Part shown: positions 1-43,712 of the stretch, piece by piece
How the letters are laid out: each line of letters starts with the position of its first letter
Numbering within the stretch: position 1 is the first letter of the stretch
Origin: Candidatus Nanopelagicales bacterium
Lineage (GTDB): Bacteria; Actinomycetota; Actinomycetes; S36-B12
Direction: 5' to 3'
Length of the DNA stretch: 43,712 nucleotides
NCBI GenBank assembly: GCA_030726915.1
Contig: JANRCR010000013.1
Location: forward strand, 1-43,712
Position numbers and translations under genes: made by a program
The notes under the pieces: generated by a model
What the model saw: the letters and a program-made list of their open reading frames with translations, nothing else
The model's database searches: none
What the model was told of the DNA's origin: nothing

Positions 1-1061
1 TCCTTGCCCTCGTCGCTGTGGTCTGTGCCGGGGTCCTGGGCGTCGCCGGGGGCGCCCTGGGTCTGGGGATCGCCCTGCGGATCGCGCCCGACGCTGGCCC
101 GACCGGGGCGACGACGTCGCGCACGATACCCCCGACACCGCGACCGCCGGACACCATCGCCGGGGTTGTGAGTGCGGCCCTGCCATCCGTTGTGTCCGTC
201 ATCGTTGATGCAGGTTTTGAATCCGGCTCGGGGTCGGGATTCGTCCTTCGAGATGGCGGCTACATCGTCACGAATAACCACGTGATTGACGCGGCGCTTG
301 CCAATGACGGTCGAGTCGAAGCGGTCCTCGCCGATGGTCGGCGCCTTCCGGTGAGCATCGTGGGACGCAATACGAGTTACGACGTTGCCGTCCTCAAGGT
401 GGAGGGTGGGTCCGACGGTGGTGACCTTGTCCCGATTCGATCGGCCGAAAAGCAAGCGCGTGTGGGAGACGCTGTCATCGCTATCGGTGCACCCCTGGGT
501 CTGGACTTCACCGTGACCACGGGGATCGTGAGTGCCCTCGACCGGCCCGTGACGGTGGGGGAGGATGAGGAGACCTCCTACATCAGTGCCATCCAAACCG
601 ATGCCGCGATCAACCCCGGCAATTCCGGTGGGCCTCTCCTCGATGGGCGAGGTCGGTTCCTGGGGATGACGTCGTCTATCGCCACCCTGGCCTACGGCAA
701 TCGCCCGGGCAGCATCGGCGTGGGATTCGCCATCCCAGCTCGAGCGGTGGAACGCATCGCGGACGAAATCATCGCGACCGGATCCTCACGCACGCCGATC
801 CTGGGCGTCATCATCGATCCCACCTACGCCGGCACCGGAGCGCTCCTGGCATCCGTCACCGCAGAGGGCCCTGCGGCTATCGCCGGACTGCGCGCGGGAG
901 ACCTCATCGTCGAGCTGGGTGGCCGCGCGGTGGATGGCGCTGAAGAACTCGTGGTGGCCATCCGCGATCAACTCCCCGGGGAGTCTGTCGTGGTTGAGGC
1001 TGTGCGGCAGGGGCGGCCCATCAGCGTCCGGGTGATCCTGGATGGTCGTGAGGATCAGTGA
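1..1061 (+). CDS. HtrA/DegP-family trypsin-like serine protease with PDZ domain, 5' truncated by window edge
   Basis: The reading frame is open to the first base, so the true start lies upstream. The visible part begins inside a hydrophobic Ala/Gly/Leu/Val segment, most likely the membrane anchor or signal segment of a cell-surface protease. Counting from the GTG at 18, the trypsin-like triad is His88 (TNNHVID), Asp122 (YDVAVLKV) and Ser203 (GNSGGPL). A PDZ domain follows at about residues 255-345, with the usual GL-AGD-I motif. HtrA proteases degrade or refold damaged proteins outside the membrane. The gene lies 48 bases before tatB on the same strand. The family call is firm; the specific paralogue cannot be told. 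Confidence 0.93.
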   Translation, partial: LALVAVVCAGVLGVAGGALGLGIALRIAPDAGPTGATTSRTIPPTPRPPDTIAGVVSAALPSVVSVIVDAGFESGSGSGFVLRDGGYIVTNNHVIDAALANDGRVEAVLADGRRLPVSIVGRNTSYDVAVLKVEGGSDGGDLVPIRSAEKQARVGDAVIAIGAPLGLDFTVTTGIVSALDRPVTVGEDEETSYISAIQTDAAINPGNSGGPLLDGRGRFLGMTSSIATLAYGNRPGSIGVGFAIPARAVERIADEIIATGSSRTPILGVIIDPTYAGTGALLASVTAEGPAAIAGLRAGDLIVELGGRAVDGAEELVVAIRDQLPGESVVVEAVRQGRPISVRVILDGREDQ

Positions 1062-1097
1062 GGTGCCGGCCGGGTGCCAGGAGCACGGTTCTCGGCG

Positions 1098-1103
1098 TAC
1101 CCT
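1098..1103 (+). promoter_or_regulatory. -10 hexamer TACCCT of a leaderless tatB transcript
   Basis: TACCCT ends six bases before the GTG at 1110 and no Shine-Dalgarno is present. The same geometry recurs at eight other genes in the window. It supports 1110 rather than an upstream codon as the TatB start. Confidence 0.55.
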
Positions 1104-1109
1104 GAGGCT

Positions 1110-1439
1110 GTGTTCGACATCGGCATCGGCGAGATCATGGTTCTCGCCGTCCTGGGGCTCCTGATCTTTGGCCCGGAGCGGCTGCCGCGAGCTGCTTCGG
1201 ACGCTGCCGCCATGATGCGCAATGTGCGCGCGATGGCAACCAATGCGCGCAAGGACCTGGCCGACTCCGCCGGCATGGACATGTCCGAAGCCAAGGATGC
1301 GCTCCGCGGATTGCAGGACCTGCATCCCAAAAACATGGTCGCGGGCATCTTTGACGACGGGCCAGAAGCCACGCCGCCTCCCACCAAGGGGAGCTCCGCA
1401 GCCGCGCCAACCGCACGCTTTGACCCGGATGCGACCTAG
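1110..1439 (+). CDS. tatB: Sec-independent protein translocase subunit TatB
   Basis: This 109-residue protein begins MFDIGIGEIM and has one N-terminal transmembrane helix (about residues 5-20), then the FGPERLP hinge and an amphipathic helix rich in Ala, Arg and Met. That is the TatA/B architecture. The Glu at residue 8 and the FGPERLP hinge favour TatB. In the twin-arginine system TatB works with TatC to receive folded precursor proteins at the cytoplasmic membrane. The tail is Pro/Ala-rich and probably disordered. The GTG start is chosen because the family motif begins there and a TACCCT hexamer sits six bases upstream. Its stop codon overlaps that of the convergent mrp gene within a shared CTAG. 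Confidence 0.9.
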   Translation: MFDIGIGEIMVLAVLGLLIFGPERLPRAASDAAAMMRNVRAMATNARKDLADSAGMDMSEAKDALRGLQDLHPKNMVAGIFDDGPEATPPPTKGSSAAAPTARFDPDAT

Positions 1440-2572
1440 CGCCCCGCGGGGGTGATGTTCAGCGGCACTCCGCTGAGACCGCGCGGCTTGCGCGCGAGCG
1501 TCGTCGCCATCTCAATGAGCGCTGCTGCCGCAGGGGATGCAGGGTCGGACAGAACCAGTGGTTGGCCCGAGTCGCCGCCCTCGCGCAGTCGTACGTCAAA
1601 GGGAATCCGACCCAGCACGGGCACATCCGTGCTGAGCCCCGCGGAGAGTTCCTCGGCCACCCGAGTCCCACCCCCCATGCCAAAGAGATCGATGGGCTCA
1701 CCGCAGTGCGGGCAGGGAAAACCGCTCATGTTCTCAATGACGCCCACGACACTTTGGTGCGTCTGGCCCGCGAGCATGCCGGCTCGGACAGCCACGTCGG
1801 CCGCAGCCGTCTGCGGAGTTGTGACGACAACAACCTGGGAGCCGGGCAGCAGTTGACCCGTGGAGATCGCAATGTCTCCGGTGCCGGGAGGCAGATCCAG
1901 AAGGAGCACGTCCAGGTCCCCCCACCAGACGTCGGCGAGGAATTGCTGGAGGGCCCGATGGAGCATGGGCCCCCGGAACGCCACCGGCTCAGAGCTTCCC
2001 CCGGGCTTGAACGGCAGGATCGAGATAGCGCGTACGCCGAAGGCCTCGGGAGGCATGATCATGCCCTCGACAACGGTGGGAGTGGCGGTCAAGCCGAGGA
2101 GTCCGGGCACGGAGTGGCCGTAGATGTCCGCGTCGACGATTCCGACGGTGTAGCCCTGGGCGGCCATCGCCACCGCGAGGTTGACGGTCACGGAGGACTT
2201 GCCCACGCCCCCCTTGCCGGACGCGATCGCGTACACGTGGGTGCGTGACCCTGGCTGAGCGAAGGGAATCTCCTTGTCCTCTTTGCCGCCGCGCAGAGTG
2301 CTTCGCAGCTGAGCGCGCTGCTCATCGTTCATCACGTCGAGGTCGACGTCGACGTGGCGCACCCCCGGCACCGACCCGACCGCGATGGTCACGCGTTGGG
2401 TGATGGTGTCGCGCATGGGGCAGCCCGAGACCGTAAGGAAGATCTCCACGCGCACCCGATCACCGTCGATATGGACGGCCTTGACCATGCCGAGTTCGGT
2501 AATGGGCCGATGGATCTCGGGATCTTCGACCCGGGCGAGCGCTGCGTCAACAAGGGAACGGTCGATGGTCAT
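1436..2572 (-). CDS. mrp: Mrp/NBP35-family iron-sulfur carrier P-loop ATPase (ApbC-like)
   Basis: This 378-residue cytosolic protein has an N-terminal DUF59/MIP18-like domain (about 1-90) and a deviant Walker A P-loop, GKGGVGKS, at 119-126. The Mrp signature DLPPGTGD follows at about 226-233. The CPHC pair (Cys287, Cys290) is the site that binds a bridging Fe-S cluster in the dimeric carriers of this family. The role is assembly or transfer of Fe-S clusters to target enzymes. It is the last gene of a three-gene operon: its ATG overlaps the stop of the DUF1003 gene by four bases, suggesting translational coupling. Length and motifs are complete. Confidence 0.93.
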   Translation of the reverse strand: MTIDRSLVDAALARVEDPEIHRPITELGMVKAVHIDGDRVRVEIFLTVSGCPMRDTITQRVTIAVGSVPGVRHVDVDLDVMNDEQRAQLRSTLRGGKEDKEIPFAQPGSRTHVYAIASGKGGVGKSSVTVNLAVAMAAQGYTVGIVDADIYGHSVPGLLGLTATPTVVEGMIMPPEAFGVRAISILPFKPGGSSEPVAFRGPMLHRALQQFLADVWWGDLDVLLLDLPPGTGDIAISTGQLLPGSQVVVVTTPQTAAADVAVRAGMLAGQTHQSVVGVIENMSGFPCPHCGEPIDLFGMGGGTRVAEELSAGLSTDVPVLGRIPFDVRLREGGDSGQPLVLSDPASPAAAALIEMATTLARKPRGLSGVPLNITPAGR

Positions 2573-3135
2573 GTAGTGATGCTAGGCCCCTCGTCATTAT
2601 CGAGCGAACGCTGATCCGCGGGGGAGTCATCCGCCGAGGGGGTTTCGGGTCGGAGGCGTTGGGCTATGTCGTCGGCGAGATCGCGCAACTCAGATCGCAG
2701 ATAGTCGCGAGTCGCCACGTCACCCAGTGCGACACGCAATGCCGCGATCTCACGGGCGAGATACTCGGTATCCGCCACCAGACGATCCGTCATCTCGCGG
2801 TCCTCGAGGTACTGCACCTTGTCGCGGTCCGACTGCCGATTCTGGGCGAGCAGGATGAGAGGAGCCGCGTAGGACGCTTGGAGGGAGAGCATCAGTGTCA
2901 AGAAGATGAAGGGGTAGGGGTCGGGTTTGAGGTCGTCCGGGGCGAAGATGTTCCATAGCAGCCACGCGATGATGGCCGCGGTCATCCAGGCAATGAACCT
3001 CCATGACCCGATGAAGCGCGCAATGCGCTCGCTCATCCGGCCCCACTGCTCCGGGTCGTAGGACGGACCGCGGATCCGCCCGCGGTCGAGGGGTTGATCC
3101 ATGCGCAGTTCTGGACGGCGACCCGAGGGGCTCAT
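2569..3135 (-). CDS. DUF1003 family membrane protein
   Basis: This 188-residue protein has a basic N-terminus, then two closely spaced transmembrane helices (about residues 48-66 and 77-97), then a charged, probably coiled-coil cytoplasmic region ending in an acidic tail. The helix pair and the following LLAQNRQS motif match DUF1003, a family of unknown biochemical function common in Actinobacteria. It overlaps its neighbours by four bases on each side: the MgtE_N/CBS gene upstream and mrp downstream. It may therefore be the membrane partner of the soluble MgtE-like protein, but that is inference from gene order. Confidence 0.85.
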   Translation of the reverse strand: MSPSGRRPELRMDQPLDRGRIRGPSYDPEQWGRMSERIARFIGSWRFIAWMTAAIIAWLLWNIFAPDDLKPDPYPFIFLTLMLSLQASYAAPLILLAQNRQSDRDKVQYLEDREMTDRLVADTEYLAREIAALRVALGDVATRDYLRSELRDLADDIAQRLRPETPSADDSPADQRSLDNDEGPSITT

Positions 3136-4382
3136 GACGCACTCTCGCTATCGCGCCAGTCCTCGGGAAGCATGTGGTCGATCAGGTCGTCCACGGTGAC
3201 GGCCCCGAGGAGGTGGTCATCTGCATCGACGACGGGGAGCGAGACGAGGTTGTACGTGGCGAAATAGCGGGCCACGGTGGGCACATCGGTGTCTGGCGAT
3301 ATCGGCTCCAGACTCGTATCGAGGATGCCGGAGACGAGGGATGCGGGTGGCTCACGCAGCAGGCGCTGGAAGTGACAGGCACCGAGGTATCGACCCGTGG
3401 GAGTTTCGGTGGGCGAACGCGTGACATAGACCTGTGCCGCGAGGGCGGGCGAGAGCTCAGGACTGCGCACTCGGGCCAGCGCTTCGGCCACGGTGGCATC
3501 TGCCGGCAGGATGACCGGCTCGGTCGTCATCATGCCGCCGGCTGTGTATTCGCCATAGGAGAGGAGGCGGCGGATGTCCTCTGCCTCATCAGGCTCCATG
3601 CGCTCAAGGAGATCTCTGGCCTGCTCCGGTGGCAATTCCGAGATGAGATCGGCGGCATCGTCAGGGTCCATCTCCTCGAGGACGTCGGCCGCGCGTTCGA
3701 TCCCGAGTGACTGCATGATTTCGACCTGGTCATCCTCGGGAAGTTCCTCCAAGACATCCGCTAGTCGATCGTCATCGAGTCCGCGTGCGACCTCGATCCG
3801 TCGCTTGGCGGGCATCTCTTGAAGTGCGAGGGCGAGATCGGGCGCTCGCATGTCGATCAGTGTGGCGAGGAGATTCTCGGCACCCTGCTCCTGTGGCAGC
3901 GTTAGCCCATCAACGGCGGCCCAGTCCACAATGCGCGTCTGTCCCTTGCGCCCGAGTCCACCGCCTTCGCGAATGAACAGTTGGGTGATGTACCAGTCCC
4001 TGCTCGGCCGCTGTTCGATGGCTAGGTCGACGATGGTGACCGTCGTGGGCGTCGAGGAGCGTGCCGGATCAATCAGGGTGACGCGACGATCAAGCAACTC
4101 TCCCAGAGCCAGAGTCTCGCCACCACGCTGCTGGAAGCGACGGAGGTTGACCACGCCGCTGACAACGACCTGGCCGCTGTCGATCGCGGTGACACGTGAC
4201 ATAGGCACGAAGATGCGACGACGACCGACGACCTCGACGACAAGCCCCACGACTCGAGGGGGCTGGGAGTCGGTGCGCAACATCACGACGACATCGCGGA
4301 CACGACCCACCTGGTCCGCCTTGGGGTCAAAAACCTCAGCGCGCGCCAGACGGGCGACGAAGACGCGGCTGGGAGAGGTCAC
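3132..4382 (-). CDS. Soluble MgtE N-domain/CBS protein with PRC-barrel-like N-terminus, no channel domain
   Basis: From a GTG at 4382 this is a 416-residue protein. Residues about 1-160 look like PRC-barrel/beta-rich modules. Residues about 165-275 are the repeated Leu/Asp/Glu-rich MgtE intracellular N-domain, ending in the TAGGMMT motif. Two CBS domains follow (about 283-345 and 350-410). In true MgtE magnesium channels these domains sense Mg2+ or nucleotides and gate a C-terminal membrane pore. Here the protein stops after the CBS pair, so it is more likely a sensor or regulator than a transporter. The frame stays open back to 4814, but the extra residues look non-protein-like. A TACCCT hexamer eight bases upstream supports 4382. 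Confidence 0.85.
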   Translation of the reverse strand: MTSPSRVFVARLARAEVFDPKADQVGRVRDVVVMLRTDSQPPRVVGLVVEVVGRRRIFVPMSRVTAIDSGQVVVSGVVNLRRFQQRGGETLALGELLDRRVTLIDPARSSTPTTVTIVDLAIEQRPSRDWYITQLFIREGGGLGRKGQTRIVDWAAVDGLTLPQEQGAENLLATLIDMRAPDLALALQEMPAKRRIEVARGLDDDRLADVLEELPEDDQVEIMQSLGIERAADVLEEMDPDDAADLISELPPEQARDLLERMEPDEAEDIRRLLSYGEYTAGGMMTTEPVILPADATVAEALARVRSPELSPALAAQVYVTRSPTETPTGRYLGACHFQRLLREPPASLVSGILDTSLEPISPDTDVPTVARYFATYNLVSLPVVDADDHLLGAVTVDDLIDHMLPEDWRDSESAS

Positions 4383-4475
4383 GGAGCGTAAGGGTACTCT
4401 CACGCCGAGCTCACGTGGTGAGCCACGAGGAGACCACCGGCGGGGAGCCGTCGGACTATTCCAAGGAAGCCGTGT

Positions 4476-4766
4476 ATGAGGATCGTGTCTGTGGCCGCCT
4501 ACCGGGTGGACCTGCCCTTGCGTGAGGGTCGCTACACCTGGGCCGATGGTCGCTTCGTCGAGGTTTTTGACTCGACCGTGGTGGAGATCCGCACGGATGA
4601 CGGGCTTGTGGGCTACGGCGAGGTGTGCCCTTTGGGTGCCGCCTATCTCCCGGCCTACGCGGCGGGCGCCCGCGTCGGGGGCCGCATGTCGGCGAGTTCG
4701 GCTCCCGGCCTGGGGGTTGTGCCCGACCCCGCTGTCCTCGGTGAGGCAGTCTTCACCGTGCGCTGA
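4476..4766 (+). pseudogene. Internally deleted enolase-superfamily (mandelate racemase/hydroxyproline dehydratase-like) remnant
   Basis: The 96-residue frame opens with an ATG preceded by AAGGAAG. Its first ~67 residues are a typical N-terminal cap of the mandelate racemase/muconate lactonizing family, closest by eye to cis-3-hydroxyproline dehydratases or betaine epimerases ([29 protein letters not shown]). At GARVG it passes in frame into the extreme C-terminus of the same family ([15 protein letters not shown]), then stops. The whole catalytic barrel, with its lysines and metal-binding acids (roughly 270 residues of a ~365-residue family), is missing. It therefore cannot be an active enzyme. 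Either the gene suffered an in-frame internal deletion or the assembly collapsed here. It lies just upstream of the CoA-lyase gene. Confidence 0.75.
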
Positions 4767-4820
4767 GACCTTCTCCCGCCACTGAGACGCCGTCGGCTCA
4801 CTCCCGGGGCACATGGTGGA

Positions 4821-4826
4821 TAAGGT
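4821..4826 (+). promoter_or_regulatory. -10 hexamer TAAGGT of a leaderless HpcH/HpaI transcript
   Basis: TAAGGT ends six bases before the ATG at 4833 and no Shine-Dalgarno is visible. This suggests the lyase gene has its own leaderless promoter and does not depend on the remnant gene upstream. Confidence 0.55.
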
Positions 4827-4832
4827 CAGGCA

Positions 4833-5831
4833 ATGAGCTCACACCCATCGACAGATTCCGGCGGTGCCGCGGTCGCGCCGCGACCCACGCGGTCACGGCG
4901 ATCCAACCTGGCGGTGCCGGGGTCGAGCCCCAAGATGCTTGATAAGGCGCGAACGCTGCCGGTAGATCAGGTGTTCATGGACATTGAGGATGCCGTCGCA
5001 CCGCTCGCCAAGCCGGAGGCTCGCAGGAACATCGTCGCCGCGCTGAACGAGGGCGGCTATGACGGCAAGGTGCGCTCCGTGAGAGTGAACGACTGGACCA
5101 CGCAGTGGACCTACGCCGACGTCGTCGAGGTCGTCGAGGGAGCCGGCCCCAACCTTGACTGCATCATGCTGCCCAAGGTGCAAACGGCTGAGCAGGTCAT
5201 CGCGCTGGACCTCCTCCTGACGCAGATCGAGCGTTCCAATGGCTTTGAGGTGGGCCGGATCGGCATCGAAGCCCAAATCGAAAATGCCATGGGTCTCATC
5301 AACATCGATGCCATCGCTGCCGCCTCGCCCCGCATCGAGACGCTCATCTTCGGACCGGCGGACTTCATGGCGAGCATCAATATGAAGTCGCTCGTTGTCG
5401 GGGAGCAGCCACCCGGATACGACGTGGGGGATGCCTATCACTACATACTCATGCGCATCCTCATGGCGGCGCGCGCGTACGACAAGCTCGCCATCGACGG
5501 TCCCTACCTGCAGATCAAGGATGTCGACGGCTATCGCAGGGTTGCGGGTCGCAGCGCCGCGCTGGGCTTCGATGGTAAGTGGGTCTTGCACCCGGGCCAG
5601 ATCGACGCGGCCAACGAGATCTACAGCCCGCGCCAGGACGACTACGACCAGGCAGAACTCATCCTCGACGCCTACGACTATTACACCTCGGCTCAGGGGG
5701 GTGCCCGTGGTGCCGTCATGCTGGGTGACGAAATGATCGACGAGGCGTCACGCAAGATGGCAACGGTCATATCGGCCAAGGGGCGAGCGGCCGGAATGGT
5801 ACGCACCCGGGCCTTTAGCGCTCCGGAGTGA
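4833..5831 (+). CDS. HpcH/HpaI aldolase family CoA-ester lyase (malyl-CoA/beta-methylmalyl-CoA lyase-like)
   Basis: This 332-residue cytosolic protein resembles the citrate-lyase beta/malyl-CoA lyase family. Visible motifs are RSNLAVPGSSPKML near the N-terminus, the metal-ligand region DIEDAVAP, MLPKV, the second acidic ligand in EAQIENAMGL, FGPADF, and a C-terminal HPGQI motif. The family cleaves or forms (S)-malyl-CoA, methylmalyl-CoA or citramalyl-CoA with Mg2+; some members hydrolyse malyl-CoA. The length fits malyl-CoA lyase-like proteins. The first ~25 residues are low complexity. The stop overlaps the next gene's GTG. An acyl-CoA dehydrogenase follows one gene later, consistent with acyl-CoA metabolism, but the exact substrate is not determinable. 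Confidence 0.85.
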   Translation: MSSHPSTDSGGAAVAPRPTRSRRSNLAVPGSSPKMLDKARTLPVDQVFMDIEDAVAPLAKPEARRNIVAALNEGGYDGKVRSVRVNDWTTQWTYADVVEVVEGAGPNLDCIMLPKVQTAEQVIALDLLLTQIERSNGFEVGRIGIEAQIENAMGLINIDAIAAASPRIETLIFGPADFMASINMKSLVVGEQPPGYDVGDAYHYILMRILMAARAYDKLAIDGPYLQIKDVDGYRRVAGRSAALGFDGKWVLHPGQIDAANEIYSPRQDDYDQAELILDAYDYYTSAQGGARGAVMLGDEMIDEASRKMATVISAKGRAAGMVRTRAFSAPE

Positions 5832-6433
5832 CAGACATGGCGTCGTTGCAATCCCTTCACCGTGATGATGCCGCACGCCTCTTGGGTGTCTCGCGTGATG
5901 CCGATGCCACGACGGTGCGACGGGCCTTTCGTGCGTGGGCCGCACTGGTGCATCCTGATCACGGGGGTGACCCGCGCGCCTTTCGGGCACTGTGCGCTGC
6001 TCGCGACACGCTGCTGGCCCCGATCGCCGAGACACACCCGGGGCCTCAGCCGCGACAGGCGTGGAGCGCCGTACTGATCCGACCGCGCCCCATGGACGCC
6101 GCAGGCCTTGTCCTGGGCGGGCTCATCGCGGTGGCGGCGGTGGCCGCAGCCGGCTGGGTCGACGTCGTATGGGGAGTCATCCCCGCTGCTGTCCTGGCGG
6201 CGCTGTGGTGCGTCGCCGTGTCGCGCTGCGTGCTCCGTGGCGGCGACCACGGGCACGTCATCGTGACGCGGACGTGGGCGTGGTTGGCGGTGGCCTCCGC
6301 CCAGTTCGGCCTGGCGGTGGCGCTCGGTATCGCCGTCATTGAGGTCCTTCCCCTGCTCGCCCTGCCCTTCGTCACCGTCATTGCCGCCGTCAACCCGGGG
6401 GCGGGCCTTCGGCGGACGAGCACATCGGGTTAA
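5828..6433 (+). CDS. Membrane-anchored J-domain protein
   Basis: This 201-residue protein has an N-terminal J-domain (about residues 12-60) with the diagnostic HPD tripeptide (LVHPDHGG), so it should stimulate an Hsp70 (DnaK) ATPase. It lacks the Gly/Phe, zinc-finger and C-terminal domains of DnaJ. The second half has about four hydrophobic segments (roughly 90-112, 114-132, 150-172, 175-192), so the J-domain is tethered at the membrane. The GTG start at 5828 overlaps the stop of the CoA-lyase gene (GTGA), which implies translational coupling; an ATG at 5837 is an alternative. No specific client can be inferred. Confidence 0.8.
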   Translation: MTDMASLQSLHRDDAARLLGVSRDADATTVRRAFRAWAALVHPDHGGDPRAFRALCAARDTLLAPIAETHPGPQPRQAWSAVLIRPRPMDAAGLVLGGLIAVAAVAAAGWVDVVWGVIPAAVLAALWCVAVSRCVLRGGDHGHVIVTRTWAWLAVASAQFGLAVALGIAVIEVLPLLALPFVTVIAAVNPGAGLRRTSTSG

Positions 6434-6442
6434 CGTCCGTTA
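6431..6442. promoter_or_regulatory. Inverted repeat TAACG-TC-CGTTA upstream of acyl-CoA dehydrogenase
   Basis: A perfect 5-bp inverted repeat with a 2-base centre begins at the stop codon of the J-domain gene and ends 28 bases before the acyl-CoA dehydrogenase ATG. It overlaps a possible -10 element (TAGCCT at 6441-6446). Its size and place suit a repressor operator, but no regulator is assigned and it may be chance. Confidence 0.3.
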
Positions 6443-6470
6443 GCCTTCACGAAGACCAGAGGGAGGGATC

Positions 6471-7676
6471 ATGCCGGCACTCGCGCAGACCGAGGGTCTC
6501 ACCGATATCCAGGTGGAGATCCTCAAGGCGGTACGCGACTTTGTTGACAATGAGATCCTTCCGAACGCCTCCTTTTTGGAGCACAAGGACGAATACCCTG
6601 CCGACATCGTCGAAGGCCTCAAGGACCTGGGCGCCTTTGGCTTGATGATTCCGGAGGAGTACGGCGGTCTGGGCGAGTCTCTCCTCACCTACGCCCTCGT
6701 GGTCGAGGAGATCGCTCGCGGGTGGATGAGCGTTTCGGGAGTCATCAACACGCACTTCATTGTCGCCTGGATGATCATGCATCACGGCACGGAGGATCAG
6801 AAGGCGTACTTCCTACCCCGCATGGCGACAGGCGAGATTCGCGGTGCCTTCTCCATGAGTGAGCCCGGCTGCGGATCCGACGTTGCGGCAATCCAATCCC
6901 GCGCTGTTCGTGAAGGCGATGAGTATGTGCTCAACGGCCAAAAGATGTGGCTCACCAACGGTGGCAGCTCAACGGTGGTTGCGGTCCTTGTCCGCACCGA
7001 TGATGACGCCGCCGAGGGTGCGTCTGTGTACAAGCGCATGTCGGCATTCCTCATTGAGAAGCCCGCTGGTTTTGGCGAGGTGCTGCCCGGCCTCACGATT
7101 CCGGGGAAGATCGAGAAGATGGGCTACAAGGGGGTCGATACGACCGAGTTGAACATGGACGGACTGCGTCTGCCGGCGTCAGCGGTCCTCGGTGGTGCAC
7201 CCGGCCGAGGCTTTTACCAGATGATGGATGGTGTTGAGGTGGGCCGCGTCAATGTCGCTGCCCGCGCCTGTGGACTTGCGCGTAGGGCATTCGAACTCGG
7301 CATTGAGTATGCCCAGCAGCGCGAGACGTTTGGCAAGCCAATCGCCGAGCATCAGGCTGTTGCCTTCCGCCTCGCCGACATGGGAACCAAGGTCGAGGCC
7401 GCACACCAGATGATGGTGATGGCGGCACGGAAGAAGGACTCGGGTGAACGCAACGATCTTGAATCCGGCATGGCGAAGTTGATTGCCAGCGAGTACTGCA
7501 AGGAGGTCGTGGAGGATTCCTTCCGTATCCACGGCGGCTACGGATACTCGAAGGAATACGAGATTGAGCGGCTCTATCGCGAGGCGCCGATGCTGATGAT
7601 TGGCGAAGGCACCGCAGACATACAGAAGATGATCATCGCGAGGCGGTTACTCGAGGAGTACAAGCTTCGCAGCTGA
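6471..7676 (+). CDS. Acyl-CoA dehydrogenase
   Basis: This 401-residue flavoenzyme has the three-domain acyl-CoA dehydrogenase fold. There is an alpha N-terminal domain (PEEYGGLGES), a beta middle domain with the FAD/substrate motifs AFSMSEPGCGSD and KMWLTNGGSS, and a C-terminal alpha domain. The C-terminal domain has QQRETFGKPI, RIHGGYGYSKEY and IGEGTADIQ, the last holding the expected catalytic Glu. It oxidises an acyl-CoA to the 2-enoyl-CoA and passes electrons to ETF. The ATG is preceded by AGGGAGGG at good spacing. Chain-length or branched-chain specificity cannot be read from sequence. It probably has its own promoter, with an inverted repeat 28 bases upstream. Confidence 0.93.
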   Translation: MPALAQTEGLTDIQVEILKAVRDFVDNEILPNASFLEHKDEYPADIVEGLKDLGAFGLMIPEEYGGLGESLLTYALVVEEIARGWMSVSGVINTHFIVAWMIMHHGTEDQKAYFLPRMATGEIRGAFSMSEPGCGSDVAAIQSRAVREGDEYVLNGQKMWLTNGGSSTVVAVLVRTDDDAAEGASVYKRMSAFLIEKPAGFGEVLPGLTIPGKIEKMGYKGVDTTELNMDGLRLPASAVLGGAPGRGFYQMMDGVEVGRVNVAARACGLARRAFELGIEYAQQRETFGKPIAEHQAVAFRLADMGTKVEAAHQMMVMAARKKDSGERNDLESGMAKLIASEYCKEVVEDSFRIHGGYGYSKEYEIERLYREAPMLMIGEGTADIQKMIIARRLLEEYKLRS

Positions 7677-7686
7677 GGGTGACACA

Positions 7687-7704
7687 CAATCCAACGAGGG
7701 ATTG
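7687..7704. terminator. Weak hairpin between convergent genes
   Basis: CAATCC (7687-7692) and GGATTG (7699-7704) pair across a six-base loop in the 30-base gap between the convergent acyl-CoA dehydrogenase and DEAD-box helicase genes. The stem is short and there is no T-tract, so a terminator role is only possible. Confidence 0.25.
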
Positions 7705-7706
7705 GC

Positions 7707-9230
7707 TTAAGCGCTGGGTGGCGTTGTCCCGCCACGCTTGGTCCGACGCCGACGCCGGGGGGCTCGGGCGGCATCGCTGCCCGCCGTGCCATCCGTCGTG
7801 GTCACCGGCTCTGCGCGCTTGGGTTTGTCGCCGCTCGAATGACTAGAGCGCGCCCGTCCTGAGTCGCGCGGAGTTCCACGCGATGACTCGCGGGAGCGAT
7901 GTGATGAGGAATCCGCGGGCTTCTTGCGGCCTGTCTCTCCAAGATCCTCGACGTCCTCGGCGGCGAGCCCCGCGCGTGTCTGTTGAGACTTCGACAGACG
8001 ACCGCTGATATCGCGAGGGATTCCCAGGCCCGTGTAGACGTGATCCGAGGTGGAGTAGGTCTCCAGGGGATCCTTGAAGGGCAATCCGAGAATCTTGTCG
8101 ATCATCTGCCACCGCGCGATGTCCTCCCAGTCGACGAGCGTCACCGCCACACCACTGGCTCCGGCGCGGCCTGTCCGCCCGATGCGATGCAGGTAGGTCT
8201 TTTCGTCGTCTGGACATTCGTAGTTGATGACGTGGGTCACGCCGTCGACGTCGATGCCGCGCGCGGCAACATCGGTGGCCACAAGCACATCGACCTTGCC
8301 ATTGCGGAATGCGCGCAGGGCCTGCTCACGCGCACCCTGACCGAGGTCACCGTGGACGGTAGCCACGGCGAATCCGCGATCTGTCAACTCGTCGGCGATC
8401 TTTTGGGCTTTGCGCTTGGTGCGGGTGAAGACCATCGTGAGTCCACGTCCGTCAGCCTGAAGCACGCGCGCGAGGAGCTCGACCTTGTCCATGGGATGAG
8501 CCCGCCACACATGCTGCTCAATGGCGTCGACGGTCGCGCGATCATCACCGGGCTCTGCAGCGCGGATGTGCACCGGCTGCTGCATATAGCGCCGAGCCAG
8601 GGCGACGATCTGCCCCGGCATCGTGGCGGAGAACAGCATGGTCTGGCGCTGTGCAGGGAGTTCGGCGACGAGTCGCTCAACATCCGGGAGGAAGCCCATA
8701 TCTAGCATTTCGTCGGCTTCATCGAGCACCAGGACGCGCACGCGTGAGAGGTCAAGGGAGCGGCGTTGCACCAGATCAATAAGGCGTCCCGGCGTGCCGA
8801 CAACCACCTCGATGCCGGTCGCCAGTGCCGTGACCTGCGGTTCGTAGGCACGCCCGCCGTAGACACTGAGCACGCGGGTATCTCGGCGGGCACTGGCCTG
8901 CTGGAGATCACCGGCGACCTGCACGCACAACTCGCGCGTGGGGACAACGACGAGGGCCTGGGGGGAGGCTCCCGGGGTGTTATCGCGCTCGATGCGCTGG
9001 ATCAGCGGGATCCCAAAGCCCAGCGTCTTGCCGGTGCCCGTCTTTGCCTGCCCGATGAGGTCCTGCCCGTCCAGGGCCAGGGGGAGGGTCATGGACTGGA
9101 TGGGGAAGGCGCGTTCAATTCCGATATCGGCCAGCGCCTGGGCGATATCGGGCGCAGCACCGAGCTCGAGGAATGTCGGGGGTTCGGCCGGTGCGGCCAC
9201 GGGGGATTCGGGTGCGGTTGTTTCTGTCAT
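7707..9230 (-). CDS. DEAD-box ATP-dependent RNA helicase
   Basis: From the ATG at 9230 this is a 507-residue protein. It shows the Q-motif region, Walker A AKTGTGKT (62-69), PTREL, TPGRL, the DEAD box (170-173), SAT (201-203), the C-terminal RecA motif ARGIDVDGV and HRIGRTGRAG. The last ~100 residues are Lys/Arg/Ser-rich, end in a basic RRRRRTKRGG-like stretch and are probably disordered and RNA-binding, as in RhlE/DeaD-type bacterial enzymes. It unwinds RNA duplexes in ribosome assembly or mRNA decay. The start is chosen by a GGAG seven bases upstream and by family length. The frame stays open to 9365, but that part is unlike protein. Confidence 0.93.
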   Translation of the reverse strand: MTETTAPESPVAAPAEPPTFLELGAAPDIAQALADIGIERAFPIQSMTLPLALDGQDLIGQAKTGTGKTLGFGIPLIQRIERDNTPGASPQALVVVPTRELCVQVAGDLQQASARRDTRVLSVYGGRAYEPQVTALATGIEVVVGTPGRLIDLVQRRSLDLSRVRVLVLDEADEMLDMGFLPDVERLVAELPAQRQTMLFSATMPGQIVALARRYMQQPVHIRAAEPGDDRATVDAIEQHVWRAHPMDKVELLARVLQADGRGLTMVFTRTKRKAQKIADELTDRGFAVATVHGDLGQGAREQALRAFRNGKVDVLVATDVAARGIDVDGVTHVINYECPDDEKTYLHRIGRTGRAGASGVAVTLVDWEDIARWQMIDKILGLPFKDPLETYSTSDHVYTGLGIPRDISGRLSKSQQTRAGLAAEDVEDLGETGRKKPADSSSHRSRESSRGTPRDSGRARSSHSSGDKPKRAEPVTTTDGTAGSDAARAPRRRRRTKRGGTTPPSA

Positions 9231-9381
9231 GGACGTGCTCCATCGTGCGACACCGCGGACACCGCACCCGGACTGAGCGGGGGCGCCACACACGGCTGGG
9301 CGGATGGGGCTCACGCCCCGCGGAAGCCCGGCCGGGCGCCCACATCGCTCCTGCGATGACTGCACTGTACCTCTCTGCGGC

Positions 9382-9387
9382 TAATCT
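9382..9387 (+). promoter_or_regulatory. -10 hexamer TAATCT of a leaderless transcript
   Basis: TAATCT ends six bases before the ATG at 9394, with no Shine-Dalgarno. This is the closest match to the TATAAT consensus among the leaderless promoters in this window. Confidence 0.6.
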
Positions 9388-9393
9388 GCGGTC

Positions 9394-10080
9394 ATGGCCT
9401 CAACTGATGTGGGCGTGGATGATGCCTACCGCGCTGCTGTCGTTGACCTTCTTGGCGTATTGGCGTACGGCGAACTCATGGCTTTTGAGCGGCTGGCCGC
9501 TGACGCAGCGCTCGCGCCGACCATTGATGATGAGGCCCAGTTGGCCGGCATGGCGGCGGCGGAGTTTCGCCACTTCACCCGACTACGCGACCGGCTGGTT
9601 GAGTTGGGTGCAGATCCCGCCCAGGCCATGGCTCCCTTCCGGGCACCCCTGGAGAGTTTCCATGAAATGACCGCCCCGAGTGACTGGCTCGAGGGGCTCG
9701 TCAAGGCGTACGTCGGCGACGGCATTGGTGTGGACTTCTATCGCGAGATCGCCGAATTCCTCGACCCGCAGACGCGGGCATTGGTCCTGGAGGTCTGTGA
9801 AGATCTGGGGCAGTCGGCATTTGTTGTCGATCGGGTGCGCGCTGCGATCGTCGCGGATCCGCGAGTCGAGGGGCGGCTTGCACTGTGGGCTCGTCGCCTC
9901 GTGGGTGAAGCTCTCTCCCAAGCGCAGCATGTGGCAGCCGAGAGGGAGGCGTTGACCGCTCTCCTCATCGGCGGGGCGGGCGGACACGGTGGCATGGACA
10001 TGACGGCCATTGGTGATCTGCTCACCCGACTGACCGATGAGCATTCGCGTCGGATGCAGGCGCTCGGCCTGTCATCGTGA
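9394..10080 (+). CDS. Ferritin-like fold protein, MiaE-like (PF13794 type)
   Basis: This 228-residue protein is mostly helical. It has the four-helix-bundle spacing of Glu and His residues seen in ferritin-like proteins of the actinobacterial MiaE-like family (GELMAFER, AAAEFRHF, then ALVLEVCEDLGQSAF and EALSQAQH). True MiaE is a di-iron tRNA hydroxylase. In this actinobacterial branch the substrate is not established, so the name shows fold only. It starts with a leaderless-type promoter. The next gene, DUF3107, is on the opposite strand and converges on it. Confidence 0.8.
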   Translation: MASTDVGVDDAYRAAVVDLLGVLAYGELMAFERLAADAALAPTIDDEAQLAGMAAAEFRHFTRLRDRLVELGADPAQAMAPFRAPLESFHEMTAPSDWLEGLVKAYVGDGIGVDFYREIAEFLDPQTRALVLEVCEDLGQSAFVVDRVRAAIVADPRVEGRLALWARRLVGEALSQAQHVAAEREALTALLIGGAGGHGGMDMTAIGDLLTRLTDEHSRRMQALGLSS

Positions 10081-10115
10081 TGGTGGTCGGCCTGGCGGGG
10101 CCCCGCGTCGAGGGG

Positions 10116-10340
10116 CTAGGAGTTGCCGAAGCCGACGCGCCGAACGCTGAGGGGGCTGATCTCAACGTAGGCAAGGCGATCCGCGGGGATGATGACGCGC
10201 CGGCCCTTGTCGTCTTCGAGGGTGAGCAGGCCGCCGTTGGCGATCGCAGCCTCAACAGCGGCCGAAATGTCATCCAGAGCATCAGCGCTCTCTAAAACAA
10301 TTTCGCGAGCGGTCTGCTGTACGCCGATCCTGATCTCCAC
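10116..10340 (-). CDS. DUF3107 family protein
   Basis: This 74-residue protein begins at a GTG with a near-perfect Shine-Dalgarno, AGGAGGT, at 10345-10351. The sequence matches DUF3107 (MEIRIGVQQTAREI, then IPADRLAYVEI), a small beta-rich family found almost only in Actinobacteria and of unknown function. It lies directly downstream of the TetR gene on the same strand, 40 bases away. This DUF3107/TetR/hydrolase neighbourhood recurs in many actinobacteria near moeZ. Confidence 0.88.
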   Translation of the reverse strand: MEIRIGVQQTAREIVLESADALDDISAAVEAAIANGGLLTLEDDKGRRVIIPADRLAYVEISPLSVRRVGFGNS

Positions 10341-10380
10341 TGTGACCTCCTAGGTGTTCCAGGCTAACGCGCGGTTGACG

Positions 10381-11019
10381 CTAGGCCGTGGGCGGGTGAG
10401 ACAGCGGGAAGCCTCGGATGCCACGCCAGCCCAGCCCGGCGATGAGATCCACCGCGGCCTGTCGCGGGGTGTGCGAGGTTGCGCGAAGCCACCGTCGTGC
10501 GGCGATCTGCGCCATGCCCAGGAGGCCGGATGCCAGGAGTTCTGCCTCGCCGGATGCGAGCCCGGTATCTTCGGCGATGACTCGACTGAGCATGAGTGAG
10601 CATGCGAAGTCGGCTGACTCCACCCGCTCTCGCACGGCGGGTTCGTTGGTGAGGTCGCTCTCAAAGACGAGCCGGTAGGCACCGTTGGGGTCATCAACAA
10701 AGGCGAAGTAGGCCGACACCGCACCATGGACGCGCTGCTTGTTGTCGTGGGTTGATTCAAGGGCCGTGCGCAGCGTGTCGAGGAGCACCGCGATTCCCTC
10801 ATCGAGGAGAGCGAGATAAAGATCAAGCTTGCCGGGGAAGTGTTGGTAGAGAACGGGCTTACTGACACCGGCGCAATCAGCAATGTCATCCATGGCCGCT
10901 GTGTGATACCCCTGGGCAACGAAGACTTCAAGTGCCGCGCGAAGCACCTGCGCTCGCCGCTCCTCACGCGGTAGCCGAGTCGCGGTATCGGCTCGGCGCG
11001 CGTCATCTGCCACGGTCAC
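10381..11019 (-). CDS. TetR/AcrR family transcriptional regulator
   Basis: This 212-residue protein has an N-terminal TetR DNA-binding domain (about residues 20-68) with the helix-turn-helix MDDIADCAGVSKPVLYQHF, followed by an all-helical ligand-binding/dimer domain. Such proteins are usually ligand-released repressors. The GTG start has TAGCAT six bases upstream, consistent with leaderless transcription. It is divergent from the alpha/beta hydrolase gene at 11090, 70 bases away, so it may control that gene or itself. The ligand is unknown. Confidence 0.92.
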   Translation of the reverse strand: MTVADDARRADTATRLPREERRAQVLRAALEVFVAQGYHTAAMDDIADCAGVSKPVLYQHFPGKLDLYLALLDEGIAVLLDTLRTALESTHDNKQRVHGAVSAYFAFVDDPNGAYRLVFESDLTNEPAVRERVESADFACSLMLSRVIAEDTGLASGEAELLASGLLGMAQIAARRWLRATSHTPRQAAVDLIAGLGWRGIRGFPLSHPPTA

Positions 11020-11025
11020 CCATTC

Positions 11026-11031
11026 ATGCTA
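11026..11031 (-). promoter_or_regulatory. -10 hexamer TAGCAT of a leaderless TetR transcript
   Basis: On the minus strand TAGCAT ends six bases before the GTG at 11019. No Shine-Dalgarno is seen. Confidence 0.5.
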
Positions 11032-11089
11032 GTCCCCGTGCCTCACGCCCGGCCAGGCGCGAGGACCACGCCCGTGGTCTCATGGGGGC

Positions 11090-12016
11090 ATGAGCGACAC
11101 GGTCGCACGGGTGACTCCGGCGCAGCGATGGACCCTGCCGCGTGGAGAGATTGTGGTGCGTGCGCGACAGGCGGATCCCCGACGAGATGTCGAGGCCGCT
11201 GTCTTCGTGCACGGGCTGGGCGGCTCGACGTTGAACTGGGTGTCGCTCGTGGCCGAGCTCGATGACAATCTTGATTGGGTGTCTGTCGACCTGCCGGGGT
11301 TCGGCGGCTCGCCCCCACCCCGTGACGGTGACTATTCCCCTCGAGGTCATGCCCGCGCCGTCATCGGCGTCATCGAGGAAGTGCAGCGACGGCGTGGTCT
11401 CAGCAGGCCGATCCACCTCGTGGGCAATTCACTGGGAGGGGCGGTTGCATTGCAGGTGACGGCGGCGCGCCCGGACCTGGTGGCCGGTCTGACTCTGGTG
11501 TCACCAGCATTGCCGAATCTGACGCTGGGCCGGGGCAATGCCCATCTGCCCGTGGTGGCTCTCCCGGGAGTTGGCGAGTCTCTTGTGGGTCGCTATGCCC
11601 GTGTCCCTGCAGCGCAGCGCGTCGCGGCGATCCTGGAGGCCTGCACGGTCGACGATCAACGAGTCCCGGACGACATTCGGCAGGCACTCATCCAGGAGAC
11701 CGAGTCGCGAGACCTCCTGCCGTATGCCCACGACGCCTTTCTGTCGTCCCTGCGCGGGCTGCTTGCGACGTACGCCGATCGCGGGTCGCGCCGGCCGTGG
11801 CGCCTAGCACGGCAGGTGCGCCAGCCCGTTCTGGCGATCTATGGCGAGGACGACGTCCTCGTCGATGCCCGCGGTGCGGCACGAGCGGCACGTGAGTTCC
11901 CTGATGCCGAAGTGGTGCTCCTCGACGACTGTGGCCATGTGGCGCAGATGGAGCATCCCGATGTCGTGGCTGATCTGTGGCTAGACAGATTCGCCCGCGT
12001 GACCTCGGCCATTTAG
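11090..12016 (+). CDS. Alpha/beta hydrolase
   Basis: This 308-residue protein has the alpha/beta-hydrolase fold: the oxyanion motif VFVHGLGGS (38-46), the nucleophile elbow GNSLGG with Ser114, an acid in YGEDDVLVD near residue 270 and the catalytic His in CGHVAQMEHP near 290. There is no signal peptide. The substrate could be an ester, lactone or peroxide and cannot be read from sequence. It is divergent from the TetR gene. A 9-bp hairpin follows it before the permease gene. Confidence 0.9.
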   Translation: MSDTVARVTPAQRWTLPRGEIVVRARQADPRRDVEAAVFVHGLGGSTLNWVSLVAELDDNLDWVSVDLPGFGGSPPPRDGDYSPRGHARAVIGVIEEVQRRRGLSRPIHLVGNSLGGAVALQVTAARPDLVAGLTLVSPALPNLTLGRGNAHLPVVALPGVGESLVGRYARVPAAQRVAAILEACTVDDQRVPDDIRQALIQETESRDLLPYAHDAFLSSLRGLLATYADRGSRRPWRLARQVRQPVLAIYGEDDVLVDARGAARAAREFPDAEVVLLDDCGHVAQMEHPDVVADLWLDRFARVTSAI

Positions 12017-12040
12017 CGGATAGCGCCCCGTCCTGTCCCT

Positions 12041-12062
12041 ACCCTGCCCTCAGGGGCAGGGT
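12041..12062 (+). terminator. Hairpin after alpha/beta hydrolase
   Basis: ACCCTGCCC (12041-12049) and GGGCAGGGT (12054-12062) form a perfect 9-bp GC-rich stem with a TCAG loop. It lies 25 bases after the hydrolase stop and before the permease. There is no T-tract, so it may be a Rho-assisted or actinobacterial-type terminator. Confidence 0.45.
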
Positions 12063-12093
12063 CCCTTCGCCCTGCAGACCTCGAGGAGGTGCG

Positions 12094-13653
12094 GTGGACA
12101 AGAACATGTCGGTTTCCGGCGTGCAATATACGCACGCGGGAGCGGAGTACTTCGAGAAGCGCGGACTCAAGCGCTACGCCGGAGCCGGAGCGCTCTGGGG
12201 ATTGGGTGTCGCGGCGGTCATTTCCGGGGATTTCTCCGGCTGGAACTTCGGCATCGGCAACGCTGGCTGGGGCGGCATGCTCATTGCCACTCTCGTCATC
12301 GGCCTGATGTACGTGCTCATGATCTACAGCATCGCGGAGATGAGTGCGGCGATGCCGCACACCGGTGGCGCCTATTCGTTCGCCCGTTCCGCCATGGGCC
12401 CTTGGGGAGGGTTCATCACCGGATTTGCGGAGACGGTCGAATACGTCATCACGACCGCGGTGGTGGGCACCTTCGCGGCTCTCTACGCCGACGCCATTTT
12501 CGTAGAGCTCTTTGACATCTCTTTGCCGATCCTCCTCTGGGTCGTCATCATCTATGTGATTTTCGTGGCTCTCAATACCGCGGGCGCGGCGGCGTCCTTC
12601 CGATTCGCCTTTGTCATCGCCATCATCTCCCTGGGGGTCCTGGCGATCTTCTTCGTCTCGGCTCTCTTCTCGGGGAAGTTCAGCGTCGACAACCTTTTCG
12701 ACATCGTGCCGGAGGCGGGGGGAAGCACCTTCCTGCCCTACGGGTTCCTCGGGATCTTCCTGGCTCTTCCCTTCGCCATCTGGTTCTTCCTGGGCATTGA
12801 GGAGCTTCCTCTCGCAGCCGAGGAGACCCACGACCCGGCCAAGGACATCCCACGAGGCTCCATCGCCGGCATGTTCACGCTGCTTGTCACAGCCCTGCTG
12901 GTCCTCATTCTCAATCCCGGCGTGCTGGGAGCCGCCGCGATCTCGGAGAGCGGCGAACCGATCCTTGACGGTTTCCGTGCCATATTCCCGAACAGTGATA
13001 TCGCGGCCCTGCTGTCGCTTATGGCTCTTGCCGGACTCATCGCGTCCTTCCAGGGCATCATGTTCGCCGCAGGGCGCAATGTCTACTCGCTCTCCCGTGC
13101 GGGGTACTACCCGAAGTTCCTATCGCTCACGGGTGCGCGCAAGACGCCCTACGTCGCACTCATCGCGAGTGCCGTGGTGGGCGTCGGGCTCATCTTCGGC
13201 CTCGGCGCCGTCGCGTACGGCGGGGAAGAGGCACCGTATGTCAATGCGGCGAATGCATTGCTGCTCATCGCGGTGTTCGGTGCGGTGATCGCCTACATCC
13301 TCCAGATGGTCGCCTTCCTCATCCTGCGCCGGAAGTTGCCCAATGTGTCGCGTCCCTACCGCAGCCCGGTGGGCATCGTGGGTGCCCTCATCGCGGGGAT
13401 CATCGCCCTGGTCACGCTCATCCTCATGCCCTTCAACGCGGATTACCGGGCGGTCGTGGTGTGGGTGGCGGTCGTCTACGTGGTCGGACTCCTGCTCTTC
13501 GCGATCTTCGGTCGAAAGCGACTGGTGCTTTCGCCGGAGGAGGAGTACGCCGTCTCGGGCGGCGTCCACGGGCATCCTGAGTCGGAGGGCTACGACGTCG
13601 TCGAGACCCTTGAGGAGTCAGGCGCGGAGGAGTTTTTCCCACCCAAGGAATGA
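12094..13653 (+). CDS. APC-superfamily amino acid/ethanolamine permease
   Basis: This 519-residue protein has about 12 hydrophobic segments and no soluble domain besides a ~45-residue acidic C-terminal tail. The N-terminal region (GLGVAAVISGDFSGWNFG, MPHTGGAYSFARSAMGPWGG) closely resembles the ethanolamine permease branch of the APC superfamily. It should import a small amine or amino acid with protons. The GTG at 12094 is preceded by GAGGAGGT; an ATG at 12106 is possible. It is followed in order by a gamma-glutamyl-amine synthetase, an aldehyde dehydrogenase and an SDR, so it probably feeds that pathway. A strong hairpin separates it from the synthetase. Confidence 0.87.
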   Translation: MDKNMSVSGVQYTHAGAEYFEKRGLKRYAGAGALWGLGVAAVISGDFSGWNFGIGNAGWGGMLIATLVIGLMYVLMIYSIAEMSAAMPHTGGAYSFARSAMGPWGGFITGFAETVEYVITTAVVGTFAALYADAIFVELFDISLPILLWVVIIYVIFVALNTAGAAASFRFAFVIAIISLGVLAIFFVSALFSGKFSVDNLFDIVPEAGGSTFLPYGFLGIFLALPFAIWFFLGIEELPLAAEETHDPAKDIPRGSIAGMFTLLVTALLVLILNPGVLGAAAISESGEPILDGFRAIFPNSDIAALLSLMALAGLIASFQGIMFAAGRNVYSLSRAGYYPKFLSLTGARKTPYVALIASAVVGVGLIFGLGAVAYGGEEAPYVNAANALLLIAVFGAVIAYILQMVAFLILRRKLPNVSRPYRSPVGIVGALIAGIIALVTLILMPFNADYRAVVVWVAVVYVVGLLLFAIFGRKRLVLSPEEEYAVSGGVHGHPESEGYDVVETLEESGAEEFFPPKE

Positions 13654-13669
13654 CCCACGGATCCTGAGT

Positions 13670-13718
13670 AAGGTCCGGGGCGAGGGGTCAACCCTCGCCC
13701 CGGACCTTTTCCGTCCGG
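13670..13718 (+). terminator. Attenuator-like hairpin between permease and synthetase genes
   Basis: A perfect 17-bp stem is formed by 13670-13686 and 13692-13708 around a GTCAA loop, followed by TT (a run of four T at 13707-13710). A third segment, GTCCGG at 13713-13718, repeats part of the left arm and can pair with CCGGAC (13700-13705) of the right arm, which would break the main stem. The element ends 26 bases before the synthetase start. It can be a plain terminator or an antitermination switch. Confidence 0.65.
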
Positions 13719-13744
13719 ATTCGTGCTCGATACGGGAGGTCGTC

Positions 13745-15109
13745 ATGGCTCGTCCGGTGCCCCTGGACGTCGACACCCTGCGGCGTGAGGTCGACGAAGG
13801 CCTCATCGACACGGTGGTCGTCGGCATCACGGACATGCAGGGCCGGATGCAGGGCAAGCGGATCCACGCGGACCACTTCGTCCATGACACGCTCGCCCAT
13901 GGCACGGAGGGTTGCAACTACCTCCTCGCGGTGGACATCGACATGAACACCGTCTCGGGCTACGCCATGTCGTCGTGGGATTCAGGCTACGGCGACATGG
14001 TGATGCGACCGGATCTGACCACCCTGCATCGCATCCCGTGGCAGGAGGGAGCTGTCGGAGTCCTCTGCGACGTCCTCCGGGAGGACGGCTCAGACGTCGT
14101 CGCGTCACCCCGCCAGGTGCTCAAGCGGCAGACGGCGCGACTGGCTGATGCGGGGATGGCGGCGTACGTCGGTACGGAACTCGAGTTCATCGTCTTCCTC
14201 GACAGTTACGAGGAGGCGTGGGAGGCCGGCTACCGCGATCTCACGCCCGCCAACCTCTACAACGTTGACTACTCCATCCTCGGTGGCGCTCGAGTCGAGC
14301 CGCTGCTGCGGCGTATCCGCCTGGGCATGGCCGGGGCGGGACTCGAGGTGGAAAGCGCCAAGGGCGAGTGCAACTTCGGCCAGCATGAGATCGCCTTCAA
14401 GTACAACGAGGCGGTCGTCTCCTGCGATCGCCACACGATCTACAAGACGGGTGCCAAGGAGATCGCGGCGCAGGAGGATGTCTCGCTCACGTTCATGGCC
14501 AAGTACAACGAGCGCGAGGGCAACTCCTGCCACATCCACCTTTCCTTCCGCGGGCTCGACGGTTCGATGGTGATGGCCGACGATGCCGCCGCAGACGGCA
14601 TGTCCGCGCTCGGTCGGTCCTTCATCGCCGGCCAACTTGCCCACATGGAGGAGCTCACGCTGCTCTTCGCCCCCCAGATCAACTCCTACAAGCGCTACGT
14701 CGAGGGCTCCTTCGCGCCGACCGCGATCAAATGGGGTCGCGACAATCGCACGTGCGCACTGCGTCTCGTCGGCCATGGTGCCTCGTTGCGCCTGGAGAAT
14801 CGCGTCCCGGGGGGCGACGTCAACCCCTACCTCGCGACCGCCGGCATCATCGCGGCGGGACTCGACGGCATTGAGCGGGGTCTGGAGCTCGAGCCGGCCT
14901 TCGAAGGTAATGCCTATGTCGCCGATGCAACCCGTGTGCCGGACAGCCTCGCCCGGGCGGTGCAGCTCTGGGAGGAGTCGGACTGGGTGCGTCAGACCTT
15001 CGGCGAGGAGGTCCAGGCCCACTACGCCAGGATGGGGCGCGTGGAGCTGGAGGCGTTCGGCCGTGACGTGACGGACTGGGAGCGCTACCGGGGGTTCGAG
15101 CGACTGTGA
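13745..15109 (+). CDS. Glutamine synthetase-family gamma-glutamyl-amine synthetase (GlnA4/PuuA-like)
   Basis: This 454-residue protein has the glutamine-synthetase N-terminal beta-grasp and C-terminal catalytic domains. Visible motifs are the metal-binding GTELEF, ECNFGQHEI, GNSCHIHLSF, KWGRDNRTCALRL and ENRVPGGDVNPYL. True glutamine synthetases use ammonium and carry variants of these motifs. The divergence and the neighbouring permease, dehydrogenases and C26 hydrolase point to ligation of glutamate to an amine, as in PuuA (putrescine) or the Streptomyces GlnA4 type (ethanolamine). No amine oxidase is present, so an amino alcohol fits better than a polyamine. The ATG has GGGAGG five bases upstream. 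Its stop overlaps the aldehyde dehydrogenase start. Confidence 0.88.
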   Translation: MARPVPLDVDTLRREVDEGLIDTVVVGITDMQGRMQGKRIHADHFVHDTLAHGTEGCNYLLAVDIDMNTVSGYAMSSWDSGYGDMVMRPDLTTLHRIPWQEGAVGVLCDVLREDGSDVVASPRQVLKRQTARLADAGMAAYVGTELEFIVFLDSYEEAWEAGYRDLTPANLYNVDYSILGGARVEPLLRRIRLGMAGAGLEVESAKGECNFGQHEIAFKYNEAVVSCDRHTIYKTGAKEIAAQEDVSLTFMAKYNEREGNSCHIHLSFRGLDGSMVMADDAAADGMSALGRSFIAGQLAHMEELTLLFAPQINSYKRYVEGSFAPTAIKWGRDNRTCALRLVGHGASLRLENRVPGGDVNPYLATAGIIAAGLDGIERGLELEPAFEGNAYVADATRVPDSLARAVQLWEESDWVRQTFGEEVQAHYARMGRVELEAFGRDVTDWERYRGFERL

Positions 15110-16458
15110 CTACCGTCATCAGCCCCGTCACCGGGGTGCAGATCGCTGACATCGACCCGACTCCCGTGGAGGAGGTCGACGCACTCATCGCACGCGCGCA
15201 CGATGCCTTCCCTGCGTGGCGTGCCGTGTCGCCGGGTGACCGGGCCCGATTACTCCGCCGCTTCAGTCAGGTAGTCGAGGACCACATCGAGGAGCTTGCC
15301 CAACTAGAGGTCGCCAACTCCGGCCACACCATCGGCAATGCGCGCTGGGAGGCGGGCAACGTCCGCGACGTGCTGGCCTACTACGCCGGCGCTCCGGAGC
15401 GCCTCTTCGGCCGCCAGATCCCCGTGGCCGGCGGCGTCGACATGACCTTCCACGAGCCCATCGGCGTCGTGGGCATCATCGTCCCCTGGAACTTCCCCAT
15501 GCCGATCGCAGTCTGGGGATTCGCACCCGCATTGGCCGCGGGATGCACGGTCGTGCTGAAGCCCGCCGAGGTCACGCCGCTCACGGCGATCCGCCTCGGA
15601 GAGCTCGCCCTCGAGGCGGGAATCCCCGAGGGAGTCTTCACCGTTATCCCGGGCAAGGGGTCGGTGGTCGGTGACCGCTTCGTCACTCATGCTCTCGTAC
15701 GCAAGGTCGTCTTCACCGGATCGACCGAGGTGGGCGAGCAGATCATGGCCGGCTGTGCGCCGCAGATCAAGCGCCTGACGCTCGAACTCGGTGGCAAGAG
15801 CGCCAACATCGTCTTCGCTGACGCTGACCTTGAGCGCGCGGCGGCGGCCGCGCCGTACGGCGTCTTCGACAACGCCGGGCAGGACTGCTGCGCGCGCTCG
15901 CGCATCCTTGTGGAGCGCTCGGTCTTCGATCGCTTCATGGGCTTGCTCGAGCCGGCCGTGGCGGGAGTGCGCGTGGAGGACCCCGCGCTCGACTCCTCCG
16001 AGATGGGGCCGCTCATCACCGCGGCTCACCGCGAGAGTGTCGCGGCGTACATCGACGACTCCCAGGTCGCCTTTCGTGGCAGGTGCCCCGACGGACCGGG
16101 TTGGTGGTTCCCGCCCACGGTGATCGTGCCGTCGTCGGAGAGCGATCGCGCGTACCGCGAGGAGATCTTCGGCCCGGTCGTCGCCGTCATGCCCTTCGAG
16201 GACGAAGCCGATGCCATCCGTATGGCCAACGACTCTGACTTCGGACTCTCGGGCTCCATCTGGAGCCGCGACATCGGTCGCGCGCTGCGTGTCACGCGCG
16301 GCGTGGAGTCTGGCAACCTGTCGGTCAACTCGCACTCCTCGGTGCGCTACTGGACGCCCTTCGGAGGTTTCAAGCGCTCCGGTCTCGGCCGCGAACTCGG
16401 CCCGGATGCACCCATGGCATTCACCGAGACCAAGAACGTCTTCATCGCCACCGACTGA
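15106..16458 (+). CDS. NAD(P)-dependent aldehyde dehydrogenase
   Basis: This 450-residue enzyme carries the aldehyde dehydrogenase hallmarks PWNFP (Asn129), FTGSTEVG, the general-base Glu227 in LELGGKS, and the catalytic Cys261 in GQDCCARSR. EIFGPVV and PFGGFKRSG are near the C-terminus. It is slightly short at the N-terminus compared with ~480-500-residue relatives, with no core motif missing. The GTG start overlaps the synthetase TGA (GTGA), indicating coupled translation and a shared pathway. The expected substrate is a gamma-glutamyl-aminoaldehyde, giving the carboxylate. It is 20 bases upstream of the SDR gene. Confidence 0.92.
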   Translation: MTTVISPVTGVQIADIDPTPVEEVDALIARAHDAFPAWRAVSPGDRARLLRRFSQVVEDHIEELAQLEVANSGHTIGNARWEAGNVRDVLAYYAGAPERLFGRQIPVAGGVDMTFHEPIGVVGIIVPWNFPMPIAVWGFAPALAAGCTVVLKPAEVTPLTAIRLGELALEAGIPEGVFTVIPGKGSVVGDRFVTHALVRKVVFTGSTEVGEQIMAGCAPQIKRLTLELGGKSANIVFADADLERAAAAAPYGVFDNAGQDCCARSRILVERSVFDRFMGLLEPAVAGVRVEDPALDSSEMGPLITAAHRESVAAYIDDSQVAFRGRCPDGPGWWFPPTVIVPSSESDRAYREEIFGPVVAVMPFEDEADAIRMANDSDFGLSGSIWSRDIGRALRVTRGVESGNLSVNSHSSVRYWTPFGGFKRSGLGRELGPDAPMAFTETKNVFIATD

Positions 16459-16460
16459 TC

Positions 16461-16476
16461 CTTACGGAGGAGTAAG
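16461..16476 (+). promoter_or_regulatory. Shine-Dalgarno in the loop of a small hairpin
   Basis: CTTAC (16461-16465) and GTAAG (16472-16476) flank GGAGGA, the ribosome-binding site of the SDR gene. The ribosome-binding site thus sits in a hairpin loop with a 5-bp stem. The stem is weak and may have no effect. Confidence 0.3.
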
Positions 16477-16478
16477 CC

Positions 16479-17258
16479 ATGTCCGATGCTGTCTGCCGTC
16501 GCCTTGTCGGCCGAACCGCTCTCATCACCGGGGGAGCCAGCGGTATCGGCTTTGCCTCGGCCCAGCGATTGGCCAGTGAAGGAGCGAATGTCGTCATTGC
16601 CGATATGGACGAGTCGGCGGGTGAGGTCGCGGCACGCGAGGTGGGGGGCACGTTCGTACGCGCGGATGTGACGTCTCCGGAGGACAACGAGCGCATGTAC
16701 AGGGTGGCCGTTGAGATCTACGGGTCCATCGACATCGCTTTCCATAACGCGGGGATCTCACCCCCGGATGATGACTCCATCCTCGACACCGGATTAGAGG
16801 CGTGGAAGCGCGTCCAGGATGTCAATCTCACCTCCGTCTACCTCGGATGCAAGGCGGTGCTGCCCTACATGCTGAAGCAGGGCCGCGGATCCATCATCAA
16901 TGTCGCGTCGTTTGTCGCCACGATGGGCGCGGCGACGTCGCAGATCTCCTACACCGCATCCAAGGGTGGGGTGCTGTCGATGTCGCGTGAGCTCGGTGTG
17001 CAATTTGCGCGCCAGGGTGTGCGCGTCAACGCGATCTCACCCGGGCCGGTGAACACCCCCTTGCTCATGGAGTTGTTTGCAAGCGACCCGGAGCGTGCGG
17101 CCCGACGCTACGTGCACATCCCCTTCGGCCGCTTCGGTGAGCCCGAGGAGATCGCGGCTGCCGTGGCCTTCCTCGCCTCGGACGACTCATCCTTCATCAC
17201 CGCGTCGAACTTCCTCGTGGACGGCGGGATCTCCGGCGCCTACGTCACCCCGCTCTAG
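16479..17258 (+). CDS. SDR family NAD(P)-dependent oxidoreductase
   Basis: This 259-residue classical short-chain dehydrogenase has the cofactor motif TGGASGIG (17-24), NAG at 90-92, the catalytic Ser144, Tyr158 and Lys162 (YTASK), and PGPVNTPL. The Asp after the second beta strand (ADMD) suggests NAD(H) preference. It is the last gene of the permease-synthetase-aldehyde dehydrogenase run and converges on the AIM24 gene six bases away. If the imported amine is ethanolamine, this enzyme could oxidise the hydroxyl of gamma-glutamyl-ethanolamide to the aldehyde that the preceding enzyme uses; that is inferred from order. Confidence 0.9.
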   Translation: MSDAVCRRLVGRTALITGGASGIGFASAQRLASEGANVVIADMDESAGEVAAREVGGTFVRADVTSPEDNERMYRVAVEIYGSIDIAFHNAGISPPDDDSILDTGLEAWKRVQDVNLTSVYLGCKAVLPYMLKQGRGSIINVASFVATMGAATSQISYTASKGGVLSMSRELGVQFARQGVRVNAISPGPVNTPLLMELFASDPERAARRYVHIPFGRFGEPEEIAAAVAFLASDDSSFITASNFLVDGGISGAYVTPL

Positions 17259-17263
17259 CAGGA

Positions 17264-17944
17264 CTAGCTGCGACTGAAGGGCAGTACGGCGGTCAGCCAG
17301 GTGACCAAGCCGTTGGGGTTGCGCGACTGGGTCCACACGAGCCCCGGACCGGTGATCTCCACGACGATTCCCTCGCCGGACTTCAGGGACTTCATGATCC
17401 CGCCCGTGGTGCGGGCCTGCATAGCGATGTAGGCGTCGTAGGCCACGAGATGACCGGAGTCCACCACCAAGCGCTCGCCCTCGTGGAGCGCGTGCTGGTC
17501 GAGCGCGCCGTACGACGCCACGACGACCTTGCCCGCGCCGTCGAAGCGCGAGACGAAGCCGCCCTCGCCGCCGAAGAGGTTGTTGGCACCGCCCCACTTC
17601 GTGTCCATCGTGAGGCTCTGCTCGTTGGCGAGCCATGCCCCGCGCGTCACGGCCAGTGGTCGCTCGGGTGTGGAGTCGATGACGGTGATGTCACCCGGGA
17701 GGATCGCGGCGACATCGACCCAGGCACCGTCGACGGAGCTGGTGTACGACGTGACGAAGAAGGAGTTGCCGCCGAGGGCGCTGCGGCCCAGCGACTTCAG
17801 GAATCCTCCTTCCATCTTGGCGTCCAGGGTCATGCCGTCGCTCATCGCGGCCATAGCGCCGGATTCCACCTTGACGTGCTCACCGGCGACGAGCGTGCAG
17901 CGGGCGAGGGCGAATGAAGGCCCGTGACGGACATCGATCTGCAT
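17264..17944 (-). CDS. AIM24 family protein (TIGR00266/DUF124)
   Basis: This 226-residue protein starts at the ATG at 17944, preceded by AAAGGAG. It consists of beta-rich, glycine-spaced repeats (LVAGEHVKVESGAM, GGFLKSLGRSALGG, VTSYTS) typical of the AIM24/TIGR00266 family. The bacterial function is unknown; the fold is a trimeric beta-helix-like barrel. There is no signal peptide. It lies 52 bases downstream of the C26 hydrolase gene on the same strand and may be co-transcribed with it. A role in amine catabolism is not established. Confidence 0.87.
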   Translation of the reverse strand: MQIDVRHGPSFALARCTLVAGEHVKVESGAMAAMSDGMTLDAKMEGGFLKSLGRSALGGNSFFVTSYTSSVDGAWVDVAAILPGDITVIDSTPERPLAVTRGAWLANEQSLTMDTKWGGANNLFGGEGGFVSRFDGAGKVVVASYGALDQHALHEGERLVVDSGHLVAYDAYIAMQARTTGGIMKSLKSGEGIVVEITGPGLVWTQSRNPNGLVTWLTAVLPFSRS

Positions 17945-17996
17945 GGGGACTCCTTTGCTTGGGCGCGGGTCGCAGCGACGGCCTGCGCGAGGGCTG

Positions 17997-18701
17997 CTAG
18001 TCGGAGGCTGCCGCAATCAGCGCGCGGAAGAGGGGTAATTCGAGGATTCGCCGGTCAGGGTGCTCGGGATGCCACTGCACGCCGACGGCGAAGCGAGACT
18101 CCGGAGCCTCGAGCACCTCGACGAGGCCATCTTGAGTCCACCCCGTGGGCACGAGGGAGCCGGGATCGGCGATGCCCTGATGGTGTGACGAGTTCGTGCT
18201 CAGGGTCGGCACCCCATAGATGTCGGCGATGCGCGAGCCGGGAGCGAAGCGCACGTCATGCTCGGTGAAGGAGCCCGGCACCTCGCGATGGACAAGCCCG
18301 TAGCCCGCGTCGGGCAGGTCTTGAATCAGTGATCCGCCCTGGGCGATCGCCATGACCTGCATCCCGCGGCAGATCCCCAGGAGCGGCAGGTCGCGCGCCC
18401 GGGCTCCCCGACAGAGCAGCAGCTCGCTGGCATCGCGCTCCACGCGGGGGGCGTCCACCGTGGGGTGCGGCTCGGCGCCGTAATTCGCCGGGCCTACGTC
18501 GGCACCGCCGATGAGGATGAGCCCGTCGATGCGGTCGAGGACGTCGTCGTCGTTGGAGTCCGGGGGCAGCAGGACTGGTCGGCCGCCAGCGTCACGCACG
18601 GCATCGACGTACCACTCGTGCAGCAGTGCCGCCGGCACCTCCCAGGCGCCCCAGCGAGCAGGCTCGACGTAGGTCGACAGACCGATGACGGGACGCCCCA
18701 T
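17997..18701 (-). CDS. Class C26 gamma-glutamyl hydrolase (PuuD-like class I glutamine amidotransferase)
   Basis: This 234-residue protein has the class I amidotransferase triad: Cys111 in LGICRGMQ, and His211 and Glu213 in QWHPE. Upstream it shows LILIGGADVGPANYG, matching PuuD-type gamma-glutamyl-GABA hydrolases. It should release free glutamate from a gamma-glutamylated product. It sits opposite the synthetase/dehydrogenase operon and would complete a gamma-glutamylation cycle. The start is the ATG at 18701; a weak GAGACT hexamer lies six bases upstream. It is divergent from the MoeZ gene. Confidence 0.9.
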   Translation of the reverse strand: MGRPVIGLSTYVEPARWGAWEVPAALLHEWYVDAVRDAGGRPVLLPPDSNDDDVLDRIDGLILIGGADVGPANYGAEPHPTVDAPRVERDASELLLCRGARARDLPLLGICRGMQVMAIAQGGSLIQDLPDAGYGLVHREVPGSFTEHDVRFAPGSRIADIYGVPTLSTNSSHHQGIADPGSLVPTGWTQDGLVEVLEAPESRFAVGVQWHPEHPDRRILELPLFRALIAAASD

Positions 18702-18803
18702 GGCCCTAGTCTCCCGGTGCCGGAGGGGAATAGCCGCGTGGGTACCGTTGTTAGGTCAGTTCCATTGCGCTTAAGCATTGATTGCCGTGAACCAAGGAGA
18801 AGT

Positions 18804-19994
18804 ATGTCCCTGCCGCCGCTCGTCGAGCCCGCCGCGGAACTCTCGGTCGATGAGGTGCGGCGCTATAGCCGGCACCTCATCATCCCCGACGTGGGAATGA
18901 CGGGTCAGAAACGTCTGAAGAATGCCCGGGTCCTGTGCGTTGGTGCCGGCGGCCTGGGAAGCCCGGCGCTGATGTACCTCGCAGCAGCCGGTGTGGGCAC
19001 GCTGGGAATTGTGGAATTCGACGTGGTGGACGAGTCGAATCTGCAGCGCCAGATCATCCACGGGCAGAGTGACATCGGTCGATCCAAGGCGGAGAGCGCT
19101 CGTGACTCCGTCAAGGAGATCAATCCCTACGTCGACGTCATCCTGCACGAGGAACGCCTTGACTCCTCCAATGTCATGGAGATCTTTGCGCAATACGACC
19201 TCATCGTGGACGGCACCGACAACTTCGCGACCCGCTATCTCGTGAACGATGCATGTGTCCTGCTCGGCAAGCCCTACGTCTGGGGATCCATCTACCGGTT
19301 CGACGGTCAGGCGAGTGACTTTTGGGCAGAGCACGGCCCCTGCTATCGCTGCCTCTACCCCGAGCCCCCTCCTCCCGGCATGGTCCCGTCCTGCGCCGAG
19401 GGCGGCGTGCTCGGAGTGCTCTGCGCGAGCATCGGCTCGATTCAGGTGACCGAGGCCATCAAACTCATCACCGGAGTAGGCGACTCCCTCATCGGCAGAC
19501 TCAAGGTCTACGACGCACTCGAAATGGACTACCGCGAGGTGAAGATCCGCAAGGATCCCAACTGCGCGGTATGCGGCCCCAACGCCACCGTGACTGAGCT
19601 CATCGACTACGACGCCTTCTGCGGCACCATTTCCACTGAGGCTGCCGAGGCTGCGCGTGATTCGACCATCTCCGTCCACGACCTCAAGGAGATGCTCGAT
19701 GAGCGCGATCGCGGTGAGCGCGACTTCATGCTGATCGATGTTCGCGAACCCGTCGAATGGGAGATTGTTGCGATCGACGGGGCCGTGCTCATCCCCAAGG
19801 GAGAGTTTCTCGACGGTTCCGCACTGGAGAGACTGCCGCATGACAAGCCCATCGTCTTGCACTGCAAGGTCGGCGGCCGGTCGGCGGAAGTTCTGGCGGT
19901 GCTCAAAGGAGCAGGCTTCTCCGATGCCGTGCATGTCGGCGGGGGCATCAACGCGTGGACACTCCAGATCGAACCTGACAAGCCCTACTACTGA
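18804..19994 (+). CDS. moeZ: MoeZ-type adenylyltransferase/sulfurtransferase (ThiF-like E1 plus rhodanese)
   Basis: This 396-residue protein has an E1-like domain (about 15-270) with the nucleotide-binding GAGGLGS (47-53), ESNLQRQIIHG and the zinc-ligand pairs CYRC and CAVC. A rhodanese domain (about 285-390) follows, with persulfide-forming Cys354 in HCKVGGRS. MoeZ adenylates and then thiocarboxylates small sulfur-carrier proteins for molybdopterin, thiamine or cysteine pathways. The ATG at 18804 is preceded by AAGGAGA. The frame stays open upstream to 18465, but that part is antisense to the hydrolase gene and not protein-like. No sulfur carrier is encoded in the window. Confidence 0.93.
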   Translation: MSLPPLVEPAAELSVDEVRRYSRHLIIPDVGMTGQKRLKNARVLCVGAGGLGSPALMYLAAAGVGTLGIVEFDVVDESNLQRQIIHGQSDIGRSKAESARDSVKEINPYVDVILHEERLDSSNVMEIFAQYDLIVDGTDNFATRYLVNDACVLLGKPYVWGSIYRFDGQASDFWAEHGPCYRCLYPEPPPPGMVPSCAEGGVLGVLCASIGSIQVTEAIKLITGVGDSLIGRLKVYDALEMDYREVKIRKDPNCAVCGPNATVTELIDYDAFCGTISTEAAEAARDSTISVHDLKEMLDERDRGERDFMLIDVREPVEWEIVAIDGAVLIPKGEFLDGSALERLPHDKPIVLHCKVGGRSAEVLAVLKGAGFSDAVHVGGGINAWTLQIEPDKPYY

Positions 19995-20002
19995 GCCTCC
20001 GC

Positions 20003-20008
20003 TAGCCT
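20003..20008 (+). promoter_or_regulatory. -10 hexamer TAGCCT of a leaderless DUF554 transcript
   Basis: TAGCCT ends six bases before the GTG at 20015 and begins nine bases after the MoeZ stop. No Shine-Dalgarno is present. It suggests the DUF554 gene is transcribed independently of moeZ. Confidence 0.5.
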
Positions 20009-20014
20009 CCGCAG

Positions 20015-20761
20015 GTGATCGGACTCGGCACCCTCATCAACATGGCAGCGATCATCGTTGGCACGGCCGTGGGTGTCTTGGTGGGCGGCAGGTTGCCGCA
20101 GCGCACCCGTGACCTCATCACCCAGGCTCTCGGCCTCGTCGTCCTCGTGGTCGCGGCGCTCAATGTTGTCGCCCTCCTGGATGCCGACTGGATTGCTGAC
20201 GTCGGCGATGCTGCGCCCCTGTTGATTGTGCTCGGCTCGGTTGTCCTGGGCGGAATCATCGGCTCGCTGCTGCATCTGGAGGACAGGGTGGAGCGCCTGG
20301 GTGGTTGGGTCCAGGCTCGCGTGGGCCGGGTGAGTGCGGACGATGCTCGTCGCAGCCGCTTCATCGAGGGATTTGTCGACGCATCATTGCTCTTTTGCAT
20401 TGGCCCGCTTGCGATCCTCGGGGCGCTCTCGGACGGCCTGGGACGGGGCATCGATCAACTCGCATTGAAGTCCGTGCTGGATGGGTTTGCATCGATTGCC
20501 TTCGCTGCCTCCCTGGGCTGGGGCGTTGCCTTCTCGGCCATCGCCGTCGGCATCGTCCAGGGCCTCTTCACAATCCTTGGCGCACTGGTCGGCGCTGTCA
20601 TGGCTGCCTCAGCCATCGCGGCCATCACCGCCACGGGAGGAGTGCTTCTCCTTGGTGTCGCGCTGCGCCTGCTGCAGGTGTCGCGACTCCCGGTGGCCGA
20701 TCTGCTGCCAGCACTGGTGATCGCGCCGGCGCTCACCCTCGCTGTCACCGCCTGGCGGTAG
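20015..20761 (+). CDS. DUF554 family membrane protein (YdfK-like)
   Basis: This 248-residue protein has about six to seven hydrophobic helices and begins GLGTLINMAAIIVGTAVGVLVG, the typical DUF554 opening. The central FIEGFVDASLLFCIGPLAILGAL motif is also family-like. The function is unknown; a transport role is often guessed but not shown. The GTG start fits the leaderless promoter just upstream. It converges on the CDGSH gene. Confidence 0.88.
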   Translation: MIGLGTLINMAAIIVGTAVGVLVGGRLPQRTRDLITQALGLVVLVVAALNVVALLDADWIADVGDAAPLLIVLGSVVLGGIIGSLLHLEDRVERLGGWVQARVGRVSADDARRSRFIEGFVDASLLFCIGPLAILGALSDGLGRGIDQLALKSVLDGFASIAFAASLGWGVAFSAIAVGIVQGLFTILGALVGAVMAASAIAAITATGGVLLLGVALRLLQVSRLPVADLLPALVIAPALTLAVTAWR

Positions 20762-20786
20762 ACCCCATGCGAGGCAATGGGCCCCG

Positions 20787-20990
20787 TCAGGCCTCAACCG
20801 TGGAGATGAATCCATCCTTCTTGTGGCTGCCATCGCAGTAGGGCTTCTTATGTGAAGCGCCGCAACGGCAGAGATACACGCTGTCGGCCTCGCGGATGTC
20901 AGTGCCGTCGGAGGCGTTGATGCGCACCGCACCCTTGACCTCCAGGGGGCCGTCCGTCAGGGGGGTGATCGTCACGCGGTCTTCACTCAT
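20787..20990 (-). CDS. CDGSH iron-sulfur domain protein
   Basis: This 67-residue cytosolic protein has the CDGSH-type motif with ligands Cys41, Cys43, Cys52 and His56 (CRCG, YCDGSH), the 3Cys-1His set that holds a labile [2Fe-2S] cluster. Actinobacterial single-domain CDGSH proteins are thought to act in electron transfer or redox sensing; no partner is indicated here. The start is supported by TAGGGT six bases upstream. Confidence 0.92.
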   Translation of the reverse strand: MSEDRVTITPLTDGPLEVKGAVRINASDGTDIREADSVYLCRCGASHKKPYCDGSHKKDGFISTVEA

Positions 20991-20996
20991 GTGGTG

Positions 20997-21002
20997 ACCC
21001 TA
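20997..21002 (-). promoter_or_regulatory. -10 hexamer TAGGGT of a leaderless CDGSH transcript
   Basis: On the minus strand TAGGGT ends six bases before the ATG at 20990, with no Shine-Dalgarno. Confidence 0.5.
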
Positions 21003-21052
21003 CCGATGAGGTGGCGCTGTGCCTGCCCCAGACCCACCCGAGCGCCGCAGAT

Positions 21053-23515
21053 CTACAGGTAGTCGCGCTTCGTCAGCCACGTGAATGCGAGGTAGCCGGG
21101 GACCGTGGGAATCCAGAAGGTGACGAGCCGGAAGAGCAGCACGGAAGACACCGCGATACCGCCGGGGAGCCCCGCGGCCGTCAGTCCCGCCGCGAGGGCA
21201 GCCTCAACCGCCCCCAGCCCGCCGGGCGTCGGGGCTGCCTGACCGATGGTTGCTCCCGCGAGGTAGACAACCGCGATGGCGGCGACATTGAGGTCACCAT
21301 CGAAGGCGCGCACGCAGGCGATGAGACAGACGATGTACGCCAGATTCAGAAGCAGAATTCCGCCGAGTCCCTCCACGAGTTTGAAGGGACGTTGCGCGAC
21401 GGTCACCAGTCGCGGCACGACCTCACGCAGCAGTGGGCGCACGCGACCGAAGACGTAGCGCCGTAGCCGAGGCACGGCAAAGGCGGAGAGGAAGAGGATG
21501 AGGACAACGATGACAACGATGACCGACCAGGCGGGCGGATCAAAGGTGAAGTCGGCCTGGGTCCCGGCGGCGATGCCAAAGACGAGCAAGAGCACGAGAT
21601 GCATGACGAATGCCGCGACCTGCGAGACGCCGACGCTGGCTCCGGCAAGTGCCGGATGCAGTCCGGCCTTCGTGAGGAACCGCAGGTTGATGGCGATAGC
21701 ACCGAGGGTGGGGGGCGATACGAGTGTGGCGAAGTCACCGGCGACCTGCGCCAACATCGTGCGAGGCAGGGGGATCCGCTCGGGGACAAAGCCGGTGAGG
21801 GACCAGGCTGCACCGACGTAGGTCACGAGCGCGGCAAGGAAGGCAACACCCACCCATTCCAGGCCGGCGGACGTCACGAGCTCGGCGAGATCGACCTGTG
21901 CGAGTTGGGAGAGCAGGACGTATGCCGCGACCGTGCCAACGACGATCATGATCAGGGTGCGCGGCTTGATCCGCTCGACATTGATGGGCGCGATGTCGCC
22001 ATCGGGCCCAATCTCCACGAGGGCGTCGCGCAGTTGCACCATGAGGTCGCGATGCTTACGCATGGCCTTGCGTGTGGGGGGTGACAGTGCGACGGGCTGC
22101 AGCGCGGGCAGGGCGCGCGCGAGGTCAGGGACCCCGAGGACGCGTCGTCCGGTGCGAATGGCTCGATCGGGGCCGACGATGAGGGCAAGGGTGCACAGCA
22201 ACTCGGCGACGTCGATGCGTTGGGCCACATCATTGGAGGCCACCGACCCCGAAGCCTCCCCGACCAGCCAGACCCGGCCCTCCCGATCACGCAGGAGATT
22301 CTCTGCAATGAGGCTGCGATGCGAGATCTCCTTGTGGTGCAGGGTGCGCATGGCTCGCCAAGCCTGCTCAAGATCATCATCGCTCAATGACTGCGCGTCG
22401 AGATCGCTAAATCGCGTCGCGACGGTGTAGTCGTAGGCGAGCAACGCCGAGTCGGGCCCGACCTCGCTGGTCAGGACCAGGGCGGGGACGGGTGCCTGCG
22501 CTGATTGCGCGGCGTACGCCATGAGCGCGGCATGGTCGAGTTCCCTGCGCATGTTGAAGGCACCCCTGCCGGACTCATCCCGCAGGCGCAGTGCCTTCCA
22601 GGCAGCGTTGGCGAGCCCAGCCCCCTCCAGGTCTCGGTCCAAAACAACGACCTCGAGTGACTGTCCCGCCTGGGTTGTCGCGACGTAGCGCCGTCCGATG
22701 GGTGTTGGGCGGGATGCGCGCAACACCGTGAGCGGATATCCGCCTCTGGTCATGGCCTGGGCCACTTCGGACCCGGATGGTCGGGTGGTCGGGGTGCCCA
22801 CGACATAGCGGGTTAGGAGGCCGAGGCCCCACCCAACGAAGAAGGAGATGAGCAGGCCGGCGACGGTGGCGGTGCCACTGAGCAGCGCCACGATGAGCAG
22901 TGAGCCGACCACAAGGACCGAGAGGACGTCCCAGGGACGGCGACTCATGAGTCGCGCCACCGTGATGAATGCGACCAGGCCACCTATGACGGGTGCCGTG
23001 ACTGAGGCATCGCTGTTGACTGAGCCTGCGAGAGCGGAAAGGAGTCGGTCGCTCGCGTAGGTTTCGACCAGGTACGACGCCAGGGTGAGGACAATGACCG
23101 TAAGAAGCAATCCGACGAGTGCGTCAAAGAGCTGTCGGACACGGCGCCGAATCACCAGGTTGACAGCGGCGGCGACGGGTAGCCCGAGAAGACCGATACC
23201 GCCAATGATGTTGAGCGCAAGAATGACGAAGGAGGGGAGCAACTGTGCCCCACCCGTGAGATCTCTCTCAATGCCTTCGGTGGTGCTGGACAAAAAATAA
23301 GCGACCAGGACTGTGACCGCGGTCGCTGCCAGCGCGACGAGGAATCTGGCGAGATCCAGGGGGCGCCGCAACCGACGGGGGATCACACCGTCTTCGATCA
23401 CGACGGTCGGGACGGTGACGGCAGCGGAGCTCTCGGCCACGCGTGGGATCGCGACGGTTTGCCGAGGTTCGGACGCGGCGGGGGAGTCCCCGCTGCGAGC
23501 ACCCAGGTCCGTCAC
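21053..23515 (-). CDS. Flippase-like (UPF0104/LPG_synthase_TM) integral membrane protein with internal pseudokinase domain
   Basis: From the GTG at 23515 this is an 820-residue protein; an ATG at 23542 would add nine residues. Six or so N-terminal helices (about 45-265) are followed by a soluble kinase-like region (about 280-540). A C-terminal domain with about eight helices then resembles the MprF-type flippase module (LAQVAGDFATLVSPPTLGAIAINLRFL, QAAPTPGGLGAVEAAL). In the kinase-like part the catalytic-loop Asp is Ser401 (SHRSLIAENLL) and the DFG triplet is Gly419-Glu420-Ala421, so phosphotransfer is unlikely. There is no aminoacyl-transferase domain, so it is not a lysyl-PG synthase. It probably moves or senses a lipid. 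GACGAT lies six bases before the chosen start. Confidence 0.82.
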   Translation of the reverse strand: MTDLGARSGDSPAASEPRQTVAIPRVAESSAAVTVPTVVIEDGVIPRRLRRPLDLARFLVALAATAVTVLVAYFLSSTTEGIERDLTGGAQLLPSFVILALNIIGGIGLLGLPVAAAVNLVIRRRVRQLFDALVGLLLTVIVLTLASYLVETYASDRLLSALAGSVNSDASVTAPVIGGLVAFITVARLMSRRPWDVLSVLVVGSLLIVALLSGTATVAGLLISFFVGWGLGLLTRYVVGTPTTRPSGSEVAQAMTRGGYPLTVLRASRPTPIGRRYVATTQAGQSLEVVVLDRDLEGAGLANAAWKALRLRDESGRGAFNMRRELDHAALMAYAAQSAQAPVPALVLTSEVGPDSALLAYDYTVATRFSDLDAQSLSDDDLEQAWRAMRTLHHKEISHRSLIAENLLRDREGRVWLVGEASGSVASNDVAQRIDVAELLCTLALIVGPDRAIRTGRRVLGVPDLARALPALQPVALSPPTRKAMRKHRDLMVQLRDALVEIGPDGDIAPINVERIKPRTLIMIVVGTVAAYVLLSQLAQVDLAELVTSAGLEWVGVAFLAALVTYVGAAWSLTGFVPERIPLPRTMLAQVAGDFATLVSPPTLGAIAINLRFLTKAGLHPALAGASVGVSQVAAFVMHLVLLLVFGIAAGTQADFTFDPPAWSVIVVIVVLILFLSAFAVPRLRRYVFGRVRPLLREVVPRLVTVAQRPFKLVEGLGGILLLNLAYIVCLIACVRAFDGDLNVAAIAVVYLAGATIGQAAPTPGGLGAVEAALAAGLTAAGLPGGIAVSSVLLFRLVTFWIPTVPGYLAFTWLTKRDYL

Positions 23516-23639
23516 CCCCTGATCGTCCCATCCGACCCTCATGTCGCCCGGGAGGGCTAAGCCCCGTGGCGGCGTCTGCCTGTCGATGACCCGCCTGCCT
23601 ATGACCAGATTGTCAGCCCCTCCTGATGGGATGGGGGGC

Positions 23640-26600
23640 ATGCGCGCCCCCGTCCTGCTCCCCTCGGAGCCGCGTGAGCCGCAGGTCATGACCCTGGATG
23701 AGGCGCAGGCTCGCGTGGTGGCCTGGCGTGGTCCCGGCATGTGCGTCGTCCTGGGGTCGCCCGGGACGGGTGCAACAACAGCGCTGACCCATGCCGCCGC
23801 TGCCCGCCTGGGTGAGGTCGATGCCTCGCAGGTGCTTGTCATCGGCCGTGATCGCGATGGTGTCCGGCGCCTTCGCGCGGGGATTGCCGCGCTCACTCGC
23901 GGCGGTGCCCTGCCGACAGCGACGACGTTCCATGGTCTCGCCTATGCCCTCGTCCGACGTTATGTCCAAGGAGATGCTGACGGTGTCCTACCGCGCCTGC
24001 TGTCCGGGGCCGAAGAGGATGTCCGCATCCGCGACCTGCTGCGCGGGGCTATCGACGATGGTGATCTCCCGTGGCCGGACGACCTGCTAGCGGCGACCGC
24101 CACACTCGGATTCGCTAACGATCTGCGGGCCCTGCTCGCGCGTGCGCGCGAGTTGCAGATGAGTCCCCGGCAGATGGACATGCTGGCAGAGCGCTCGACG
24201 ATCCCGGCCTGGGCAAGCCTGGGTCGCCTGGCGCAGATGGAGTCAGAGGTGATGGCCCTGGAAGGCGTGGTCGACTACACCCGCCTCCTGGAGATGGCTA
24301 CGGAGGCGGCGACGTCCTGGCCGGGTGATCTGCGCTACATCTATGTCGACGAGTTCCATGAGGCGGGCCCCCTGCAGCGGCATCTGCTTCAGGCGCTGAG
24401 CACCGCGTCGACGGCGACGATGGTTGCCGCGGATCCTGACATCGCCGCATTTGCTTTTCGTGGAGCAGATCGGCAGGGTGCGCTCCACCTCATCGATTCG
24501 GCGGGTGCCGATGTCATCGTGCTGGACCGGATCCACTCCGGCGGTGGAGACATCCGACGGGCGTATGAGCGAGCGCGGCGACACCCGGCGATGCCAGGTC
24601 TGCGGGCGGAGATCATCCGCGCTTATCGGCACCCGGTGCCCGAGGCAGATCTACCCGTCACGCACGTCGATGTTGTCTCCCATGATTCGTGGAGCGACAT
24701 GGCGGCGTGGGTGGCCGATGACCTTCGTCGCCGCCATCTGGGTCTGACTGGTGAGAGCGTGCCGTGGGACTCTATGGCGATTATTGCCCGGTCGACGACC
24801 CAACTCGACTCCGTACGTCGCGCCCTGGACTCCGTCGGTGTGCCGGTCAGCGTGGACGCTGCTGATATCCCCCTGCAGCGGGAGCCCGCTGTCGCCGTCC
24901 TCCTGGCTGCGGTGACGGCGGCGCTTGCACCGCAGGAGATGAGCCCCCGTACAGCCATCGACCTGGTGACCGGGCCACTCATCGGCCTCGACTCCGCCGA
25001 TGTGCGGGTGCTGGCGCGAGCCCTGCGCGCTCGCAGCCGGAGCCGGCACCCGGGGTCGGCGGTGCCGGCAGGGACGCAGTTGCTGTGCGACGAGTTGGCT
25101 GCTGCCGCACTCGGGAGCCCCGTGGATGCGGAGTTTCTCGAATCCCGCGCGCGAGTCGTCCATGACCGGGTCATGTCCGCGGGTGCCCTGCTGCATGCGA
25201 TCCGCGCGCGTGCGGAGGCGGGAGCACCCCCCGGTGAGGTCGTCTGGGAAGCCTGGTCCGGGGCACGTGGGGATGGGGAGACCGACGCCTGGCCGCAGCG
25301 TCTGCGCCGGGCCGCCCTGGCCGGGCACGCGCCGAGCTCCCACGATATTGACGCGGTCATGGCGCTCCTGGCCACGGCGGAGCGACTCAGCGATCGCTAC
25401 GCCGGCGTGGTCGGGATCCGCGGGCTCCTCGCGGCGCTGCACGGCCAGCGAGTCCCGGCTGAGCGAGTCTCCCACCATCATGTGGGCAGTCCGGCGGTAT
25501 CGCTGCTGACCGCGCATCGAGCGGTCGGTCGATCCTGGGATCACGTCGTGATCATGGGGGCGCAGGAAGGCGCCTGGCCCCCCGCCCTCGGTGGATCCTC
25601 GGTCCTGCGGTTGGTCGAGTGGGAGTCGCTGGCTCAGGGCGCCCACCCCGTGGGTGCTGCTTCTGCGCTGCGTGACGCGGCTGCGGAGCGCCTCGCCCAG
25701 GAGCGTCGACTCTTTGCCCTGGCAGTGTCTCGTGCGCGCGTGACGTTGACTGTTGCCACGGTGGATTCCGATGGTGATGATCAACCCAGTCGCTTTGTTG
25801 ACGACATGGATGTCGCGCTCCAACGCCGTCCCGGTCGGCCGCCACGACCCCTCACGCTGGACGGTCTCGTGGCTCGGCTGCGGTCGACGGCCCAGGACCC
25901 CGCGGCCTCGCAGGATTTGCGCACCGCGGCGATTGAACGTCTGGCCGCTCTCGCCGATGCCACCGATGATGCGGGGGCATCGCTGGCTCCCCGGGCCGAT
26001 CCGGCCACCTGGTGGGGGGTCGCCGACGTGACACCCGGGGTGTCGCCGATCCGCCCGGCAGATCGCCCGGTCACCGTGTCCGGGTCGGGGCTGGCTGCCC
26101 TGCGTGGCTGCCCGCTGAGATGGTTTCTCGGCCGTGTCGTCCATGCCGAGGGCCCGCGAGGGAGGGCGATGGCCATCGGCAACATCGTGCACGTCCTGGC
26201 CGAGCGGGCAGCGCGGGGCGACATCGCGGCGGAGCCATCATCGCTGTTGACCGAGGTGGATCGCGTGTGGGCCGAGTTGGCCTTTGACACGTCCTGGGAA
26301 GCCGACGCTGAGCGCGACGACGTAGCAGCAGCACTGGGTCGACTCTGCGCCTATCTTCAGGGGTCACCGCGTCGGATGCTCGCGGTCGAGCAGGACTTCC
26401 TCGTGACCATCCCGCTGCACACCCCCATTGCGGCCACGGGTGACACGGAGTACGTCGCTCGAGGTGCCATTGATCGGATCGAGATCGATGCTGACGGTCG
26501 CGTGCACCTCATCGACTTTAAGACGGCACGACGGCCTCCGACGGGCCCTGAGGTATCGATGGATCCACAGTTGGGGCTCTACCAGCAGGCGGTCCGCCAC

Positions 26601-26876
26601 GGGGCACTTGCCGACGTGGACGCCGATGCTGACTGTGCTGGAGCCGCCCTGGTCCAGTTGCGCTGTGACGAACGCGGCAGTGCAGGAGAGCCCAGGGTGC
26701 AGGAGCAGGCGGAGTTGGGCATGGGTCCGGTGCCGTGGATGGACGACGACATCGCAGCCGCCATCGTCCGCATCCGATCCGAGGACTTCCCGGCGATCCC
26801 CTCGAGCGAATGTCGCAATTGCCCCTACCGTGTCGCGTGCCCGGCCCAGTCCGAGGGACGCGAGGTGTCCCGATGA
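23640..26876 (+). CDS. adnA: AdnA-like UvrD-family helicase-nuclease subunit with degenerate motor
   Basis: From the ATG at 23640 this is a 1078-residue protein; in-frame ATGs at 23586, 23601 and 23631 are alternatives. The UvrD-like motor is degenerate. Walker A reads GSPGTGATT with Ala45 where Lys is essential, motif II is DEFHE (237-241) instead of DEFQD, and the motif-III Gln is absent (ADPDIAAFAFRGAD). The C-terminal RecB-like nuclease has Asp959 and Lys961 in IDFKT, QLGLYQ, and four Cys (824, 1058, 1061, 1067) spaced for a 4Fe-4S cluster. It overlaps the AdnB-like gene by four bases (ATGA). Together they should resect double-strand breaks, with AdnB supplying the motor. Confidence 0.85.
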   Translation: MRAPVLLPSEPREPQVMTLDEAQARVVAWRGPGMCVVLGSPGTGATTALTHAAAARLGEVDASQVLVIGRDRDGVRRLRAGIAALTRGGALPTATTFHGLAYALVRRYVQGDADGVLPRLLSGAEEDVRIRDLLRGAIDDGDLPWPDDLLAATATLGFANDLRALLARARELQMSPRQMDMLAERSTIPAWASLGRLAQMESEVMALEGVVDYTRLLEMATEAATSWPGDLRYIYVDEFHEAGPLQRHLLQALSTASTATMVAADPDIAAFAFRGADRQGALHLIDSAGADVIVLDRIHSGGGDIRRAYERARRHPAMPGLRAEIIRAYRHPVPEADLPVTHVDVVSHDSWSDMAAWVADDLRRRHLGLTGESVPWDSMAIIARSTTQLDSVRRALDSVGVPVSVDAADIPLQREPAVAVLLAAVTAALAPQEMSPRTAIDLVTGPLIGLDSADVRVLARALRARSRSRHPGSAVPAGTQLLCDELAAAALGSPVDAEFLESRARVVHDRVMSAGALLHAIRARAEAGAPPGEVVWEAWSGARGDGETDAWPQRLRRAALAGHAPSSHDIDAVMALLATAERLSDRYAGVVGIRGLLAALHGQRVPAERVSHHHVGSPAVSLLTAHRAVGRSWDHVVIMGAQEGAWPPALGGSSVLRLVEWESLAQGAHPVGAASALRDAAAERLAQERRLFALAVSRARVTLTVATVDSDGDDQPSRFVDDMDVALQRRPGRPPRPLTLDGLVARLRSTAQDPAASQDLRTAAIERLAALADATDDAGASLAPRADPATWWGVADVTPGVSPIRPADRPVTVSGSGLAALRGCPLRWFLGRVVHAEGPRGRAMAIGNIVHVLAERAARGDIAAEPSSLLTEVDRVWAELAFDTSWEADAERDDVAAALGRLCAYLQGSPRRMLAVEQDFLVTIPLHTPIAATGDTEYVARGAIDRIEIDADGRVHLIDFKTARRPPTGPEVSMDPQLGLYQQAVRHGALADVDADADCAGAALVQLRCDERGSAGEPRVQEQAELGMGPVPWMDDDIAAAIVRIRSEDFPAIPSSECRNCPYRVACPAQSEGREVSR

Positions 26877-29800
26877 CGTCAGCCAGCACCCGCGAGATCA
26901 TCGAGGAGGTTCTCGGCCATGGGCTCAGCGATGAACAGTGGGCCGCGGTCAGCAGCCCCGCGGAGCCGGCGGCGATCATCGCCGGTGCGGGTTCGGGCAA
27001 AACAACGGTCATGTCTGCCCGTGTCCTGTGGTTGGTTGCCGAGGGATATGCCCTGCCCGATGAGGTCCTCGGGCTGACGTTCACCACCAAGGCCGCCGGT
27101 GAGTTGCTGGGCCGCACCCGTCGACTGCTGTCGGAGGCGGAGCGGCGCGGGCTCCTCCCGTCCTCGGTGTCTGAGTCGGGCGCTGTCGAGCCGTCCATCT
27201 CGACGTATCACTCATTTGCCAGCCGACTGCTCGGTGATCATGGCGTGCGACTCGGCCTCGAGCCCGGTGCGCCGGTCCTCGCGGATGGGGCGCGCCAGGC
27301 ATTAGCCGCGCGGGTGGTGCGTGCGACAACCTTGCCGCTCGCCGGTCTCGGGGAGTCACCCGCTGCCCTCATCACGTCGATGCTGCACTGTGACGATGCC
27401 CTAGCCGAGGTGGATCTTGAGCCCGACATCGTGTTGGCAGATGCCATCGACCTCAGCACCTGGCTCGAGCACCTCCCATCGTTGCAGTCCACCGGCGCCA
27501 CGATGCTGTCCACGGCACGGGTGCGAGCGGCCCTGTGCGGACTCGTGACCGAATTCCGCGAGGCCAAGCTCGCCGAGCAGTCGGTGGATTTTGCCGACCA
27601 GGTGCGCCTCGGTCTCGCCATTGTCCGCGCGGCCCCGGATGTGGGTGATGAGATGCGTCGACGATTCCCCTTCGTGCTGCTTGATGAATACCAGGACACC
27701 TCTACGGCGCAGCGGGTGCTTCTGCAGACGATCTTTGGTGGAGGTCACCCGGTCACCGCCGTGGGTGATCCATGTCAGGCGATCTATGAGTGGCGCGGTG
27801 CCAGCGTGGACAACATCGATCGCTTCCCGCAGCATTTCCCGCGCGTCACCCCCGAGGGGCATCGACCTGCCGCCCGTTATCCCCTCGCCGACAACCGGCG
27901 CTCAGGACCTCGGATCCTCGATCTGGCCAATGAGATTGCCGCCCCCCTGCGCCAACTCCACCCGGGTGTCGAGCCCCTGCGGGCAGCGGCCACCGACCGC
28001 GGCAGTGGTGAGGTGATCGTGGGGCTGCATGAGACCTATGTCGACGAGGTCGACTGGGTCTGCGACCGCATCATGGATCTCGGCCAGCGCGAGGGCTCCT
28101 GGTCGGGCATCGCCGTGCTCGCTCGCACCGGGGAGACGCTGGCCCAGATCGATGCCGCACTCGACGCACGAGGCGTGCCCACGCGCTTGATCGGCGTCGC
28201 GGGCCTACTCCACGTGCCCGTGGTCGCCGAGGTGCGCGCCATCCTCGATGTCCTCGATGACCCTGCCTCGGATCCCGCGCTCGTGCGTCTCCTGGCAGGT
28301 CCGCGCTGGCGCATCGGCCCACGTGATCTGGCGGCGCTCGGTGCGCTGGCCGCGGATCGGTCCCGCGCCGCGGTGGATGACACCCTCGAGGTGCGGCCCG
28401 ATGTCGATATGGCCCTGCGCATGGCTGTGCTCGGCAGCGATCCCGCGGATCGTCCGAGTCTCGCTGAGGTCATTGAGGCCGTTGTACGACGCGCCGAATC
28501 CGCGGACCCACCCGACACCATCTCACCGCAGGCACTGGGACGACTCGGTCGCTTCACCCGGGAGATCCGCCGCCTGCGCCGTCACCTTGATGAGCCCAGT
28601 GTTGAGGTGATCGCCCGGGTCATCCGCTCGACCGGTCTCGGTGTCGAGGCGGGCCTGGGACAGTCGGCAGCGGACAATGCTCGGGCGCTGGCTGACTTCC
28701 GCGAGCTCGCGGCTCGCATGGCGTCTCGCGATGCATCCGGCATCGGATCATTCCTATCCCGGCTGCGCGAGGCAGAGCGCTTCGACGAATCCCCCAGGCG
28801 TGATGAATCCGCCGCGGGAGATGCCGTCGTGCTCATGACCATCCACCGAGCCAAGGGGCTGGAGTTCCCCCATGTTGTCGTTGCGGGCATGTCCGAGGGT
28901 GTGTTCCCCAGTGCTCGGGGGCGCGACCGCTGGCCCACGCATGCCGCGGTGGTGCCGTGGTCGCTGCGACCGGATGCGCCCCCGGCGCTGCTGGGATTCC
29001 CCGATCGCGGCGGCACGCCGCGACGTGTAGATCACGATGAGTTCATTGCGGCCAGCCGCGAGGTTGCCCTCGCTGAGGAGCGTCGCCTCGCCTATGTGGC
29101 CATCACGCGCGCGGAGCGTTCCCTGACGGTGAGCGGCCACTGGTGGGGCCCATCTCAGCGGACCCCACGCGGGCCCGGCAGGTATCTCGCGGACATTCAT
29201 GCCTGGTGTGAGTCGGGAGGGGGCCACATCGCCACCTGGGCCCGCGCACCTGAGGATGGGGATGCCAACCCCGTCCTCGGTGAGCGGCAATGTGCCTGGC
29301 CCGTCCCCCCCGACGAGACGGCCCAACTCGCGCTCCGCGCTGCTGCGCAGTCTGTGGAGGAGGCTCGACGCGTGCGTGAGCCCGCGGGAGCCCTGGATCT
29401 ATCAGCGGAGGAGGCACGCGTCGTCGCGGATTGGGATGCAGCCGCGGCTGCTTTGCTCCATGAGGCGCGGCAGGCGCGTGAACCGCTGCGACTGCACCTG
29501 CCCGATGACCTGTCCACGAGTGCCCTTGTGCAGCTCGCGGAGGACCCGGCCGGCTATGCGCTGGATCTTGCTCGACCGATGCCGCGCCGGCCTCATCCGG
29601 CAGCGCGTCGTGGCACGCAGATGCATGCCTGGATCGAAGGTCAGTACGCCGTGCAGACACTTTTTGATCTTGAGGCCCTTGACGCGGTTGATGACCTGGA
29701 TGAAGATCCGGATCTCACCGCCCTGCGTGAAGCCTTCCGCCGTTCGTCGTATTCCGCGCGCACGCCCATCGCGGTTGAGGAGCCCTTCGCGATCGCACTC

Positions 29801-30064
29801 GGCGGTCGAGTCATCCGCGGCAGGATCGATGCGGTATTCGTCTCACCGAGTGGCAGGGTGGAGGTCATCGATTGGAAGTCCGGTGGCCGAGACCATCTCA
29901 GCGACCTGCAACTGGCGATCTACCGCTGTGCCTGGGCGGATCTCGCGCGCATCCCCATGGAGCAGATCGATGCTGCCTTCCTCATCGTTCGCTCCGGTGA
30001 GGTGGTGCGCCCCGAGCATCTGGCCGACCGAGCCGAGATTGAGCAGATCATTAGCGGTCGTTGA
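26873..30064 (+). CDS. adnB: AdnB-like UvrD-family helicase-nuclease
   Basis: This 1063-residue protein has a complete superfamily-1 motor: Walker A AGAGSGKTT with Lys43, motif Ia LTFTTKAAGEL, motif II DEYQD (271-275), GDPCQAIYEWRGA, TIHRAKGLEFPHVV, and RRLAYVAITRAERSL. A C-terminal PD-(D/E)XK nuclease has Asp1000 and Lys1002 in IDWKSGG and the LQLAIYR motif. Unlike its partner it shows no Fe-S cysteine set. Start and stop overlap the preceding gene as ATGA, so the two subunits are translationally coupled. It should be the active translocase of an AdnAB-type break-processing complex. The stop overlaps the convergent acyltransferase gene by 14 bases. Confidence 0.9.
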   Translation: MTSASTREIIEEVLGHGLSDEQWAAVSSPAEPAAIIAGAGSGKTTVMSARVLWLVAEGYALPDEVLGLTFTTKAAGELLGRTRRLLSEAERRGLLPSSVSESGAVEPSISTYHSFASRLLGDHGVRLGLEPGAPVLADGARQALAARVVRATTLPLAGLGESPAALITSMLHCDDALAEVDLEPDIVLADAIDLSTWLEHLPSLQSTGATMLSTARVRAALCGLVTEFREAKLAEQSVDFADQVRLGLAIVRAAPDVGDEMRRRFPFVLLDEYQDTSTAQRVLLQTIFGGGHPVTAVGDPCQAIYEWRGASVDNIDRFPQHFPRVTPEGHRPAARYPLADNRRSGPRILDLANEIAAPLRQLHPGVEPLRAAATDRGSGEVIVGLHETYVDEVDWVCDRIMDLGQREGSWSGIAVLARTGETLAQIDAALDARGVPTRLIGVAGLLHVPVVAEVRAILDVLDDPASDPALVRLLAGPRWRIGPRDLAALGALAADRSRAAVDDTLEVRPDVDMALRMAVLGSDPADRPSLAEVIEAVVRRAESADPPDTISPQALGRLGRFTREIRRLRRHLDEPSVEVIARVIRSTGLGVEAGLGQSAADNARALADFRELAARMASRDASGIGSFLSRLREAERFDESPRRDESAAGDAVVLMTIHRAKGLEFPHVVVAGMSEGVFPSARGRDRWPTHAAVVPWSLRPDAPPALLGFPDRGGTPRRVDHDEFIAASREVALAEERRLAYVAITRAERSLTVSGHWWGPSQRTPRGPGRYLADIHAWCESGGGHIATWARAPEDGDANPVLGERQCAWPVPPDETAQLALRAAAQSVEEARRVREPAGALDLSAEEARVVADWDAAAAALLHEARQAREPLRLHLPDDLSTSALVQLAEDPAGYALDLARPMPRRPHPAARRGTQMHAWIEGQYAVQTLFDLEALDAVDDLDEDPDLTALREAFRRSSYSARTPIAVEEPFAIALGGRVIRGRIDAVFVSPSGRVEVIDWKSGGRDHLSDLQLAIYRCAWADLARIPMEQIDAAFLIVRSGEVVRPEHLADRAEIEQIISGR

Positions 30065-31283
30065 CATTGCGCGCGTCGGGATCCGCGGTGGTCTCCTCCG
30101 GTGCCACGGGCCTGACCCCGACAGCCTTACGCATAAAGCGTCGGCATGGTTCCTCGACGATTCTCCACATCAGCCAGGCGATGCCGAAGGATCCGACGAT
30201 GGCAATCACGATGGCCACGGCATACAGCGGACCCGACTCGAGCCCGAGGGCGTTGGTGCCGGCGCGCCAGACGCCAAACCACACCAGGTGCGTCATGTAG
30301 AGGGAGTAGGAGACAACACCGCCCAGAATCATGGCGTCCGTCCCAAACCAACGAGCCTGTCCTCGACGGGATAGTGCCAATGCTCCGATCCAGATGATGA
30401 GGGGTGGCACGAGCCACAGGTGGAAGAAGGGCGGGAGTGGCTCCGCCTCAGGATCAGTCAAGGTGATGGGGGACTGCGCTGTCGTCCAGTTGCCGAGGAA
30501 GACGGCCCCCGCGACGACGACGATGGGCATGAGCATGGAGACGACGGTGGCGATGCGCTCGATGCGAGGAGTTGGCTCCGTGGCGCCGGATGGGATGAGG
30601 CGGATAACGATGAGATAGGTGATGGCGCCCGCGGTGAACTCCGTCAGGACACGAATCACCGAACCCCACAGGTCGGTGTAGTAGGGGTCGAGGGTGAGGC
30701 TTCCACGCCACAGCAGCGGCGTGAGAGCCACGAACCAGGCGAGGACGAGCACCGCTGTGGGCATCCGCTTGTGCAGGGCGAAGAGCACGAGCACGAGAAG
30801 GGGGAAGATCAGGTAGGCCAACCACTCCATGGACAGGGACCAGGCGACGACGTTCCAGCCCCGGTCCGGATGTGGCCCCCACTCCTGGATGAGCAGGACG
30901 TTGCGCAGATAGTCCCCAACAGTGAGCCAGGGACGATCCTTCGTGACTCCGGTGACCCATGTCTGCGCCACGATGGCGATCCCGGCGACGTTGAGCATGA
31001 CGAAGTGCACGGGATAAACACGCGCCAAACGCAACCACCAGAACTCCACCGTCGCCCCGACGGCAAGGCGCGGGCCCAACCGCCTGAGATAGGTGTGCGT
31101 GATGATGAAGCCCGACAGTGCGAAGAAAAGATCCACGCCCAGGCGCCCGACACGGATGACGTCGCTCAGGACGGGGATATCCATGACGCCGATGCGGTCG
31201 AGTGGATCCTGGAGGTGATAGAGCAGGACCCAGAAGGCGGCTACGAATCGGATGCCGGTGAGCTGTCGGATGAAAACCGCCAT
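30051..31283 (-). CDS. Acyltransferase-3 family membrane protein (OafA/YrhL-like)
   Basis: This 410-residue integral membrane protein starts IRQLTGIRFVAAFWVLLYHL, with the family His in the first helix, and has VGRLGVDLFFALSGFIITHTYLRR, the second hallmark. About ten hydrophobic helices follow. The family transfers acetyl or succinyl groups onto exported sugars, lipids or antibiotics. The ATG at 31283 is preceded by GAGAGGT. The frame remains open upstream to 31319. The target glycan is unknown and no polysaccharide genes flank it. Confidence 0.9.
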   Translation of the reverse strand: MAVFIRQLTGIRFVAAFWVLLYHLQDPLDRIGVMDIPVLSDVIRVGRLGVDLFFALSGFIITHTYLRRLGPRLAVGATVEFWWLRLARVYPVHFVMLNVAGIAIVAQTWVTGVTKDRPWLTVGDYLRNVLLIQEWGPHPDRGWNVVAWSLSMEWLAYLIFPLLVLVLFALHKRMPTAVLVLAWFVALTPLLWRGSLTLDPYYTDLWGSVIRVLTEFTAGAITYLIVIRLIPSGATEPTPRIERIATVVSMLMPIVVVAGAVFLGNWTTAQSPITLTDPEAEPLPPFFHLWLVPPLIIWIGALALSRRGQARWFGTDAMILGGVVSYSLYMTHLVWFGVWRAGTNALGLESGPLYAVAIVIAIVGSFGIAWLMWRIVEEPCRRFMRKAVGVRPVAPEETTADPDARNVNDR

Positions 31284-31341
31284 GCCCCACCTCTCGCCGC
31301 ACAACCCCTGACACCACATCGTGCCACGCGTACGCCGCGAC

Positions 31342-31347
31342 TACCCT
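31342..31347 (+). promoter_or_regulatory. -10 hexamer TACCCT of a leaderless nudC transcript
   Basis: TACCCT ends six bases before the ATG at 31354 with no Shine-Dalgarno. Hexamer and spacing are identical to those before tatB. It argues for 31354 rather than the upstream in-frame GTG at 31321. Confidence 0.6.
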
Positions 31348-31353
31348 CACCCC

Positions 31354-32256
31354 ATGCCCGACATCGTTCTCCCGAATCTGGCACTGGCGCGGGGACAGGT
31401 GGATCGCCAGGCGGAGCGGCGTACGAATGAGGCGTGGATCCAGCAGACCTGGGAGTCCTCTTCCACCCTCGTGCTGCCGGTGAGCGGTGGTCAGGTCCCG
31501 GTCGAGATGGGGGATCAGGTGCGGCTGCACTCGATCGCCCCCGCCGAGGTACCTCAGGGCACGGAGCGGATGTTCCTCGGTAGCGACAGCGACGGCCGGT
31601 CCTGGTTTGCCGCTCGCATGCCGGTGACGGCATCCGCTGCGGGTTTGCGCGAGATCGGGGCGCAGCTGTCGGCGGACGAGGTGGCCCTCGCCACGACCGC
31701 CATCGCTCTCGACAATTGGCATGCGACTCATCCGCGGTGTGCACGCTGCGGTGCACTCACCGTGCTCGCGTCAGCGGGATGGGTGCGACGGTGCCCGGAG
31801 CATGGCAGTGAGCACTATCCACGCACCGATCCGGCGGTCATCGTTGTGGTTCTCGACGCTGATGATCGATGTCTTCTGGGCCGTCAGGCACGGTGGCAGC
31901 CCACGTGGTTCTCGACCCTCGCCGGCTTCGTCGAGTCGGGTGAGTCCGCTGAGGCCGCTGTGCGCAGGGAGGTGTGGGAGGAGGCGGGTGTGCGTGTGGG
32001 GGAGATGACCTACCTCGGCAGTCAGCCGTGGCCGTTCCCCTGCTCGCTCATGCTGGGCTACCACGCCCGGGCCACGTCGACGTCCATCAGAGTCGATGGT
32101 GAAGAGATTGTCGAGGCGCGTTGGTTTTCACGCGCCGAGCTTGTCGCGGCCTGTGAATCGGGAGAGGTGGCCCTGCCACCCGCCGTCTCCATCGCGCGGT
32201 GGTTGATTGAGGTGTGGTTCGGTGAGCCTCTGCCGGGGGATTGGATCCGGCCCTAG
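31354..32256 (+). CDS. nudC: NADH pyrophosphatase / NAD-cap hydrolase NudC
   Basis: This 300-residue protein has the NudC arrangement: a variable N-domain, a zinc ribbon, the Nudix box (about 188-210, GFVESGESAEAAVRREVWEEAG) and the NudC-specific SQPWPFP motif. NudC cleaves NAD(H) and removes NAD caps from RNA. The zinc ribbon has Cys129, Cys132 and Cys147, but the fourth ligand position is His150 (CPEH instead of CPxC), which may still bind zinc. The stop TAG shares a CTAG with the stop of the convergent mycoredoxin gene. Confidence 0.92.
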   Translation: MPDIVLPNLALARGQVDRQAERRTNEAWIQQTWESSSTLVLPVSGGQVPVEMGDQVRLHSIAPAEVPQGTERMFLGSDSDGRSWFAARMPVTASAAGLREIGAQLSADEVALATTAIALDNWHATHPRCARCGALTVLASAGWVRRCPEHGSEHYPRTDPAVIVVVLDADDRCLLGRQARWQPTWFSTLAGFVESGESAEAAVRREVWEEAGVRVGEMTYLGSQPWPFPCSLMLGYHARATSTSIRVDGEEIVEARWFSRAELVAACESGEVALPPAVSIARWLIEVWFGEPLPGDWIRP

Positions 32257-32492
32257 CCGAGGCCGAGGTGGGCCTTCACCTGTCCCAGCGATGGGTTTGT
32301 CATCGTTGTCCCGTCAGCGAACACCAGGGTGGGCACCGTCTGATTGCCGCCGTTGACCCCCTCGACAAAAGCAGCCGCCTCGGGGTCAGCCTCGATGTCG
32401 ACCTCCACGACCTCAACGCCCTCGCGCCCCAATTGGGCTTTGAGTCGATGGCAGAAGCCGCACCAGGCCGTGGTGTACATCGTGATGGGCAT
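32253..32492 (-). CDS. Mycoredoxin-type glutaredoxin
   Basis: This 79-residue protein begins MPITMYTTAWCGFC, with the redox pair Cys11 and Cys14 in a WCGFC active site, then HRLK, the cis-Pro motif TVPTLVF and the C-terminal NPSLGQVKAHL. This is the mycoredoxin pattern: a glutaredoxin-like protein that reduces mycothiol mixed disulfides in Actinobacteria. The ATG at 32492 is preferred because GGGAGG lies nine bases upstream; the ATG at 32501 would leave no spacing. It is divergent from UvrD2. Confidence 0.9.
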   Translation of the reverse strand: MPITMYTTAWCGFCHRLKAQLGREGVEVVEVDIEADPEAAAFVEGVNGGNQTVPTLVFADGTTMTNPSLGQVKAHLGLG

Positions 32493-32625
32493 GGAGGCCA
32501 TCCTCCCGCTCCCGGGCTGGCTCGGCAACGCGGGGAGGGGCCACCCGGTCGGCGGGGAGTCCCTCGGTGAGTTCTCGGACGGTGGGGTCTGGGGCAGCGT
32601 CGGTCCCGGATGCGACGATGCCCCG

Positions 32626-34734
32626 GTGGATGACCTCCTGGATGCCCTCGACCCCGAGCAGCGGGCCGTGGCTGAGGCCCTCGAGGGGCCCGTGGTCGTC
32701 TGGGCCGGAGCCGGCACGGGCAAGACCCGCGCCGTCACCTACCGCATTGCCCACGCCGCGCGGGTCGGCGCCCATGATCCGCGGCGCGGACTCGCCGTCA
32801 CCTTCACGACCCGCGCCGCCGGTGAGATGCGTGATCGACTGCTTCGTCTCGGCGTCGAGGGCATGCAGGTGCGCACCTTTCACTCCGCGGCCCTGCGTCA
32901 ACTCCGGCACTTCTGGCCGCGCGCCATCGGCGGTGAGCCGTACGACGTCGTCTCGCGCATCGCGCCGCTGGTGGCGGAGGCAGCGAGTCGCTGCCGGGTG
33001 TCGGCGGATCAGGCGGTTGTCCGTGACCTCATCGGCGAGATCGCCTGGGCCAAACAGGTGGAGGTGGATCCTGACGCCTACGCGGAGCGTGCCAGCCAGC
33101 GCACCCCCCCACTGGCTGCGACCGAGGTCGCCCGCATCTACGCCGCCTACGACGACATCAAGACGGAGCGTCGGCTCATTGATTTTGATGACGTGCTGCT
33201 CATGACCGTGGGGATTCTCAGCGAACGGCCCGATATCGCCGACGAGGTGCGATCGGCCTACCGGTGGTTCACCGTCGATGAGTTCCAAGATGTCAGCCCG
33301 GTGCAGCATCGCCTGCTCCAACGGTGGCTCGGCGATCGTCAGGAGGTTTGTGTCGTGGGTGACGCCGCGCAGACGATCTATTCCTTTGCCGGTGCCACGG
33401 ATCGCTACCTGCGGGATTTCCCCAGCCTCTATCCCCATGCCACCCAGGTGCGATTGGTCCGCGACTACCGCAACACCGAGCCGATTGTCACCTGGGCCAA
33501 CGCCGTTCTTGCCGCATCGGGGCGTCCCGAGGGTCGCCTCATCTCCCAATGCGGTCCGGGTCCGCAGCCGAGCGTGCGCTCGTACGACGACGAGGTGGCC
33601 GAGGCCACGGCCGTGGCCGCCTACATCCGAGACCTCATAGACGCGGGCACCCCCGCGGAGGAGATCGCGATCCTGGTCCGCATCAACGCGCTCATGCCGG
33701 CTTTCGAGGAGTCACTGTCCGAGGTGGGTATCCCCCTCGTACTTCGCGGGGGGGAGCGATTCTTTGAGAGGCCGGTCGTCCGCGAGGCCATCACGCGCAT
33801 TCGCGGTGCTGCTCGGGCCGGTGCCTCGGGCACGGAGGTGGCCGAGGAGGGGTCCTTGGCCGATCAGGTTTCGTCCATCCTCAGTGTCATGGGATGGACG
33901 ACCGAAGCCCCACGCGCCACGGGTGCGGTGCGCGAGCGGTGGGAGTCGATGGCATCCCTGGTTGACCTCGCGGCTGTGCACGGTCAGGACGGACGTGGCC
34001 TGACGTCCCTGGTCGAGGAGATCGATCGGCGCGCGGCCGCGCAGCATGCCCCGGTGGCGCGAGGGGTCACCCTGGCGACCATTCATGCGGCCAAGGGCCT
34101 GGAATGGGATGCCGTCGTGATCGCGGGGTGCGTCGATGGAGCCCTTCCGCATTCGCAGGTGACGTCACCGGAGGGCATCGACGAGGAGCGGAGACTCTTT
34201 TACGTCGCGCTGACGAGAGCGCGACGCGAGTTGATCCTCACCTGGTCGCGTTCGCGCCAGCCGGGAGGACGCGGATCGCGTCAGCGCAGTCGTTTCATCG
34301 ATGAGGTCACCGAGGTGGACTCAGATCCCGCCGGGATTGTGCCGACCTCGTCTGTCCGCCGAGGCCGCACCTCGCGGCGGGTGGCCAGGCAGGGGCCGGC
34401 GTCGTGCAGATCCTGTGGTCGCAGTCTGGTGACGGGAGCGGAGCGCGCGCGCCTGCGCTGTCGCACCTGCCCGCCCACGGCCAGCGAAGCAACTGTTGAG
34501 CGGCTGCGCGCCTGGCGCCTGGATCAGGCTCGGGAGCGTGATGTGCCCGCCTACGTCATCTTTACCGATGCCACGATGGAGGCCCTCGCGGAGATGCTCC
34601 CCAGTGATACCGATGGTCTCCTGGCCATCAGCGGCATTGGTCCGGACAAGGTCGCCCGCTACGGCTCTGACCTGCTGGCCCTGCTCGATGAACAGCGACA
34701 CGAGGTTTCGTCGGATCCGATGTCGTTGCCCTAG
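32626..34734 (+). CDS. uvrD2: ATP-dependent DNA helicase UvrD2 with tetracysteine and HRDC domain
   Basis: This 702-residue protein has an intact superfamily-1 motor: AGAGTGKT with Lys33, FTTRAAGEMRDRL, DEFQD (218-222), GDAAQTIYSFAGA, TIHAAKGLEWDAVV and RRLFYVALTRARREL. It continues into a tetracysteine module (Cys594, 597, 612, 615) and a C-terminal HRDC domain (about 624-695, ending ISGIGPDKVARYG). This order and length match mycobacterial UvrD2, which is essential there. The GTG at 32626 has GACGAT six bases upstream and places the Q-motif LDPEQRAV at the usual distance. The frame extends upstream to 32344, antisense to mycoredoxin, and is not used. Confidence 0.93.
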   Translation: MDDLLDALDPEQRAVAEALEGPVVVWAGAGTGKTRAVTYRIAHAARVGAHDPRRGLAVTFTTRAAGEMRDRLLRLGVEGMQVRTFHSAALRQLRHFWPRAIGGEPYDVVSRIAPLVAEAASRCRVSADQAVVRDLIGEIAWAKQVEVDPDAYAERASQRTPPLAATEVARIYAAYDDIKTERRLIDFDDVLLMTVGILSERPDIADEVRSAYRWFTVDEFQDVSPVQHRLLQRWLGDRQEVCVVGDAAQTIYSFAGATDRYLRDFPSLYPHATQVRLVRDYRNTEPIVTWANAVLAASGRPEGRLISQCGPGPQPSVRSYDDEVAEATAVAAYIRDLIDAGTPAEEIAILVRINALMPAFEESLSEVGIPLVLRGGERFFERPVVREAITRIRGAARAGASGTEVAEEGSLADQVSSILSVMGWTTEAPRATGAVRERWESMASLVDLAAVHGQDGRGLTSLVEEIDRRAAAQHAPVARGVTLATIHAAKGLEWDAVVIAGCVDGALPHSQVTSPEGIDEERRLFYVALTRARRELILTWSRSRQPGGRGSRQRSRFIDEVTEVDSDPAGIVPTSSVRRGRTSRRVARQGPASCRSCGRSLVTGAERARLRCRTCPPTASEATVERLRAWRLDQARERDVPAYVIFTDATMEALAEMLPSDTDGLLAISGIGPDKVARYGSDLLALLDEQRHEVSSDPMSLP

Positions 34735-34760
34735 ACCCCGGGGGACGTCACCATGACGTC

Positions 34761-34922
34761 ATGAGCGACGCGTGCTGCTGGTGTGGCTGTCAGGAGGCAC
34801 CACCGACAGCCACTGCGGGTGAATGGCGCGATCCGACCTGGTCCTTTGCCCGAGCCGGGGTGGTTGAGCAGCGGGCGTGCCCCACGTGCGTGCGGGTTCA
34901 CCTCGTGGAGATCGAAGGCTGA
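34761..34922 (+). CDS. Small Cys-rich zinc-ribbon protein (53 residues)
   Basis: The frame ATG 34761 to TGA 34922 encodes MSDACCWCGCQEAPP..., with a CCWCGC cluster near the N-terminus and a CPTC pair near residues 40-43. Two such knuckles about 30 residues apart suggest a single zinc ribbon. It begins 27 bases after UvrD2 on the same strand. A three-codon ORF (ATG ACG TCA TGA at 34753-34764) overlaps its start. Its 3' end overlaps the convergent E1-like gene by 25 bases. The function is unknown; linkage suggests co-expression with the helicase. Confidence 0.6.
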   Translation: MSDACCWCGCQEAPPTATAGEWRDPTWSFARAGVVEQRACPTCVRVHLVEIEG

Positions 34923-35920
34923 GTTTGCCTGCCCGTGCCGGTGCTGGGCCATGTGCATCCGCACAGGGGATGCATCGGCCGTGCCTCGCGCCGGACGCCT
35001 GCACTCGGCAAGGTGATGATCAAGGCGCCCTGCAGTGTGGGTGCATCCACATGGTCGACTCCCGCGTCGATGAGCGCGAGCACCTGCAGGGCGGCCCAGG
35101 CACCCGCGACCTGCGCGAGGCCGGCTGCGATAGCCGGATGGCGTGTACGACGATGCGCCCACTGGGCCGCCAGCCTGGGCCACGCGGGATCCGCATCTGC
35201 TCGATGCAGATCCCTGCACCGCAGGCAGGATGTGCGACCGGGCACGACCAGGGGACCGATCACGGCCTGCGATCCCAAAGCCGTGACGCTGATGTGCGGC
35301 ACGTCCAGGGCCATAGCCTCAGGATCGGATGCGGCGTCAGGATGGGATGCATCACAGAGCACCTGGCAGGTGCGCTCCGAGGCCGCGCGCCGATGGCGGC
35401 GAGATGAGGAGTGAGCGGAGTCGGCCCGCAGGACGTTGCCGACGCCGCTCGAGGTGAGTGAGAGGCACACCGCATCGGCGAGTGGCCCAGCACCGCGGAT
35501 GGACACCTCGGATCGTTGCCGGTGATCGATCACGTCACGCGCCCGGGCTGTGCCCCCGTGGATGTGGCGGACTGCTGCGAGATCGCCACTGAGTCGATCT
35601 CGCACCTGGATCGATGCTTCGCGCAGGGTCTCGGGGATAGCACCGGCATCGTCGATCAGGCCGGTGCTGATGCCGATGCCGAGCAGATACGTGAGCCGAG
35701 TGCGACGCATCCCGCGCTGGATACCGTCCGTCAGGGCATCGGCGAGACACCGATCACCGCGCAGTGACATCAGCCAGGTGATCTCGATGCGATCAACGTG
35801 ATCGAGTCGTCGGGTGTGTGGCGGATAACCGATATCGACGCTGGTGTCACTGCGCCAGACGAGGGGGACATCGTCGCGCACCCAGGGGCGCGCGGGTGCG
35901 TCGAGTGGGAAGGCGGTCAC
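34898..35920 (-). CDS. Orphan E1/ThiF-like protein with RRE-like N-domain (TOMM leader-peptide-binding type)
   Basis: This 340-residue protein has an N-terminal region (about 18-75) resembling the winged-helix peptide-binding domain (RRE) of cyclodehydratase partner proteins. A Rossmann core follows with GAGPLADAV near 145. The E1 residues expected for adenylation (acidic pair, Arg, SNL-RQ) are not seen, so it is probably a binding scaffold and not an active E1. A CLRC pair (about 240) and a C-terminal CGC suggest zinc ligands. The GTG start has GACGCT six bases upstream. No YcaO or recognisable precursor peptide lies in the window. The annotation as a TOMM leader-binding protein is by similarity in my memory of the family. 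Confidence 0.65.
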   Translation of the reverse strand: MTAFPLDAPARPWVRDDVPLVWRSDTSVDIGYPPHTRRLDHVDRIEITWLMSLRGDRCLADALTDGIQRGMRRTRLTYLLGIGISTGLIDDAGAIPETLREASIQVRDRLSGDLAAVRHIHGGTARARDVIDHRQRSEVSIRGAGPLADAVCLSLTSSGVGNVLRADSAHSSSRRHRRAASERTCQVLCDASHPDAASDPEAMALDVPHISVTALGSQAVIGPLVVPGRTSCLRCRDLHRADADPAWPRLAAQWAHRRTRHPAIAAGLAQVAGAWAALQVLALIDAGVDHVDAPTLQGALIITLPSAGVRREARPMHPLCGCTWPSTGTGRQTQPSISTR

Positions 35921-35974
35921 GCGGGGAGCGTCGCATGAATTGCGGCCGCGCCTGAAGCGCCGTCCACAGGTGAG

Positions 35975-37243
35975 TCAGGAGAGACCGCAGAACCTCACGG
36001 CGTACGCCGCCAATGCGCGGGCGCAGTCCACGGTCTCCCGCACATCGACCCATTCATTGGGCGCATGTGCGGCGGCGCTCTCACCCGGGCCGAAGTGCAC
36101 GGTGGGAATCCCGGCGGCAACAAGCAGACGGAGGTCAGAGCCGTAGGGGCCGCCGTAGACCTGGGGAGTCACGCCGCGGACGTCGGCCACCACCTCGCCG
36201 AGGCTGCCGACGAGTGGGTGCTGCGGGTCGGTGCGACCTGATGCAAACTGGCCACCCCACCATTCGATCTCAATCGGGTGCTCGGCCAACCAGGGGTCGT
36301 CGGCGCTCAGGCGGGCGAGTGTCTGCTCCAGGTCCTCGCGGGCCTGGGCGGGAGTCTCACCGATGGCCACGCCGAGGCGCCCCTCGGCTGTCAGGAGATC
36401 CGGCACGGTTGAGGCCCAGTCACCAGCCTGGATCGTCCCAATCGAGAGTGGATAGGCGATGGGCCACCGTTGCATGAGCGGGTCGACGACGTCATTGCGG
36501 CGCGCCTCGAGCCTGTGCAACTCCTCCAGGACGGGCAGGAACTTCTCAATCGCGCTGACCCCCTCGGTCCGGCGCGAGGCGTGGGTTGCTCGACCGCGAA
36601 TGGTGAGGCGGAAGGTGAGCGCACCGCCGTTCGCTGGGATGAGATCCAAAGATGTCGGTTCGGGGATGATGCAGGCATCCGCGGTGATGCCCTCCTGCAG
36701 CAGTGCGTAGGTGCCCAGGCCCCCATCCTCCTCACCGCTTACGGCTGCGAGGACAACATCACCGCGCAGGCGGACACCGCTATCGCGCAGGGCGAGGGCG
36801 GCGTACCACAGGGATGCCATGCCAGCCTTCATGTCGCAGGCCCCGCGCCCGAGCAAGCGGTCACCGCGAAGGACTGGCCTGAAGGGATCCTCGGCCCAGG
36901 CGGAGCGGTCACCCGCCGGCACGACGTCGGTGTGGCCGAGGAGGAGGAGCGTGGGTCCTTCGCCGGTGCCGGGGAGGCGGGCGATGAGGCCGCGCGCCGC
37001 GGTGCGTTCGACCTCCATCCCGGGGAAATCTGGTGCGGCCGCCATGGCGGCAACGTCGATGTCCCAGGTCGTGACATTAAATCCGGCACGGTCCCACTGC
37101 CGGGCGAGGTCATCTTGGATGTCCACCTCGGCGTCGGATCCGCCGAGGGACGGCATCGCCACCAAATGTTCGACGGCGCCGACAAGCCCAAGGCTGTCGA
37201 CGCCGTCGATGACGTGCGCTGTCGTTCGGGGATCATTCGTCAT
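35975..37243 (-). CDS. M20 family metallopeptidase (ArgE/DapE/ACY1-like)
   Basis: This 422-residue cytosolic enzyme has the M20 di-zinc motifs: LLLGHTDVV with His104 and Asp106, GRGACDMKAG with bridging Asp137, and SGEEDGGLGT with Glu171 (base) and Glu172. A lid/dimerisation domain follows, then the final ligand His in VHFGPGES. It hydrolyses an N-acyl amino acid or dipeptide; ArgE-, DapE- and aminoacylase-like activities cannot be separated here. It lies 33 bases downstream of the DUF5679 gene on the same strand and has no arginine or lysine biosynthesis genes nearby. Confidence 0.9.
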   Translation of the reverse strand: MTNDPRTTAHVIDGVDSLGLVGAVEHLVAMPSLGGSDAEVDIQDDLARQWDRAGFNVTTWDIDVAAMAAAPDFPGMEVERTAARGLIARLPGTGEGPTLLLLGHTDVVPAGDRSAWAEDPFRPVLRGDRLLGRGACDMKAGMASLWYAALALRDSGVRLRGDVVLAAVSGEEDGGLGTYALLQEGITADACIIPEPTSLDLIPANGGALTFRLTIRGRATHASRRTEGVSAIEKFLPVLEELHRLEARRNDVVDPLMQRWPIAYPLSIGTIQAGDWASTVPDLLTAEGRLGVAIGETPAQAREDLEQTLARLSADDPWLAEHPIEIEWWGGQFASGRTDPQHPLVGSLGEVVADVRGVTPQVYGGPYGSDLRLLVAAGIPTVHFGPGESAAAHAPNEWVDVRETVDCARALAAYAVRFCGLS

Positions 37244-37276
37244 GGGAGACCCAGTACGCCGATCCTGCAGGTTAGG

Positions 37277-37432
37277 TCAGGCCTTGCCCAGGATGCGGGT
37301 CACCTTGGTGCCGCAGACCGGGCAGATGCCCTTGGCAAAACGTCGACCGTTTGTCTCTTCGACGTTGCCGGTGAAGGGGCGCTTCTCCTTGCACTTCACG
37401 CAGTACGCCTCACCCGTGTATGACTCGGCCAT
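37277..37432 (-). CDS. DUF5679 family small zinc-ribbon protein
   Basis: The 51-residue frame from ATG 37432 to TGA 37277 encodes MAESYTGEAYCVKCKEKRP..., with CVKC near the N-terminus and CPVC near the C-terminus. This is a compact zinc ribbon of the actinobacterial DUF5679 family. GAGGAGGA lies just upstream at Shine-Dalgarno spacing. Many copies of the family lie near information-processing genes; the function is unknown. It sits between a Nudix gene and the M20 gene on the same strand. Confidence 0.85.
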   Translation of the reverse strand: MAESYTGEAYCVKCKEKRPFTGNVEETNGRRFAKGICPVCGTKVTRILGKA

Positions 37433-37475
37433 GGCCGTCCTCCTCGTCTCGTGCTTGTGAGGCGGTGCCTCACGT

Positions 37476-37510
37476 GGCCCCCCCGGGCGGGGGGCCGGCC
37501 CCTAAGGGGC
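37476..37510. terminator. Tandem GC-rich hairpins downstream of the Nudix gene
   Basis: GGCCCCCC (37476-37483) pairs with GGGGGGCC (37489-37496), and GCCCC (37498-37502) pairs with GGGGC (37506-37510). They lie in the 128-base gap between the Nudix stop and the DUF5679 start. A terminator for the Nudix transcript is the simplest reading. The rest of the gap shows nothing else. Confidence 0.4.
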
Positions 37511-37560
37511 GGCTTCGCCACCCTAGGGCAGCGGGGGCGGCCATGGGGGGATCGCCCCGG

Positions 37561-38157
37561 TCAGGGCGCCGTGTCGTGGTCAAAAAGGGGCCCGAGTCGC
37601 CCGTGGGCAGCCATAACGAGGTTCCGGACGGAAGCATCGGTGCCGTCGGGGAGTGCATCCCAGGGCCACCACCGCAGATCGAGTGATTCCGAGGAGGGAA
37701 TGGCCACCGCATCTGCGGGGACTCGGGCGAGGAATTGCACGTCCAGGTGCTGCAGCCGTGTCTCGCCACCGGCGCCGTCCCGGCAGCGCACAAGATGACG
37801 ATCCAGGCGCAGGGGGTCAGGATCGATGGTGACCTCCGTGATGCCTCCCTCCTCGACGGCTTCCCGGCGAGCCGCCGCGGGGAGGTCCAGGTCACTGGGC
37901 TCGCAATGGCCCCCTGTCTGCAGCCATCTCCCCACCAGGGGATGAAGTGTCAGCAGCACCACCTGACGCGTCGGATCCACGATGAGTGCGCTGGCCGTGA
38001 GGTGCCCAGCGCGCTGCTGACGATGCAGGCCATCGGGGTGCTCAGACAAAAAGTGGAGGTAGTCACGGCGCAGGGTGTCTTGATCGGCGGATGGAGCGGT
38101 CCACCCCGTGAGCAGGTGCACCGCTGCAGCGTGGAATGGCTCAGACGTCGTCGGCAT
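37561..38157 (-). CDS. Nudix hydrolase
   Basis: This 198-residue protein has a Nudix fold with the box ending ARREAVEEGGI, carrying the REAVEE metal-binding core. The GGHCEPSD entry to the box lacks the usual Glu at the spaced position, as is common in a subset of actinobacterial Nudix proteins. The substrate is unknown. The gene begins 17 bases inside the end of the zincin gene on the same strand, so the two are probably co-transcribed. Confidence 0.85.
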   Translation of the reverse strand: MPTTSEPFHAAAVHLLTGWTAPSADQDTLRRDYLHFLSEHPDGLHRQQRAGHLTASALIVDPTRQVVLLTLHPLVGRWLQTGGHCEPSDLDLPAAARREAVEEGGITEVTIDPDPLRLDRHLVRCRDGAGGETRLQHLDVQFLARVPADAVAIPSSESLDLRWWPWDALPDGTDASVRNLVMAAHGRLGPLFDHDTAP

Positions 38158-39421
38158 CGAAGCCGATCAGGGGATCGGCCGACAGGAATGCCTGGGGGTC
38201 GGCGAGGTCGTCTGCTGTGGGGAGGAGGTCCGGATGGGCCCAGAGCCCGTCCCGGGCAGCGATCCCCTTGTCCTCGCGCAGGAGACGCCACAAGGTTGCG
38301 GCTTCGCGCAGTGCTCGAGGACGCAATTCCAGGCCGACGAGTGAGGTGAAGGTGAGTTCAGCGGGACCGCCTGCGGCGCGACGGCGTCGCACCGCCTCAC
38401 CCAGTCGATCAGCGGAGGGCAACGTGGCCGCACACGCCTGCGTGACCACGTCATCGACCCATCCCTCGATGAGCGCCAGGAGGGTCTCCAGTCGGCGCAG
38501 GGCGATTTGCTGCTCCTCGGACTCGCCGATGGCGAAGAGATCCGAACCCATGAGCTCACGGAGTCGATCCGGATCCGACAGGGCGGATGGGTCGATCCCA
38601 CCCATGGCCTCGTTGAGCCGCTCCGGATCCAGGTGGATCCCGCGGGCGTAGGCGTCAACAGCGCCGTCGAGTCGGGCCGCGAGCCAGGGCACCTGGGTGA
38701 AGAGCCGCTGGTGCGCGCATTCGCGCAGGGCGAGATATAGGCGTACGTCGCCATCGTCGATGCCGAGACCCTCACCGAACGCAGCGACGTTGCGCGGCAG
38801 TAGGGCCGGCTTGCCATCCGTGGTCAGCGGGACACCGACGTCACTCGAGCCGACGACCTCCCCGGCCAGCGCAGCCAGTGCCTGACCCATCTGCATGCCA
38901 AACATGGCGGAGCCCATCTGGCGAGCCATGCCCATGAGCGGCCCCATCATGGCGAGGGCCTCCGGTGGTGCTCCCTCGGGCAGGAGGGCAGCCAACTCCG
39001 GTGGCAGAGCACCCGCACCGGGAGCACTGGAGGAGATGACGGTCGCGACGTGTTCCGCGATGGGGGCGACGATGCGCTGCCAGGCGGGGAACGTCGCCTC
39101 CAACCACTCCGACCTGCTCCAGGCATTGCTCCCACTCGCGGATGCGGGGAAGGTGCAGGCGGGGTCGAGCCACACCTGAGCGAGGCTGATGGCATCACTC
39201 ACGGCGCGCCGCTCGGCGTCGGACACGGAGGGATCACCCGCCGTCACGATGGCCTGCCGAGCACTGTCGCGGGCGAGGGCCCAGTTGACGGTGCCGTCCC
39301 CGCCACTTTCGAGGAGCTTGCCCAGATGCTGAAGCATGGCTCCCAGTTGACTCATGTCAAAGGGGGGCGGGTCAGATCCATCGTCGGGAGCCCCGAAGCC
39401 GAAGGGGAGGTTGCCGCTCAC
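38141..39421 (-). CDS. Zincin-like protein, TIGR03624/DUF2342 family
   Basis: This 426-residue protein starts at a GTG with SGNLPFGFG. A Gly/Met/Ala-rich middle (PLMGMARQMGSAMFGMQMGQALAALA) precedes the family motif LALRECAHQRLF near residue 240 and DAVDAYARGI-like text, as in the actinobacterial 'zinc-dependent metalloprotease' family found near F420-related genes in some genomes. A canonical HExxH is not visible, so protease activity is uncertain. The start is supported by TACCGT six bases upstream. It is divergent from the small membrane protein gene at 39550. Confidence 0.8.
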   Translation of the reverse strand: MSGNLPFGFGAPDDGSDPPPFDMSQLGAMLQHLGKLLESGGDGTVNWALARDSARQAIVTAGDPSVSDAERRAVSDAISLAQVWLDPACTFPASASGSNAWSRSEWLEATFPAWQRIVAPIAEHVATVISSSAPGAGALPPELAALLPEGAPPEALAMMGPLMGMARQMGSAMFGMQMGQALAALAGEVVGSSDVGVPLTTDGKPALLPRNVAAFGEGLGIDDGDVRLYLALRECAHQRLFTQVPWLAARLDGAVDAYARGIHLDPERLNEAMGGIDPSALSDPDRLRELMGSDLFAIGESEEQQIALRRLETLLALIEGWVDDVVTQACAATLPSADRLGEAVRRRRAAGGPAELTFTSLVGLELRPRALREAATLWRLLREDKGIAARDGLWAHPDLLPTADDLADPQAFLSADPLIGFDADDV

Positions 39422-39427
39422 ACCACC

Positions 39428-39433
39428 ACGGTA
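39428..39433 (-). promoter_or_regulatory. -10 hexamer TACCGT of a leaderless zincin transcript
   Basis: On the minus strand TACCGT ends six bases before the GTG at 39421, and no Shine-Dalgarno is present. Confidence 0.5.
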
Positions 39434-39465
39434 CGGGCCCGGGCATCCGGGTGCTCGGTCGGTGG

Positions 39466-39479
39466 CCCCGGCGCCGGGG
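39466..39479. repeat. 14-bp palindrome in divergent promoter region
   Basis: CCCCGGCGCCGGGG is a perfect 14-bp palindrome midway between the divergent zincin (start 39421) and small membrane protein (start 39550) genes. It could be an operator, or chance in very GC-rich DNA. Confidence 0.3.
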
Positions 39480-39549
39480 GCGTACCCTAGGCGGAGCCAT
39501 CGGCTGCCCCCGCGGTCGATGGGAAACACGACGATCTGAGAGGAGCACC

Positions 39550-39810
39550 GTGTCCGCGCTGATGTGGTGGCTCATTCCTCTCGGGGCGACCCTGCTGGCC
39601 CTGGCGTGGGCGGCTTCTCGCAGCCGGCCTCGTCGCGCCGCTGACACGCATGAGACCGTCGGAGACATGGCCCGCTTTCGTGCGGCGATGGATCGCCCGC
39701 TGCCCAGCGAGGGCCCTGATCGCCCGGTCTCGTCCGACCCGGTCGGCCGACCGCCAGCCACGCGTCCCACGCGTTCGCGACGGCCGGTCGAGCGTCGCAA
39801 TCTCGCGTGA
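39550..39810 (+). CDS. Small single-pass membrane protein, unknown function
   Basis: This 86-residue protein starts at a GTG preceded by GAGAGGAG. It has one N-terminal transmembrane helix (MWWLIPLGATLLALAWAA, about residues 5-22), then a basic/Pro/Arg-rich cytoplasmic tail. Its stop overlaps the GTG of the PDZ/Lon-like protease gene (GTGA), so the two are translationally coupled. I do not recognise the family beyond similar short proteins upstream of this protease in Actinobacteria. Confidence 0.7.
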   Translation: MSALMWWLIPLGATLLALAWAASRSRPRRAADTHETVGDMARFRAAMDRPLPSEGPDRPVSSDPVGRPPATRPTRSRRPVERRNLA

Positions 39811-40934
39811 GCGAATCTCGTGGGCAAGCCATGGATGCGCCAGCGCCTGACCCTTCTCCACCCCACATCCCTGGGCGTCGTCGCCCTGGTCGCCGTGCCC
39901 GAGTAGCGATCCTCGCGGGACTCGTGCTCGCTGTTTTGCTCGCCATCGCAGCCCTCCTACCCGTGCCCTTTATCGTGCTGTCACCCGGCCCGACCTTTAA
40001 CACCATCGGTGAGGTCGATGGCGCACCGTTGGTGGAGATCAGTGAGACAACGACATATCCGGTGACGGGCGCTTTGGATATGACCACGATTCGCGAAGAG
40101 GGTGAGCCACGGAGTCCGCTCACTGTTTTTGGTGCCCTCGCCGCGTGGGTGGATCCGAATCGGGCGGTCCTGCCGCGAGAGTTGCTCTACAGGGACGACC
40201 AAACAACCGATGAGGTGCAGCAGCGCAACGCCGTACTCTTTTCGACATCACAGTCGAATGCGATTGCAGCAGCGCTCAATATCGTGGGCGAGGAGTTGAT
40301 CGAGGACGTTGTCGTGACGGCCGTCATCGAGGGAACGCCGGCCTTCGGGGTGATCGAGGCTGGTGAGCGCATCCTCGCCATCAATGGGGACGAGGTGCGT
40401 TCGCCGACCGATGTTGCGGAGGATGTCCGGGGGGAGCCTGTGGGCTCGACGTTTGTTTTCACCGTGGAGCGCGAGGGGCAGGCCGTGGACGTCGAGGTGG
40501 TGTCAGAACCGAAGCCGGATGAGCCCGACGTTGGCTACGTCGGCATCAACGTGGGCATCAACTACCGTGCCGAATTCCCGATCACGTTCACACTGCAAGA
40601 TATCGGCGGACCGAGCGCGGGCATGATGTTTGCCCTTGCCATCGTGGACAAGCTCACTCCGGAAGATTTGACCGGTGGTGGCCATGTAGCGGGAAGCGGC
40701 ACCATCGATCCCGCGGGTGCGGTGGGTGCGATCGGGGGGATCCGACAAAAGCTTGCGGGAGCGCGAGGGGCAGGCGCCACGCTCTTCCTGATGCCAGAGG
40801 TGCATTGTGCGGAGGCGGCCGGGCACGTGCCGGATGGCCTCACGGTCGTGCCGGTGGCGACATTGGCCGGAGCCCTTGACGCTCTGACCGCGTGGAGGGC
40901 CCAAGGGGTCCTTCCCTCCTGCCCCGTCTCCTGA
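39807..40934 (+). CDS. PDZ and S16 Lon-like protease, membrane-anchored (YlbL/SdrC type)
   Basis: This 375-residue protein has a basic N-terminus, one transmembrane helix (about 33-53), an extracytoplasmic region with a PDZ domain (about 165-235, EAGERILAINGDEV) and a C-terminal Lon (S16) proteolytic domain. Ser270 lies in GGPSAGMMFAL and Lys315 in GGIRQKLAGARGAG, the Ser-Lys dyad. It lacks an AAA+ ATPase, so it is an ATP-independent secreted Lon-like protease. The likely role is processing or quality control at the envelope. The GTG start overlaps the upstream stop. The UPF0182 gene follows 29 bases later. Confidence 0.9.
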   Translation: MSESRGQAMDAPAPDPSPPHIPGRRRPGRRARVAILAGLVLAVLLAIAALLPVPFIVLSPGPTFNTIGEVDGAPLVEISETTTYPVTGALDMTTIREEGEPRSPLTVFGALAAWVDPNRAVLPRELLYRDDQTTDEVQQRNAVLFSTSQSNAIAAALNIVGEELIEDVVVTAVIEGTPAFGVIEAGERILAINGDEVRSPTDVAEDVRGEPVGSTFVFTVEREGQAVDVEVVSEPKPDEPDVGYVGINVGINYRAEFPITFTLQDIGGPSAGMMFALAIVDKLTPEDLTGGGHVAGSGTIDPAGAVGAIGGIRQKLAGARGAGATLFLMPEVHCAEAAGHVPDGLTVVPVATLAGALDALTAWRAQGVLPSCPVS

Positions 40935-40951
40935 CCTGCAGTCGCGTGACG

Positions 40952-40957
40952 TAAGTT
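40952..40957 (+). promoter_or_regulatory. -10 hexamer TAAGTT of a leaderless UPF0182 transcript
   Basis: TAAGTT ends six bases before the ATG at 40964 with no Shine-Dalgarno. It indicates a promoter separate from the protease gene. Confidence 0.55.
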
Positions 40958-40963
40958 GTTGAG

Positions 40964-43712
40964 ATGACGTCCCCGTCACCCGTCGCTCAGGCACCCCGCA
41001 AGGGCAGGGTGCTCCTCCCCACGATCATCGTCCTGGCAGTCATTGTCATCGGTTTCGTGATCTTCACCAGTTTTTACACGGACTGGCTGTGGTTTGAATC
41101 CGTTGCCAAAACCGAGGTCTTCACGATCACGCTCACGACCCGGCTGGCGCTCTTCGCCTCCTTTGGTCTGACGATGGCATTCGTCCTGGCGGGGACACTG
41201 TGGATTGCCTACCGATTCCGCCCCCGCGTGCCACTCCTCACCCAGGAGCAGGCGAGCCTCGAGCGCTACCGCATGTCCTTGGATCCCTATCGGATCCTCA
41301 TCACGACAGCGATCGCCGTGTTCATCGGCCTCCTGTCCGGCCTCTCTGCGGCATCGGAGTGGGGCACCTTCCTGCGCTGGCAAAACTCCACGGACTTCGG
41401 CATCACGGATCCCCAGTTCGGCCTCGATGTCAGCTTCTACACATTCATCTACCCATTCCTTCGCTTCGTGCTCGGCTTTGCCTTCACCGTCGTGATCCTG
41501 GCGATTGGCCTCGCCCTGGCTGCGCACTATCTCTACGGCGGCATTCGCCTGCAGCCACCCGGTGATCGGATGAGTCGCGCGGCCCAGGTGCACCTATCCG
41601 GCCTGATCGCCCTGCTGCTCCTGCTCAAGGCGGCTGCCTACTGGCTTGATCGCTTCGGGCTCATGGTCAAGAGTGAGGCGCTCGTCCAGGGCTTCACGGG
41701 GATGAAGTACGCCGACGTCAACGCCGTCCTGCCTGCTCTGCAGATCCTCACCTTTGTCGCCCTCATCACCGCGACCCTGTTCATTGTCAACATGGTGATC
41801 CAAAACTGGGTTATCCCGCTTCTTGGTCTTGGTCTGCTCGTCCTTACCTCCATCCTCGTGGGTGGTGTCTACCCCGCGATCGTGCAGCAGTTCCAGGTGC
41901 GCCCGAGTGAGTTGGTGCGCGAGCAGCCCTACATCGAGCGCAATATCACCGCGACGCGCTCGGCCTATGGCATCGCCGACGCGAATATCGAGGAGTACGC
42001 CGGCACGGTTGAGGTGCCCAGTGAGGCGGTCGTCCAGGCAAATCTCGGCACACTCGACAACATCCGACTGTTGGACCCCGCCCTCGCCTCGCCGACCTAC
42101 AACCAGTTGCAGCAGATCCGCGCCTACTACTCCTTCAACAACAGTCTCGATGTTGACCGGTATGACCTGGAAGGCGGTCAACGCGGGGCTATCGTCGCGG
42201 CGCGCGAGATTAACCTCGCTGGCATCCCGGATAACCAGCGCAACTGGGCCAATGATCATGCTGTCTACACACACGGCTTCGGCCTCGTCGCGGCCTACGA
42301 CAACACGGCGGAGTCCTCGGGTCAGCCGGACTTCTTTGAAAGCGATATCCCACCCGAGGGGCTGCTCGACATCGAGGAGCCGCGCATCTACTTCGGCGAG
42401 TTGTCGCCGACGTACTCGGTCGTGGGCGGGCCCGAGGGCACCACGCCCATTGAGCTCGACTACCCCGACGATGCCAGTCCGACAGGCCAGGTCAACAACA
42501 CCTACGCGGGCAACGGCGGCGCCCCCGTGGGCTCACTCTTCCAACGGCTTGTGTTTGCAACAAAGTTCCAGGAGTCCAACATCTTGCTGACCGACCTGAT
42601 CAATGAGGAGTCGCGCATCCTCTGGGACCGCGCCCCTCTGGTGCGGGTTGAGAAGATCGCACCCTGGCTGACGTTGGACCAAGACCCTTACCCGGCGGTG
42701 ATCGACGGTCGCATCGTGTGGATCGTCGACGGCTACACCACGACCAACGACTACCCCTATTCATCTCGGGTGTCACTGGGTGAGGTGACCAGTGATTCGA
42801 TCACCGTGCGGACCGGCTCTGCAGCCATCGCACCCAGTGATCAGCTCAATTACGCGCGCAACTCCGTCAAGGCAGTTGTTGATGCCTATGAGGGCACGGT
42901 AAATCTCTACGCCTGGGACGAGTCCGATCCCATCCTGCAGACGTGGATGAAGGCCTTCCCCGGTGTCGTCGAGGCCCGCAGCGCGATGCCCATGGAGATT
43001 GAGGCGCATGTGCGCTACCCGCAGGATCTTTTCAAGGTGCAGCGTGTGGTCCTGTCGCGCTACCACGTCACGGACCCTGCGACCTTCTACAACGGCACGG
43101 ACTTTTGGATTGTCCCCTTCGATCCCACGCAGTCCATCCAGCAGTTCCAGCCGCCCTACTACCTCACCCTGCAGATGCCCGGCCAGCAGGAGCCGACCTT
43201 CTCCCTCACGACGACGTTCGCTCCCCAGCGCAGACCTACCCTGGCAGCCTTCATGGCGGTGGACTCAGCACCGGGTGACGGCTACGGCACCATCAGGGTG
43301 CTCCAACTGCCGAGCAACACGACGATCCCCGGGCCGACGCAGGTGCAAAACAACTTCGAGTCCGATCCAGAGATCAGCGCGGAACTGTCTTTGCTGCGCC
43401 GCGGTGGATCCGAGGTCAACCTCGGCAATCTGCTATCCCTGCCCTTCAACGGCGGGTTGCTGTACGTCGAGCCGGTGTACCTGCGAGCCACCCAGGATGG
43501 GTTCCCGCTTCTGCGCAAGGTCCTCGCGGGCTACGGCGCCAACGTCGCGCTCGAGGACACCCTTGACGGGGCGCTCGCCGCGGTCTTTGAGACCGACCCC
43601 CTACCCACCCCGGACCCGACACCGGGGCCCGACCCCGATCCCAACCCGGATCCCACCCCCCAGCCGACGCCCGGCCCGGGCCCTGAGCCCACGGGTGATC
43701 CCCTGGTGGATC
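40964..43712 (+). CDS. UPF0182 family large membrane protein, 3' truncated by window edge
   Basis: The frame from ATG 40964 stays open for 916 codons to the window end. About seven hydrophobic helices (first at about 17-40, starting LLPTIIVLAVIVIGFVIF) occupy the N-terminal third, including FYTDWLWFESVAKTEVF, the UPF0182/COG1615 signature. The remaining ~600 residues are a large, mostly soluble extracytoplasmic part (RPSELVREQPYIERNI, GELSPTYSVVG). At the end it enters a Pro/Asp-rich run of PDP/PTP units from about 43600. The function is unknown in the literature I know; the family is widespread in Actinobacteria. It begins with a leaderless-type promoter. Confidence 0.92.
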   Translation, partial: MTSPSPVAQAPRKGRVLLPTIIVLAVIVIGFVIFTSFYTDWLWFESVAKTEVFTITLTTRLALFASFGLTMAFVLAGTLWIAYRFRPRVPLLTQEQASLERYRMSLDPYRILITTAIAVFIGLLSGLSAASEWGTFLRWQNSTDFGITDPQFGLDVSFYTFIYPFLRFVLGFAFTVVILAIGLALAAHYLYGGIRLQPPGDRMSRAAQVHLSGLIALLLLLKAAAYWLDRFGLMVKSEALVQGFTGMKYADVNAVLPALQILTFVALITATLFIVNMVIQNWVIPLLGLGLLVLTSILVGGVYPAIVQQFQVRPSELVREQPYIERNITATRSAYGIADANIEEYAGTVEVPSEAVVQANLGTLDNIRLLDPALASPTYNQLQQIRAYYSFNNSLDVDRYDLEGGQRGAIVAAREINLAGIPDNQRNWANDHAVYTHGFGLVAAYDNTAESSGQPDFFESDIPPEGLLDIEEPRIYFGELSPTYSVVGGPEGTTPIELDYPDDASPTGQVNNTYAGNGGAPVGSLFQRLVFATKFQESNILLTDLINEESRILWDRAPLVRVEKIAPWLTLDQDPYPAVIDGRIVWIVDGYTTTNDYPYSSRVSLGEVTSDSITVRTGSAAIAPSDQLNYARNSVKAVVDAYEGTVNLYAWDESDPILQTWMKAFPGVVEARSAMPMEIEAHVRYPQDLFKVQRVVLSRYHVTDPATFYNGTDFWIVPFDPTQSIQQFQPPYYLTLQMPGQQEPTFSLTTTFAPQRRPTLAAFMAVDSAPGDGYGTIRVLQLPSNTTIPGPTQVQNNFESDPEISAELSLLRRGGSEVNLGNLLSLPFNGGLLYVEPVYLRATQDGFPLLRKVLAGYGANVALEDTLDGALAAVFETDPLPTPDPTPGPDPDPNPDPTPQPTPGPGPEPTGDPLVD

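Follow-up and report, generated by a model that had tools for sequence, protein, structure and literature searches.

A conserved terminator-like hairpin at the 3' end of an amine permease gene in an order of actinobacteria

Results

Gene order at the locus

The window analysed here is a whole contig of 43.7 kb (43,712 nt) from a genome of 2.2 Mb, and the features discussed below are collected in Table 1. The amine permease scores 383.2 bits against the TIGR00908 ethanolamine permease model, just above the curated cut-off of 381.75. It is followed by a glutamine-synthetase-like gene whose product contains Pfam PF00120 and lies under the cut-offs of all five NCBIfam models that it matched. Downstream of the aldehyde dehydrogenase gene come an SDR gene and then, on the other strand, a class-I amidotransferase/C26 hydrolase gene, while the regulator encoded at 10381-11019 is a TetR protein, nearest to FasR. 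The likeness of the cluster to the Streptomyces GlnA4 gene set suggests that its substrate is ethanolamine. The alignments of the synthetase and the aldehyde dehydrogenase also abut in the other nine congener loci (L084-L092); in non-congener loci with both genes the spacing is 9-171 nt, apart from two outliers at 688 and 1186 nt.

Table 1. Features of the permease-synthetase locus, and a tRNA gene at a related locus
Feature	Position	Strand	Basis or remark
TACCCT, -10-like (TANNNT) element	12040..12045	+	about 50 nt before the permease gene; TAC[CT]CT aligned and conserved in four congeneric loci
Ethanolamine/amine permease gene	12094..13653	+	start GTG 12094 or ATG 12106; TIGR00908 match
Hairpin left arm AAGGTCCGGGGCGAGGG	13670..13686	+	sequence, folding, congener alignment
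Hairpin loop GTCAA	13687..13691	+	sequence, folding
Hairpin right arm CCCTCGCCCCGGACCTT	13692..13708	+	sequence, folding, congener alignment
Short T run TTTT, two T paired in the stem	13707..13710	+	sequence
GTCCGG, proposed third arm	13713..13718	+	in the sequence; 1 of 12 loci; most likely chance
GGGAGG, probable ribosome-binding site of the synthetase-like gene	13734..13739	+	all 12 loci have an SD-like motif past the hairpin
Glutamine-synthetase-like gene, candidate GlnA4-type gamma-glutamyl-amine synthetase	13745..15109	+	Pfam PF00120
Aldehyde dehydrogenase gene	15106..16458	+	4-nt overlap with the synthetase-like gene
tRNA-Gln	2994-3067 of locus L109	-	genome G013

A perfect hairpin follows the permease gene

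The gap between the permease and the synthetase-like gene (13654-13744) contains a stem of 17 Watson-Crick pairs without a mismatch, exactly as an earlier sequence-only reading of this DNA had described it; the stem lies 16 nt past the permease stop codon and 36 nt ahead of the synthetase-like gene. The computed fold of the hairpin alone has an energy of -39.7 kcal/mol, the probabilities of its 17 pairs are 0.93-1.00, and the 121 nt around it are 5.0 s.d. more stable than dinucleotide shuffles, none of the 200 shuffles matching them. No other perfect stem of at least 11 bp (loop of 3-10) occurs anywhere in the window, and ten first-order Markov simulations of the window, the type of simulation also applied to the orthologue hairpins and synthetase controls described below, yielded no perfect stem above 13 bp. 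The stem is far beyond chance. The minimum-energy fold also has an outer helix (13656-13664 with 13717-13725), which was set aside as it was not evident by eye in congeners.

When gene 3' ends were ranked, the hairpin came first among 247 in a 276-kb sample of the same genome, the genes being called with a home-made ORF caller. The permease-end hairpin of genome G006 was sixth of 240 gene ends. Because five G006 ends score higher than the permease end, this type of hairpin is not special to the permease gene; it is uncommon in these genomes but not confined to that gene. The background from genome G040 is weak, since the ORF caller gave 130 gene ends in 200 kb and the G040 permease end was absent among those printed. 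A REP-type or other repeated element was ruled out because the hairpin has no second genomic copy: a search of the genome (G000) at E<=0.001 matched this locus alone, together with its own reverse complement. Comparison of 13400-14000 with Rfam found no family at gathering score. Six matches with E up to 1, all sub-gathering, were rejected; they comprised three miRNA models, two sRNA models on the opposite strand and one viral element.

The hairpin accompanies the permease gene within the order

Permease orthologues were sought at E<=1e-120 in 166 genomes of the order, and 19 were found, the window's own counted. In all 19, a hairpin with 12-21 pairs (G-U pairs and one mismatch allowed) stands 5-34 nt past the permease stop, and each of these hairpins was matched by none or one of 100 first-order Markov simulations. 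Stem sequences diverge widely among genera, and the gene that follows also varies, being the synthetase in 12 loci, another codirectional gene in five and a convergent gene in two (the codirectional neighbour at L123 was assigned by its likeness to that of L122, an antisense ORF ranking higher there). Controls were drawn from 30 synthetase loci. Upstream of synthetase genes without an adjacent permease a hairpin was found in none of 21 regions, after omission of L092, which was too short, and of eight permease-linked loci including L109; downstream of the synthetase none was found in 29 regions, one too-short locus being omitted. Because every one of the 19 permease ends has a hairpin, the neighbours vary and both sets of controls are empty, we take the hairpin to be a 3'-end element of the permease gene. 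The sequence-only reading had set the element exactly at the junction of uptake and ligation genes. This placement does not hold across the order, where the hairpin follows the permease whatever the next gene, and the one hairpin ahead of a synthetase that lacks an intact permease neighbour stands beside a permease remnant (see below).

Outside the order, 394 genomes were sampled and 27 had a match. Hairpins at the 1-in-100 level were present in five of 23 orthologues and missing from 18; a sixth reached 2 in 100. On this comparison the hairpin is a steady feature of the permease gene within the order, not of the whole class. At L171 and L172 a PuuD-like gene was seen by eye close behind.

Pairing in congeners and natural losses

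Alignment of four congeners revealed changes on both sides of five of the 17 stem pairs, and 88.2% of cells pair, compared with 32-59% when slid. The covariation score was reached by one of 500 shuffles; two of the five measures of the test were weak (reached by 17 and 250 of 500 shuffles), and two of the four congeners have lost most of the outer four stem pairs. It should be emphasized that, because only four sequences are compared, the covariation carries modest weight.

Two further congeners, G009 and G002, encode synthetases that are 95% and 94% identical, respectively, and have no permease match at 1e-120 in genomes that are 79% and 87% complete. Neither displays a hairpin that passes the test, the G002 fold having a weaker stem of about eight pairs. 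In G013 (locus L109) roughly the last 16 codons are all that is left of the permease, and this remnant lies 5 nt beyond a tRNA-Gln gene. The hairpin is intact ahead of the synthetase; its stem is identical to that of G025, with changes confined to the loop. This is the one case at odds with a pure permease link, and may reflect either recent loss of the permease or a hairpin that still serves the synthetase.

A U-poor tail and little room for a second promoter

The tail of the hairpin, TTCCGTCC, does not form a canonical intrinsic-terminator U-tract of about 8-10 nt, and a consensus scan (at least five T in 8 nt) omits the hairpin. There are three T in the 8 nt past the stem, and one to four across the 12 permease-synthetase loci. 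The element is thus U-poor, although its three U in 8 nt place it marginally within the U-rich class as PMC8269248, in its available text, divides U-rich from U-lack terminators (at 3 U in 8 nt). The other gene-end hairpins of the sampled genomes are likewise mostly U-poor, with 0-4 T in 8 nt and a single one with six. Because only three T follow the stem within 8 nt, termination may be weak.

It could be argued that nothing terminates here at all, and that the hairpin is purely an intercistronic decay barrier: an endonuclease would cut downstream, the stem would halt 3'-5' exonucleases and the permease segment would be stabilised. The scarcity of U after the stem (1-4 T in 8 nt) and the position of the hairpin directly behind the upstream cistron are consistent with such a barrier, and the shielding of an upstream segment by 3' structure has been modelled (PMC5927463, available text). 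Two of the 19 hairpins, however, precede a convergent gene, for which a plain terminator is the simpler explanation, and at one of these, L131, a longer T run is found at the hairpin end. We consider a barrier of this kind unlikely.

Most of the 12 loci leave little room past the hairpin for a promoter serving the synthetase on its own, and this possibility was rejected: in 11 of them the projected synthetase start lies just 18-43 nt beyond the hairpin, and the interval contains no TANNNT. The exception is L125, which has 102 nt and two TANNNT in this interval. Ahead of the permease gene, TACCCT is a possible promoter -10 element that would mark the start of the transcription unit. A consensus promoter scan reported no + strand site in 10000-20000, TACCCT being unlisted, and its counts are near the shuffled expectation. 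A 9-bp palindrome (12041-12062) overlaps TACCCT. Because the short hairpin-synthetase interval contains no TANNNT and a -10-like element stands before the permease, transcription of the synthetase probably depends on read-through, or else on a permease-internal promoter invisible to the scan.

The third arm is most likely a chance match

Beyond the stem itself, the earlier reading had proposed a three-arm attenuator, in which GTCCGG pairs with CCGGAC of the right arm to give a mutually exclusive fold, opening the terminator in response to a small molecule such as an amine, a protein or translation. The hexamer is indeed present and complementary to the right arm. It occurs downstream of the hairpin, however, in only one of the 12 permease-synthetase gaps of the order and is missing from those of the three other congeners; the conservation in relatives on which the proposal had been staked is therefore wanting in 11 of 12 homologous gaps. 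When 20,000 random 36-nt stretches of the window were drawn, 16% shared at least 6 nt with the left arm. A fold in which GTCCGG is made to pair with 13700-13705 is 14.7 kcal/mol less favourable, its pairs having probabilities no higher than about 5e-10, and in simulated folding of the growing transcript the whole stem is present by 13708, ahead of third-arm synthesis. An attenuator needs its antiterminator before or during the formation of the terminator. Because the candidate arm lies 3' of the hairpin, GTCCGG does not exist at the moment of the termination decision and is made after the structure that it was proposed to prevent. The Rfam search, which returned no family at gathering score, likewise speaks against a switch of this design, and a three-arm attenuator is scarcely credible; the hexamer is most likely a chance match with no role. 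The suggestion that the hairpin could end transcription after the permease has fared better, its conservation and covariation being in its favour, but the three-arm switch has not survived, and the element looks like an ordinary terminator-type structure rather than a switch.

Base composition of the arms

The 5' arm is G-rich, with more G than C, in 15 of the 19 permease-end hairpins (L113-L131). G outnumbers C in the left arm of 16 of 24 strong gene-end hairpins, comprising ten of ten in G006, four of six in G000 and two of eight in G040, with the permease ends of G000 and G006 included. A translational device could be built from such an arm if it mimicked the ribosome-binding site of the synthetase, in which case the C/U-rich right arm, freed by occupation of the left arm, could mask that site. 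Besides the prevalence of G-rich left arms at permease loci, the recurrence of 5-7-nt left-arm stretches in the synthetase leader, for example AGGGAGG at L117 and GGAGG at L120 and L124, is in keeping with this idea. In contrast, the hairpin is also found where the next gene is convergent or not a synthetase, G-rich left arms are common at other gene ends, and the right arm would hardly be free given the high pair probabilities of the stem. A translational role is thus very improbable.

Discussion

We propose that the hairpin is probably a U-poor, leaky actinobacterial terminator that also protects the 3' end of the permease mRNA inside an operon. RNA polymerase starting at the permease promoter would stop at the hairpin part of the time, and the stem would shield the 3' ends produced by termination or by RNase trimming. 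The remaining polymerases would continue past it and transcribe the genes for the synthetase, the aldehyde dehydrogenase and the SDR, with the outcome that permease mRNA exceeds enzyme mRNA. The stem, its conserved position and pairing, its tie to the permease and not the synthetase, and the scant room for a separate synthetase promoter behind it in most loci are observed; that transcription terminates there, how efficiently it does so, and that the stem protects the 3' end and shifts the gene ratio are inferences. The intercistronic decay barrier is the main rival to the leaky terminator, and both readings predict more permease than synthetase mRNA. Some observations sit less comfortably with leaky termination. 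The hairpin is found in only five of 23 orthologues outside the order, and G013 keeps it beside a remnant permease. In addition, the ends within transcription units of S. clavuligerus are mostly weakly structured, hairpin-type ends being less frequent there than at the ends of units (PMC8269248, available text), so that a stable hairpin would not be the usual internal end.

A further reading is that of a regulated polarity element dedicated to the permease gene, in which growth conditions, for example through ribosome occupancy of the permease end or the activity of Rho/NusG, set the extent of read-through. We think this rather improbable. If true, such an element would balance uptake against gamma-glutamylation capacity, and the stem would be under selection at this single gene end throughout the order even as its bases change.

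This study describes a terminator-like stem that is kept at the 3' end of one gene across a bacterial order despite wide change in its sequence and its neighbours, and in doing so provides evidence of a comparative kind for function in actinobacteria. The case also carries a warning, as a brief duplication of one arm of a GC-rich stem does not in itself point to a switch.

Leader attenuators of the trp, T-box and riboswitch types have a stem ahead of a metabolic gene, as is the case here; they differ in that the candidate arm of the present element is made after the stem, and that no Rfam family was found at gathering score. Intercistronic hairpins act as decay barriers in the malE-malF (REP) and puf operon mRNAs. 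The present stem resembles these in standing behind an upstream transport gene in a probable polycistronic unit, where it would favour the upstream mRNA. In contrast with the malE-malF REP, it has no second genomic copy. The structures of the differential-decay operons treated in PMC5927463 are, in its available text, mostly within coding regions, unlike the hairpin described here. With respect to gene content, the locus resembles the Streptomyces GlnA4 ethanolamine cluster of the SCO1610-SCO1615 type, which likewise combines a ligase, an aldehyde dehydrogenase, an SDR, an amine permease and a glutamine amidotransferase-type hydrolase (PMC6529630); neither "terminator" nor "hairpin" appears as a word in that paper's main text.

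The closest comparison is with the terminators mapped by Term-seq in Streptomyces, where stable hairpins followed by few U (3-4 U in 10 nt) show graded read-through (PMC12207403, PMC8269248, available text of both); the hairpin here has 3 U in 10 nt. Partial read-through is documented for those U-poor terminators, and the present hairpin would be expected to share it. Compared with the terminators of S. clavuligerus, it belongs to a lineage of freshwater-type actinobacteria and has a G-rich left arm, the reverse of the base trend in PMC8269248, where C is enriched near -30 and G near -10. It nevertheless shares with the U-poor (I-shaped) actinobacterial terminators of these reports a long GC-rich stem, a short loop, few U and a position soon after the stop codon.
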